Shown here: one piece after another, positions 1 to 64,000 of the stretch
How positions within the stretch are numbered: position 1 is the first letter of the stretch
How the letters are laid out: each line of letters begins with the position of its first letter
Origin: Nematopogon swammerdamellus
Taxonomy: Eukaryota; Arthropoda; Insecta; Lepidoptera; Adelidae
Length of the DNA: 64,000 nucleotides
NCBI GenBank assembly: GCA_946902875.1
Contig: OX336342.1
Span: 13,819,523-13,883,522 of the forward strand
Direction: 5' to 3'
The notes under the pieces: generated by a model
The model's input: only the letters and a program-made list of their open reading frames with translations
The model's database searches: none
What the model was told of the DNA's origin: nothing
Position numbers and translations under genes: made by a program

Positions 1-37
1 AAAAAATTATAATAATGTAAAATGTAAAAAAAAATTC

Positions 38-243
38 TTTTCTTAATCGATTCAGTTTCATGCCAGGAACAAAAACAGTCTTCCAACACATAGATCTCTT
101 TTTTTCAGAAATTGTGAAAAACCACAATTTTAGTTTTATTAGTATGGAATAGAAAGAATTTGATTTTTTTTACCAACTTACATGTTACATCAAAATGGTA
201 ACGAAGACTTTTTTGTTACTGTTATGAAACTGAATCGATTAGG
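38..243. mobile_element. Imperfect inverted-repeat (MITE-like) element
   Basis: The sequence near 38-80 (TAATCGATTCAGTTTCAT core) returns as an imperfect reverse complement near 200-243 (ATGAAACTGAATCGATTA). The arms are about 40 bp with several mismatches and the spacer between them is AT-rich. No clear target duplication is visible. This fits an old non-autonomous inverted-repeat transposon or foldback remnant. The superfamily cannot be assigned. Confidence 0.4.
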
Positions 244-499
244 CTATAAAAATCAACCACATATTCTTTTATTTAAATACATAAAAAACATTTTACATAA
301 AAAAAGCCCAAGGTCCAAAAAATTTTATATAGGTTTTACTCCCTATATGATGCAGAACCCCCCCTTAGCGTACTATTAACTAATTTTGAAAGACCTTATA
401 TATTAAGATCACAATGAAGTGATACTTACCTATGAAATGAGATGCCATCAGTTTTCCCAATATTTTTGGTATGATTTTTGCAATATCGCAACACACAAC

Positions 500-690
500 C
501 GGGCATAATGACTGGCGCGATGCGAGCCGCAGACGGACGGCTGCGAGCGCGCGGGCGGCGCGTCCGCCGCGTTCGGCCGCTCGCGAGCTACTAGTCTCAA
601 GAGGGTCTCACCGCGTAATGGTTACTCCACCGCGGTGGAGCGAAGGCTGTTGCCCGGGTAAGAGGTCTAGTAGAATACATGATACGTCAT
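500..690. other. CpG-rich block
   Basis: A block dense in GCGC, CCGC and CGCG words inside AT-rich DNA. It encodes only a low-complexity Arg/Ala frame with no recognisable domain. It could be a regulatory CpG cluster or the GC-rich core of a decayed element. Nothing in the sequence decides between these. Confidence 0.45.
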
Positions 691-852
691 TGGGTTAAAT
701 AGAGTTTTTTACAAATTTTATGCGCTGCCAGTTGACAACGCCGTGCTATCATGGTGGCAGACGTGGTCCATAATATTTCTTTTGGTACAATTATCGCTTC
801 ATACAGCGACAAAGATCATACAGAAATGTTGCTCGCCAGCTCCCTAGCTATA

Positions 853-1303
853 CAGGTTGTAAAAACGGCGAGTACATTAAATTTAGGAAATGATTATTGG
901 GATCAAGAGTAACAAAAAAGTCAAATAACTTTTTTCTGAATTCCCTTTAAATAAAAAGTTACAGTTTTCATACAAACTAATTGATTTATTTAGTGTAAAA
1001 GGATCTAATGTTCCGCACGAACGTGGGAATGAAAGGCGCGCGGTGAGTGAGCGAAGAGGGACGAGCGCGGAGAGAGGAGATGTGCGGAGGCGGCGCAGTG
1101 TGAGTTTTTCGTCCCTAACCGTTCCCGCGCCAGCACCTTCCCCCTTCACGCGTCAAATTACACTAGACGAAAACATAAATTTCAAAAATTAATATCTCAA
1201 AAACTAGACACTTTAGGGAAAAACTTTATTTACTTTTTGTCTCGGAAAAACATGAGGATTGCGCTGGCGAAATATTTAATGTACTGGCCATTACAACACC
1301 CTG
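853..1303 (-). mobile_element. TA-flanked MITE, copy A (GC-rich core)
   Basis: Terminal inverted repeats begin CAGG(T/G)TG and continue into AACGGCGAGTACATTAA. Both ends abut TA dinucleotides. The outer ~170 bp on each side match the second copy at 18435-18851 in inverted orientation, including the GATTATTGGGAYCAAGAGTAAC segment region and the ACATGAGGATTGCGCTGGCG segment. The middle (about 1010-1150) is very GC-rich and differs from copy B. The open frame at 883-1149 is a by-product. TA flanks suggest a Tc1/mariner-type or other TA-targeting element, but no transposase is present. Confidence 0.75.
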
Positions 1304-2084
1304 TATATATGTTGTCGCTAGCTGCCTGTGCGCGCAGTATCATAACTTGAATGTGATAATTAGTACGTGTAAATATTATAGTTTAATGTGAATTTTATTA
1401 ACTGAAATAAAACGTTCTATTTGTACGTCTCGCTTTATTGAATTTATCTTCATAGATTCTATCTTACATTAAAAACGGTAAACCTTATGGAACAATTGAA
1501 AATTAATGTATATTAACCCTGTTATTACAAGTAATTAAATATTTAGTAAATTGAATGCACTGCGAAGTTTCACAAAGAAATACTGGCTACGTACCAGTAT
1601 ACCGGCCAATTTAAACAATACTATAAAATTTCCTCAAATATAACTAAGTATTGTACCTACATTCCAGATATTCCTATTACTATTATAAATTTGAATCCAA
1701 CCTTCGCACCAATATGGCCGCCTAAAGACTAAAAGGAATACGAAATCCTCGTAACTTTTAGTTTAGACACAGAAGATCCACTCGCGCAACCTCACTCACT
1801 GCAGCTGCAGCAGGTCGGGTAAGTTCGCAGCTTGTCGGACGATTCTGCCTCAAATATTAACCGAGTTCTCTCGCCTCTATAACGAAACTTCCGACAGCGC
1901 TCGCCTAACTGTTCAATCGAGATTCTTAGGCATCAGCGTCGAGTTGTTCTTTTACAAAGTCTTGCAGAAGAAATTCCAGCTCTATCCTCACCCACGCCGA
2001 AATCCTATGTCTTTAGATATGTAGGTAAAATATATATTACATAATTATATCGTATAATATTGTAATTGACCAGAGTTCTTCCAG
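1304..2084. other. No gene seen; AT-rich spacer
   Basis: Both strands were examined for coding or structural signals and none is convincing. An AATAAA-containing stretch at about 1406 recalls a retrotransposon end, but no matching second LTR was found in the window. Confidence 0.5.
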
Positions 2085-2150
2085 CACAACACCGATTACT
2101 CTGCTTACCCCGATTGTCGGGGTTCAGCGTGTGTGATATGTATGTATGTA
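2085..2150 (-). repeat. Fragment of the CCCGACAAYCGGGG dispersed repeat
   Basis: The segment is the reverse complement of a motif at about 31485-31530 and 57365-57415 (CCCGACAAYCGGGGTAAGCAG, then AGTAR.CGGTGTTGCGCTG). Three occurrences in one window show it is a dispersed element. Only the conserved core is present here. Confidence 0.5.
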
Positions 2151-2440
2151 TATCGGATAATATAATCCTCAGTACAGTTCTCTCTTAGTAATACATTCTT
2201 ACGAATACAGTAACCAGCTTCAACAAAAAGGCTATTAAATATTTCTGAAATGTTTAACATTTTGACTGAACTTCTCAGGCATTTATTGCCTGTACCTGCC
2301 TGTACCTGTACATGTATTTTAAGTAAATATTTATGTATGTTTTTCGTTTAATTAGCAAAGATGCCAAATGCTTGGTCGCGTCGTGTGAAATAATATCAGC
2401 TCGATAAAAAAAATATATTATTTGATTCCCGGCTATTCTA

Positions 2441-2506
2441 GACACACTCCGCACAAACCTATGCGTAAGACAATAGCTTACGCATAGGTTTGTGCAGAGT
2501 GTGTGA
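2441..2506. repeat. Near-perfect short hairpin
   Basis: CACACTCCGCACAAACCTAT is followed, after a very short loop, by its reverse complement with one mismatch (ATAGGTTTGTGCAGAGTGTG). The total stem is about 30 bp. A small foldback remnant is likely. A hairpin RNA is possible but there is no promoter or conservation evidence. Confidence 0.6.
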
Positions 2507-2659
2507 GGTAGCTTGAGGTAATTTAACTCCCTTTGCTGATCATGATTTACTTGATTCAATGATTAGGGTGGACAGACTCAATTTGTTTTTTAGCATACAT
2601 AAACTGTCGGGAGCCCAAGTGAGAGGGACTTAGTAATTGTGTTGAATTTCGTAGAGCGT

Positions 2660-2700
2660 TCTCTATCCCTTAGGGACTCTGGACCCTAAGGGATGGAGAA
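2660..2700. repeat. Short hairpin
   Basis: TCTATCCCTTAGGG and CCCTAAGGGATGGAGA pair around an eight-base loop. The rest of 2507-3127 shows no coding signal. Confidence 0.5.
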
Positions 2701-3127
2701 GATGAGTAATATGGCGCTGATATTAACAAATTATTTTAAAAGCCCTAAAAATACATTAAAATAAAAAAAAAATAAAGTCTTCATTCAGGAATGCGGTTAA
2801 TTAAATCAAATCTTATCCTTTCCAGCCAGGCCCGAATAATTACTACTGTGAATACAGTATTAAATAGTCCTAGATCGGCGGAGCGCCCATAAGTTAATAG
2901 GGTTAAGATGTGAGATTTCACTGTGTTATTACTGCTTCGAATAGAGCGGGAAACGTGCTCTAACTTGCTCGATCAATTTGTCCCGGTAGGGGGCACCCGC
3001 GCAGTCCACAAGTCGTTGTCGAGTTGTGTATGAATCTACAATATTTTAGTTTCAATACAATTCCCGCATCTTAAATTGAAAAAGAGCCAAATATACTGAA
3101 AGAAAGAAACAATGAAAGAAAGAAAAG

Positions 3128-3541
3128 TTTTTTTTTATGTAATCCGCTATGGGTGGCTGAGTCGGAGGGGCCAAAGCGCATGCTCCGACCAGCCAATATC
3201 ACCTCCGAGAAGGTAGGTGCCATACCAAAGACTTCCCTGGATTGCTGGATATACTGAACTAGAGGAGAACACAACCGAGGCTGCTATGCGGCCATCTTAC
3301 ATCCAGTACGGTGGTACCATCCCAGTCTGCTACAATTTGAGCCTACCGCCTACCACCTAGTAAGGGGCAAGGGAAGGGACCTACAGTTTTACACCGGTTC
3401 CGAACGGTGAAGCAGCAGGTGTAGGTATGCACGTAAATTTTTTCGTCAGAAAAAACTCATTGGTACACGCCGACCGGATTCGAACCGAGGACCTCTCGCA
3501 TGATGAGAAGCCGATGCCCAAACCACTCGGCCACCCGCCAC
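3128..3541 (-). mobile_element. tRNA-headed SINE, near full length
   Basis: On the minus strand the element starts at about 3541 with a tRNA-like head. It has an A-box-like TGGCCGAGTGG and a B box GGTTCGAATCC, then a body with GGTGTAAAACTGTAGGTCCC and GGTGGTAGG, and ends in a T-run at 3128-3136 (poly-A on its own strand). A second copy of the same family lies on the plus strand at 42722-43128. The head resembles a tRNA but sits in a ~410-bp repeat with a poly-A end, so it is a SINE and not a tRNA gene. Confidence 0.85.
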
Positions 3542-4148
3542 ATCTTAGACCACCTATCAACTCAACTTCCCATCACACCCCGCGAAGATGAACTCACTTA
3601 TTTTAGACCATTTTCACTGTGTCGCGCTGTATGCTAGAATAAGTCAATAAATAGTGTAGCGTCAGATCCCTATCATAGATGGCACTTTAACATTTTATTT
3701 CCTTCAGAGTATACACAGTTCTCCATGGATGTGGGAGGCGACAGCTGTTTGCCGCCACTTTATTGGAGTTTCAGCTTCAAGGCGAGACTCTCGGCACCTT
3801 GTATGCCAACCCCGCCGCCGCCGCCGGCCGCCGCAATATCATCGCATTTGCATCTCAGCTCCTGTATAGATTTAGTACATTCAGTATTCAGGAATAGTAA
3901 ACTAATTCGTTATTTTAAGCACCTTTACATTGATATGTGAGATTAGAAATGTACGGATGGTTTTAATAATTTTACGGTTACATTTCGTCTCGAATCTGAA
4001 ATCAATGTAAAAATACATAAATCCGTCACTCCCGTAAAAGAAAGCAAGCACCCTAAGCAAAACGTGAGGAAAGTTTTGATGTGTACAAGTGTGACTGGAA
4101 GAAATTGCATGCTGGAATTCGTCCACTGTGTTCACTACAGAAAAGTGT
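3542..4148. other. No gene seen; contains a short CCG run
   Basis: AT-rich sequence with one (CCG)n-type patch at about 3810-3835, which gives a Pro-rich spurious frame. No other structure was found. Confidence 0.5.
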
Positions 4149-4372
4149 AAGCTAGAAACTCATTGGGCCCACGTAAGCTACGCACGTGTACATGAGCGCG
4201 TCGGTCTCCATACATTTTATACGGAAGAGTGCAGCACGCAGTGTGTCGCGTAGCGCAGGGAGGCGTGGGCGCAATGAAACTGCGTGCTGCACTCTTCCAC
4301 ATAAAATGCATGGAGACCGACGCGCCCAGATTCGCGTGTGTGGCGTACGTGGGCCCAATGAGTTTCTAGCTT
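4149..4372. mobile_element. Foldback element (palindrome), 224 bp
   Basis: AAGCTAGAAACTCATTGGGC at the left end reads back as GCCCAATGAGTTTCTAGCTT at the right end. Matching continues inward through GCGTCGGTCTCCAT/ATGGAGACCGACGCG and GGAAGAGTGCAGCACGCAGT/ACTGCGTGCTGCACTCTTCC. The loop is about 45 bp. The open frames on both strands here are mirror images produced by the palindrome. Foldback or MITE class; family unknown. Confidence 0.8.
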
Positions 4373-4509
4373 AAGAAATAAGTTAATATGAAAATGGCTA
4401 CATCACCATTGTACGCGTGATGTCAGTGTATCAGTTTGTATTTGTGCACAGTGAAATTGTTGCTAAGACTTCCTTTATGGTCTTTCCGGTTGTACAACCG
4501 GAACGACCA

Positions 4510-5160
4510 AAAAGTATACTGAACTAGAAAAAAACACGAACTATTTACATATCCCTCGACATATCCGCTTTGCCCGACCTTCATTCAGTGCGGTGGTACT
4601 AATCCGGACGAGTTGAGCGATACCAGCAGTATGGAGTGGGACCCAGAGGCGGACTTTCCTTAAGGCCGACGAGGCCGGGGCCTAGGGCGGCCAGATATTA
4701 GGGGCGGTCAATCTGCGCCTGCTGCTGGAAGCAGTGAGCGCAGGTACAGAATAGAAGCTTGGCGGCGCGGCGGCGGCGACGCGGCCATTTAAAATAATTT
4801 AGCTATGACGAAAAGATCAATATTGCCGTAAAACTTATAAAAAATACTTTTGCGAGGTATATATATGTAAAAAAAAGCACTAAACTACAGGTTGAACCTA
4901 ACGCAATACTCATTTTCGTACAACTTCACATTTGTAACTATGCTGTAAACTTGAAAAGGGCGGTTGCACTGAATTGGGGGCGGTACTAAACGGCCTAGGG
5001 CGGCCAAGGCTGCTAGTCCGCCTCTGGTGGGACCTATAGTTTTAACGTGAAATGGGAACCACGGTCAACGATCGGGCGGTTACCAATCCAAAGTCCGACC
5101 GCGCCCGACATTGCTTACCATGCGCGCGAGTACCAGCGACTTACCGAGAGTTATCTAAAC
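4510..5160 (-). mobile_element. 5S-headed SINE, interrupted by a DNA transposon
   Basis: The minus-strand head at about 5050-5150 contains TAAGCAATGTCGGGCGCGGT followed by TTGGATTGGTAACCGC, close to the internal promoter region of 5S rRNA. The body (GGTGGTAC...TGAATGAAGGTCGGGC...) occupies about 4510-4643. The two parts are separated by the element at 4644-5026. Diverged from the copies at 13.3, 31.0, 44.0 and 52.0 kb. Confidence 0.7.
4644..5026. mobile_element. Non-autonomous hAT-type transposon with 8-bp duplication
   Basis: The 383-bp insert begins CAGAGGCGGACT and ends AGTCCGCCTCTG, a perfect 12-bp terminal inverted repeat. It is flanked by a perfect 8-bp direct repeat, GTGGGACC, at 4636-4643 and 5027-5034. 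hAT elements characteristically make 8-bp duplications and have CAG-type termini. The interior has two GGCCTAGGGCGGCC motifs and a GC-rich run but no transposase frame. It interrupts a SINE, so it is younger than the SINE insertion. Confidence 0.9.
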
Positions 5161-5676
5161 ATTGGATTATTTCTTGAAATAGATCGTTTGGTTGCAAATC
5201 TGCCAATACAACGCCCAAGTTACAATATAGTCGCATTCTCTAATTTCTAAGAACAGTTCGTTCCCGTCGATACTGACCATCACAAACACGGTAACATAGA
5301 CCTCGTGCGTGTATTTAAGCCGCATCAACTCGCCCACCCGTATTTCACGCACGAGAAACCTCACGTTCACAAATTCGGAGATATGTTCCTTCACAAAGAG
5401 AACGAAAATCAGGGAATAATGTTTTAATCAGATTTGTATCCGACCACAACCTTCGGGTAAGAGGCGTATGGTTTGCGGAAACCCTTCAGACTATGCTTTA
5501 TAGATAAATAGACTGTATGTAACATAAAAACATTCCAAATACGTAGCGCACACGACACTTACGTAAGTACAAAGAAAGTTGCGTAAGTTTGTCAAGTACA
5601 TGTAAACATTTAGACTTTTACTGAACAAGAATAATTTTTGTATGGGTTTTTAAATTACCGTGGTTGTTAGACATTA
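5161..5676. other. No gene seen
   Basis: Unique-looking AT-rich sequence. The overlapping frames of 67-75 codons on both strands show no recognisable motif. Confidence 0.5.
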
Positions 5677-5786
5677 TTTTTAAACACAACAGCTTTACTC
5701 ACGATGATGATGGGCCATACGCTTGGCCCGAAACGTCGAGCCACATAGCTCGTTAATAACCGTGAGTAAAGCTGTTGTGTTTAAGA
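5677..5786. mobile_element. Small inverted-repeat element
   Basis: TAAACACAACAGCTTTACTC is mirrored by GAGTAAAGCTGTTGTGTTTA around a core reading GATGGGCCATACGCTTGGCC. A diverged form of the core recurs at about 8889-8930, so this is a repeat family and not a chance hairpin. Confidence 0.65.
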
Positions 5787-6362
5787 ATCATTTTTAATTA
5801 CTCGAAAGAACACACAAACCAATTAGCATACCACACACCCAGAGCTAGAATAATTTATAGTTGAATCAGCTATTGACTATAAAATTTGTAAGAAATCGTG
5901 ATGTAAATGTAAAATTGAAAGAACTGAATTAATTGTAAGATAACGACAAGGCTTACAATTAGTAGTAATTTTAAGACTAGATAATAAGCACTGTAAATTA
6001 GAATATTAGAGTAATTGTAGAGAATTATTTACCAATAGAATGGAAGAGCTTTTGAACTAATATATGTTTTACTGTTGGTTATTGCGTTCTGCCGCCCACC
6101 GCTGCCTCCCTACACCGCGCACCCACGCACACCGCTCGCCCCCAATACAAACCAACACACACACTACAAGTAGGTATGTATGTAATCGGAATTAACCACG
6201 AATTAACATTTGTTTTGCCAGCTTGCGGTTTGATAACACATACATTATTTACTGAGTTTTAAGGCATCAAATGAAGTTAAAATAAACTTATAAATTTTCT
6301 CAGAACGAAAGGGATAAATGTTAATCCTGAGTATTTAACGGTATACTTACTAGTACAAAATT

Positions 6363-6445
6363 TTTAAATTTCCTTTTTCGGGTTTCTTATCAAAATGGAA
6401 AAAACGGAACCCTTATAATATCGTCTGTCCGTCCGTATGTCACAG
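6363..6445 (+). repeat. GGTTCCGTA-type dispersed repeat, fragment
   Basis: Contains GGTTTCTTATCAAAATGG..., AACGGAACCCTTATAAT and CTGTCCGTCCGT, a diverged 5' part of the dispersed repeat seen more fully at 16417-16632 and 41236-41660. The surrounding 5787-6794 shows nothing else. Confidence 0.5.
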
Positions 6446-6794
6446 CAATTTTACTTGGAGACTATTGGCATTACATATACATGGAAGGAAGGTGTTTTCT
6501 ATGAACCGCTATACAATGGTATGGTGAAATAAGAAAAAAAAATTATGGGCGGAACATGTAACTGCGGATGAAAAAAAAATTATCAGTGCACATAATGCTG
6601 TGAGGTATCGTTAGATAGGTCTAAAAAAAATGTTCAAAATTTCAAAATTAAAAGTTAAAAGTTTCAATTTTTTTTTAGTCTGTAATTGGTGGAGGTGTGC
6701 AATTCTAAAGTCGTAAAAAGTGTGCTCCCCACTCATATTTCACCTATACGGTGGAAAATAAAAAAAAATTCAGACAGTAGAAATTAAAAAATAC

Positions 6795-7135
6795 CTAACT
6801 AAGGGCGAGACCGAAGGACGAGCTGCGTTCAGGAAGAAGATAAACTTTCTTGAAGAAAGCAAGTAGCTAAGTACGAGGCCGGAGGCCGGGCTACGTTCAG
6901 GTAAACGATATTTTTCACGATGAGACTAAGTAACTAGTGGCGACGCCGAAGGCGAAGCTTCTTATAGCTAAACAATATACTTTCTCAAAGAAAGTAACTA
7001 AGAGCGAGACCGAAGGCCGAGCTTCGTTCAGGTAAACGATATGATAATCTATCAAAGAAAGCAAGTCATTAAGGGCGAAGCCCGAGAGCGGGAGAAGATT
7101 TATCGTTTACCTGAGCGTTCAGGCCTTCGGATTTT
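6795..7135 (+). repeat. ~68-bp minisatellite (GAGRCCGAAGGCCGAGC family)
   Basis: About five units with starts near 6805, 6873, 6940, 7004 and 7075 (spacing 64-71 bp). The unit consensus is CTAAGGGCGAGRCCGAAGG, then CCGAGCTNCGTTCAGGTAAACGATA, then an AAGAAAGTAA stretch. The last unit switches to the complementary orientation, giving a hairpin. The same family is at 31885-32285. Confidence 0.85.
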
Positions 7136-7359
7136 TCTCTAAGCAAATTCGAGTGTTTAAAGATGTATGTGAGAAACTTTGCTCGCATTTGAGTATGCGA
7201 TGTGTGATCTTAGATGTGTTAATCATATCCATCGTAGTATTCATATCCGGCAGATTAGCAAATGTATACGGTAAATTGTCGCTGTGAGTAGAGACTACTA
7301 CGGTATTAGGAGACTAATGCTGAGCTGAGTGACATGAAACAGGCCGATATTGTTTGTGC

Positions 7360-7430
7360 GGCTGGGGCGGGGCGGGGCGGGGCGAGAGCGGTGGCGTGCG
7401 TCGTCGTCGTCGGCGGCAACGCGGGCGGAC
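7360..7430. repeat. GGGGC/GGCGG-rich run
   Basis: Tandem GGGGCGGGGCGG words followed by a (CGT)n/(CGG)n stretch. This is G-quadruplex-compatible on the plus strand. Confidence 0.6.
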
Positions 7431-8888
7431 AGTAACTTATTCATTCCGTTGGTGCTTCACAGTCGAGGTCGTAATTTGATTAATCGAGGCCCCTGGTAAA
7501 AGCCGACCTACTTCAATTACCTAACATCCCTAATTCGCTTCTCGCTGTTACAGCACGCCGCCTTACTCTTGTTAACCCCCCCAGTCAACTGCGGCTGAAG
7601 ATACTTCACATTTGGTTCAAAAAAGACGCGCCAATTCAGAGGAGTTATCGGCCTAAGAGATTATTCCCTTGTGCTCTGTGGAAGCACTCGGTTATAGAGA
7701 ACATCAAAGATGCGACAATTAGGCATTAAGTCGATAATTACAGGGCTAGTTAAAGCTGCGGTGCTCCTATCAATATTGTGGGATCTCCGGCAACACACAT
7801 ACGTGTGCACGCCAGAACCTATATCTCTAATCTACGGAATCAGTATAGCGACCTTCAAAAAAAGTCAACTATGATAGGTTTACAACATCCATTTCTAACA
7901 TTTGTGTTAGAGTTGAAAAATTAAATAATAAAAATCTTCAATTTAGTTAGTACACTATCCCATTAATGCGGGAAGAAAAAAACAATATGAAAATTGCTTC
8001 GTAGCTAACAAAAGTGTGTGGACGAGTAAATAATATTTCCTGTTATTATAAGACAGGACAATTATACATAGGACAAAAGATATAATCAATTTCAATCTCT
8101 TGATAAAATGGTTTTCTCAAAATAAGAAAAAAATATTGTACATTTTGTCAATAAAGTGGTGTGGACGAACCCCACAATGTTTCGAAAATGAAGATGTATG
8201 CTCCTCCGTGCCGTAACAAACAATGTCATTCACAACTTTCTCGATAACTTCATAAAATATCGATAACGCGCGTGTTATCAAAACGAGTCAAATTTGCTTA
8301 GAGCATCCTCCTCTCCTTACTTTATGCTATCATAACTCGAGGTCCAGATACGGACTTGGCGGCTCCCTAAAGGCAAAACCGTTATCATAAAAGTTGGGAT
8401 CCGAAGAATTATACTCGTATTAAGCGTCGCGTTCCAAAGAGATAATGTTGTTCCAACTTCAATAAAGTACATTCGAATGGAGCAATCCTGAAATGGAATC
8501 TGTCAAAATGTTGCATTGTGTATGCATGTATTAAAAAAATACAACCGAAATTGTACAATATGAGTAGATCAGAAAGCTTAGTGATGTGCCAACATTTTAC
8601 TGTGCAAGTAAATGACTCACGACAAATTCGACAGGGCTTCGGACGTGCTGGACTATTTTTTCCGTCTACGGCTGGACTGGACTCTGGAGGACGACGAAAA
8701 CAGAATGCACCGATTGCATAGACGCTACACGCTACTTACATTGTCGCCACCCACTCACCGCGCCCCGCCCGCCATAGAGTAGTTGTTATTGGATGAAATA
8801 GTTAGCTAAAAGTTGCATTTTAATATCTACTTGAGAAAATGGGAAACCCATAAAAGGGTGCTTATGTGGGTGTCCCCAGCTCTTGATG
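7431..8888. other. No gene seen
   Basis: Mixed AT-rich DNA with no frame above 70 codons, no inverted repeat of note and no tandem array. Confidence 0.5.
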
Positions 8889-8935
8889 ATGGCCATACGT
8901 TTGACTCGAACAGGCGAGCCGCCACTAATAATCAT
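8889..8935 (+). repeat. Diverged copy of the 5.7-kb hairpin core
   Basis: TGATGATGGCCATACGTTTG...CGAACAGGCGAGCC matches the core at about 5704-5745. The flanking arms are not recognisable. Confidence 0.4.
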
Positions 8936-9150
8936 AATATGTTGAATAGTTATGCATTTAAAAATAATATTGAAATAAATTCATAAACATAAACCATTGG
9001 CCTTCAAATAACTCTGAATTATATAGGTACCGTGTCTCAAAGCCAATTGCTGATACATACACAAAATCACGGTGCACCGGAACTCTTTGTAGATAGTCGC
9101 ATTATGATAACAGGAAATAACCGTCTGCTACTACTATACAACCAAAGAGG

Positions 9151-9461
9151 TACAGTACTCTATAAGGTCTTTCATTAGTAGGTAACTTTACGCTAAGGGG
9201 TGTATGTGTATCAGATACTGATCACGTTCCCATACCCATTTTTTTTTCGGATATCAAATACCTACCCATCCTACTAAAATAATAGTTTATTGAACAATTA
9301 TTTAATAGCATGGGTAGGTATTTGATATCGTAAAAAAAATTAATGGGTATGGGAACTTGATCAGTATCTGATACACTACCTGTGTATCAGATACCTACCC
9401 TTAGATATCTACCCTTAGCGTAAAGTTACCTACTAATGAAAGACCTTATATAGTACTGTAT
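9151..9461. mobile_element. Large palindromic foldback element, ~311 bp
   Basis: The left arm (TACAGTACTCTATAAGGTCT at 9151) is mirrored by the right arm ending AGTACTGTA at 9461. Matching continues through TTCATTAGTAGGTAACTTTA, CAGATACTGATCA.GTTCCC and GATATCAAATACCTACCCAT. The loop is AT-rich. The right arm carries a small internal duplication of a CAGATACCTACCC segment. A related arm fragment (GAAAGACCTTATATA) occurs at about 388. Confidence 0.8.
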
Positions 9462-9469
9462 TATCTTAA

Positions 9470-9836
9470 ACCCCGTTTTCACGGGGCGATTTTGATCGGT
9501 CAATTTAAATTCGATTGCGAATTGAAACATAGTCGTATCGTGAGAACACGATTTCAATAAAAGTTGATTGACTTTTGTTGAACGACAGACAGATTCCCTG
9601 TCAACTTTAGGCGTTGAGTCGATTCAATTCATGACGTCATCGTGCGAGTTGAAACATTGCCGAACATGAGAACAGCCTTTTCAAGTCGAAATCGAACACG
9701 CGACGAATCGCACGACTTTGTTTGGCGCAATTTTGACCGACTCTCCGATCGGTTCGAGCGGGAGAACGCAATTCGTTTGCGATTTTACTCGTCCAACTAA
9801 AAGTTGACCGACTGAATCGCCTCGTGAGAACGGGGC
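9470..9836. mobile_element. TTAA-flanked inverted-repeat transposon, 367 bp
   Basis: The ends are inverted repeats (left ACCCCGTTTTCACGGGGCGA; right, on its complement, GCCCCGTTCTCACGAGGCGA) extending about 40 bp with mismatches. Both ends abut TTAA (9466-9469 and 9837-9840). TTAA duplication is typical of piggyBac-type elements; a TTA-duplicating Harbinger-type element is the alternative. No coding capacity. Confidence 0.75.
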
Positions 9837-9840
9837 TTAA

Positions 9841-12114
9841 GGCTTTACTATTAATTAACTAGTGGATTCGATCATCGTTTGCATACGCAGATACTAGACG
9901 TACTAATACATACAAATGCACATAAAAGTCTGAAAGAGAAAGATCTATTTCAACCCGAAAAAGCAAAACAAAAATGTACTAGCACACAGCACTAGTTCAG
10001 ATGTTCGATCATGACATGTTTGCATCATTTTTGACATTTGGTTGCGTTGTTTGTACATATGTATAATGTAACGTGCCCAAGCTGCAATTTGTTGTCTAAT
10101 TTTGTTATCAAATTGTGTCCAATTTGGGCGTGACCTAGAAATTGTGTCCCGTGAAGTACCAACAATTTTATTCATGGTCAGGTGACCGAGCTGTCACCTG
10201 AATCTGACGAAGCTGTGCGTGAATTACATCCATGTTTAGTTAAAAATGCCGTAGATTTGCATCCATAGTTCAAAATATCGTCAGAAGGGCACAAGGATTA
10301 CTTTTCAAGTGTTACTTATACGCTAAATTCGTAATTTTCCTATTTCATTATCGAATAATTTTCGTTTGTTGTTATTATTGTTGTTATTTACATGAGTGGT
10401 TACCATAGCAACATTGTTTAGCGTGAGTACAGCCTCTGGTACAGCTATAGTCAGTTCACGAAGGTCGTATGCTAAATAAATTACTTTTCAAATATGAACT
10501 TTTTAAATGTATGTGTATAGTTAATTTTTGCATCAAACATATTAAGTACTTTTATGACATTTGATTCGAGTGATAGAAATATATTTGCACACGTGTCATG
10601 CCGGACGGCGACTGACGACGTCTGAGTGCGGGTGTGTGACAATCACACACTTTATGGGGGCCGCGGGCGCAGAACACGTTACCTATCTAGGCTGTTTGTA
10701 GTATCTACGACTGCAACCTCATCCACAAATCTCAAAAGATTTCCGCCCCTCCATGCCTCCCGCGCTCCCGACTCCCACGACGCTAAACAAGAATGGATGC
10801 AACTGCAAGTATTTTATTTTTATGCAGTCTTTGTGCCGCCAGACGCGATGGAGCGAATGTTGCCGCACTGCGAGCGAGTATACCCTATTTGAGGTGGAAA
10901 TAAAAGAATGTCTGAGCTGCGAGACCGAGCTTGCGGGTTTCTTTTGATTAGATGAGCAATTCTGCTTTACAGACTGACGATAGGACAGTGCCACCGACAC
11001 AATGAAGCATCGCTTAATTTATTTAGAACGTGCGAGGAATTCATAGATCTTGTAGGCCTGTCAACCTTCTTAATTGAGTTACGCAACGTTGTTTCTAACG
11101 AGCGAGTTGAAAATATTAACTATGTATCCTACATTTAATTTCAGAAAATTGGTGCTAAAGCTTAATTACATTATCAACATTTCTAAATAAGGGTAACCTC
11201 AGATTTGAAATACATTTACTGAATACGTAGGTAATATTCAAACGAGTGTATCTACGTTCTGTGTCCCGAACTCCAATGGCGAAATTTAGATTGTTGCTAA
11301 AAGTATTTTCCTAAGCACCCGAGTGAATTTGTGTTGGTGGTTTTTTTTTTTCAATGAAGTGTACATATGCACATTCATTATTTATATTTAAATTGCATTA
11401 CAGTCGACATTACAGCAACGGTCCCCCGCATTATTTATACTGGTATACTGGTATACTGAGAAAGATGTTGTATTTACACAGATGTAGATATTGACAACAA
11501 TAACAGAATCAACCTGACTATCGCTATATCGTGTGCTCCTTCCTGATTGTATCCGATTCACAGTTCCTATCGTGTATGAATCGCAATTTCAAACCGGAAT
11601 AGGCGAGAGGCTGCCGGTAGCCCACAGGACAGATATCTTGGTGGTATTACCTACTTCATACTCTGGGGATACCCGAAACAGGGTGTCCATGCGATGTAGG
11701 TAGAAGCAGATTTATCGGGATAAATTCAGATGATCATACGGCACCTAAATACTTCAAAAGTACAACTTAAATGTGGTGGTTTCTCTTTCCGAGTTTAATA
11801 AGTGCGTTCCTTTCATAAACACGAATAGCCTGATTGCTTCATGTTTTAGGTGTCACGTAAAATTGTAGGAATCGTCCCTTACGATTCGTCGATGTCGATC
11901 GGCCATGGGTTCGTGTCCCTTTTGCCAAAATTTGTTTTGTTTTACTTTTTTTTTAAGCAATGTTAGCGTGTTTAAACTTAGGTTATGGTTATTATTTTTT
12001 TATAACCACCTAAGAAAACTTTATGTTCGGAAATACTTCCGAAATTTATATTTCCCGCCAAAGTTGAGAACGACCAATCAGAGCAACTCGCATACTAGAC
12101 TTTGGAAATATGCA
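9841..12114. other. No gene seen; short GC-rich patch at ~10.6 kb
   Basis: About 2.3 kb without credible coding. A modestly GC-rich patch at 10600-10680 and overlapping frames on both strands (10626-11000) lack any domain. 11436-11460 has three short TATACTGG-type repeats. Confidence 0.5.
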
Positions 12115-12190
12115 CCCCGGCGCGGAGGCGGCGGCCGGCGCGGGGGCACGCACCGGCGGCGGTTGCGGCGGCGCAGGCAGCGGGTGGAAG
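12115..12190. other. CGG-rich micro-island
   Basis: A ~75-bp run of GGCGG/GGCGCGG words in AT-rich context. All three frames give Arg/Pro/Ala low complexity. One of about a dozen similar islands in the window. Confidence 0.6.
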
Positions 12191-12752
12191 CGTCCGAGTC
12201 GTCTCCTTTGTCACTATATGGCTTAACGCGAACTATCAACAATGTGCATTGTGTTGCGTCCAAAACCAGCGAGCTTCTCGCATAGTTATACGCTTTGCGA
12301 AACTGCAGTCTGGCCTTTCTACACTGGATCACTTTTAACTACAGCGTCGCGTCGCGGGTCGTCGCTCGGCTCAACAATCCACGCTGACGACGCAGTGTCT
12401 CGTCAGTCGTCTCGCGTATCCATAAAAAAAAATATTCGAGGAATACGATCATTTTGGCAGCTAACAACTTTTGACATTGAAAATTGTTTTTCGATCGCTT
12501 CAGTATAGTCCCCGATTTCCAGAGTTTTAAGGCTACGTGAATATTTAGGGTATCAAATGACGCGTATCGATGAGCGCTTGAGAAAAAAGTTTGAAAGTTT
12601 TTGAGAAAATCGCAAAAAACTAAATAAAATAGCTTTTTAGGGGCTTTTAAACATATTTCTAAATATGAATTTTAAACTTTTATATTATTATTATATTGCA
12701 GTGTGAGTAGTTAAAATAGTTTTCGTGTATGCTTAAACTTAAAAAAAAAGTT

Positions 12753-13185
12753 TTAAAAAACATAAAACCGACTTCCTAAAAAAAGGAAAACTAAAAAACT
12801 ATTCAAAATAAAAATATAAAAACCGCCTTCAAAAATATATGAAATAAAAACCTAAAAAAAAAAAACGAACCCTAGAGTTGAAGGCGGTGCTAAAAAGGCT
12901 ACACAAATCACAAAGGATATTATCATCCACTCATGTTTTCTTTCATGCATCATTTTTGCTTGCTTTACAAATCACAAAGGATATTATCATCCACTCATGT
13001 TTTCTTTCATGCATAATTTTTGCTTGCTTTAGCACCGCCTTCAACTCTAGGGTTCGTTTTTTTTTTTTAGGTTTTTATTTCATATATTTTTGAAGGCGGT
13101 TTTTATATTTTTATTTTGAATAGTTTTTTAGTTTTCCTTTTTTTAGGAAGTCGGTTTTATGTTTTTTAAAACTTTTTTTTTATTT
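12753..13185. repeat. Foldback module of composite copy 1
   Basis: Arms at about 12755-12888 and 13030-13180 are reverse complements over roughly 130 bp with no mismatch that I can find. The loop holds a ~64-bp sequence (ACAAATCACAAAGGATATTA...) duplicated in tandem. The arms carry variants (GGAAAAC, ATTCAAA) absent from copies 2 and 3. Confidence 0.9.
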
Positions 13186-13224
13186 CACAGTTTTTTTTAG
13201 TAATTTTTTGCTATTAATGTACTC

Positions 13225-13262
13225 GGCGGAATCGCTCGGCCTTCGGCCTCGCGATTCCGCCT
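13225..13262. repeat. Perfect GC hairpin
   Basis: GGCGGAATCGC and GCGATTCCGCC pair around TCGGCCTTCGGCCTC, itself a palindrome. CGGCCTTCGGCCTCG is also the core of the 68-bp minisatellite family. Present in all three composite copies. Confidence 0.8.
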
Positions 13263-13302
13263 CGCTTTCCAATCCGATCTTGACCCAATTAAAATAGGAC
13301 CA

Positions 13303-13650
13303 CGTCAGCTTCGATAGCTCAGTGGTGCAGACAGTCAACTGTCGCTATTGAATTTTAAGCAACGCTGGGTGCGGTCAGTACTTAGATGGGTGACCGCTGA
13401 CCGTTGGAGGCTGACCAAGGTTCGGATTCCTCGTAAAACTGTAAGTCCCTTCCCTCGTAATTTTACTTGGTGGTAGGGTTTAACCTTCCCGGGTTGGTAC
13501 CACCGCACTGAATTAAACGTCGGTCGAAACGGCTATGTAAATAGTTTGTGTTTTCCGACCAGTTCAGTGTAGTCAGCACGATCAAAGGGGGAAGCACTGA
13601 CATGGCACTGGTGTTATGGGCTGACATCACAGACGTTGTAGGTGATGTTG
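13303..13650 (+). mobile_element. 5S-headed SINE inside composite copy 1 (3' truncated)
   Basis: The head contains TTTTAAGCAACGCTGGGTGC, then GGTCAGTACTTAGATGGGTG and ACCGC, matching the internal control region of 5S rRNA. It is preceded by a tRNA A-box-like TAGCTCAGTGGTGCAG. GTCAGC near the start and GGCTGAC after the head form a terminal stem. The body ends where the element joins GATGTTGCAGAACTTAG. It is in the same place in all three composite copies, so it was there before amplification. Confidence 0.85.
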
Positions 13651-14974
13651 CAGAACTTAGTAGAATGGACAGACATAAACGTGTTACGGAAGCCTACTTT
13701 TATTATAAAATAACCGTCGGAGGACCTTGGTTGAAAATTGTAAAATTTAGTAGAACGGATAGACATGCATATGTTACGGAACCCTACATTCATTTTGCAG
13801 AACTTAGTAGAATGGACAGACATAAACGTGTTACGGAACCCTACTTAACAGTTGCACTCCGGGAGTGCCGGCAGATCCCGTGCCACTCTAACTTAACCCT
13901 TAACGCAATGACTTAAGGTTTCATTTTAAAAATGACGCTGACGCGATGTCGCGAGTTATACATTTTTACCCACCTAAAAAAGTGCCAAGAGCCGCTAAAG
14001 AAGTTTTCACTTCAAAAACCTCAGGGTTATCCCCTTTCAAATAAAAAAAAAAAGAATTTTCAAAATCGGCCCACAATTGACGGAGTAATCGCGTAACAAA
14101 CATCCAAAAAAAGAAAACATACCGTCGAATTGAGAATCTTTTAGGTCTAAAGTAAATTTCTCGTGAAGACAAATGCAACGAGCCCAAACACGATGGGTTT
14201 ATCATGTGTAGTTTAGGAGTTCCTATGGCCACCTTCTGTCTCCATCATCAAACCAGCTCGATGGTACTCGGTACAGTAGGTACTGGCCAGGTACCATAAT
14301 AAATTAAACGCCGGTCGGAAAAGATAAAAAAATTTCAAATTTAGAATATTCATGAAACAAGGGTCCGAATATGTATCACTAGTATATCGATTCATGTATT
14401 TCAACAGGACAGAGAAAATTTCAAAATATTAGGTATTTAATACTTTTTAGTTTTTTTTTTTTGTTTTTTGGAAATCGGTTTAATATTTTTTAAAACAGTT
14501 TTTATTTCATTCTTTTTAGTAATATTACATAAAAAAGAATAATCGAAATCGAATAATCGAAATCGATTGAAGTGGTACAGAATTATTCGCCATATGTGTC
14601 AGACTGCAAATTGCTGAATAAGTCCACATCACAAATGTTTTGCTGAAGGTAACCACACACCATACTAATTTATCAAACTGAAAATTGCCGAAAACGACCA
14701 CATCACAAGTTTTGCTGAAGGTAACCACACACCATAGTATTATGCTGATTTTTCGAAAACCACTGAACCAATTTCGATAAAATTGAAATGGGACCACCTC
14801 GGAAGTATGACCTAACTAACAAAAAAAGAATTTTCTAAATCGGCCCTCAATTGACGGAGAAATCGTGTTACAAACATACAAAAAAATAATAAAAAAAAAA
14901 ATAAAAAAAAAAATAAAAAAAAACATACAGACGAATTGAGAACCTCCTCCTTTTTTGGAAGTCGGTTAAAAATT

Positions 14975-15479
14975 AAGAAGTTCCTTTTTTTTGTAAATTT
15001 TCAAAATTGACATATTTCAGTATGAAAAAACATGTAAATTTTTTGTATTGATATTACTTTTAATATTCATAATACGGCGTACAGTATCCCCGACACCGCG
15101 TTCTGAAGGCGTAAAAGCCGCTCACAGCACGCACGCGGACAGCGCCAGTGAGCCGCCAGTCAGTATCGCTCTCTCTGGCTACCTCACACTACTATGTTAC
15201 AAAGAATTACACAATACATGATCTTTTTAGCTCACTGACCAGAAGCCGACTAATCGCTTTCTTATAGCTCACATTCAGCACGCGCACAGTCGGCGACTCA
15301 CTATACGCTTATATTTGAATACGCCCTAAAAGTCATTTTCAATGTATCTGAAGGTCATGTAATGTATAAGATCTGTGAATTTTTTTAAATAGTTTAACGT
15401 GGAATGTAGAGGTCAACGTAAATATTAAATAATACGTAAAATGTTACGCTAAATACGTTAAATATTTCGAATATAATAT
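14975..15479. other. No gene seen
   Basis: AT-rich with a moderately GC-rich patch at 15080-15180. No repeat match was found inside the window. Confidence 0.5.
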
Positions 15480-15742
15480 AGTAGAGTGTTTTCATTTTAC
15501 GAAGGCACGAGGGGTATGAGGTATAGGAAGTGGTGTAAGACCGCGCGGTGCTCAGTAGGGAACGACTCGATTCGACGGAGCAACGCGGAGACGTGTAGAA
15601 CGTGTGTACCGAGTCGGTACACACGTTCTACAATACCGACCTGGCATCGAGTTCGTTCTCTACTGAGCTCCGCGCGGTCACCTCTCGCACCACTTCCTAC
15701 CTCGTACCCCTCGTGCCTTCTTAAAATGAAAAAAACTCTACT
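15480..15742. mobile_element. Foldback element, ~263 bp
   Basis: GTAGAGTGTTTTCATTTTAC at the left is mirrored by AAAATGAAAAAAACTCTAC at the right. Matching continues through GAAGGCACGAGGGGTA, AGGAAGTGGTG and ACCGCGCGG.GCTCAGTAG to a nearly loopless centre at 15595-15632 (GTAGAACGTGTGTACCGA and its complement). The frames on both strands are palindrome artefacts. Confidence 0.85.
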
Positions 15743-16416
15743 CTGTGATACTACCTACCAAGAAAGAAAGAAAGACCTGTATTTAAGTAAGTACTCATCT
15801 AACTATAGGTATCCTAAACCTGTAAAAAAAGGTGATAAATTTTTTAGTATGACGTTTTAGTTTTTTTTTCGTTTTCTCACTTTCTACGTAGAAAGAGAAC
15901 ATCACCTTCAGAGAAGAATGATTAAATGCACAAGCTGATCAAAGTAAAGTCGCGAAAAATAAAAAGTTTATAAACATTACATCGATTCGACTGTTCACTC
16001 GAACAGGGTCAGTTCGGCGATAGCGAAGGCGCCCAGATATTTGTCTACGTGTGGTGGGCGGGCGACGCGGAGGCGGCGAGGGAGATGCGTGCAAGCCTGA
16101 GCACGCCACGTAAGTACCTAATGTAATGGAAGGCTTATCTGTCGCGCGCACCGCTTGAACACCAGCGGCACAGCCTACGAAACCAGCCGTCTTCTCTCTG
16201 ACACCTCCTTGCTCGGAATACTGATGTTGATGCTTGCAGGCTTATAAGAGTTGATGAGATGTACACAGACCAGTCGAAGTTAGTCGGCTAATACCGTAAT
16301 CAAAGGACAGAGATATATAAAATGTATCCCCTCAAAATTATATTGTAGAATATGTTCAAGTAAAATATAGTACAAACATAATGTTTATATTTAAACTTGA
16401 GAGAAGAGAGAACATA
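15743..16416. other. No gene seen
   Basis: AT-rich sequence with a short GC-rich segment at 16050-16110. No structure is supported. Confidence 0.45.
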
Positions 16417-16632
16417 CCTTTTTAGGTTTCTGTACCCCGTACGGGAGTCTATTACTAAGCTTACACCGTCTGTCTGTCTGTCTGTCCTACTGCTGTACCT
16501 TAGGAACCGTAATAGCTATTAACCGTAATTGAGGGCGGTCCCATACAAGAATCGTGTTTTTTCAACGTTTTCTTTTTGTGTTGCGGTAACCTCGGTGCAT
16601 AAGTCCGACTCGCACTGGGCCGGTTTTTTTAT
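16417..16632 (+). repeat. GGTTCCGTA-type dispersed repeat
   Basis: Reads TTTTTAGGTTTCTGTACCCC, then a (CTGT)n run, AGGAACCGTAATAG, CCATACAAGAA and finally AAGTCCGACTCGCACTGGGC followed by CGGTTTTTTT. These landmarks recur in order at 41236-41660 and, on the opposite strand, near 38.9 and 53.1 kb. It is a common lepidopteran dispersed repeat whose class I cannot fix from sequence alone. Confidence 0.7.
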
Positions 16633-18434
16633 CTTCGGTGCAAGTCATTCTATATAAAAAATCGTACAAATAATATGAATGAATAGTTCTCAGTGTAATC
16701 CCACTGCGACAGCTGCGGTGTAGTTATACAGCCTGCCAAGATATTTATAAAACACATCCTCACAAAAGGAAAAATATGTTTGAGCCGGGCGGAAGAACAA
16801 CAACCGGTCGTGTTCGTTCCAATAATACAGCAGCAAGATAAACAGCGCTTCCAAAGGCTTCATTAAAAATGCACCGTATTCATTTCAGCGTAAAACAGAT
16901 GAGTAAAAATTAACATGTTACAGCGCGCCAATCAAAATAAATTAACAATGCGTAAAATTTAAAACAACAGCCGCTCGAAAATTGACTAGCCCACTTGATG
17001 AATAGTAAATGGTGTTCATTAAAATGCAACGGTTTGTTGCATCCCGCCACCGCCGCCGTCCCGCCCTCGCGCGTGCTTCACCCCCGCCCTACGTCAGCTG
17101 TGCGGTGGCGGCAGGGCGGGGCGGCACGGCGAAGGCGGCAAGACTGTAAGTGCTTCGAATAACGCAGCAAGAGAGATCTCTTTGAATAATAAACACGGCT
17201 CGACGCGAACTAACATTGCCAGCAGGAGGGAACCCTCTACGGAGGCTTACCACAGACCAGACAAACATTACAAACATTTTTAATATTCAAAATGAACGTA
17301 ACAAGTTGTGTAAATAGTGAAAACTACTAATATCACCCGGCAGTCACGAAACAAATCAAGTATTTCGAATTAGAACTGAACGGTGCGCTTCGAACGTTCC
17401 GATGTACTTTTAGAATAGTCCGATAGTTTCATGGATTGCATCACTGGCAAACATCATCGAGCGGTTACAAGTTAACAGAAAATGCCATCTGGCGTTTTCA
17501 GAGTGCGTACGGTTTGCATCATCAATACATAATATTAAATCCAAGAAGGGGCGCCACACAAAAAGGCTTAACTATTAAGTCGCTTTCCAAACATTTTTTT
17601 ACTACGACGACAACTAAAAATATACTATGCTTCTGTATATTCAGAAAAATCTAACTTCGCTTAGAAAATTGAAAACAATAAACAATTTGGTGTCTGTCGT
17701 CTGTCTATTTATCTGTCTGTCTTTCCGCATAATACCTTCAACGCTCATACCACGTTCGCGATTTATTAAAAAAATATAAATCAGAATTCCATAATGCCTA
17801 TTCCATTCGATTCAGCAAATCTTTGAGATTGTTTTAGAATATGTATCATCGCGCTATCTACTTGATTGTACTGAGCAGTGGCTCTAATGTGAGAGTTGTC
17901 AATCCACACAAAATATTACATCGGCATAATTTTGATATCTAAGGATTGATTTATTTTTATATGGCTGCGCTCGCGTTAAACTAGGGCGCCTATACAAATG
18001 TCAGTCGATTTCGTACAAAACCAAGTAAAAGCCTAAATCAATTATTTTAAACGCAATTTTGTATCAAGTGCACAGCATATTTTTTTCTATCTATAAGACT
18101 AGATTGGTTATATAACTGGCTACGCTTGTTTAAAGTAGGACTCACACACAACACAAAATGAAATGTTTTTATAAAAAAAGTCGTCTGAAGAGCTTCTATT
18201 TAAATGGAATTTGCACACCTGCTTAGAATGTTGTATAAAGATGGGTAATTTTAACCGGCTCCACTAGCGTTAAGGTAATGTCACAGATTACTAAATTGTT
18301 AATGTTTACAAATGTGAATTGTTTTACAAAACTAATATCACTTAAATATGTATTTCTATTAAATTGCGTACACCTGCATGGTAGTTTCTTATATTTCTAT
18401 TATTACTATACCTACACCGTTTACCTGATTAATA
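16633..18434. other. No gene seen; GC-rich inverted patch at ~17.05-17.14 kb
   Basis: CGCCACCGCCGCCGTCCCGC at about 17045 is partly mirrored by GCGGTGGCGGCAGGGCGGGG at about 17100, a GC-rich imperfect hairpin. The rest is AT-rich without recognisable elements. Confidence 0.5.
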
Positions 18435-18851
18435 CAGGGTGTTAAAACGGCGAGTACATTAATTTCGCCAGCGCAATCCTCATGTTTTTCCTAGACAAAA
18501 AAACAAATAAAGTTTTTCTCTAAAGGGTCTTGTTTTCGAGATATGAATTTTTGAAATGTATGTTTTCGTCTAGTGTAATTTAACGCGTTGTTGCCGCTCC
18601 GCACCCTCCGCCTGCCGACCTCCAGTCCTCCACTCACAAAGGTAACCCCTCACGTCTCACCCGCTCTTCCCCCCTCCGCGCCGCCCTGTTGTCATTAGAT
18701 CATTATTACACTAAAATAATCAATTAGTTTGTATGAAAACTGTAACTTTTTATTTAAAGGGAATTCAGAAAAAAGTTATTTGACTTTTTTGTTACTCTTG
18801 GTCCCAATAATCATTTCCAAAATTTAATGTACTCGCCGTTTATACACCCTG
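18435..18851 (+). mobile_element. TA-flanked MITE, copy B
   Basis: Terminal inverted repeats (CAGGGTGTTAAAACGGCGAG and, on the complement, CAGGGTGTATAAACGGCGAG) adjoin TA on each side. The flanking sections match copy A at 853-1303 in reverse orientation. The core at about 18590-18690 is C/G-rich and not alignable by eye with the core of copy A beyond short words. Confidence 0.8.
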
Positions 18852-19639
18852 TATACTTCACATAGATAAGGCGCTAGATCGATAACGTCCGCTATTTGAC
18901 CAAACACCTAATGAAACTGCAGCTGACATGACGTATTTACTAATTATGGCACAATCATTTAGCAATACTTAGTTATTTATTTTGATTTTTTTTAATGTTT
19001 TGTCAAAGCTTCGCTCGTTGAATTCTGGGCCTATTTAGAGCGTTCATGACAACAGGCAACGTACCTAAATGTTGAATTGGTAGAGAATGAACCGAAAGGA
19101 TTATCATTATGTACTCATACAAATATTACTAAATACAAATTCTATGTTTTAATTCCAATGAATATATATTCTACGGACGCCAATAGCTATTAGACTAGAA
19201 ACGACTCAAAGGATATTCTGAAGCTAATAAATAGAGCGCTTTGTTGATACAGGCTTGTTTGAAGAAGCGAAATAAAACGACAAGTAAAGGTGCTGAACAT
19301 TCTTTGACCTCGCCCAGATCCGACTTCGAAGCTCATTCATTGCATTTTTCTGACTATCTGTCTCTATAGAATCTATCTATAGAATAGCTTTTGCTAACGC
19401 GCTTGTTTATCCTTATATATACCTACTTTAAATAGTAAATCATGTCGGACTATCATTGACATGAGCATACTCGCATTATTTTGAAATACTTGCATCTCAA
19501 GGCCCTTCTTTACTTTCAACAAATGCATTTTTGCTAATTTATTTCTGCCTTCCTAATCAAAAGAGTTTAAACAATTTGTATATCGAAAATAATATGTCGC
19601 AGATTGAAATTTTTTTTACCGAAACCGTGACATGTGGCG
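18852..19639. other. No gene seen
   Basis: AT-rich, no frame above 62 codons, no internal repeat. Confidence 0.45.
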
Positions 19640-19775
19640 CCGAGCCACCTATAAGGTGTCTAACGACGCCCATGGACATTCGGTCGTATGCGAGGGTTGC
19701 GAATGCACTGCCGGCCTGACAGGTGCCTATTCAGGCCTCTCTTGAAGGACCGGAGACTATACGCAATAAGTTATC
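19640..19775 (-). pseudogene. LINE ORF2 3' end fragment (CR1/Jockey-like)
   Basis: On the minus strand the segment contains AGGCACCTGTCAGGCCGGC, GCATTCGCAACC and CGACCGAATGTCCATGGGCG. It matches three other window copies at 33275-33420, 43235-43415 and 57660-57790. The best-preserved copy (43235-43415) reads FPLKYSLASFKICVNRHLSG, the kind of C-terminal motif found at the end of LINE reverse transcriptases. This copy is only the last ~130 bp and cannot be functional. Confidence 0.65.
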
Positions 19776-20307
19776 TATTCGCAGACATAATGTTATCTGT
19801 CCTACCTAACACACATGAATATACGAAATATCTTAATTTAAAAACATTACCGTCCTTCTGAGGCAGTCGGCTAAAAAATAAACCTTAATGTTTATTTCTA
19901 AAAACATTGCGTAGAGATTAGTAAAACCTTTTATTTTGAGCTGCGGTTCCGGCGCAGTAAAACCCTTGTTCCCGGAAAGTGTTCGAAAGATTAATTTGGA
20001 CAATTACACTTAACGTCTCTTTTAAATTGCCTCATCGTTGTATCCGAACATTTCACGGGACAGTGAGGTCCGCCACCGACGCGACGCGCCCCGCCAACAA
20101 TCTACGTATAGAGAGATAGATACATTTATATAGACTAGTAAGAGTAGGCAGATGTTTCACGATATAGTCGCTGTAAGGATGGTAAACAAGGGAAAAATTT
20201 TCTTAGATAATTGACATTTGTTCGTTATAAGAATGTTTGTAAAAAACTCACATCTATCCTTTAAGCCGTCAACGGAACCTTATGTACTCGTATAATTCGA
20301 TACACAG

Positions 20308-20358
20308 AAATAGAGCTCTCGCCGACATATGTTTTGTGTGGCGACGAGAGCTCTATTT
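20308..20358. repeat. Short hairpin
   Basis: AAATAGAGCTCTCGCC and GGCGACGAGAGCTCTATTT pair with a two-base bulge around an ~17-base loop. Function unknown. Confidence 0.55.
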
Positions 20359-20414
20359 AGGTATCCCGAACTTTATCTAGTTATAATCAAGAATATTCAG
20401 AAATATTATAAAGT

Positions 20415-20575
20415 CAGTGTCAGTAGCTCAGTGGTGCGGTTGGTCGACCGTCGGTCGTGACATAAGCACACCTGGGCGCGGTCAGTACTTGGACGCAGGG
20501 TTGATACCACCACCTCATTGAATGAAAGGTCGGTTAAACGGCTATGTAAAATAGTTCAGTCCAAAATATAAACCA
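20415..20575 (+). mobile_element. 5S-headed SINE, internally deleted
   Basis: GTCAGTAGCTCAGTGGTGCG, then GCGCGGTCAGTACTTGGACG, then a jump to GGTTGATACCACC and CGGTTAAACGGCTATGTAAA. The sequence between head and body is missing compared with the complete copy at 31027. Confidence 0.7.
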
Positions 20576-20854
20576 TTCTAACCTAATATAATCTAAATAT
20601 GTATCATAATGTGATGTAGGTGTATAGTAAAATTGTCATTTTCATTTAACCATTTTATTTCGTCCAAAGCAACGGTGATAGTACTTCAGGTAATAGCAGT
20701 TTTTGTTGAGATTTTCACTCGTAAAATATGTGCTACCGGTGCTACGTAACTGCTGCGGTCTCATTTTTCATTTTAGCTAAAAAAAAACGGAAACTTGTAT
20801 CCAAAAATATGGACGAAGAGTGAGTGCACTCTCCATTAGATTTTCTGGAATAAA

Positions 20855-21035
20855 GTACCGTGTGGGGCCGGTACTAAAAGAATAGCCCCACTGCATCTCT
20901 CCCCGTGTATGTCGTAAAAGGCGACAAAGGATATGACTCCCTTCATATATTACTAGGTGGTAGGGTTTAACCCGCCCGGGTTGGTACCACCGCACTGAAT
21001 GAAAGGTCTGTCGAAACGGCTATGTAAATAGTTAG
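20855..21035 (+). mobile_element. SINE with GTGGGGCCGGTAC head, partial
   Basis: Starts TACCGTGTGGGGCCGGTACT and contains AATAGCCCCACTGCATCTCT and GTATGTCGTAAAAGGCGACA. It then joins the same body as the 5S-headed SINE (GGTGGTAGGGTTTAACCCGC and GGTTGGTACCACCGCACTGA). It stops after TATGTAAATAGTTAGTG without the 3' tail. A fuller minus-strand copy is at 24030-24360. Confidence 0.75.
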
Positions 21036-21855
21036 TGTTCAGTTGACTACAACAGCATGGTCACCACACATGTGAAACACGGCTGCGTTCGTATTGTGAT
21101 GGAGTTGCAAAAATATTTTGTAGTTTTCGAGCCTTTGGAATGGAAGGGTGGTTATTAAAAAGCAAGTCTCTGGCCGTGCCGTATGCCTGTTTCCCCTTAA
21201 GACGAGACGCAAGTTAACTTTCTCCATACAAAATTGGCTTTCGGGATTTATGTTTTTTACCCCCCTAAACCTTATCAGATTTTTACAATTTTTATTTTTT
21301 TGTAATAAGGACAGTCGAATCTACATTCCTGTTTTTTTATTTATTTTTTTAATTCTGGCATTAATGCTTGAAATTGTGAATTTCACATTACCCAGAAGCT
21401 GAGGACCATCTACTCCACCGCTCACCAGTTTATACAAAAAAATTATAATATCTGTTAATTTATAGTGATTCAGCTGATCAGTCAGAATAGGAAGGTCAGA
21501 CTCTGAGCAAGTTGTCACTGTAAGACAGACACCTAAAGAATTAGCGTTGCACTCTTTAGTTACATTACAGGTTACTGGTTAGATGATCATTTAGATGTTA
21601 ATCTGTTTATATACTGCATACGGGACCTACTGCTTATAGTATATTCATGGAAGTATATACGTTCAAATGTTACCAAAATTAGGAACTCCACTTGCTGTTC
21701 TGATCTCAACAATATCGACAACCGCTCCACATCATACTTGTGGATGGATGTTCCATAGTTCATCTCAGTCTATCTGGAGTACATATTGAGGAAGCGATAT
21801 ATCCATTCCGGAACCGGAACACACACATTTTCACCGCAAACTGGATACTGCGAGC
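21036..21855. other. No gene seen
   Basis: Frames of 60-105 codons here lack recognisable motifs. One (21740-22057) crosses a CCG-rich island and is judged spurious. Confidence 0.45.
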
Positions 21856-21859
21856 CAAC

Positions 21860-21922
21860 GCGACGCCGCCGCCGCCGCCTCCGCGCCGCCGCCCGGCGCC
21901 CCGCGCCGCCCCGCCAGAGCGC
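21860..21922. other. CCG-rich micro-island
   Basis: About 60 bp of CCG/CGCC words, including GCCGCCGCCGCCGCCTCCGC. Flanks return to about 40% GC. It gives Pro/Arg/Ala frames on both strands. Confidence 0.65.
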
Positions 21923-22519
21923 TACAACGCGGTGATGTGCTGCTTCGGGAAGAATATCGCGCTATCACGTAAACATCGCGTAAAGTACGAGACTGTAAAA
22001 AAACTACACATAGCAACTGGTCAATGTCAAGTTGCATGCAAAAAAAAATTCTATTGAAGCACTCGTCTTATTAATTTCAAGTTCATACCTAGGTACTTGA
22101 AATTAAAGAGTTCATAAATGCGCTGTCAAATAGTGAGGTTGAGCGAAACTAATCTCGAGTAGTTTCACCATCTTCGAACATTTAGACAGAGCATACGCGT
22201 ATTTAATAATAACACACACTTTTTCCATTTCACTATTAATTATAAACCGAGTATTCTGATATAAATCTAGTTAAAATTAAAAAAATATATACTAATAAAC
22301 AAAGTACCTATGTAATACACACAGGGAACAAATAATAGTTAATAATTATAAATTATTTATTTCCTAGAGTGAGAGCAAACATTTGCGAGCTTTTATTTTA
22401 CGTAATAACCCCACAGGTCACCCATCAGTGTACACCGGACGGGGGGACGCTTCAGCGCGCAGCGTGGTCAGTGCATGGCAATCCGTGATGGATGGACAGA
22501 GAGAACGAAAGCAGAAAAT

Positions 22520-22800
22520 TTTTTTAAAGACCTAAAGGGTTTAAGGCGAGTTTTTTAAAGCCCTAAAGCGCTTTACAGTCGAAGTGTTTTGGCAGGCGAG
22601 TTTTTTTAAAGCCCTAAAGCGTTTTACGGTCGAAGTGTTTTGGCAGGCGAGTTTTTTTAAAGCCCTAAAGCGTTTTATGGTCGAAGTGGTTTAGCAGGTG
22701 TGTTTTTAAAGCCCTAAAGCGTTTTACTTAGGTTTTTTTACTCTAAAGCGTTTTACAGGCGAAATGTTTTAGCAGACAAGTTTTTTTAAAGCCCGGAGTT
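22520..22800 (+). repeat. 51-bp minisatellite (about 5.5 units)
   Basis: The unit carries AAAGCCCTAAAGCGTTTTAC, then GGTCGAAGTGTTTTGGCAGG and CGAGTTTTTTT. Unit starts near 22557, 22608, 22659 and 22708 (51, 51, 49 bp), then a truncated unit and a diverged last one near 22788. No second array of this sequence was seen in the window. 21923-22519 just upstream has nothing notable. Confidence 0.9.
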
Positions 22801-23074
22801 TTACCGTCACAGTGTTAAGTCTCGTCGAATAGTTTCTTTGCCGGTTAAAATTACCTTGCACATACAATTGAAGCCACTGTTTAGCCGAAGGTGGTGAAGT
22901 CGGCCGTTTAGGTACTCGTATTCTCGAAATTATTAGTAAACATAAATAAACATAAGTAAAGTTTTGCTTTGATGGGCACACAATAATGTTATCATTATTA
23001 TGGTAAATATAATTTAGTTATGCTATAGATATTGCATTTAATAATAAGTATACAATATACTAGCTAGCTGGCTG

Positions 23075-23340
23075 GCTAGCTGTGCCCGCAGCTGCCCTCG
23101 CGGTAAAGTCGATTACATAAAGCAAATCGGAAATCATCGAATTTTCTCCGAATTGGTTCGCTTTTGGCCCCACTGCTCAGCTCAAATGAAAAATGACGTG
23201 ATGTTTTATAGCCTATAATCTTGAGAAGAATATGTCGTGTTACATAGGTAATTAAACCAGCTTTCTAATAAAAAAAACCGCATCCAAATAGATCACGTTA
23301 AAATTATAACACCCCTCTTTCTGTGTCGGGGTTTAAAAAC
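23075..23340 (+). repeat. Dispersed repeat (GCTGTGCCCGC start, CACCCCTCTTT end)
   Basis: Begins GCTAGCTGTGCCCGCAGCTG and ends TTATAACACCCCTCTTTCTG followed by GTCGGGG. The end section with AAACCAGCTTTCTAATAAAA matches 48384-48556. The start matches 28680. It resembles the widespread lepidopteran repeat beginning TGTGCCCGCG, probably a LINE 3' end or derived SINE; class uncertain. Confidence 0.6.
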
Positions 23341-23797
23341 AGTAAGCAAATAGGTTTATCAGTTTTTGACTAGCGAACATGCATGCATTCACACAGACGA
23401 CAAACGTTGGTTGTTATATTATGTAGAGAAGGAGAAGAGCATAGATAGAGCATGTAAGGGAAGACAATCTTCATAAATAACAGTTGGAATATTGCGCTTC
23501 AGTAGACAGTAGGTATTATTCATTATCAAATAATCCAATATCGTCGTTGTTAATTAAATTAAGTACTTTAATGCATTTGATTTCGAAATGTAATATTGTG
23601 GTGACACTGTAATAGCACGAGGAATGATCAGCATTCAGTCACGGTGTGCGGTTAGCGGTGGTCGCGCCCAAGTGTTGCGCCTGCATTTGCATTCTGAATT
23701 GGACGTTGTTTATTTATTTACATAAAAAAAGTCTGAATAATAAGTTCGTTAGAGGCCATCGAAAATTTACTGCTAGTTTTACACACACTGTAGTAGA

Positions 23798-23880
23798 CCG
23801 CCGCGCCGCCCCCGCCGCCGCCCCCGCCGCACCCGCCGCACCCGCCGCCCCCGCCGCCCCAGCCGCCCCCGCCGCACCGC
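23798..23880. repeat. (CCGCCC/CCGCAC)n microsatellite island
   Basis: About 80 bp of CCGCCGCCCCCGCCGCACCC-type hexanucleotide and nonanucleotide runs. Any Ala/Pro frame is a consequence of the repeat. Confidence 0.75.
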
Positions 23881-24029
23881 AGAACTGGCCACAAGATCCA
23901 GTGATGCGTACAACTCGAGCACTCTGGCATCACAGTAGCGCGGCACCATGCACCATCATACTACCACTCTATTTAATACGGGCAAAAATGCAAACCTTGT
24001 GCAAGTAAATATTGAAGTAATTTTTTTAA

Positions 24030-24360
24030 ATTTTTTTTTTTTATGGAAACTGAGACTTTTGGCTACATCACCTACAACATCCGTGATGTCAGCCCATAAC
24101 ACCGGATGAACTCGGTGCCCCGTCAGTGTTTACCTTCGGTCGTGCCGGCTACACTGAACTGGACGGAAAACACAAACTATTTACATAGCCGTTTCGACCG
24201 ACCTTTCAATCAGTGCGGTGGTACCAACCCGGGCGGGTTAAACCCTACCACCTAGTAATATAAGAAGGGAGTCATATCCCTTAATCACCTTTTACGACAT
24301 ACACGGGGAGAGATGCAGTGGGGCTATTCTTTTAAAGTACCGGCCCCACACGGTACAAAC
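24030..24360 (-). mobile_element. SINE with GTGGGGCCGGTAC head, near full length
   Basis: Minus strand: head GTACCGTGTGGGGCCGGTAC, ACTGCATCTCTCCCCGTGTA, body GGGTTTAACCCGCCCGGGTT and AACGGCTATGTAAATAG, tail GTTATGGGCTGACATCACGG and CCATAAAAAAAA (a T-run at 24030-24040 on plus). It shares body and tail with the 5S-headed copy at 31027 but has a different 5' end. Confidence 0.8.
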
Positions 24361-25628
24361 TGACTGACACATTACCTGACTGTGTGGCTTGTGGGACCCA
24401 TGGGTTATATCTGTGAATATAAAGCGCTTTTATTTATTCCAATCAGTGCGGGGCCAGCTCTATTCATTCGTTTAAGTGTGTTTAAATCCAATTGGTACCT
24501 AGGTAAATAGTTACATTACAACTTCATCATTTTTAACCGCCACTCTGTTAACTCGTCAAAAAAGAAGAAGTAAACCATATTTTGCATGAAATATGAAATT
24601 ATGTCAATTATTGCACCAGCAGCGCCACGTAACGAGGTGGAAATAAGAATAATAAGAAACGCACGAATGAAACTTGGTGAATAATATATTTTTTATTTTA
24701 CCCCAAACCGGAAAGCGAAAATCAAATATTTACAGCCAACTTGAATCCTCACTTTCAGCGTCATATCGTGCGCCTACATTCGCCCCGCTCCGCGCGCCGC
24801 GCGCTGTGTCGTCGATTTTAACAGCCGCTGCCTGCCATCATCATTGTTCACAATGGCGCACAAACACAACGACAAAGGGAAACTGGAATAAAGTTTATCA
24901 ACGGAAATGAAATGTGTTGTTTGGGAATGTAAATCCACTGGTGGGAGGATTAAAAGGGAAGTTTTTCGTTGTAGCCTGTCTTTACTTTTACCTGCATAGT
25001 TGAGCTGCAAGTTCGTCCGGAGCGCTTCGAGTGGAATCGCTTATGCCTTAGGTAAGCGAGCACGGTGAAAATTCCACATGTGCAAGCAAGATAGCAACTT
25101 GCCGTATTTTCGAGTTGGAGTAGGGTACATCGCAAATTTCTAGCGTAAGATTTTAAATAAAATATAATAAAGTTAAAAATATTATAAAGTTTCCTCTACT
25201 CCTCATATTCTGCCACTTACCAAATAAGTACGTTGCATTCCATAATGTAATGCAACATATCTCCACCAGGCTTCAATAAGCTATATATTATCATGACGCC
25301 ATTATTCATACGTGCCGAGCAGTGGGATCGGAATTGAACGCAGTCGGAATAAAAGTCTTTATACATCCGGAATAAAAGTCTTAATACATTCTGTATAAAA
25401 ACTTACTTGACTCTTGCCTGTCGCGTCGCATACTTTTATGTACTCGTAGGTACACACGTAAGAGAACAAGTGGTAATCGATAAGTTCTGCTATATCCGGC
25501 CAACAGAACCCTAGCATAGCACTCACTTCGACATAGAGTACACCTAATATCTAACGTAGACATCAGATAGCATTACTTTCAGTTACTTACTTACTTACCA
25601 CTATATTTCGTATTACGTAGCACTATAA
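24361..25628. other. No gene seen
   Basis: AT-rich sequence. Frames of 60-78 codons on both strands have no domain. A direct TAAAAGTCTT repeat lies at about 25350-25385. Confidence 0.45.
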
Positions 25629-25715
25629 CTTTTTTTTATGGAAACTGACAAGGTCGGCTACTTCACGTACACAACATCCCTGATGAGCTTCAGCCCATAA
25701 CACTTCGGTGAACTA
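25629..25715 (-). mobile_element. SINE 3' tail fragment
   Basis: TTTTTTTATGGAAACTGACA, CGGCTACTTCACG and CATCCCTGATG...CAGCCCATAACAC match the last ~85 bp of the SINE at 24030. The 5' part is missing. Confidence 0.65.
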
Positions 25716-26134
25716 AAGATGGGATGAGATGGTAAAAATTCCACACTACCTATGTGACCTATATGTAAGTATGCAACAAATGTTTTCACAAAGTAGTGCG
25801 TGGTTTCGATTCATCTATCACGTGATCATCTTATCTCCTTTGAGAGGATTTCGCCTTCTCCGAATCTGAATGCGATGTTTGTGTTGCACAGCGATCCCGC
25901 TCGAGGAAGTAATCCAATATCCGACCTCGGGGGTTTTTACTCTTTTTGCGGCCATTCAATCAACTTTTTGCTCCAAGGCGCACTTGCTCCAAGGCGCACT
26001 TGTAAGCACTCGCCGCTGTGTTCCCGCAGCCCGCGACCACGATGCATGCAGTCCAGTTGAATAAGAGCAATCATAAGAATATGTTCATAATATTTATGCT
26101 AGCTTATATCGAAATAGAATATGACATTTTTACA

Positions 26135-26300
26135 CCCTGTATATGTATGTATGTATGTATGTATTAAGTCATATTTACTGATTATTGTATTGTATAAATA
26201 TATATTTAGGTATTTAATATATGTATATATTATATATATATATACAGGAATAAGTACTATGTATACATATATATTATATATGAAAAATATATTTATTGCA
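26135..26300. repeat. (ATGT)n and (AT)n simple repeats
   Basis: ACACCCTGTATATGTATGTA-type start followed by (TGTA)n and a long TATATA-rich run. The mirror frames on the two strands are repeat artefacts. Confidence 0.75.
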
Positions 26301-27378
26301 CAATATGAAATTAACAAATAAATTAAAGACTAATAATAAACTAACCTAAACAACATAAAAAATTTCACACAAATTTTGGTCACTCTCTCCTCATACCCAA
26401 TAGTAGGGTATTATATATTGTAATCATGTATGTATGTTTATTCATACCTATTTATTTAGTTACTATTCTCTCACATTATCCGTGCGCCTACTTATACACA
26501 TTTACCACATCCCAAAGGTTTGCTCTAACATAATGCAGATCTGCATTCAGCCGACCTTTTTGTAACTTATTTTATCGAAAAATGGTGTACAATAAAAAAT
26601 AAATACAAATACATTTTTAGATTTAATTCTTAACTACACTTGATTTTCTAGTGGTATGGTTGAACAAAGAATAAATCTACGCAGGGGGAGCACCAGTGAC
26701 ACGCACGTACTAAAAGATAAAACTTGAAACAGATAATAAAACGAAAATACAATCTTATCTTCTAGCTTTTTAAACTTACTACCAGCTACATAATATTTTT
26801 TTTTTATAAAGTTTATTCAATGTTTTATTCAATTGTATTATAATGAAATATTTTTAACATACGTATACATAAATATCAATGTTAATACACAATCGGGTAA
26901 AAATTCACCTACCATCTACACCTTACAGAGTATTGTATCATTAAGCTGAGTCGATTTTCGCGAAGCAATCAAGTACGTAAAAATATGTTTATTTCCGGGC
27001 ATGTTTCGGTATGTTGAGAATGTCAACTGACTGTAGCCCATACCGAAGATTGAAATTCAATACAATATCAATACATGTATAATACGGTATGAAAATAAAA
27101 TATGTATCTGTTAGTGTATTTTTCACGCTGAATTAACGTCGTAAATCCTATAAACCTGTCACCCTACTCCTAGTTCGAAGGGTAGGGGGTGTCTAGCAGC
27201 GCTCTAACCCCTCCTTGCCCAACATAAAGGGTCAAAATCAACAAACTGCACTTCAAAATTATAGATCTAACTGGACGTAAACACGTATCCAATCGCGTAT
27301 CAGACCGCCATTTGGCAAGTTCTATTTGTACCGAAAGCTGCTAACACGTACAGCCTCATCCCGACTGGCCCGACTGCG
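26301..27378. other. No gene seen
   Basis: AT-rich DNA without recognisable elements. Confidence 0.45.
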
Positions 27379-27450
27379 GTGAGGCTGCGGGTCTGCGGGG
27401 GCGGAGGCGGGGGGGGGGGGGGGGCGGCGGGGGCGGGGAGGTGCGCGAGG
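27379..27450. repeat. G-rich island with a 16-base G run
   Basis: GGGGGCGGAGGCGG leads into an uninterrupted run of 16 G at 27409-27424, then GGCGGGGGCGGGG. Strong G-quadruplex potential on the plus strand. The assembled length of the homopolymer may be unreliable. Confidence 0.75.
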
Positions 27451-28679
27451 AGGTTTGAAAATAAGATAGTGTCATTATTTGGGATGAGTGTAAGTGGCTG
27501 CGGGCTGCGGCTAAATGTCTGCTGCTATTCCAGGAGGGCCCGGCCCTGTGGCTTCCTAGTGCAGGGACCACCCTGCAAATGTCGATATTCTATACTTAAA
27601 TTCTTAAAAACATTAAATACCTACGTTAATAATAAAAAGCTCTACGAACTATGATGTATTCTATTTTCAGTTGTATCACTTGAAGATGTGAAGAATATTT
27701 TTGATAAAAATTGATTTAAAAAAAGTGTTAGTGAAAATTAAGTGCATTTTTAAATTTTTTTTTTTTTTTTATTTATTTATTTAGCCAAAACAAACAGAAA
27801 CAAACAAACAATGCAAACGGTAATTAATACTCAATACAAACGGTACTAAATACAGGACTGTTTCTGTAACTACAGAGTAAATGCGAAAAATGAGCTAAAA
27901 TTTTCATAATTCCAGTGTGTCGTCGTTTAGGCTCTTTTGAAACGTTTTGGTGGCACATTGAATAATCGTGATAACGATCATTTACATTTGTCCGATGGGA
28001 ATAAATGCGGCAACTATATGACAGTCATTTTCAAATACGAAATTCAGATAACCCATTCATTTATCTACATTTACAAATGAGAATTAATATTGTAAACATT
28101 GATTAAAAAACTTAAAACATTTGTTGTGTTCCTCGTTCCCTAGAGAATTTGCTTTGTTCTTTGAATAAGAGCAAGATAATTTTTTTTTTCTATAATCATT
28201 ACATTTTCATTACGAGAAACTATAAGTACGAAATATGGATAACCCCATTTAAAGTAGTTTTCATAAAAATGATACCCCGATGTGTATTGTAACTATCGAT
28301 ATAGAAATCCCTATAAAATATGCACGGTAGTTATGAGTGGCTGTGTTTTAAAGGACCCGTCCTCTCCGGGTTAATAAGGTCACAAAATACCCTTCATCTT
28401 GCCTAAAAGAGGAAGAACCCTCCGGGAACCCTAGCAAACAGATTACCTACGGTTTTATTGAGACCCTTCCAGCGTACACTCAACGAGATATCCTGGCCGG
28501 TATTCTCCAAGTACTGACAACATTAGGTCGGGTCTGACTTGCTAAGATAGTGCATATTCATCAACAAGAGCTCATTACAAATAGGAAACATAACGTTTGA
28601 AATGTTAGTGTTTATTACTAAAATACTTTTTAATACCTTAATTCAATGGTAAATAACTTATAATTATATGATATATAGC
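27451..28679. other. No gene seen; (ATTT)n at ~27.77 kb
   Basis: A poly-T/ATTT stretch at 27746-27785 is the only notable structure. Confidence 0.45.
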
Positions 28680-28895
28680 TGTGCCCGCGGCTCCGCCCGC
28701 TCTCATATTTGACTTCTCTGCTAACCTCATAAGCCATTTAGCGTGATAGTAAGTATCCTATAGTTGATGGGAAGAATGAAGCTATCCGTAGATTTTTTTT
28801 TATTAAAATCGGTTCAGTGGTTCTCGAGTTATAAGCGGACAGACAGACAGACAGACAGAAAGCAGACGTTGGATTTTATTAAAGGTAAGGATAGA
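28680..28895 (+). repeat. Dispersed repeat (GCTGTGCCCGCG start, GACA-rich end)
   Basis: GCTGTGCCCGCGGCTCCGCC at the start and AATCGGTTCAGTGGTTCTCG, then (GACA)5, at the end. This is the layout of a common lepidopteran repeat related to LINE 3' ends. About 215 bp, no coding. Confidence 0.6.
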
Positions 28896-30767
28896 TGATG
28901 ATATAATTATATATCTTCATCTAGCTAGAGTAATCTAGACATTATAATTATAATGCCTACTAGATGAAGTTGAAAACTGTGAAAATATTCGCTATAAACC
29001 TCATAAATAAATGCGACTGTACTACAATTCGCGTGCGCGGTAAAACGAAATGCCTTAATCTTTTTAAAAGCCTTCTTTAGATGATAAATAGCTGGATCTG
29101 TATGCAAACATTTAGTTTAGGGTACGTTTATAGTAATTAAGATAAGATCTCACAAATGAGAAGGGACCTGAAGTTTAAGTAGAGTAGAGTAATGTTGGTT
29201 TTTCTAAAAAAAATTCTCATCTTGTTTACTTACTTTCAAAACCCCTCTTTTGATCCATACTCGGGATTAATACGTCCGTATAATCCGAATAGGATACGAT
29301 AGATATTTCCGAATCCGCTAGGTAGCCAAATTATGCCGGATCCACCGGATTGCCAGATCCGCCGTATCGAATTGCAATCCCTCCATACACACCGGAATCC
29401 CGAGAATTTTGCCATTTGGTAATAGTAACGGTAAAAAGTGCCACTCGCGAGTGAGGTTTAAGTTTGAGTACGATGTGTGAGACTTCACTACATTTTCGTG
29501 ACGGCCAACATGTCACCACGAATAGCGAGAGCCAGCTATACTAGCTTCACGAAATGGAAGTAGAGTTCTTTCAGAAATAAAGAAGCCAGCTGACTTGGCT
29601 TTTGGTGTGAACAGCGCTTGTAGATGGTCGAAATAAGTGCATATCTTGCTGAAACTCGAGTAGGTACTACAACCGACGACGTGGATACAGTTCGCAACAC
29701 ATTGAATATATATTTACTGGCGTCACTTTCAGATCAATGTTTGTACCGCTCAGATCGGGTCATTCACTACGGTTCTCGTACTGTCCATTACCTAGTACTA
29801 TCATGTACTATTAAGTAATCTATGTTACTGCATTGTCTGACCCTACGCGTTTTTCACCTCCCAAAGATTAGTTCGTAAAGAATGCCGCAAGGTATTAAAA
29901 ACTCGTCTTTTGTATATTGCAGGTTATACGTTATACGGTTCATATTGCGGAGTAAAGATATAGGTATACGAGTACCAGCACGAATGTGTGTGAACTGTTG
30001 TATTTGCATTATTTAAAATGTACACCCATGAATTTTATAGTGAGCATTAGTCGTGCCTAACATCGCGTTTGACAGACACACCATGTCGCTCATTGAGCAA
30101 ACTGTATTGAGACCCATAGAAGATCATACTTACCATCCACCCCCGTGACTCCGCAGCCGGCAAAAGTAACTTCACAGAATAACCATTTCCGCTTTCTCGA
30201 CATGCTCTCGTAAAAATAAATGCGATCCATGACGCTTCTTCCTCCCACCTCACGACCGGCTGTTCCAACCAACCCGACCGCAACTGTACAAACTCGACAT
30301 ATTTTTGTAACGAAAGTGTTTACCTTATCCAGCGCCTTATTTCGAATAATAACAGCCGTGGAAATTTATATTGATCGCAAATCAATAAACGTTAAAAAAA
30401 TTCAAGCGAAATTATTTTTACATCCGAAGCGGTCGGGAATACAAAAGCTTACAATCAGATACGGACACGTTTACAACGCAGAGGAGCTGCGGCGCGGGGA
30501 CGGCTGCCGATTTTAGAGATAAGGTCCGCAAATTTAAAATATGTATTTTTCCAAATGCCAGATCATGAAATTATTTTTGTGGCGCGTGTTTTATACGGCG
30601 CTACTTGAAACGAAAATATTAAAAAATCGCTAATATTACAATTCCCCATGTGTGGTCCAGCTAACTGCTAGAATTGGTTGGAGCTGGGAATATGTGCGAG
30701 CGAACTGTTCACTTTACATACATGTCGCCTCGTGGCATGTTACTGAAACTGATGCAGACATATTTAC
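28896..30767. other. No gene seen
   Basis: Mixed sequence without repeats shared with the rest of the window. Minus-strand frames at 30047-30283 were inspected and rejected as coding. Confidence 0.45.
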
Positions 30768-30835
30768 CTCGCCCCCGCGCCGCCGCCTCCGCGCGCCCGC
30801 CCCCGCTCCGCCATGCCACCGCGCCGTTAACCCCC
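30768..30835. other. CCG-rich micro-island
   Basis: About 65 bp of CGCCCCCGCGCCGCCGCCTC-type sequence in AT-rich DNA. It looks like the islands at 21860 and 50078, with no clear shared flanks. Confidence 0.6.
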
Positions 30836-31026
30836 GCACCGAGTCGGGTCTGGTGGGACCTTCTCACACCGAAACGAGACGAGTCTTGTATTTAACTTTG
30901 TGCACACTTTACATAGAAGTACTTGTATCTTCTGTGATAGCACAAAGTGCTGGAGCAAGATTCTCACTTGCGTACCTTAACATTTTGGAGAAGTAGGTAC
31001 GTTGTGCTGGTAATCGGGAAGTGCTT

Positions 31027-31410
31027 TGTCAGCCTCGATAGCTCGGTGGTGCACAGTCAACTGTCGCTATTGAATGTTAAGCAACGCTGGGTGCGGTCAG
31101 TACTTGGATGGGTGACCGCTGACCGTTGGAGGCTGACCGAGTTTCGGATTCCTCGTAAAACTGTAGGTCCCTTCCCTTCTAATCTTACTTGGTGGTAGGG
31201 TCTAACCCGCCCGGGTTGGTACCACCGCACTGAATGAAACGTCGGTCGAAACGGCTATGTAAATAGTTTGCGTTTTCCGACCAGTTCAGTGTAGCCGGCA
31301 CGATCAAAGGGGGAAGCACTGACATGGCACCTAGTTCACCCGGTGTTATGGGCTGACATCACGGACGTTGTATGTGATGTAGCCAACCGTGTCAGGTTCC
31401 ATAAAAAAAA
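31027..31410 (+). mobile_element. Complete 5S-headed SINE with target duplications
   Basis: Head: GTCAGCCTCGATAGCTCGGT, then TGTTAAGCAACGCTGGGTGC and GGTCAGTACTTGGATGGGTG followed by ACCGC. This is the 5S rRNA A-box, intermediate element and C-box region, and GAGGCTGAC closes a stem with the start. Body: GGTGGTAGGGTCTAACCCGC, TACCACCGCACTGAATGAAA, CGGTCGAAACGGCTATGTAA. Tail: GGCTGACATCACGGACGTTG and a poly-A at 31403-31410. The 8-bp direct repeat AAGTGCTT flanks it (31019-31026 and 31411-31418). This is the reference copy for the family in this window. Confidence 0.9.
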
Positions 31411-31469
31411 AAGTGCTTGTATATATTTGTATACATATTATGTCACATCTGATGCGAATACATACATGT

Positions 31470-31765
31470 ATACATATCACACGCTGTATCCCGACAACCG
31501 GGGTAAGCAGAGTAATAGATGTTATGCTGCAAGGTTTGTGATAAATTACAGCACAGGAGCGACCACCACATTTAGCAAAGTATTCTGACGGCAACGTAAG
31601 GCACGAAGACCCACCTGCTGCTTGACTCGGTGGAAGGACTGCCAAGATGAGAGGTGACAGCACGGCAACTTGTCCTTATCCCTTAGTCGCCTTTCACGAC
31701 ATGCACGGGGAGAGATGCATTGGGGCTATTCTTTTAAGTACCCACCCCACACGGCACATTCGAAT
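31470..31765 (-). mobile_element. Repeat with CCCGACAACCGGGG core joined to a SINE head
   Basis: The left part (CGCTGTATCCCGACAACCGG, AAATTACAGCACAGGAGCGA) matches 57346-57545. The right part (TAGTCGCCTTTCACGACATG, GGGGAGAGATGCATTGGGGC) is the complement of the GTGGGGCCGGTAC-type SINE head. It looks like a chimeric or nested copy. Confidence 0.6.
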
Positions 31766-31884
31766 GTACTTATATTTTGAGTTTGGGACGAATCCAGAAT
31801 AGCTTAGTGACCGATCAATAATTTTTTATTCAAATCAGTTCGGATCAACAATTAAAAAAAACATAATAAGTCACTAAGTACGAC

Positions 31885-32285
31885 TCTCAGGAAGAAAGTA
31901 ATTCACTAAGGGCGAGGCCGAAGGCCTTACTGCGTTTAGGTAAATGTTATGCTCTATCGATAAAAGTGAACCACTAAGGCTTCCTTCACGTAAACTTACT
32001 TTCTTCGATAAATCGTTCCAGTTAAACGTACATCATCGTTTACCTGAACGTAGCTCGGCCTTCGGCCTCGACTTAGTGACTTTTCTATCTTCTTGAGAGT
32101 TTATCGTTTACCTGAAAGCAGCTCAGCCTTCGGCCTCGCCCTTAGACACTTACCTTATTCGAGAGAGTATATTATCGTCTATCTGAAAGCAGCTTAGCCT
32201 ACGGCCTCGCCCTTAGTCACTTACCTTATTCAAGAGAGTATAATATTATCGTATATCTGAACGCAGCTCGGCCTTCGGAAGGAAA
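31885..32285 (-). repeat. ~70-bp minisatellite, second locus, with orientation switch
   Basis: Early units read as at 6795 (GGGCGAGGCCGAAGGCC near 31910). From about 32030 the array is complementary (TTTACCTGAACGTAGCTCGG, CCTTCGGCCTCG), with unit marks near 32054, 32122, 32193 and 32267 (68, 71, 74 bp). A TATTCGAGAGAGTA-type spacer recurs. Confidence 0.85.
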
Positions 32286-32512
32286 AGGAGAAGAACTTTT
32301 GAATTTTCTAACATATAGTTTGTTTTTCTGCATGATGTGATGAAATAGGTGATAGTACGTTTGGTTGCTATCCTAGGAAAAGTGTTTCAACTGAGAACTT
32401 TAGTAGTAATGAACCTTTTTGCTTGGCGCTCCGGTTTGGATTTTACATTATGTTTAAATATGAATATGACATAAACCTTTCTTTGTTTACATAAGTACCT
32501 AGTGCCGTGGAC

Positions 32513-32675
32513 AGGAAAACGGAGTGTCCAGTGACCATCTGCCAGGTGGGACGACGACATCAAGTACGTCAGCGGAAAGCAGTGGTTCCGTACCGCTGAA
32601 GGCCGGGAGGACTGGAGGAAAATTGGAGAGGCTATTTCCAGCAGTGGACGCGTACATGCTGACTGACTGACTTAT
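32513..32675 (+). pseudogene. LINE ORF2 C-terminal fragment with TGAC tail
   Basis: The plus strand from 32541 reads ARWDDDIKYVSGKQWFRTAE followed by GREDWRKIGEA. This is the W-DD...W...A-DR..W...GEA pattern at the C-terminus of many insect non-LTR retrotransposon proteins. It breaks after GEA, and the sequence continues as CCAGCAGTGGAC and (CTGA)n. Only ~30 residues remain. Confidence 0.65.
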
Positions 32676-33127
32676 CTACCTACAAAATCCTCCATCAAAC
32701 TGATCCGACGCTTTTCGAATATTGCAGATAAACTCGTCTCAAGTACTCGTTTTATTCACAGTACACGTAGATCGTAGCAGCCAGGTACGCCGCGCCGTTT
32801 GAGTACAGCTCAGTACGCAAACAGTAGAAGACAATAAGGGGAATGGCTCCGAAGCTGTAACGGGCTACGTTGATTCGACCTGGCGCACACGTGGGCTATA
32901 AAGACCCCAGCACTACTTAGCGCGATCTCCGTCTGCCATAGACGGAGGAGTTGGATAGAGTAGAATAAAGACTAACACAAGTGATCCACATTATACCAGA
33001 GATGCGCTTTAGATCGTATGGGAACCCGCATCGGTGTTTCTGGCCTCATAATAAGAAACTTTGGGCTGACATATTGTTACGCTCAATCTATTAGTGAATG
33101 ACCGAGTGACTTCAATAAATCAATCAA

Positions 33128-33280
33128 TCATCACCCCGCATCGGACCACTGCTGGAAATAGACCTCTCCCAAGGCGCGCCACCACACGCGGTCTTCCGCT
33201 CTTCTCATCCATCCACTCCCGGCTTCCTTTTTATTTAGGTCGTCTGTCCACCTAGCCGGGGGGCGTACCACGTTAGGAAT
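33128..33280 (-). pseudogene. LINE ORF2 C-terminal fragment
   Basis: The minus strand reads RPPARWTDDLNKKEAGSGWM followed by RRAEDRVWWRALGEVYFQQW. This is the same C-terminal motif as at 32541 but a different subfamily. Upstream on this strand the frame runs into unrelated sequence (antisense to the next feature). A decayed 5'-truncated insertion. Confidence 0.75.
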
Positions 33281-33420
33281 GATATATTTTCCCCCAAGTA
33301 CAGTCTCGGGTCCTTCAAGAGGGGCGTGAATGGGCACCTGTCAGGCCGGCATGGCATTCGCAACCCCCGCACATGACCGAATGTCCATGGACGTCGTTAG
33401 ACACCTTAAGCCCGCCACAC
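33275..33420 (+). pseudogene. LINE ORF2 3' end fragment (CR1/Jockey-like)
   Basis: The plus strand reads FPPKYSLGSFKRGVNGHLSG then RHGIRNP before an in-frame stop. It matches the copies at 19640, 43235 and 57660. Confidence 0.7.
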
Positions 33421-33535
33421 ACGGAGACTCCATTTCCAAGACGCCGCGTCCGGCGCGTTCGCTCGGATGCCGTCCATTTCTGAGCCCATAAGTCGGTTGT
33501 CGTGGTATATAATTATTCGCCCGTTTGACTCACTT

Positions 33536-33838
33536 AACAGCCCATATCTTGAAAACTACTGAACCGATTTTGACTGTTCCCTAAGTTGAAGTAAATGTAA
33601 GCCAATAAAAAAATAATGGTCACATTGTGACCATTATTTCTTTATTGGCTTACATTTACTTCAACTTAGGGAACAGTCAAAATCGGTTCAGTAGTTTTCC
33701 AATTAATAGTTTCGAAGAAATGCGTGGACAAACATACATACATACATACACTTATGTTTGGCACACCTGTTTAGAAGCCCACATAGACTAACATATGTAG
33801 GTATACGAATATAGTTTTCAAGATATGGACTGTTAACT
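33536..33838. mobile_element. Nested inverted-repeat element
   Basis: The inner arms (33551-33625 and 33626-33702) are near-perfect reverse complements from TTGAAAACTACTGAACCGAT to AATGGTCAC, meeting at GTGACC with essentially no loop. The outer arms AACAGTCCATATCTTGAAAA-like at 33536-33557 and 33815-33838 mirror each other across the inner palindrome plus a 110-bp tail with (CATA)n. Confidence 0.8.
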
Positions 33839-33927
33839 GATTACCAATCACTGGAAAAAACACGTCTTCGGTTTAACGGCCAATTCTACGCAGAACTTGT
33901 TATGTGGTATATATAACTAACAAGAGT

Positions 33928-34204
33928 GAAATAAAAAACTGTTTTAAAAAACATTGAAACGACTTCAAAAAACTAATAGAACTTAAAAGTGTTAAATAAT
34001 ATTTTGATTGATATTCAGACCCTTCAGTGGAAGGCGGTACAAAACTTAGACTGTACAAAGCACACCTAAAAATTGATAGATGGACCAATTTTGTGCTTTT
34101 GTACCGCCTTTCACTCAAGGGTCCGAAATTTTAACACGTTTAAAGCTCTGATTGTTTTTTGAAGTCGGTACAATGTTTTTTAAAATATTTTTTTTATTTA
34201 ATTA
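33928..34204. mobile_element. Diverged relative of the AACCGACTTC foldback module
   Basis: GTTTTAAAAAACATTGAAAC then GACTTCAAAAAAC at the left is mirrored by TTTTTTGAAGTCGGTACAAT then GTTTTTTAAAA at the right. AGGCGGTAC and GTACCGCCTTTCACTC pair further in. The same terminal words and an AAGGCGGT-containing arm occur in the 12753-13185 module, so this is a solo, older family member. Confidence 0.7.
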
Positions 34205-34624
34205 AATAGTATGTCAAATAGTTGGTTGGCCTTTCTTAAAGTTTGCTGCATCTCCACCGCGAGGTGTCAGTAATTGTAATTTGAATACGACGCGCGCCGC
34301 GTAACGGCGGAGCGCGCGCGACAACACGTTCGATTGGAAGCTATAACACTATCGACTGAACAATAAGCCCGCCGCGACGCTGGAACTACACTCCGGCGGG
34401 AACTTTACACAATAGTCGTTACGATACCGAACGTTTGGGTACTTATATTGCACTGAAGAGAGCTCTGCTTGCATACAACAGCAGAGAGCATCGGCTATGC
34501 ATCAATGTATACAGTAAGGTAGAGTAATATGCTAATAGGGAATATGGCGCGTTATGTATGGCTCAGCATTCAACCTAAGCTAACATTTTAAAACGTATAA
34601 AAAGCAAAATCTATAAATTTTACC
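34205..34624. other. No gene seen; CGCG-rich patch at ~34.29-34.33 kb
   Basis: GACGCGCGCCGCGTAACGGC and GGAGCGCGCGCGAC form a short GC patch. Nothing else. Confidence 0.45.
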
Positions 34625-34857
34625 AAGCCAATAAACGAACGTAATTTTGTGAGTTGAGACGTTGAGAGTCGCGTATTTTGAGTCGCATAATTACGCTGCA
34701 TTCGGTTTCATATCAAAGTAGTAGCAGCGGCACAACTCATTTTTTTGCGTCGTCGCCTGGCACATTTTGGCTTTTATATGAAACCGAATGCAGATTAAAT
34801 TACGTGATACAAACAAAATACGCGACTCACAACTCACAAAAATAACGCTTGTTTGGC
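34625..34857. mobile_element. Foldback element, ~233 bp
   Basis: The left arm (AATTTTGTGAGTTGAGACGT, GAGTCGCGTATTTTGAGTCG, GCTGCATTCGGTTTCATAT) is mirrored by the right arm (ATATGAAACCGAATGCAG, AAAATACGCGACTCACAACT, CACAAAAATAACG). The loop is about 60 bp. Mismatches suggest moderate age. Confidence 0.75.
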
Positions 34858-35867
34858 CTCACCAACTTCCAATTCAATGGCCTCGCCCTATAGCGAATCG
34901 GCAATGTAACACAATAATATAAACACAAAATCTTTGCATGTAGCTCGAAGCATCACCTCTGTAATTTATTATGATAATTTTCCACCAACTTCGATTCCAT
35001 TTCGTAGAATGCCGAATGAGGTTGATGGGCTACGCAAATCTTAGCACTGACTTTACTCTAATAATTTGATTGCTTTGAGATTTGGTGTGCTCCTAATTTC
35101 TTAGGAACCACTTTTCAGTGTAATTTGATTGATGTACTAACTTTCGGGGAAAGCGACGAAAGTTAGATTGCTACGAATCGTAGCAACCACTTTACAACGC
35201 AATTTGTGACGTGATTCGTTCGTTCATGCTGTTTCTGGATGTTACTCTTCCACACTTTGTGTGAATAACTTATTAGGTCCTACTTTATTATACGTGACAA
35301 ACGTCGAACAAAGCTAAACTTTAACTGTTCATTAATAAAATGTTGTATTGGTTACAATCTGTAAAGTTACACCTACGATTAATTTTTTTTATTACTGATA
35401 ATATAAATTAGAAGTCACCAACTTCCTATCATTCATATATTATGTTATCCCGACATTACCGAGGAACTCCTGAACACCCTTGATTGAGAGTCTGCTAAAC
35501 GTGTGAGTAATCGATATAAAATATACTCTGCGAAGTTTTTGCCGGTTCCTCTTCGTGGGTGTAATCGAACCGGATAGAACAAATTGTGACAAGTTCGAGT
35601 GCAGTCTAACTGCCATATTAATGATCACAAAACAATAAAAAAACAATACAATACTACGACCATGTCGCGGAATACATCCATCCCGTCAGAAATTACCATA
35701 ATCATTTATATTGTCACACTCAAGTCTTTCGCTTGTAATTAGTAGCCTTTGTAATTTTTTTTAAATGTAACACTCACTAAAAATCTTCAATATTAATGAA
35801 AGTTGCACGAAACGGCGGTATATTTTAATAACGTGTCTTCTTTCTATTATCTCGGCGTCGAGTTGCC
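34858..35867. other. No gene seen
   Basis: AT-rich DNA. No frame above 68 codons and no repeats. Confidence 0.45.
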
Positions 35868-35965
35868 CCGGGCAGGCGCTTGCCGGCACGTCTGGCGGGG
35901 CGGGCGGGCGGGGCTGCGGTGGCACATAGTGGTGGGACACGGGCGGGGCACGACCGCTGCACGTC
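35868..35965. other. CpG-rich micro-island
   Basis: GGGCGGGCGGGCGGGGCTGC flanked by CCCCGGGCAGGCGCTTGCCG and GGGACACGGGCGGGGCACGA. Four overlapping frames on two strands here are GC-driven artefacts. Confidence 0.6.
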
Positions 35966-38779
35966 GCGGCAACACGATGTCCCACCTGAGACCCACCAGA
36001 CGCTCACGAGCGCAGCCTCTTACCGTGTTACTAGAGAGGACGAGTGCTTGGAGCTACATGCGACTAGCATCAGTCGATATTTAATTTTTAAGACATATTT
36101 ATTGATTCGGTTTTTTGTCCATCTATTTATTTGTTTTTCCGGTACAAATTATTTAAATAACTGATTTTCTTGTCAAATTTTTTGTTCGGTACAAATTTTG
36201 GAATCGATTTTAAACTAACTTCCCGATGAGCTAGAGACTTGAAACTTTAAACATAGCTCAGGCAGGACTGAATGACAATGCAATAACTCGTAATAGTAGA
36301 TAAATATTATTTATATAAAATTAACGAATAAAGCATTTAATTTCGTTTTTGTTCGGGGCCTCGGAAGTGCCATCTATTGCATTCGCATCGTACTTTGCCA
36401 CATGCAACTGTTATAATCTCAACATGATCTTTAAAATTGATTGCAAAATTTCGTAGACACAAGACTAAAATAGTTATTTAATTATTTGTTTTAATGATTT
36501 TAATGATGTGAATCAGAAGTGAATTATCTTTTTTTTTTATTAAATAATAAAAAAGTCAATATAATTAAGTAGTTCCTTATCAATAACAATATCAATGTTG
36601 TTAGAATTCCCTAGACCAAAATAAGCACTATTCACAAGAATGCAGAAACAGTGTTGACGCTTCCAGAATGTTTCTACAGCGAACTAGTCTTCCTTTAGAC
36701 TAGATTAACGGCATTGCACTTTCCACTACTTTCTAACCACCACTAACGCTGTACCTAGTTAATTTAGCATAGTCGAACCTAAAAGTGCGCATTTCTAGAA
36801 CAATGTAACACTCGCATGTTAAATAATAATATGATACATTAAAGTTAGACATAAAGTCTTGTTGTGTATAAGGCAGATTGAAAGAAATTACATTCTGCAA
36901 TAAGCCCAATTCTGCCCTGCGGCGCGCGGCGGTCCTACGAGTATATATGTAGATGCTTGCATACATATTAACATAATGTTCAAACGTGTATACCCACTTT
37001 TAGAAAAGACGGCTTAGGGATCTGGCGAGCAACATTTCTATATGATTTGTCCATGTGTACCCGAGTGTGCTTCATGTGCTTCAAAGTTAAAAAGGAGGGG
37101 GGGGGGGGGGGGGGGGGGTGTGGTACTATATGATTTGCTCATGTCTGCGTCTGAGGCTGATGTTCAGAATCATTCTGAAAACGAAGTAAATCGGACAGAC
37201 CGAAATTTAGGGCTCTGGCTTTTGTAGTAATACATTTTTTGAACCTTTTTTTGTGATTGAAACAGTGTATATAATTTGCACACTTGGCAGACCAGAATTG
37301 TTCGATTAGATTACAGATTTTGTGAAGGATTTTTTTTTATAAATTTGAAGCGCGTCCACTTTGACCCCTATTGATATGAAACATAAGCAAATCGTATACC
37401 GAAATGCTTACCGGCCCTAACTATAAGTACAAAGAACGAAGAATGCGAATAGTATCTGTGGTCAGACTGTATTGTTAGATTGAGTTATAATAACTTCGTG
37501 TCTGTGGAACACGTCTTATACGCGAGAACAGGTTCTCGGAGAGTGTACAAAGAAATGAGACACTTAATTTCTTTCGACGGCGGAGACACGTTGAATTTTA
37601 ATTTTAAAATTAATTTTTCGTCTACCAAGAGCTTCCATATAAAATAACATGCAAGGTCCTTCACAAATTAACAGAGAGAAAACTTTGCCCAATGGACTGA
37701 GACAGTCCCTATTTGATATTAATCAAAGATCTCCTTCGGTTGAGAATGTATTTTATTTGAATTGGTGTTTCAGTTTTTTCGGAATATTATATTTCTGTTA
37801 GGGATGCAACTTTTAGATATCTGTTTTTTTTTTAATGTAAGCCTGCACAAACACATAGGTGCATGTCATAAAACACTGAATAAATATTCTTATTTTTAAA
37901 ACAGGCACATACGTATTTCGCTAAACTCAACATACTCCTAACAATGAGGGTCGAAAAATTACTCATAATTACTAATTTTTATACACAGAATGACCTCATA
38001 ATACTACAAATAATTTAGCTACGTTAAAGAACAATATTGTCAATATTTTTAACGGACCTAAAGAAAAGGAGGAGGTAAACTATTATTTAATAACGAATCC
38101 TATATAAGAATTTTCTCAAAGAGCTGAGGGATTAAAATTTCTATAGCGTTTTTACATATTTCTCCTGACTTAGAAGACAATATGCACTACCAACACACGT
38201 CCTCTTCCCTCTGGGCGTCCCCTCTCCCCGCCGCCCCGTACCGTAGTCGCAACTCCATAGTATGTCTAGCGTTCCATTCAACATGCACCAACTAAAGTGA
38301 ACAGCATTTGAGGTTACCGCGCGTCACTTTTAGAAAAACGTTCGTTAGATCGCATTCAATGAGTTTTTTTTAAAACACACTCGCACCCGAACGAAATCAT
38401 TCTCGTCGGGATGCTAGAATTAATATTAATTAATTAATGTATAACATTTATAAATTAATGTCATACATAAGGCTAAGCTTTGTGAGTCCTATACGTGAAT
38501 AAATGTATGTAATACATTTACTACATAAGTAAGTACATTTACTATCAATAATATGCGCCTATCCGCTCAGGTGGCATGGTCTTCGGATTTTAATTTCGAA
38601 GATATGTAGGACGCTCGGAGAGACGCCTCAATGAGGTCGATGGCAATTGACGGTAGGAAAATGACAGCACCTCAATGAGGTTGTTGGCAATTGAGCGGCT
38701 ATCTTTTGTCTTTCAACAATGCAATGTATAAAAGCCTGTGATGCCATCTATTATTCAGTAGCGTGACTAATCGATTTTT
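35966..38779. other. No gene seen; one G homopolymer and a 44-bp direct repeat
   Basis: Apart from the G run at 37097 and two CCTCAATGAGG...TGGCAATTGA units spaced 44 bp apart at 38626 and 38670, the 2.8 kb is unremarkable AT-rich DNA. Confidence 0.5.
37097..37118 (+). repeat. Homopolymer of 22 G
   Basis: An uninterrupted run of 22 G preceded by AAAAAGGA and followed by TGTGGT. A length this great in an AT-rich genome is unusual and prone to sequencing or assembly error. It creates a poly-Gly frame. Confidence 0.85.
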
Positions 38780-38995
38780 CGGACGTTTGTTATATGGGAG
38801 CCCCCCTTAATTTTTAACATTTTATTTTTTTTATTATTTGTTATATCCGCCATAGTAACACATATTCTGTGGAAATTTCAACGGGCTACCTATTACGGTT
38901 CAAGAGATACAGCCCTCGGACAGACGGACGGACAGACAGACGGCGGAGGCTTAGTAATAGGCCTCCGTACGGGATACGGAAACCCCAAAATACAT
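38780..38995 (-). repeat. GGTTCCGTA-type dispersed repeat
   Basis: On the minus strand it reads GGGTTTCCGTATCCCGTACG, CTATTACTAAGCCTCCGCCG, (CTGT)n, then CTCTTGAACCGTAATAGG and TTTCCACAGAATATGTG. These are the landmarks of the family at 16417 and 41236. The 3' AAGTCCGACTCGC end is missing. Confidence 0.7.
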
Positions 38996-39319
38996 AAAGG
39001 ACGGGCGAACGAACGGATTGCTTTATGTAGAAACATTACATTGAACTTGAAAAAGGTAAAATAAAATTCATATAATAATTGCGTGCACAATGTTCAATGA
39101 ACTGAGTATATGTATACTATGTCTTTCAACCTTTATTTAACCACCGTTTTAGACAGTTTGGTTGTATTTTCATAAAACTGGGAAAATACCGCTGTATTTT
39201 CTTCGGTGTATACTCTATTGGTCCCCGTCTGTATCGTCCATCGTCGATAGACGGTGCGACCAAACTATTCAAAATAATGGAAGCGGCATCACAAGTGGTC
39301 ACATGGAAAATCTCGTCGT

Positions 39320-39475
39320 CTAATTTATTAACACGCCTTTTGAAGATAATAGGTAAGCTACACACTCACCGGAAGACAGTTCCATATTTTCGCCGTACGA
39401 GACAGGAACGTTTTCGAAAAGCGATGCGTTCTCAGAAGTTGGGTGTCAACCATATATGGGTGTTCCGATTTAATG
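39320..39475 (-). pseudogene. Probable LINE ORF2 C-terminal fragment
   Basis: Minus-strand conceptual reading near 39360-39470 gives RFSKTFLSRTAKIWNCLPVS, and a shifted frame continues LPIIFKRRVNKL. The order 'RT..LWN.LP' then 'F.K.RVNK' is a common end of CR1/Jockey-type reverse transcriptases. Frame shift and stop are present. Confidence is moderate because the stretch is short. Confidence 0.45.
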
Positions 39476-39486
39476 TGTATAGATAG

Positions 39487-41235
39487 GGATGTCAAGTTTC
39501 AGTGTAGCCAACACGACACGATCAGTAAGGGTGTAGTAAGTGATGCAGCCAACCGTTGTTAGCCTTACGCGTTGTATAACAATAGCGGCTCTATCGTTCA
39601 GATGTGTTTGGATAGGAGGAGTATAGTGCGCGACAGCACGGCACTCCCCGGACTCGTTGGGGGCGAGGTGGCTGGCTGTTGTTCTTAGCTGCTGCTTTCT
39701 TTGCAGAATACGCTTTACACAATCATCGTCGTCTGGCGGAGCGCCGACCTCGCGGCGCGGCGCGCGCGCGGAGCGATGTAGCGCAGAGAGGGTAACCGAC
39801 ACTATAAAGCGGTTTCGCTGTGTCTTCTTTTGTTTTATTTTATTTTTACGAAGAAGCGCTTACCGTTAGATGTTCTTCTTGGTAATATTTTGAGTACGTT
39901 CATTTTATTGGCGAGCAGAATTTTTCAGAGCTATTATTAAAGAAAAACAACCCTAAATGGATTTTATTTCTGCTCTATTTCAATACGAATATATAAAATA
40001 AATCACTGACACGATTATACAATTTGATCCCCCTGCCTAAACAGCTATGACTTAATTCCTCCATACTGAAACTTCTAATAATCTACGACTATCTAGGTCG
40101 ATTGAGCTCGCGTATACGTCAGCCTTGTAACATATCCGATCTCTGCCTGTTCGTAGCTGAGCAGCTGCTGAACCACGGGATAGTTTTAACAAGCAAAGTT
40201 CGGCCACAGAACTAAATACGGAAGGTTTTTACGCACGAGCGAGACGTTTTCGTTGCTACGGGGACCGATGATAGCTCGTCAAAACGGCTTGTCAAAGCTT
40301 GCGCTAAGTAATTAGGGCTTTAAAAAATATTGAGCCGTTGCCGTTCCACTTTAACGTTGTACTCGTAAATAAATATGCATTACCCAACAATTTGTATTCC
40401 ATCTAGGTGTAACTGAATCTGAAAATAAATTTCGTGTATAACTCTGTTTCCGTGCCTTTTCCAGACCACGCGGGAAAAAGGACACCGACTTTTGAGTGTG
40501 CCAACACTCAGAAGTTGTGCCTGGAAATAGAGATTTTATAAAATGTGAATGGTAGATAAACCGATGTTGTCAACAATATACTCATATCTACTTAAAATGA
40601 ATAATTGAAAATTATTTGTAAATAATCCTTGATATTTATTTCAAGCTTTATATGAGACGTAATTTGAACTTTATTATCGAATCTAATGTTAGAATAATTG
40701 CTGTAAAATAATATTATAATATAGTAATACTAATTACAAAATAAAATATAAATGTATAAGCAAGCCTCCTCCAGGTGTGACGATGTGGGCACTGTACCGA
40801 GGACGCTAGCGGCGGCGCGGGGCGTTGCCTCCTAAATTGATCATATTACTGCTAACACGCAAATAAGCATAGTGAATTGGAAAAATTAAGAAGTTTAGAA
40901 GTAAAATAAAAATACATTTGAGTAACGTGAATTCATAACTCTAGTACGTGCACGGAACGGATCAGCCGTCAAGTCGACATAATGAAGGCAGCTCTGCGAT
41001 ACAGCGGAAAAGTTTGAGCGGTAACGATTTGATACGGCGATTATGTGGAAGTTATGAACTCGTTTGCTGCGGTTAGCACGCTGTTAGCAGCCACCGCTGA
41101 CTCTCCTACGCCTGCTTCGAGCACCTATATTGTTTTATTTCGCCTTCGTCTTACCTACATGCGTGCGGTGGCAAAGCAAGTACAGTCTTAGTCTAAATAC
41201 TTCAAATGAAAATTCCTTGGGTTAAACATTTGCTT
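39487..41235. other. No gene seen
   Basis: Contains GC-richer spots at 39735-39780 and 40795-40825 (GCGGCGCGGGGCG). No coding or repeat structure is supported. Confidence 0.45.
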
Positions 41236-41660
41236 CTCCTTTTTAGGTTACCGTAGCCGTGCTGCGCTGTACCTGTTACTAAGCCTACGCGCCGCCGTCC
41301 GTCTGATCGTCTGTCTGTCCTACCTTTAAAGGGCTGTTCTTTTGAACCGTAAAGGTAGCTGGTTGAAATTTTCACAGAATATGTGTTATAATGGCGGATA
41401 TATTAACAATTTGGAGGAAATACCTATACTATTTCCTCCAAGACTAACAAATATAAAAAAAAAATTAATATTAAGGGGGGATACATACCCCCATACAAGA
41501 AACGTGTTCTTTCAGCGTTGTTTTTTTTTTGCAGAGCATTGCTTTGTTTGACAAGCGTCAAACTTCGTGTGGTTATAGTGTAAACTTTAAAGTAAAACAA
41601 GAAATAATAGAAACCGAGTCCGCGAGGTGCGCAAGTCCGACTGACAGTTGGCCGGTTTTT
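41236..41660 (+). repeat. GGTTCCGTA-type dispersed repeat, long copy
   Basis: TTTAGGTTACCGTAGCCG, TACTAAGCCTACGCGCCGCC, GTCTGTCTGTCCTACC, TTTTGAACCGTAAAGGTAGC, TGAAATTTTCACAGAATATG, CCCCATACAAGAAACGTG and finally CGCAAGTCCGACTGACAGTT then GGCCGGTTTTTTT. The most complete copy in the window, ~425 bp. Confidence 0.75.
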
Positions 41661-42721
41661 TTCTGAATCTTTCTATGACAAAGTCTCACGGAGACTTATC
41701 TCGCCGTTATATGAGCGACATACGGGCAACATTACCGAATATATCTTTCGTTGATTTGGGCAAGATATTTCGTATATATTTGGAATATTGATTTATAATT
41801 TTGCGAATGCATTTCAAGCTGGAAAACGCTTTCAAAATTGCATTCGAACGGAGCCGCAGGCAAAAGCTATACTAAATAAATTATACAACTGTGGACATAA
41901 ACAATGGACGAACGGATCGTATCGTATCGCGCCACTTAAAATATTCCCCGTAATATTTCCAAGTGAATACGTTTTAGTTGTCATATTCTCTATACAGGCT
42001 GTAATAATGTATATGCCTGTGGAGGAGTGTCGCTGATTTATATTATTGCGGTCGAAGTTTTGTGGCGTGAGCTTATGATAATCTGCATTGAGAGCTACGC
42101 GCACCTACCCTGTCGACTGCAACATTAATATGTTTAAAAGGGGTAGATACGTTTTATACACGAAATTTATAACCTTATTGTATTATTTTGACGAACCTAA
42201 CTAAGCGTAACTTGTTACCTAAAGAGATTAAATAAATTAAATTTAATTGAATTGAATAAGAGATTCTGTTTATTACACGGAACTGATACGGAATCGCTCA
42301 CTTCCACGCATAATTTCGAGGCCTATTCTCAAAACTCATCTGCATCGCAGTGGCCTGTAAATATTGATTACGACTGTAGTATGAAAGAGTTAAACCCTCT
42401 ATCTAGCGTATAGAAGTTCACCGCAACACATACGCCGCCCGGCCCCCGCCCCTCCCCGCCAGCACGTTGGTATAACGCGGCTCGTGTTCGCTTCCCGCTC
42501 GGAGCTGGAATATGAATTATTAATTTTTGCGAGCACACTTTTTGCACTAATAATATATAAAATTGGAGAGTTCAGAAGGTTACCACATGCTTATGAGCGC
42601 TGAGAACGCGACCTTGATTCCGATTGCTGACGAGAAAGCGTGCGCGAGCTTACCGCTCTGCCAGATAGAACAGACAATGCTACATTGGCACTATAGGAAT
42701 ATCTCATCTGTGCTAAGTATA
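41661..42721. other. No gene seen; C-rich patch at ~42.43-42.47 kb
   Basis: AT-rich apart from CCGCCCGGCCCCCGCCCCTC at about 42435. Confidence 0.45.
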
Positions 42722-43128
42722 AGCGGCGGGTGGCCGAGTGGTTTGGGCATCGGCTTCTCATGCGAGAGGTCCGAGGTTCGAATCCGGTCGGCGTGTACCA
42801 ATGAGTTTTTTCTAACGAAAAAATTTACGTGCATACCTACACCTGCTGCTTCACCGTTCGGAACCGGTGTAAAACTGTGTAGGTCCCTTCCCTTACCCCT
42901 TACTAGGTGGTAGGCTCAAATTGTAGCCGACTGGGTTGGTACCAACTTACTGGATGTAAGATGGCCGCATAGCAGCCTCGGCTTTGTTCTCCTCTAGTCC
43001 AGTATAGCCAGCAATCCAGGGAAGTCTCCGGTATGGCACCTACCTTCTCGGAGGTGATATTGGCTGGTCGGAGCATGCGCTTTGGCCCCTCCGACTCAGC
43101 CACTCATACCGGATAACATAAAAAAAAA
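42722..43128 (+). mobile_element. tRNA-headed SINE, near full length
   Basis: The head has A box TGGCCGAGTGGTTTGGGC and B box GGTTCGAATCC in a tRNA-like ~75 bp. The body includes GGAACCGGTGTAAAACTGTG, TAGGTCCCTTCCC and GGTGGTAGGCTCAAATTGTA. The end includes GGAGGTGATATTGGCTGGTC and a poly-A at about 43119-43127. Same family as 3128-3541 (opposite strand). The overlapping 116-codon frame is SINE sequence. Confidence 0.85.
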
Positions 43129-43234
43129 TTATGATTTACTCCAATTTTCACCTCCACACAACCGCACTGAGCAGTGATTACATTGATGCGTACCAATCGG
43201 TTCTCAGATCTTTCCTCCACAGAATTGGTAAACT

Positions 43235-43415
43235 TTGGTACGCTCGCCTTGCCCACATATTTCCCCTCAAGTATAGTCTCGCGTCCTTCAAGATATGCGT
43301 GAATAGGCACCTGTCAGGCCGGCATGGCATTCGCAACCCCAGCATGCGACCGAATGTATGGGCTTCGTTAGACACATTATGTTTGGCTCGGCGTCACATG
43401 TTGCGCTTTCGATGA
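43235..43415 (+). pseudogene. LINE ORF2 C-terminal end (CR1/Jockey-like)
   Basis: The plus-strand frame reads FPLKYSLASFKICVNRHLSG, RHGIRNPSMRPNV, then CLARRHMLRFR and a stop. It is the best of four copies and looks like the natural C-terminus of a non-LTR retrotransposon protein. It directly follows the tRNA-headed SINE and precedes composite copy 2. The rest of the LINE is absent, as expected for 5' truncation. Confidence 0.7.
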
Positions 43416-43431
43416 AAAATAAATTAAATAA

Positions 43432-45648
43432 TTAAAAAACATAAAACCGACTTCCTAAAAAAAGTAAAACTAAAAAACTATTTAAAATAAAAATATAAAA
43501 ACCGCCTTCAAAAATATATGAAATAAAAACCTAAAAAAAAAAACGAACCCTAGAGTTGAAGGCGGTGCTAAAAAGGCTACACAAATCACAAATGATATTA
43601 TCATCCACTCATGTTTTCTTTCATGCATCATTTTTGCTTGCTTTACAAATCACAAAGGATATTATCATCCACTCATGTTTTCTTTCATGCATCATTTTTG
43701 CTTGCTTTAGCACCGCCTTCAACTCTAGGGTTCGTTTTTTTTTTTAGGTTTTTATTTCATATATTTTTGAAGGCGGTTTTTATATTTTTATTTTAAATAG
43801 TTTTTTAGTTTTACTTTTTTTAGGAAGTCGGTTTTATGTTTTTTAAAACTTTTTTTTTATTTCAGTTTTTTTTAGTAATTTTTTGCTATTAATGTACTCG
43901 GCGGAATCGCTCGGCCTTCGGCCTCGCGATTCCGCCTCGCTTTCCAATCCGATCTTGACCCAATTAAAATAGGACCACGTCAGCTTCGATAGCTCAGTGG
44001 TGCAGACAGTCAACTGTCGCTATTGAATTTTAAGCAACGCTGGGTGCGGTCAGTACTTAGATGGGTGACCGCTGACCGTTGGAGGCTGACCAAGGTTCGG
44101 ATTCCTCGTAAAACTGTAAGTCCCTTCCCTCGTAATTTTACTTGGTGGTAGGGTTTAACCTTCCCGGGTTGGTACCACCGCACTGAATTAAACGTCGGTC
44201 GAAACGGCTATGTAAATAGTTGTGTTTTCCGACCAGTTCAGTGTAGTCAGCACGATCAAAGGGGGAAGCACTGACATGGCACTGGTGTTATGGGCTGACA
44301 TCACGGACGTTGTAGGTGATGTTGCAGAACTTAGTAGAATGGACAGACATAAACGTGTTACGGAAGCCTACTTTTATTATAAAATAACCGTCGGAGGACC
44401 TTGGTTGAAAATTGTAAAATTTAGTAGAACGGATAGACATGCATATGTTACGGAACCCTACATTCATTTTGCAGAACTTAGTAGAATGGACAGACATAAA
44501 CGTGTTACGGAACCCTACTTAACAGTTGCACTCCGGGAGTGCCGGCAGATCCCGTGCCACTCTAACTTAACCCTTAACGCAATGACTTAAGGTTTCATTT
44601 TAAAAATGACGCTGACGCGATGTCGCGAGTTATACATTTTTACCCACCTAAAAAAGTGCCAAGAGCCGCTAAAGAAGTTTTCACTTCAAAAACCTCAGGG
44701 TTATCCCCTTTCAAATAAAAAAAAAAAGAATTTTCAAAATCGGCCCACAATTGACGGAGTAATCGCGTAACAAACATCCAAAAAAAGAAAACATACCGTC
44801 GAATTGAGAATCTTTTAGGTCTAAAGTAAATTTCTCGTGAAGACAAATGCAACGAGCCCAAACACGATGGGTTTATCATGTGTAGTTTAGGAGTTCCTAT
44901 GGCCACCTTCTGTCTCCATCATCAAACCAGCTCGATGGTACTCGGTACAGTAGGTACTGGCCAGGTACCATAATAAATTAAACGCCGGTCGGAAAAAATA
45001 AAAAAATTTCAAATTTAGAATATTCATGAAACAAGGGTCCGAATATGTATCACTAGTATATCGATTCATGTATTTCAACAGGACAGAGAAAATTTCAAAA
45101 TATTAGGTATTTAATACTTTTTAGTTTTTTTTTTTTGTTTTTTGGAAATCGGTTTAATATTTTTTAAAACAGTTTTTATTTCATTCTTTTTAGTAATATT
45201 ACATAAAAAAGAATAATCGAAATCGAATAATCGAAATCGATTGAAGTGGTACAGAATTATTCGCCATATGTGTCAGACTGCAAATTGCTGAATAAGTCCA
45301 CATCACAAATGTTTTGCTGAAGGTAACCACACACCATACTAATTTATCAAACTAAAAATTGCCGAATACGACCACATCACAAGTTTTGCTGAAGGTAACC
45401 ACACACTATAGTATTATGCTGATTTTACGAAAACCACTCAACCAATTTCGATAAAATTGAAATGGGACCACCTCGGAAGTATGACCTAACTAACAAAAAA
45501 AGAATTTTCTAAATCGGCCCTCAATTGACGGAGAAATCGCGTAACAAACATACAAAAAAATAAAAAAATAAAAAATAAAAAAAAAAATAAAAAAAAACAT
45601 ACAGACGAATTGAGAACCTCCTCCTTTTTTGGAAGTCGGTTAAAAATA
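43432..45648 (+). mobile_element. 2.2-kb composite foldback element, copy 2
   Basis: Module order and length are as in copy 1: foldback with a duplicated ~64-bp loop segment, GC hairpin, 5S-headed SINE (43977-44324), triplicated GTTACGGAACCCTAC section, and two 3' modules. The foldback arms read AGTAAAAC and ATTTAAAA on both sides, unlike copy 1. The 3' half has private differences (AAACTAAAAATTGCC, ATTTTACGAAAACCACTC). Confidence 0.85.
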
Positions 45649-45809
45649 AAAAATCTGCACAGTGCTTTTTCGAGGAAATCACATGAACGCAGACCGATTC
45701 TTGAATTTCGATTACTTTTGACAATTTGACTCGGTTCCTATAAACAGGCGATGGCTTGATAGTACATAATTATCCCGAAACATCACTAATATATTGGTGG
45801 AAAACCTAT
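45649..45809. other. No gene seen
   Basis: Short AT-rich spacer. Confidence 0.4.
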
Positions 45810-45897
45810 GTAAACAGTAATAATGAAATCGGCTAACCGGCACGATTGTAGAACATACAATTGCGCCTGTGGTAAGCCGATTTCATTATTATTGTGA
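45810..45897. repeat. Hairpin, ~85 bp
   Basis: ACAGTAATAATGAAATCGGC then TAACC is mirrored by GGTAAGCCGATTTCATTATT then ATTGTG. The loop is about 35 bp. Probably a small foldback remnant. Confidence 0.6.
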
Positions 45898-47884
45898 GTG
45901 ACGGTGCGGGGCTAAACAGTAACAACGAATATGAGGTGGAGAATCTATTTTTGTAATCACATGAAAGTTTTTCAATCGAGCATTTTTACGACTGTGATTA
46001 CGTACGGCTCGGCTCTTAGAATAATGGCGTGACACACATCGAGTTAGGCAAGCACAACCTCGACAAGGAAGCCGACAGAAGGATCCAGCCTGGGCGGCAT
46101 TTGGGAAACTCCGTCACATCTTCTCATCCTCCATCCCGCAGTCATCAAAGAAGAAGGTCTATTTTATTTAATTGCTCTAAACACTATATATTGAGTATTT
46201 TTCGAATACATAAAAGCAAACCGAACTAACGATTTTCTGCGACAACGATCACGTCCGACCCAACTGCTCAGCTTATATTAATAATGGCGTAATACTATGT
46301 AACACCAAGTTATGATAGCCATTTTTCTGAAAGCTCCATTAGAATTAGTTTAGTCGTTTTCCACCGTGTGTGTAACAAGTAACAACACACAAAGGCAAAA
46401 ACAGACAAAAAATTACTTCATCTTTCATCCCCCCAATAAAAATGTTTTTTGCAAATATCTTTTGTACAGACAGACACGCCAAATTTACTATTTTTTTTGT
46501 TATATGTATTGATGATTGGTGATTATACGGCTAAAATGTTCTGTGCAGCGTTTGATGCCTACTTAAGCAATTGTTAAAAGTATACCCAATGTAGACCGGT
46601 ACCACAGATTACTTAATAGTTACTACATTATGCCATTTCATACATAAAACACGTAATACTGGGTACCTTCATCATATAGTACGGTTTCGTTTTACAAAAG
46701 ACTTCATCGATAAAAGAATATGATCTGAAAATGTACAAAGAGGCGATCTTCGTCCATAAGTGATGGCATCAAATATGCGCAAAAGTGGCCTGTCTCACTC
46801 TATCCTCACTTACGCATTTTATATAACATCTCTTTTGAAAGATGACCCTCAGGGAAATGTCCAATAATTTAATCCGAAATACATGACGCGTGTTGCAGAA
46901 AAGGGAAAATGGTGGGGACCGCATAGCCGCCGAAGTCGCAACTAAGTAAGTTAGGAGCCGGAAACCATATTTCACAATTACAAAGGAGTTTCGAAGTCTC
47001 CACCGCGCCCACCCCTATCGCACATCTTGTTATCCCCCAACTTTCTTATCAAAACGTATCAATATTCGGATATACCTACCGGGCAGGCAGGCGCGGCGAC
47101 AGCTGCTCCCCGTGAGTTCTTCATGACTATCTAGTTGGAAAAAGCATTGCTATTTTATGCAATTTTGGTAATTGTTTACTAGCTATTTATTACCCGGACC
47201 TTGGGATATATTCTCTGTCGACTAATGACATAATATACGTATAAATGTTCGATAAATACGTTTTACATTCAATAAACAAGCATCGTTGCCGGTTCATTTA
47301 CCACCTTCGCGTTTCGTACCATAATAACAGGAATATTTGGAGAGGTATATTATAGAGGTATTTCATTATTATTATAACTAAAAAAAACTTGTGTTCTTTT
47401 TAAATAAATATTAAGAAGCACTACAAAGTGATATACTTATGTATATATTTTCTTTTAATATAAAAATATTTTCATAAATTCATTATATTTATCTAAAATA
47501 GGGGTCGTTTGAAGATCCTTCTATTGTTATTTATTAGGTAATCTTGTACAGCATTTTTTTTTTATTTATCAAATATGGGTGACTACGAAAATTCTAATTC
47601 AATTGAAAATAAACAAGATAAAATTTAATTAAAAATGGAATTATTTTCAGTAAAGTCTATGTAGTATGGTGTTGTCGTCTGTACTAGGAGCTGTAGTGAA
47701 CTCCGGCGAACTTATAATAAGTAAGATCTATCCCCGCCTCCTGGCTCCCGGCGCGGCTGCCCCTTGTGGTGTAAAGTTTTAAAAGGGATCCGGTGGCTGG
47801 TTCCAACTGTTTGTTGGAAACTAAGTCGAATGTTTTACCCAGTTTTGACGTGTCATTCAATTTAGATATAAATAATATAAGCAC
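45898..47884. other. No gene seen
   Basis: About 2 kb of AT-rich sequence without coding evidence. 46603-46622 is identical to 56657-56676 (CACAGATTACTTAATAGTTA). Confidence 0.45.
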
Positions 47885-47970
47885 TGGGGGAAAATTGGCG
47901 AGGCGTATGTCCAGCAGTGGACACTTACACGCTGACTGACTGACTGACTGACTGGCTGACTGACTGAATC
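47885..47970 (+). pseudogene. LINE 3' tail fragment with (TGAC)n
   Basis: GGGGAAAATTGGCGAGGCGT then ATGTCCAGCAGTGGAC codes GKIGEAYVQQW, the extreme end of the LINE ORF2 seen at 33128. It is followed by CGCTGACTGACTGACTGACT. The 32513 copy ends in the same tetranucleotide. Confidence 0.6.
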
Positions 47971-48556
47971 ACTGCTGCTCCCGCAGCTTCGCTTCGCGGC
48001 AAAAATATATCCTATAACTATCATTAGATGTGACAAAAAACTTCAGTGATAAACTGATCATATGCATTCATATGCATTCATTGAGTAGTTATAAAAGTTC
48101 AATTACAAATTTGAAAATCCCCCGACCCTTTAAAAGTCAAAAATAATTTCCGTTTACTTACTTAAAGGAGTCGGGGGACCGCTAAACTCCCGCGCTGTTC
48201 TGAGTTTTTATATTTTATTTACTTAAAGGTCCCCCAAGGTAAGGTAAGTAAACGGAAATTATTTTAGACTTTTTAAGAGTCGGCTATTTTTAAATTTGTA
48301 ATTTAACTTTTATTTCAAGCTTTGATAACACATTTTTTGATTACTTAGTTACTTGATTACAAACATAGCTAACAACCATCCCGATTAAACCAGCTTTCTA
48401 ATAAAAAAACCGCATTCCTATCTGTCCATCTGTTTGTGAGCTAAGATACCACATATGTCACATACACACATACACCCTTACACACATACACCCATACACA
48501 CATACACATACACGTTAAACTTATAACACCCCTCTTTTTTAGTCGGGGGTTAAAAA
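47971..48556 (+). repeat. Dispersed repeat with internal hairpin and CACCCCTCTTTT end
   Basis: CTCCCGCAGCTTCGCTTCGC at the start. A hairpin is formed by AAAATAATTTCCGTTTACTT (about 48140) and AAGTAAACGGAAATTATTTT (about 48245). A section from 48384 (AAACCAGCTTTCTAATAAAA) to CTTATAACACCCCTCTTTTT matches 23254-23340. (ACAC/ATAC)n simple repeats lie at 48450-48515. Confidence 0.6.
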
Positions 48557-48767
48557 TGAACCACGACACATGGGCATGCCGCCGCGTCGGTCGGTCCGTT
48601 ACAGTTTTTCCTCTTTATTTACTTACTGGGATGCGCTAGTGCATGGGAAGTGTGAAATCATAGAGAAAAAGTAAAAATGTAAAACAATAAATAGATAGAC
48701 TATGTAAATGAACCACGGAGCAAGAAATCGCTTCGCGGCCTCGGTCGGCCGGCTGGGGAAAGACAGT

Positions 48768-48828
48768 AGGTAGAATATAGGTAGAGTGTAGGTAGAGCGT
48801 AGGTAGGTAGAGTGTAGGTAGAGTGTAC
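48768..48828 (+). repeat. GTAGGTAGAGT minisatellite
   Basis: Five to six units of GTAGGTAGAGTGTAGGTAGA type, unit about 10-12 bp. Confidence 0.75.
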
Positions 48829-50077
48829 GACCGGCTGGGGTAAAACGGCCGCCGAACGCTGCTCTGTGAAATTACCGTTTCATTTATGATAGTATAATCT
48901 GCAGGCAAGAATAAAAGGACTATAACACCTTCCTATAGTATGCACACTGATGTCATGAATCCAGGCGATAATGAATGAAGTCATTCATTTATTCATCGGT
49001 GATTATCTCAGATCAGTGTGATTGATTACACAAACATGCGCGTTCTTCCGGTGAGTATGTTTCCTACCACCTGGGGTTCTTCAAAATGCGTGTTAATAAA
49101 TTAGACAACGACCTTTTTGTCCGCCTTGTAGCTGACATGGCGCCTCTGTGAGTGTGGTTTCGCGAGGATTGGTGTTATTGGCTGTCTTGTTTTGATCTTC
49201 AGTTGAACTTTTGGGCACATCCAGCTGGTTATAAGAAAATACATACTTTAACCTCACACCTTTATCCCAATGGCCTATACAGAGACAGCGGATCTCGGCT
49301 TCATTCGGATTGTACGTATCTACTACCTACAAATATTTAATTATTGACTGTGTGTATGTATATCAGTACCTACTTAATACTTAAGTGAAAGCAAAGTTCT
49401 TGTATGATGAGTAACTATATCCGACATTTAGTTGGATGAACAAAGGAACAGACGTTGACTTTCGACCCCTTTGATGCGGTTTCACGTTAGCTGAAGTTCA
49501 ACTGAAAATCAACCATACTATCCGACGCTATGTTTGTTTATGTACTAACAGAACACATAATCATCCACTTGTAATAACTTGTTAGAGTTCACTATAATAT
49601 TTATTCGGTCTGTGTCTTTTTATATTTCCTGTCACCAACATGAACTGTATGTACATGAACCAACTGAAAATCTACTGTAGCCAACAAAATCTAGTGTTAT
49701 CTGTGTGTGTGGACGAGGAAATGCAGGTACCTACTGCCTAGACTACATATGTACATACGTTAACAAACATTTTGCGGCTTTTGACGATAGGTTTTATTTC
49801 ATGACTCCAATCCACGAACTAAACTCAATGATCCATTACGACCAGTCCGCAACAAAACAATCGAAAGTGTGGTTGAACCGCAACGAAATAAATGGACACG
49901 TTTTTCAATTATGTCCCCCAGAAAGGGGTCTAATACGTCTTATCTAAATTCCATCTACATCCACATAAATTGGAGAGAAAATCCAATATTTTGCCACCCG
50001 TGCCGCGTCGGAACGGAATATTTAATGGGATAAAAAATCCCAACAGCAATAAGTATCGAGGGCCGCCCTTCCATCCC
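48829..50077. other. No gene seen; weak hairpin near 48.94-49.02 kb
   Basis: CACACTGAT and ATCAGTGTG bracket 79 bp with partial pairing (ATGAATGA/TCATTCAT). The remainder is AT-rich with no signal. Confidence 0.4.
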
Positions 50078-50135
50078 CCGCACGCCACCGCACCGCCTCC
50101 GCGCCGCCCCGCGCCGCCCCCGCGGCCGATCACCG
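50078..50135. other. CCG-rich micro-island
   Basis: ACGCCACCGCACCGCCTCCG then CGCCGCCCCGCGCCGCCCCC in ~55 bp. The Pro-rich and Gly-rich frames on opposite strands are composition artefacts. Confidence 0.6.
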
Positions 50136-50490
50136 CAGATTGCGTCCGACGTTCATTTTACACGCCATCGATTTCTGTCTGGAATTTTACCCTTTGAAAG
50201 TAACGACATCCAGCTGACTCAATCTATTCTAAGTTAAACTCAGATTTCATTCAACCTGAGTTATATAATAGTCAAGTCGATCTCAACCGCAAAACGCCGT
50301 CATAATCTCTACTCGCGTCTTGCTTTAAACCGTGTTTAGACGGTAAAATGTGTGAATACATTAAAAAACACTGCCATAATAATAATAATGTCCAAATGCC
50401 TCGTACGAGTACGGTCATCAAAGCAGTCTGTTTACGCGTGCGACAGGTAGAAGTTCTCTAAATGCGCAAAACATACTCGTAGTAACCTAC
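50136..50490. other. No gene seen
   Basis: AT-rich spacer before composite copy 3. Confidence 0.4.
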
Positions 50491-52585
50491 TTTTTAACCG
50501 ACTTCCAAAAAAGGAGGAGGTTCTCAATTCGTCTGTATGTTTTTTTTTTTTTTTTATTTATTTTTTTATTTTTATTTTTTTGTATGTTTGTAACACGATT
50601 TCTCCGTCAATTGAGGGCCGATTTAGAAAATTCTTTTTTTGTTAGTTAGGTCATACTTCCGAGGTGGTCCCATTTCAATTTTATCGAAATTGGTTCAGTG
50701 GTTTTCGAAAAATCAGCATAATACTATGGTGTGTGGTTACCTTCAGCAAAACTTGTGATGTGGTCGTTTTCGGCAATTTTCAGTTTGATAAATTAGTATG
50801 GTGTGTGGTTACCTTCAGCAAAACATTTGTGATGTGGACTTATTCAGCAATTTGCAGTCTGACACATATGGCGAATAATTCTGTACCACTTCAATCGATT
50901 TCGATTATTCGATTTCGATTATTCTTTTTTATGTAATATTACTAAAAAGAATGAAATAAAAACTGTTTTAAAAAATATTAAACCGATTTCCAAAAAACAA
51001 AAAAAAAAAACTAAAAAGTATTAAATACCTAATATTTTGAAATTTTCTCTGTCCTGTTGAAATACATGAATCGATATACTAGTGATACATATTCGGACCC
51101 TTGTTTCATGAATATTCTAAATTTGAAATTTTTTTATTTTTTCCGACCGGCGTTTAATTTATTATGGTACCTGGCCAGTACCTACTGTACCGAGTACCAT
51201 CGAGCTGGTTTGATGATGGAGACAGAAGGTGGCCATAGGAACTCCTAAACTACACATGATAAACCCATCGTGTTTGGGCTCGTTGCATTTGTCTTCACGA
51301 GAAATTTACTTTAGACCTAAAAGATTCTCAATTCGACGGTATGTTTTCTTTTTTTGGATGTTTGTTACGCGATTACTCCGTCAATTGTGGGCCGATTTTG
51401 AAAATTCTTTTTTTTTTTATTTGAAAGGGGATAACCCTGAGGTTTTTGAAGTGAAAACTTCTTTAGCGGCTCTTGGCACTTTTTTAGGTGGGTAAAAATG
51501 TTTAACTCGCGACATCGCGTCAGCGTCATTTTTAAAATGAAACCTTAAGTCATTGCGTTAAGGGTTAAGTTAGAGTGGCACGGGATCTGCCGGCACTCCC
51601 GGAGTGCAACTGTTAAGTAGGGTTCCGTAACACTTTTATGTCTGTCCATTCTACTAAGTTCTGCAAAATGAATGTAGGGTTCCGTAACATATGCATGTCT
51701 ATCCGTTCTACTAAATTTTACAATTTTCAACCAAGGTCCTCCGACGGTTATTTTATAATAAAAGTAGGCTTCCGTAACACGTTTATGTCTGTCCATTCTA
51801 CTAAGTTCTGCAACATCACCTACAACGTCCGTGATGTCAGCCCATAACACCAGTGCCATGTCAGTGCTTCCCCCTTTGATCGTGCTTCAGTGCTTCAGAA
51901 TTCAGTGCGGTGGTACCAACCCGGGAAGGTTAAACCCTACCACCAAGTAAAATTACGAGGGAAGGGACTTACAGTTTTACGAGGAATCCGAACCTTGGTC
52001 AGCCTCCAACGGTCAGCGGTCACCCATCTAAGTACTGACCGCACCCAGCGTTGCTTAAAATTCAATAGCGACAGTTGACTGTCTGCACCACTGAGCTATC
52101 GAAGCTGACGTGGTCCTATTTTAATTGGGTCAAGATCGGATTGGAAAGCGAGGCGGAATCGCGAGGCCGAAGGCCGAGCGATTCCGCCGAGTACATTAAT
52201 AGCAAAAAATTACTAAAAAAAACTGTGAAATAAAAAAAAAGTTTTAAAAAACATAAAACCGACTTCCTAAAAAAAGTAAAACTAAAAAACTATTTAAAAT
52301 AAAAATATAAAAACCGCCTTCAAAAATATATGAAATAAAAACCTAAAAAAAAAAACGAACCCTAGAGTTGAAGGCGGTGCTAAAGCAAGCAAAAATGATG
52401 CATGAAAGAAAACATGAGCGGATGATAATATCCTTTGTGATTTGTGTAGCCTTTTTAGCACCGCCTTCAACTCTAGGGTTCGTTTTTTTTTTTAGGTTTT
52501 TATTTCATATATTTTTGAAGGCGGTTTTTATATTTTTATTTTAAATAGTTTTTTAGTTTTACTTTTTTTAGGAAGTCGGTTTTTT
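50491..52585 (-). mobile_element. 2.1-kb composite foldback element, copy 3 (inverted)
   Basis: The reverse complement of copies 1 and 2 across all modules. Differences: the ~64-bp loop segment is single rather than duplicated; the SINE lacks roughly 60 bp around 51885-51905, where a TTCAGTGCTTCAG junction replaces the region; and the outer end (52570-52585) lacks the ATGTTTTTTAAAAC word. It lies 4.8 kb from copy 2 in opposite orientation. Confidence 0.85.
51990..52110 (-). mobile_element. 5S-like head of the SINE within composite copy 3
   Basis: Minus strand: GCTTCGATAGCTCAGTGGTG, TTTTAAGCAACGCTGGGTGC, GGTCAGTACTTAGATGGGTG. Identical in layout to the SINE in copies 1 and 2. Confidence 0.8.
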
Positions 52586-52949
52586 AAATTTTGTGCAAAA
52601 AGTATGACTTTTGTTATTTTCAATTTCATGTTAGATTTGAATATGGATGACATTCAAATTATACAGAGTTACGATACGGTCTATCGAAAAACCTGTGAGA
52701 ACGCTGTTCACACACAGAGGGTTCCGCAGCCATGTGTTTCTTTGTTGTTGCACGTATAGCGAGTGTACGCAGCAATCACGCTGTCGCACTCGCACGCATC
52801 TCGCGTTCGGCACAACTTATTATTTTGTGTTGATATATTGAGTTCTTCGTATCCCTCACGCGATCTATCGGTGACCGTTCATACCTTTGTAGTTAAAATT
52901 TTAGTTCAATTGTCACTCGGCCCCTTTCCAATTATAATGATAATTGTAT
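52586..52949. other. No gene seen
   Basis: AT-rich. Overlapping 60-84-codon frames have no domain. Confidence 0.4.
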
Positions 52950-53145
52950 GCGGTACCCTCCTTATTTTTTCACTTATTGCTTTTTTATTATTAGTTGGCA
53001 TACCTAATTATAGGTAACACATTTTATGAAAAGTTCAACCGGCTACCTATTACGGTTCAAAGATTCAGCCCTCGGGCGGACGTACAGACAGAGAGACAGA
53101 CGGCGTAGTCTTAGTAATTCCGTATGGATACGGAACCCTAAAAAT
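52950..53145 (-). repeat. GGTTCCGTA-type dispersed repeat, partial
   Basis: On the minus strand: TTTTTAGGGTTCCGTATCCA, GGAATTACTAAGACTACGCC, GTCTGTCTCTCTGTCTGTAC and TTTGAACCGTAATAGGTAGC. The 3' half is lost. Confidence 0.7.
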
Positions 53146-54054
53146 CTGAAAGTATCTATACTCTGGAAACTTCCAGTACCAGTAGCATCACAACACAACA
53201 GGCACCCAACAAGCGAAACGAGGAGCGTTGCGGATCTGGCCACTGGAACCGAAGCGCTGAACCGCAGGATGGTCGGCCAGTTCTTATAATTGGAACTGTC
53301 AATTGTAGCGGTTGGAACCATTAATAACGGCCCGGTAGTATTTTTGCTCCTCGGAGCTGCTGTGATGCACTAACGGGAGACTCCGTGGTGGACGTAATGA
53401 TTTTTGTAGACGTATTTTCGCTTGAAAACGTAAAGCTGTGCTGATTGTATTATTCCTTAATAGTTATTGAGACTAGTAAATAATAAAAAACAAGTGCAGC
53501 GCCGGGACTCGAGGTTCGTGTAAACATCAGCGATATCTCACTCGCTTTCTGCTACTAAATCGCAAATCACTCGAGCCCCAAACAATCCTTGGGGTCACGG
53601 ATCAGGAATTTAAATGATTCCTACAGATATTTCTAGTCAATATTTGTGATAATGAGTAGAACGCATTGTCCGCCCGCCCCCATACTCTCTCCCACACCCC
53701 AAAAGTTAGTTTGTAAAGAATACCGTAAAGCATTAAACTCGCCTTTTTTGCTATATCTAAACTAAAACTTAAGTATATAAGTCAAATTTCTTGTCTAGGC
53801 TAATATATTTTAAACAGCGGTAACGGAACGTTTAGAAGTTTTTAATGTAAATTGTTTAATGAACTAATGAATGATAGCAATGGATTTCGTTTCTTTATAT
53901 ATATGACATAGGCAACAGAGCACAGCTTGTGCGCTGCCTAATTCTAGGTCCTTGGCTTCAAGGTCCAATCTATGTTATGTTATGTGACATAAAAGGCGAT
54001 TTTATTCTGCGGGCTGTCGGTAGCACGCGGGAAATTAATTTGAAGCCGTGTTTG
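53146..54054. other. No gene seen
   Basis: No repeat match within the window and no coding evidence. Confidence 0.4.
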
Positions 54055-54130
54055 GGCGGCGCGGTGCGGGCGGCGGCGGCGGCGGCTGGAGCGGGCGGCG
54101 TGGAGCGGGCGGGCGGCGCGGCTCGGGTCA
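54055..54130. other. GGC-rich micro-island
   Basis: GCGGGCGGCGGCGGCGGCGG and GCGGGCGGGCGGCGCGGCTC. The Ala/Gly-rich frames on both strands are judged spurious. Confidence 0.6.
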
Positions 54131-56327
54131 GGGCTGGTGGCAATTTTCTGGGCGGAACAGAAACGAAGCAGGTTGTTCTGTGGAGTTTATACTTGTCTGA
54201 ATTATCTGAATAATTCGTAAGAAAAGACGTTATTTTCACGATACATATAAATAACTAATAAAACAGAAAATATTTATTCAATGCCTACTTATATTCATGC
54301 ATACTAAACACTTAAAAAATAATAATAAAGAAAACATACAAATTGTGCACTGTGGTTTTTCTCGCTTGGTGATATTATTATGAAAGTACCTGGGCGACCG
54401 AGCTTCGCTCGGCGTCTACCTATCTAGATGAACTTGAAAAAAATAACAAAATTTAAGAGTTGCTCAAATAATGGCAATTAAAAATAAATCTCTATTTATT
54501 GGTTTAATATTAGTTTAGCCTTTCAGTCTTCATTCCTATTATTACATTAGCTACATTTGCAAAATATTCAGTCAATAGACACAATAATTTAGATTTGGTC
54601 AATATTATGATAGCTGAATGAGAACTATTCGAGCCACTTATTTTACGAACTGTAAGTAATATGTGAAGGAATTTTATAAACTTATTCCCAAAGACATAAT
54701 ATTTAAATATCTTTGCTTATTCCATATTCCAAGCAGAGATCGGCATATATAATAAAACCTACATACAATCTAACAACACTCTGCTGTAAACGCATGCGTT
54801 GACCTAAAGTTGTCCGTGCATAAATACGTTCATCATGCAAATTATTCCGAGTCACACGCACCTGAGAGATCAAAGGAGCTGTCTTCTTTTCTGGACTCTT
54901 ATCATTAATCCACTCTCGTGGCCGTCATTTCGTATTCACAAAGCGAATAGGCAGATCCGACATTTCTTAGCTATGTAGAAATATTACACCCGTGCCCGTC
55001 TCACATATCATATCACCTTCCGAGCGGGACGTGCAAATAAATACTTAGACACGGCATCATCATCATACATAACATACATTTCATACTATTGGCGCCGGAA
55101 CGCCGTTCTATACAGAAGTAAAAATAAAAAAATTAAAGGTGACAGCTTGTCATCTATAACAAAAAATGCTCGTGCAATTTTCTCAAAAACCTAAAATTTT
55201 AACTAAATATTGAAAGCTAAGGACATAAAAAAACTTACAGATTTCGTGCCTCACACGACTATCGAGCACATTGGAAAAGGTTAGGCTACAGGGCAACCCC
55301 TTAACTTAACCCGATCATCTTTGTTTTAGGCTCAAATTGTAGCTGACTAAATTGTCCAGAGGAGTTTTTCTCAAATTTTTTATATCATTCTTCGTTTCCA
55401 AAATATCGAGCGCAAAAAGTTGTTTTTTTTTTTCACTATTTCGGCCATAACTTTTTTCGTTTTTTACTTTCTCGGATAATTCTTTTTGCACCTTACAGCT
55501 CTCATGAATATGCGTTATTTGAATATCATATATTCACAACTCTCCGAGATATAAGGGGATCGCACTTTTTCGTGAAATCGGAGCCTACACTGGAGCGAAC
55601 GAAAAGACATTTCCAATGTCAAAAATTGTGATATACCTAATACTGTGGAGTGTAAAACGCTAAGAAGGCAGCACCGAGCGCCTGGTGAAACATCAAACCA
55701 AAAACAAACGGTATAATTTTAATGCAGTCCATTATACTAACTACATCATTCAACACATACATTTCACCTTGTTAACAACATGTTGTCGACATGCACTCAA
55801 TTTGTAGCAAGTGTGACAGACCCAAGTATTAAGTAATCTGTGCCCAAGTTTCCCACCGGAGCTGATATGAAGGGGCCCGCACTCGGCGGTCGGCGCGGCT
55901 CTAACTACGCCCGACAAGATTACCTCAAACATTGTCTCGGTTATAAAATTCAAATAACTTTCTTTACTCGCTCCTCTGTAAGATTGTACTTGTACTTTGC
56001 ATACTCAAATACGACTCGTGACTTTTGACTTACGCGGAGAGGGTGTACAGGAATCTGTAAGGAACATAATATTATGTAGGTATGTATTTGTTTTCTTCTG
56101 GTTCCCTGGTACCTACTTATCTAATTTGTCCTACTTTGCTCACAGATAATTTGCAATCTCTCATTCATTGCTTATTTAATAGGTACGAGAGAGAAAGGTA
56201 GGTACGAGTAGAGACCGTTTAGTTTGGTGGTCTACTACCACATATTGGTACATACTTTAAAAAATACAATCATGTTACCTATGCACCTTATAAAAACTAA
56301 ACTGGATGATTTCGAATGCAATGCATT
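54131..56327. other. No gene seen; fragment of a CTGGGCGACCGAGC repeat at ~54.39 kb
   Basis: ACCTGGGCGACCGAGCTTCG then CTCGG at 54388-54412 is a self-pairing motif common in lepidopteran dispersed repeats. The rest of the 2.2 kb shows nothing. Confidence 0.4.
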
Positions 56328-57308
56328 TGTCGCAGTATTATCATAAGATTAGTAAAATTATAATTTTACTAGTAAAATCATAATGCTTCGTATTATTGTG
56401 AGTCAAAGCAAAAATTCACAATCTTACTGGTTAAAGTTAGCATTATTATAATTTTACTAGACTACCTTAGAAAGATTGTAAAATGCCATGATTTCTTACA
56501 ATTTTACTGCTTCATCTCTTAGATATCTAGTAAAATTATAATTTTACTAATTGTGGTTAGTAATATTGTATTTCTGAGGAGCGCGCGGGGCGGGCGGGAG
56601 ATGACGCTTGCAGTGATTGGCCGGTATCGCATGGAGCCATGTCGTCGGGGCAATATCACAGATTACTTAATAGTTACATCATTGGCGTTCACTGAAGATT
56701 GTTTTGTTAGTTGAAATAAAACCGTTTAATATAGGCACATGCACATCTGTGATGTAGGTTGCACCGCCTCAACATTAGGTTAGGGTTAACTTTTTTTTTA
56801 ACCACCAAAACATTGTGAATATTTTGGTGGTATGATGTATGATGTTTTAAAAAAAAAAATACGCATCTTCTAAAATTAACCCTAACCTAATGTTGAGATG
56901 GCGCATGTCGTTTTTGTTATGTTTCGTTTCGAGCCATGGCAGTGAACGCCAATGATGCATATTGCCCCGAGACGCTCGTGTACTACTAAGCTAAAATTGG
57001 TTTAAATATTGTGCATGACTGCATGTACAATATTTAAACCAATCAGCGCACGATATACGTCTTCATACAATTTTACTAGCTATGTTTAGTAAAATTATAA
57101 TTTTACTAAAAATATGCCCAATCAATCAGTAAAATTGTGAGAAAATATCGTTGTTTACAATCTTTCTAAGGTCTAGTAAAATTATAATAATGCTAACTTT
57201 AACCAGTAAGATTGTGAATGTTTGCTTTGACGCACAATAATACGAAGGATTATGATTTTACTAGTAAAATTATAATAATTTTACTAATCTTATAATAATA
57301 ATGCGACA
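56328..57308. mobile_element. Nested (three-level) inverted-repeat element, ~980 bp
   Basis: Outer arms: 56328-56580 against about 57062-57308, from TGTCGCA through ATAAGATTAGTAAAATTATA, ACTAGTAAAATCATAATG and CACAATCTTACTGGTTAAAG. Middle arms: GGGGCAATAT...ATCATTGGCGTTCACTG at about 56647-56690 against CAGTGAACGCCAATGATGCA at about 56939-56971. Inner arms: GCACCGCCTCAACATTAGGT then TAGGGTTAAC (56761-56791) against GTTAACC-like TTAACCCTAACCTAATGTTG (56877-56900). An additional hairpin lies at 56999-57041. The arms contain the self-palindromic word TAGTAAAATTATAATTTTAC. No coding. Confidence 0.8.
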
Positions 57309-57345
57309 CATTCACAATATGCATTTCAGGTACAATCAAAACTAG

Positions 57346-57545
57346 TACATACATACAATACATACCACGCGCTGTATCCCGACAATCGGGGTAAGCAGAG
57401 TAGTCGGTGTTGCGCTGCAAGTAGGTACTCTTGTAAATTACAGCACAACATCGGCCACCACATTTATCAGAGTATTGAGGACAAGACAACTATCATGCAT
57501 CAAGTAAGGAACGAAGAACCACCTGCTGCGTAACTCGGTGGAACA
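57346..57545. repeat. CCCGACAATCGGGG dispersed repeat
   Basis: CGCGCTGTATCCCGACAATC, GGGGTAAGCAGAGTAG, TTGTAAATTACAGCACAACA, CGGCCACCACATTTATCAGA and CCACCTGCTGCGTAACTCGG match 31470-31640 throughout. The 79-codon minus frame is within the repeat. Confidence 0.65.
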
Positions 57546-57659
57546 TGTAAGACTTCTTGCTTTCATTGTTCATCAATCATCAATCTAAACTTGTCATTCA
57601 GTTAGCCGTCCATTTCTGGACTTATTTTTTATATAGAACGCCATAGTGACGCCTAGGGT

Positions 57660-57790
57660 CCGTTAGGTGTCTATCGACGCCCATTGACATTCGGTCGTGG
57701 GCGGGGGTTGCGAATGCCATGCCGGCCTGACAGGTGCCTATTCACTCACGGCCCTCTTGAAGGACCCGAGACTATACTTGGGGAAAATAA
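57660..57790 (-). pseudogene. LINE ORF2 3' end fragment (CR1/Jockey-like)
   Basis: The minus-strand reading starts TTTTCCCCAAGTATAGTCTC (FPKYSL-like) and continues with AGGCACCTGTCAGGCCGGCA, then CATTCGCAACCCCCGCC. Same family as 33275 and 43235. A short indel breaks the frame. Confidence 0.65.
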
Positions 57791-57796
57791 TTGTCA

Positions 57797-57935
57797 GCCT
57801 CGGTATCTCTGTGCTGCGGTCAGTAGACTTTCGTTCGTGATGATAATAAGCTGATCATAATAAGTGATCCCATAACTGGGATGGGTGACCGGTCGACCGT
57901 TGGAGGCTGACCGTGGTTCGGATTCCACCTACCTA
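57797..57935 (+). mobile_element. Diverged 5S-headed SINE, head only
   Basis: TGTCAGCCTCGGTATCTCTG at the start, AACTGGGATGGGTGACCGGT and CGACCGTTGGAGGCTGACCG at the end of the head, then GGTTCGGATTCC. It carries a divergent middle and no body. Confidence 0.6.
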
Positions 57936-58154
57936 CGTACCACCACGTGTAAATTCAACATAAAATGTTTTGTTTACAGACTAGTCTGCTAACCGGTGCG
58001 CCTCCTGAAAGACTTCCTGGCTCCTTTGGCTCCTTTCGGCAGACTTCGGCTCGAAGGAAAGTGTGGTGGTATGAGTGATGTTTTGGTGGTTAAAAGAAAA
58101 CCAGGTTTAATATAAATAAGATGCATCTTATCTTTATTAACCCTAACCTAATGT

Positions 58155-58190
58155 CACAGCATATATATGGCTAAAGCAGTATGGAAACTA
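58155..58190 (+). repeat. Left 36-bp terminal inverted repeat
   Basis: Begins CACAGCATATATATGGCTAA and ends GTATGGAAACTA. Identical to the complement of 63666-63701. Confidence 0.9.
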
Positions 58191-58389
58191 CGTACAAAAC
58201 GATCGAAACGGCGCACTCACACACACGCACACCTCAACAAGGCCCCGAAGCGAATGTCGCAAACAATCAGTCGCGGGTGCCGCTTCCGAGTGGTCGTGTT
58301 TGTTTTTGTTGCATGCGCCACGGACAGTTCACGATCTTTTAGAATGCAAAAAAAATGTTTACAAACGTTTTTCGACTGCTGCCAATTTA

Positions 58390-60415
58390 TATTAACTTTT
58401 GACAAATGTTGACAACTTTTGTCAACTTTTTTCATCTTTTGCCAACTTCTGTCACATTTTGTCAACTTTTATCGACTGTTGTCAACTTTTGCTAACTTTT
58501 CTCATCTTTTGCCAACTTCTGTCACCTTTTGTCAACTTTTATCGACTGTTGTCAACTCTTGTCAAGTTTTGTAAACTTTTGAGAACTTTTGCCAACTCTC
58601 GGTAACTTATGTCAACTCTTGTCAACTTTTGTCAACTTTTCTTATCTTTTGCCAACTTCTGTCACCTTTTGTCAACTTTTATCGTCTGTTGTCAACTCCT
58701 GTCAAGTTTGTAAACTTTTGAGAACTTTTGTCAACTGTCGGTAACTTATGTCAACTCTTGTCAACTTTTGTCAACTTTCGTCAATATTTGTCAACTTTTG
58801 TCATCTTTTGTCAACTTTTATCGACTGTTGTCACCTCTTGTCAATGTTTGTAAACTTTTGAGAACTTTTGTCAACTGTCGGTAACTTATGTCAACTCTTG
58901 TCAACTTTTGTCAACTTTTCTTATCTTTGCCCACTTCTGTCACCTTTTGTCAACTTTTATCGACTGTTGTCAACTCTTGTCAATGTTTGTCAACCTTGGT
59001 CAACTTTTGTCAACTTTCGTCAATATTTGTCAACTTTTGTCATCTTTTGTCAACTTTTATCGACTGTTGTCAACTCTTGTCAAGTTTGTAAACTTTTGAG
59101 AACTTTTGTCAACTGTCGGTAACTTATGTCAACTCTTGTCAACTTTTGTCAACTTTTCTTATCTTTGCCCACTTCTGTCACCTTTTGTCAACTTTTATCG
59201 ACTGTTGTCAACTCTTGTCAATGTTTGTCAACCTTGGTCAACTTTTGTCAACTTTCGTCAATATTTGTCAACTTTTGTAATCTTTTGTCAACTTTTATCG
59301 ACTGTTGTCAACTCTTGTCAAACTTTGTCAACCTTGGTCAACTTTTGTTAACTTTCGTCAACATTTGTCGACTTTTGTCATCTTTTGTCAACGTTTGTCA
59401 ACTTTTGTCTATTTTTCTCGATTTTTGTGAAATTATAGCCACTTTCGTCATCTTTTATCAACTTTTCTCATCTTTTGCCAACTTCTGTCACCTTTTGTCA
59501 ACTTTTATCGACTCTTGTCAAGTTTTGTAAACTTTGAGAACTTTTATCAACTCTCGGTAACTTATGTCAACTCTTGTCATCTTTGTCAACATTTGTCAAC
59601 TTTTGTCAACTTTCGTCAACTTTTGTCAACTTTTGTCAACTTTCGTTAACGTTTGTCTACTTTTATGGCTTTTGTCGACTTTTGTTAACTTATAGCCACT
59701 TTCGTCATCTTTTGTCAATTTTTGCCAACTTCTATCAGCTTTTGTAAAATTTTAACGACTGTTGTCAACTTTCGGAAATTTTTGTCAACTTTTGCCAACT
59801 TCTGTCACTTTTATGAACTTAGGCCAGCTTCCGTCAAATTTTGTCAACTTTCGTCAACTTTCGTCATCTTTTGTCAACTTTTACTAACTTCTGTCAACTT
59901 TTAACCACTATTGTCAACTTTTGCCAAGTTCTGTCACTTTTATGAACTTTTGTCAGCTTTCGTGAACTTTTGTCAACTCTTATCGACTGTTGTCAACTCT
60001 TGTCAATCTTTGTTAACCTTTGTCGGCTTTTGTCTACTTTTGTCATTTTTTATCAACTTTTATCGACCTGTGTCAACTTTTATCGACTGTTGTCAACTCA
60101 TGTCAATGTCAACCTAACCTTGGTCAACTTTTGTCAACTTTCGTCAACATTTGTCATCTTTGTCAACTTTTATCGACTGTTGTCAACTCTTGTGGTTGTT
60201 TGTCAACCTTAGTCAACTTTCGTCAACATTTTGTCATCTTTTGTCAACGTTTGTCAACTTTTGTATACTTTTCTCGACTTTTGTGAACTTATAGCCACTT
60301 TCGTCATCTTTTGTCAACTTTTGCCAACTTCTCTCAGCTTTTGTCAGCTTTTATCATATTTTAACCACTGTTGTCAACTTTTGTCACTTTTATGAACTTT
60401 TGTCAGCTTTCGTTA
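58390..60415 (+). repeat. Decamer satellite, forward array (~2.0 kb)
   Basis: Hundreds of variants of GTCAACTTTT with units of 9-11 bp. Higher-order structure is visible: the marker GAGAACTTTTGYCAACTSTC recurs at 58581, 58720, 58860, 59098 and 59536 (spacings 139, 140, 238 and 438 bp). The block with TATGAACTTTTGTCAGCTTT near 59940 has a mirrored partner in the reverse array. Because three decamers make ten codons, the array is open in several frames and yields the cyclic peptide STFVNFCQLL; this is not evidence of a gene. Confidence 0.92.
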
Positions 60416-60417
60416 AC

Positions 60418-63400
60418 AAGGAGTTGACAAAAGTTGACAAGAGTTTACATAAGTTGACTAAAGTTGACAAGAGTTAACGAAAGTTGACAAACTGGACAAA
60501 AGACGGGAAAAGTTGACGAAAGTTGACAAACAGCTGACATAAGTTGACAAACGTTGACAAAATATGAAAAAAGTTGAATATACTTAGTTGACATTAATTA
60601 ACAATAGTTGACGAAAGTTGACAAGAGTTGACAAAAGTTCACGAAAGCTGACAAAAGTTCATAAAAGTGACAGAACTTGGCAAAAGTTGACAATAGTGGT
60701 TAAAAGTTGACAGAAGTTAGTAAAAGTTGACAAAAGATGACGAAAGTTGACAAAAGTTGACGGAAGCTGGCCTAAGTTCATAAAAGTGACAGAAGTTGGC
60801 AAAAGTTGACAAAAATTTCCGAAAGTTGACAACAGTCGTTAAAATTTTACAAAAGCGAGAAGTTGGCAAAAATTGACAAAAGATGACGAAAGTGGCTATA
60901 AGTTAACAAAAGTCGACAAAAGCCATAAAAGTAGACAAACGTTAACGAAAGTTGACAAAAGTTGACAAAAGTTGACTAAAGTTGACAAAAGTTGACAAAT
61001 GTTGACAAAAGTTGACAAGAGTTGACATAAGTTACCGAGAGTTGATAAAAGTTCTCAAAGTTTACAAAACTTGACAAGAGTCGATAAAAGTTGACAAAAG
61101 GTGACAGAAGTTGGCAAAAGATGAGAAAAGTTGATAAAAGATGACGAAAGTGGCTATAATTTCACAAAAATCGAGAAAAATAGACAAAAGTTGACAAACG
61201 TTGACAAAAGATGACAAAAGTTGACATATATTGACGAAAGTTGACAAAAGTTGACCAAGGTTGACAAACATTGACAATAGTCGATAAAAGTTGACAAAAG
61301 GTGACAGAAGTGGGCAAAGATAAGAAAAGTTGACAAAAGTTGACAAGAGTTGACATAAGTTACCGACAGTTGACAAAAGTTCTCAAAAGTTTACAAACTG
61401 GACAGGAGTTGACAACAGACGATAAAAGTTGACAAAAGGTGACAGAAGTTGGCAAAAGATAAGAAAAGTTGACAAAAATTGACAAGAGTTGACATAAGTT
61501 ACCGAGAGTTGGCAAAAGTTCTCAAATGTTTACAAAACTTGACGTTAGTAAGAACAGAAGTTAGTAAAAGTTGACAAAAGATGACGAAAGTTGACAAAAG
61601 TTGACGTAAGCTGGCCTAAGTTCATAAAAGTGACAGAAGTTGGCAAAAGTTGACAAAAATTTCCAAAAGTTGAGAACAGTCGTTAAAATTTTACAAAAGC
61701 TGATAGAAGTTGGCAAAAATTGACAAAAGATGACGAAAGTGGCTATAAGTTAACAAAAGTCGAAAAAAGCCATAAAAGTAGACGAACGTTAACGAAAGTT
61801 GACAAAAGTTGACAAAAGTTGACGAAAGTTGACAAAAGTTGACAAATGTTGACAAAAGTTGACAAGAGTTGACATAAGTTACCGAGAGTTGATAAAAGTT
61901 CTCAAAGTGTACAAAACTTGACAAGAGTCGATAAAAGTTGACAAAAGGTGACAGAAGTTGGCAAAAGATGAGAAAAGTTGATAAAAGATGACGAAAGTGG
62001 CTATAATTTCACAAAAATCGAGAAAAATAGACAAAAGTTGACAAACGTTGACAAAAGATGACAAAAGTTGACAAATATTGACGAAAGTTGACAAAAGTTG
62101 ACCAAGGTTGACAAACATTGACAATAGTCGATAAAAGTTGACAAAAGGTGACAGAAGTGGGCAAAGATAAGAAAAGTTGACAAAAGTTGACAAGAGTTGA
62201 CATAAGTTACCGACAGTTGACAAAAGTTCTCAAAAGTTTACAAACTTGACAGGAGTTGACAACAGACGATAAAAGTTGACAAAAGGTGACAGAAGTTGGC
62301 AAAAGATAAGAAAAGTTGACAAAAATTGACACAAGAGTTGACATAAGTTACCGAGAGTTGGCAAAAGTTCTCAAATGTTTACAAAACTTGACGTTAGTAA
62401 GAACAGAAGTTAGTAAAAGTTGACAAAAGATGACGAAAGTTGACAAAAGTTGACGGAAGCTGGCCTAAGTTCATAAAAGTGACAGAAGTTGGCAAAAGTT
62501 GACAAAAATTTCCAAAAGTTGAGAACAGTCGTTAAAATTTTACAAAAGCTGATAGAAGTTGGCAAAAATTGACAAAAGATGACGAAAGTGGCTATAAGTT
62601 AACAAAAGTCGAAAAAAGCCATAAAAGTAGACGAACGTTAACGAAAGTTGACAAAAGTTGACAAAAGTTGACGAAAGTTGACAAAAGTTGACAAATGTTG
62701 ACAAAAGTTGACAAGAGTTGACATAAGTTACCGAGAGTTGATAAAAGTTCTCAAAGTTTACAAAACTTGACAAGAGTCGATAAAAGTTGACAAAAGGTGA
62801 CAGAAGTTGGCAAAAGATGAGAAAAATTGATAAAAGATGACGAAAGTGGCTATAATTTCACAAAAATCGAGAAAAATAGACAAAAGTTGACAAACGTTGA
62901 CAAAAGATGACAAAAGTCGACAAATGTTGACGAAAGTTAACAAAAGTTGACCAAGGTTGACAAAGTTTGACAAGAGTTGACAACAGTCGATAAAAGTTGA
63001 CAAAAGATTACAAAAGTTGACAAATATTGACGAAAGTTGACAAAAGTTGACAAATATTGACAACAGTCGATAAAAGTTGACAAAAGGTGACAGAAGTTGG
63101 CAAAAGATGAGAAAAGTTGATAAAAGATGACGAAAGTGGCTATAATTTCACAAAAAAAATAGACAAATAGACGAGAAAAATAGACAAAAGTTGATAAAAG
63201 ATGACAAAAGTCGACAAATGTTGACGAAAGTTAACAAAAGTTGACCAAGGTTGACAAAGTTTGACAAGAGTTGACAACAGTTGATAAAAGTTGACAAAAG
63301 ATGACAAATATTGACGAAGGTTGACAAACATTGACAAGAGTTGTCAACAGTCGATGAAAGTTGACAAAAGTTGACAAATGTTGACGAAAGCTGACAAAAG

Positions 63401-63475
63401 TTTACCAAGGTTGACAAACATTGACAAGACTTGACAACTGTCGATAAAAGTTGACAAAAGTCGAGAAAAGTTATA
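60418..63475 (-). repeat. Decamer satellite, reverse array with 848-bp higher-order repeat (~3.0 kb)
   Basis: The complement AAAAGTTGAC, joined to the forward array at TCGTTAACAAGGAGTTGACA. The markers GTTACCGAGAGTTGATAAAA at 61031, 61878 and 62727, and CAGTCGTTAAAATTTTACAA at 60833, 61677 and 62526, give tandem periods of 844-849 bp, nearly three copies. The mirrored single copy is in the forward array (59380-59990). The sum of mirrored coordinates is about 120600, placing the palindrome axis near 60300. Confidence 0.92.
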
Positions 63476-63665
63476 TCAATCATATTTATAGCAACCACGT
63501 TTTGAACTTATTATTGATGATTGATTATATTGATTATTTGATCATTACATTACAGAACCTAAATAAATGTTTTAATAAATAATAATTTTACAATTTTACA
63601 AAAAAAATTGATTGACATCCCTAACGCTCCAATGGAGCGTAGGTACTTATTTTAACAAATAGGCC

Positions 63666-63701
63666 TAGTTTCCATACTGCTTTAGCCATATATATGCTGT
63701 G
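63666..63701 (-). repeat. Right 36-bp terminal inverted repeat
   Basis: Exact complement of 58155-58190, ending CTGTG directly before the second CTAATGT. Confidence 0.9.
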
Positions 63702-63800
63702 CTAATGTTGAGGCGGTGCATGTCGTTTTTGTTACGTTTCGTTTCGAGCCGAGTGTTCACGAAAGGAGCCGAAAAGGAACCGAAATGTCTTTCAGGTGTC

Positions 63801-64000
63801 GAACGCCACCTCCGCGACCGCCCCGACCGCAGGGGGGCACACTTAATAATGTCTTTATTTTCATTGTTGGCAGCGACATCTAGAGTTTGGTGGTTAAACA
63901 AAAATAGGCAGCCATCTTGTCCTCCTGTCAAAGTCATTTGGGTTGGGGACGCGCAAATTCGAAATGTTTCAACAATTCGAACTATTAGCAAACGTAGATA
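63801..64000. other. No gene seen; window end
   Basis: A GC-richer stretch (CGCCACCTCCGCGACCGCCC) near 63808 followed by unremarkable sequence. The 108-codon minus-strand frame spans repeat and terminal inverted repeat and is judged spurious. Confidence 0.4.

Follow-up and report, generated by a model that had tools for sequence, protein, structure and literature searches.

Introduction

In the FB/FB4 elements of Drosophila melanogaster, tandem units of no more than 10, 20 and 31 bp make up the arms, a likeness to the element described here, from which FB/FB4 differ in their 9-bp duplications and Mutator-like nature. The kind of element that we report is already known in the form of Galileo-like foldbacks, of which the present family is a variant. 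According to its descriptions (PMC3573991, PMC4168063, PMC3688188), Galileo, a P-superfamily element of Drosophila, has a P-superfamily transposase lineage, a 7-bp duplication and a palindromic target, as well as internally repetitive inverted arms and many gene-less copies, all of which recur here; the comparison covers published descriptions, duplication length and target motif. The repeat unit sets the two apart: that of the Galileo F group is about 210 bp long, that of our element 10 bp. Foldback elements have been implicated in chromosome inversions and in the founding of satellites, and for some of them a transposase was never found (PMC4079207). Tetris of Drosophila virilis, a foldback whose autonomous partner was likewise not found, is an example: its internal tandem repeats founded a satellite and satellite arrays were shown outside the element, but it is unlike our element in its 220-bp unit, its 8-10 bp duplications and its assignment to Mutator by its authors (PMC4079207).

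Here we analyse a window of 64,000 nucleotides from the genome of Nematopogon swammerdamellus, in which there very probably sits a foldback-type, non-autonomous P-superfamily transposon; it would have lost its coding region and be moved by a P-type transposase. An initial annotation of this DNA had likened the element to Drosophila FB/Galileo; the 7-bp duplication, the repetitive arms and the P-type relatives agree with Galileo, while the length of the repeat unit does not.

Results

Anatomy of the element

The element and its insertion with a 7-bp duplication can be read directly from the bases (Table 1). The two TIRs are identical in inverted orientation at 36/36 positions, with base 37 ending the identity, and the TSD is exactly 7 bp, no extension being possible on either side; the perfect TIRs and the duplication of the initial annotation are thus seen at base level. 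Where the joined flanks with one CTAATGT are aligned with the related empty site, the match runs over the junction at 84.6% across 91 columns.

Table 1. Features of the window element, positions counted from the first base of the window.
Feature	Position	Strand	Remark
Whole element	58155-63701		5547 bp, foldback-type
Left TSD, CTAATGT	58148-58154	.	single copy in related empty site
Left TIR, 36 bp	58155-58190	+	574 exact genome copies of terminus
Lu, left unique subterminal region	58191-58393	+	about 203 bp, TIR to array
Left decamer array, consensus AACTTTTGTC	58394-60410	+	about 203 copies
Switch point between opposed arrays, GTCAGCTTTCGTTAACAAGGAGTTGACAAAAG	60399-60440	.	
Right decamer array, reverse complement of AACTTTTGTC	60422-63472	-	about 305 copies
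Right-arm tandem duplication	60710-62115 vs 61554-62964		98.5%
Ru, right unique subterminal region	63473-63665	+	about 193 bp, array to TIR
Right TIR, 36 bp	63666-63701	-	
Right TSD, CTAATGT	63702-63708	.	
Related empty site	56846-56935	+	alignment with joined flanks

The repetitive arms sit inside unique subterminal DNA and do not start at the element's very end; in contrast to Galileo, the TIR of the window element gives way to unique DNA after just 36 bp. Also in contrast to Galileo, the opposed arrays together take up 5068 of 5547 bp, or about 91% of the window copy (length as assembled). The decamer TTGTCAACTT is found without mismatch 39 times in the left arm, always forward, and 60 times in the right arm, always reverse, with 0 matches elsewhere in the window, so that strand separation is complete for the exact decamer and, within the window, the exact decamer is confined to the element. 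Matches with at most one mismatch number 246, against a mean of 8.7 and a maximum of 17 in shuffled sequence, and the earlier description of two opposed arrays totalling some 5 kb of decamer stands. The satellite-sized palindrome claimed alongside it holds as far as the opposed arrays go, but not for mirror-image arms, which are uneven and scrambled and make no clean hairpin. The left arm measures 2.0 kb and the right 3.05 kb; the inverted alignments listed show 71-83% identity, the best blocks reaching 97.3% over 659 bp. The tandem duplication of the right arm, at an 844-bp offset, extends over 1411 bp. When folded as single-stranded DNA, the 601-base central stretch reached -137.5 kcal/mol, compared with -70.1 +/- 3.5 kcal/mol for 20 shuffles. 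An off-register control with gaps allowed did not discriminate, two of four shifted comparisons giving 92-93% and the in-register ones 88-90%; because shifted comparisons scored above in-register ones, these identities were set aside and used for no conclusion. The unique DNA between TIRs and arrays and the non-mirror arms are two refinements to the initial annotation.

A family across the genome

The terminus is present in the 699 Mb genome in 644 copies at up to 3 mismatches, and its reversed pattern gave 0 matches in the same genome. The family comprises about 320 elements, and the window element is one large copy of this young family. The 100 exact sites listed of the 574, on contigs C1-C3 and part of C4, included 44 pairs, 40 of which were fetched as further copies, and 12 single sites, which were left out of the fetched elements. 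Since the copies were chosen from exact-TIR sites, the identity of their TIRs is by selection. Every one of the 40 is bounded by identical 7-bp duplications (39 distinct sequences), and the elements range from 1695 to 6811 bp, the longest (L039) containing a nested Transib. The initial annotation had foreseen shared termini, 7-bp duplications and variable array length in other copies, all of which we observe, and a terminus occurring only once is excluded by the 644 sites.

Opposed arrays, the long internally repetitive inverted arms that mark foldbacks, are kept in 39/40 fetched copies (40/41 with the window copy), and L032 has an array in a single orientation only. The sequence CGTTAACAA lies within the switch zone of 26/41 copies. 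Copies L038 and L058, which sit in unrelated flanks with different duplications, are identical except at 1 of 3107 bases; this shows very recent movement of a whole foldback. Three of the 12 single sites were seen as 3-kb loci, in two of which (L010 and L015) the terminus runs into arrays, the third (L007) having just 146 bp of Ru and TIR without decamer.

Insertions follow a weakly palindromic pattern, NYNNNRN, in which the rule of Y at 2 and R at 6 applies in 96% over both strands. GTANTAC, the Galileo target consensus, is a minority target, exact in 3/41 cases, which may be another difference from Galileo; its mean mismatches were 3.76 of 6, against 4.51 +/- 0.16 (minimum 3.93) in 500 shuffles.

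P-type relatives

Three loci connect the family with P-type transposase genes. L076 is a complete 4867-bp element with the 7-bp duplication GTTCAAG and without a decamer array; one of its ends matches the outer 126 bases of the window Ru and TIR at 81%, the other matches the TIR and first 40 bp of Lu at 84%, and between them lies a broken P-type transposase gene that is 57-83% identical in six pieces to a frame in L075. This L075 frame, of 796 aa, matches five P/THAP Pfam families above cut-off (PF05485, PF12017, PF21787, PF21788 and PF21789) and directly adjoins a decamer array and 158 bp of Ru (85%); a junction similar to the array switch point also occurs in L075. The frame matches the P-element transposase structure PDB 6p5a (E 1.7e-30); a related transposase and a THAP domain are common to this lineage and the D. 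melanogaster P element, which differs in its 8-bp duplication and lack of arrays. The best organism-named relatives of the transposase are Lepidoptera, an indirect support for a lepidopteran origin. L075 itself has no recognisable TIR, a scrambled THAP start and a C-terminal end that is absent relative to 6/7 aligned relatives. In L077, decamer arrays flank an internally deleted copy of the P-type gene on both sides. Parts of Ru, at 81-93%, adjoin or surround the P-type transposase gene in each of the three loci. The family shares its descent with P-superfamily elements. The window copy is gene-less, and the transposase typical of the superfamily (THAP, HTH and split RNase-H domains) is present in these relatives; duplications in the superfamily are 7-8 bp, and we find 7 bp in 41/41 copies and in L076.

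The P superfamily had been a guess of the initial annotation, and these loci bear it out. The THAP/P-transposase partner with matching termini that it called for is found in part: L076 supplies the ends, the duplication and the P-type gene, but the gene is broken. Among the 37 Tnp_P_element matches in the genome, six loci were fetched (L071-L075 and L078), L076 and L077 having come from the protein search instead. That search, with the L075 frame, returned at least 60 matches, with 57 of 250 candidates scored; among them, matches at 50% identity or more, itself excepted, are all broken or fragments, and breaks or deletions affect the gene copies of L076, L077 and contig C3 (C3 as judged from search matches). 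Neither the fetched P loci nor this search yielded a transposase gene that is intact and bounded by matching termini, and unfetched P loci on the listed contigs (C1-C3 and part of C4) are excluded for exact termini only. L071, L072, L073, L074 and L078 are without the window element's ends. L039 (6.8 kb) was considered as autonomous partner for its 751-aa frame and rejected because that frame belongs to the nested Transib (5-bp duplication CGACG, termini CACAGTGGGGCGATACCG, PDB 6pqn at E 2e-167).

Discussion

We propose that a P-type transposase (THAP and RNase-H-like), made elsewhere, would recognise the 36-bp termini together with the adjoining subterminal DNA and move the element by cut and paste, with a 7-bp staggered cut at the target. 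The coding region would have been lost, leaving between the subterminal regions a decamer array with one strand switch and a largely conserved junction, and the arms, which would change as segments duplicate in tandem and as the two arms exchange sequence in inverted orientation, would be carried along with the element. Such a transposase presumably still mobilises the family, exchange is a plausible mechanism within the arms, and the decamer is probably mostly cargo.

It is possible, if rather doubtful, that the same element carries a functional array, the units binding the transposase or a host factor and the arrays enhancing transposition, a role put forward for the tandem repeats of Galileo. 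Galileo THAP domains bind repeated sites within the Galileo long inverted repeats (PMC3688188), opposed arrays are retained in all but one of our 41 copies, and the 10-bp spacing sets the units near one helix face, with 64% and 57% of T-tract spacings a multiple of 10. Against a function speak L076, which has no array and yet a 7-bp duplication, the flat conservation of the ten decamer positions (79-88%, no core), the intact duplications in all copies despite very different array lengths, and the single orientation in L032.

A bolder reading, which we consider unlikely, is that a P-superfamily lineage has turned into a mobile satellite: an array-free ancestor would have gained inverted decamer arrays, and gene-less copies that are 80-90% satellite would have out-spread gene-bearing ones, because the arrays offer the transposase or a host protein many phased sites at which to act in transposition. 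If this reading were true, the family would spread by itself and, in doing so, supply the genome with satellite DNA and with palindromes prone to inversion.

One genome shows the apparent stages side by side, namely an array-free complete P-type element, copies that have both the gene and arrays, and a young burst of array-only copies; this makes the origin of foldback arms, and of a mobile satellite, directly testable.

Descent from another superfamily, Mutator-type like FB/Tetris or hAT, with the P likeness coincidental, is very improbable. The Y at the second and the R at the penultimate position of the target do resemble the preference of hAT elements. Most foldbacks are also regarded as Mutator-like (PMC4079207), but the 8-10 bp duplications given there for Tetris contrast with exactly 7 bp in 40/40 copies, and this alternative is largely refuted by L076, a single element in which a P-type gene and a 7-bp duplication go together with both ends. 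Equally hard to credit is an assembly artefact, in which the palindrome or one TIR arose by misjoining. Assembly is difficult where inverted repeats are long and tandem repeats nearly identical (98.5%), and the copy length is that of the assembly, but perfect 7-bp duplications on both sides in 41/41 copies, the recurrence of one switch junction across many separate copies and the related empty site all argue against it.

An exact search of viral contigs with a 29-base terminus piece and three decamers gave 0 matches, records of the genome itself possibly being absent there; the window had 0 hits when scanned for Rfam families and tRNAs; and a Pfam scan of 9/11 long window frames gave none above cut-off and two weak matches below. 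In the open-access papers searched, neither a description of the family nor a match to the element's sequence strings was found, and a monarch TE paper names foldback and Galileo in its reference list only.

The window element shows a way in which satellite-like DNA can be spread through a genome by a transposon of the cut-and-paste kind, and the roughly 320 related inverted repeats in this one genome may be regarded as candidate inversion breakpoints.

Results

The insertion of the window's foldback element (see table) is real. When its flanks are joined with one CTAATGT, the resulting sequence aligns with 56846-56935 over 91 columns at 84.6%, the junction included, and 30 junction-spanning bases match 56760-56789 in reverse (30/30 identical), which indicates that the insertion target belongs to another repeat family and that the duplication is exactly 7 bp. 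This target repeat (56760-56935 and 58107-58154/63702-63750) has three copies in the window, one of them reversed. When aligned cyclically to the decamer, the forward arm scores 3046 and the reverse arm 4494, against 827-926 and 1249-1349, respectively, in five shuffles each; exact decamers are completely separated by strand between the arrays, and none occurs elsewhere in the window.

Features of the window and of the related transposase locus L075
Feature	Position	Description
Foldback element	58155-63701	bounded by perfect 36-bp terminal inverted repeats (TIRs); CTAATGT on both sides
Left unique region		~203 bp, between TIR and decamer arrays
Decamer array	58394-60410	forward
Decamer array	60422-63472	reverse
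Right unique region		~193 bp, between decamer arrays and TIR
~2.2-kb repeat, three copies	12740-14979, 43417-45653, 50488-52583	96.7-98.9% identical
L075 decamer array	about 764-1675 of L075	just upstream of 796-aa frame

The separate ~2.2-kb repeat has the inverted ends ACCGACTTCC...GGAAGTCGGT.

The initial annotation anticipated other copies sharing the terminus and carrying 7-bp duplications, and both were found. In the genome (699,432,277 bases, 39 contigs), the 36-bp terminus occurs at 324 + 320 sites with at most three mismatches (644), 285 + 289 of them exact (574), far from a single occurrence, while a reversed-pattern control gave 0 matches; if most termini are paired, the family numbers about 320 elements. 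One hundred listed exact sites comprise 44 pairs of plus and minus termini, of which 40 were fetched, and 12 unpaired sites. All 40 copies (1695 to 6811 bp) have identical 7-bp flanks, comprising 39 different sequences, and all match the left (88-98%) and right (93-99%) unique regions of the window copy, the left being clearly partial in L039, L040 and L041 and the right in L062. Oriented by the right unique region, 40 of the 41 copies, window included, show a + - array order, the exception (L032) having a + array only; among the 41, right-arm length (3037 bp) and total array size are both greatest in the window copy. The 6811-bp copy, L039, carries a nested Transib (roughly at bases 60-4754 when the element is read in reverse) with a 5-bp duplication, CGACG, and a 751-aa open frame close to the solved transposase 6pqn (E 2e-167). 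At another locus, L007, one exact terminus plus right unique sequence spans 146 bp, with the decamer absent within 1.5 kb; this is a truncated or differently built copy.

Whole foldback elements have moved recently. A single difference in 3107 bases separates copies L038 and L058, which have different target duplications and no similarity between their flanks (0.5 kb each), and none of 780 pairs has both flanks in common over at least 300 bp. Median pairwise differences are 1.6% in the right and 2.5% in the left unique region (L039 excluded from the latter set); the means (3.1% and 5.1%) are raised by a few rearranged copies, with maxima of 29% and 31%. That 574 of the 644 termini are unchanged over all 36 bases suggests low divergence after insertion, sites with more than three changes falling outside this count. 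Arrays diverge more: of 820 pairs, 262 give a single alignment covering 90% of the shorter copy, and among these the closest pair after L038/L058 is 94.3% identical.

In the window copy, the right arm contains a 1411-bp tandem duplication at 98.5% with an offset of 844, and inverted matches between blocks of the two arms reach 97.3% over 659 bp. Arms would thus evolve through duplication of blocks and exchange in inverted orientation, single-decamer slippage alone being probably insufficient. The array switch point is inherited: in 26 of 41 copies the switch zone contains CGTTAACAA, and L075 has a similar junction. In L041 the junction is reversed (element position about 2205), suggesting an inversion within the arms.

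Of the two properties predicted for a partner, shared termini and a P-type transposase, both are present in L076, although its gene is broken. This complete relative (4867 bp) is flanked on both sides by GTTCAAG, a 7-bp duplication; its termini start CACAGTA, its ends carry the outer part of the right unique region at one and of the left at the other, and the P-type gene lies between them, with no decamer array in the element. L077 has an internally deleted gene with arrays on both sides, one end carrying the right unique region and a terminus matching at 30/36, the other the right unique region with the terminus absent. One of the genome's 37 Tnp_P_element matches lies in L075, where a 796-aa open frame scores above cut-off for THAP, HTH and three RNase-H-related P families and resembles the P-element transposase 6p5a (E 1.7e-30); 158 bp of the right unique region (85%) lie just upstream. 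L075 is a damaged copy: other sequence occupies the terminus position, the THAP start is scrambled relative to relatives and the C-terminal end is absent compared with six of seven. A tRNA-like (SINE-like) stretch, judged by eye from GGTTCGAACC (about 480-605), adjoins the right unique region at the expected terminus. The structures of these three loci tie ends, duplication length and transposase together, and through such relatives the family belongs to the P superfamily.

A genome search with the L075 protein yielded at least 60 matches; those at >=50% identity, L075 itself aside, are all broken or fragments. Scoring 7990 candidates yielded 78 homologues, the best (69% identical) from Colias eurytheme; the organism-named ones ranked above the homologue P0057 are all lepidopteran.

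Discussion

Insertion, mobility of whole foldbacks and shared descent are established. The likeliest mechanism is cutting at the termini by a trans-acting P-type transposase, followed by insertion into a weakly palindromic 7-bp target. We infer that this transposase belongs to the P-type clade found here and is still active. Over 41 sites, both strands counted, targets have a pyrimidine at position 2 in 96% and, by symmetry, a purine at position 6 in 96%, and mirrored complementary pairs average 2.46/7 versus 1.79 +/- 0.18 in shuffles; GTANTAC, given as the Galileo consensus in PMC4168063, fits 3/41.

By analogy with an idea put forward for Galileo in PMC3688188, the decamer arrays may act as a transposition enhancer. 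We rate the decamer as mostly cargo, because L076 has no array and no core is conserved within the decamer. The family works like Galileo and Tetris, but differs from the descriptions consulted in its 10-bp unit within a P-superfamily element, opposed arrays occupying nearly the whole element, its size and youth, an array-free relative in the same genome and, probably, its lepidopteran host.

The genome also has several other families of the P superfamily whose open frames are long (680-949 aa), some in 3-5 equally scoring copies; one, at L071 547-5713, has its own 43-bp inverted ends.
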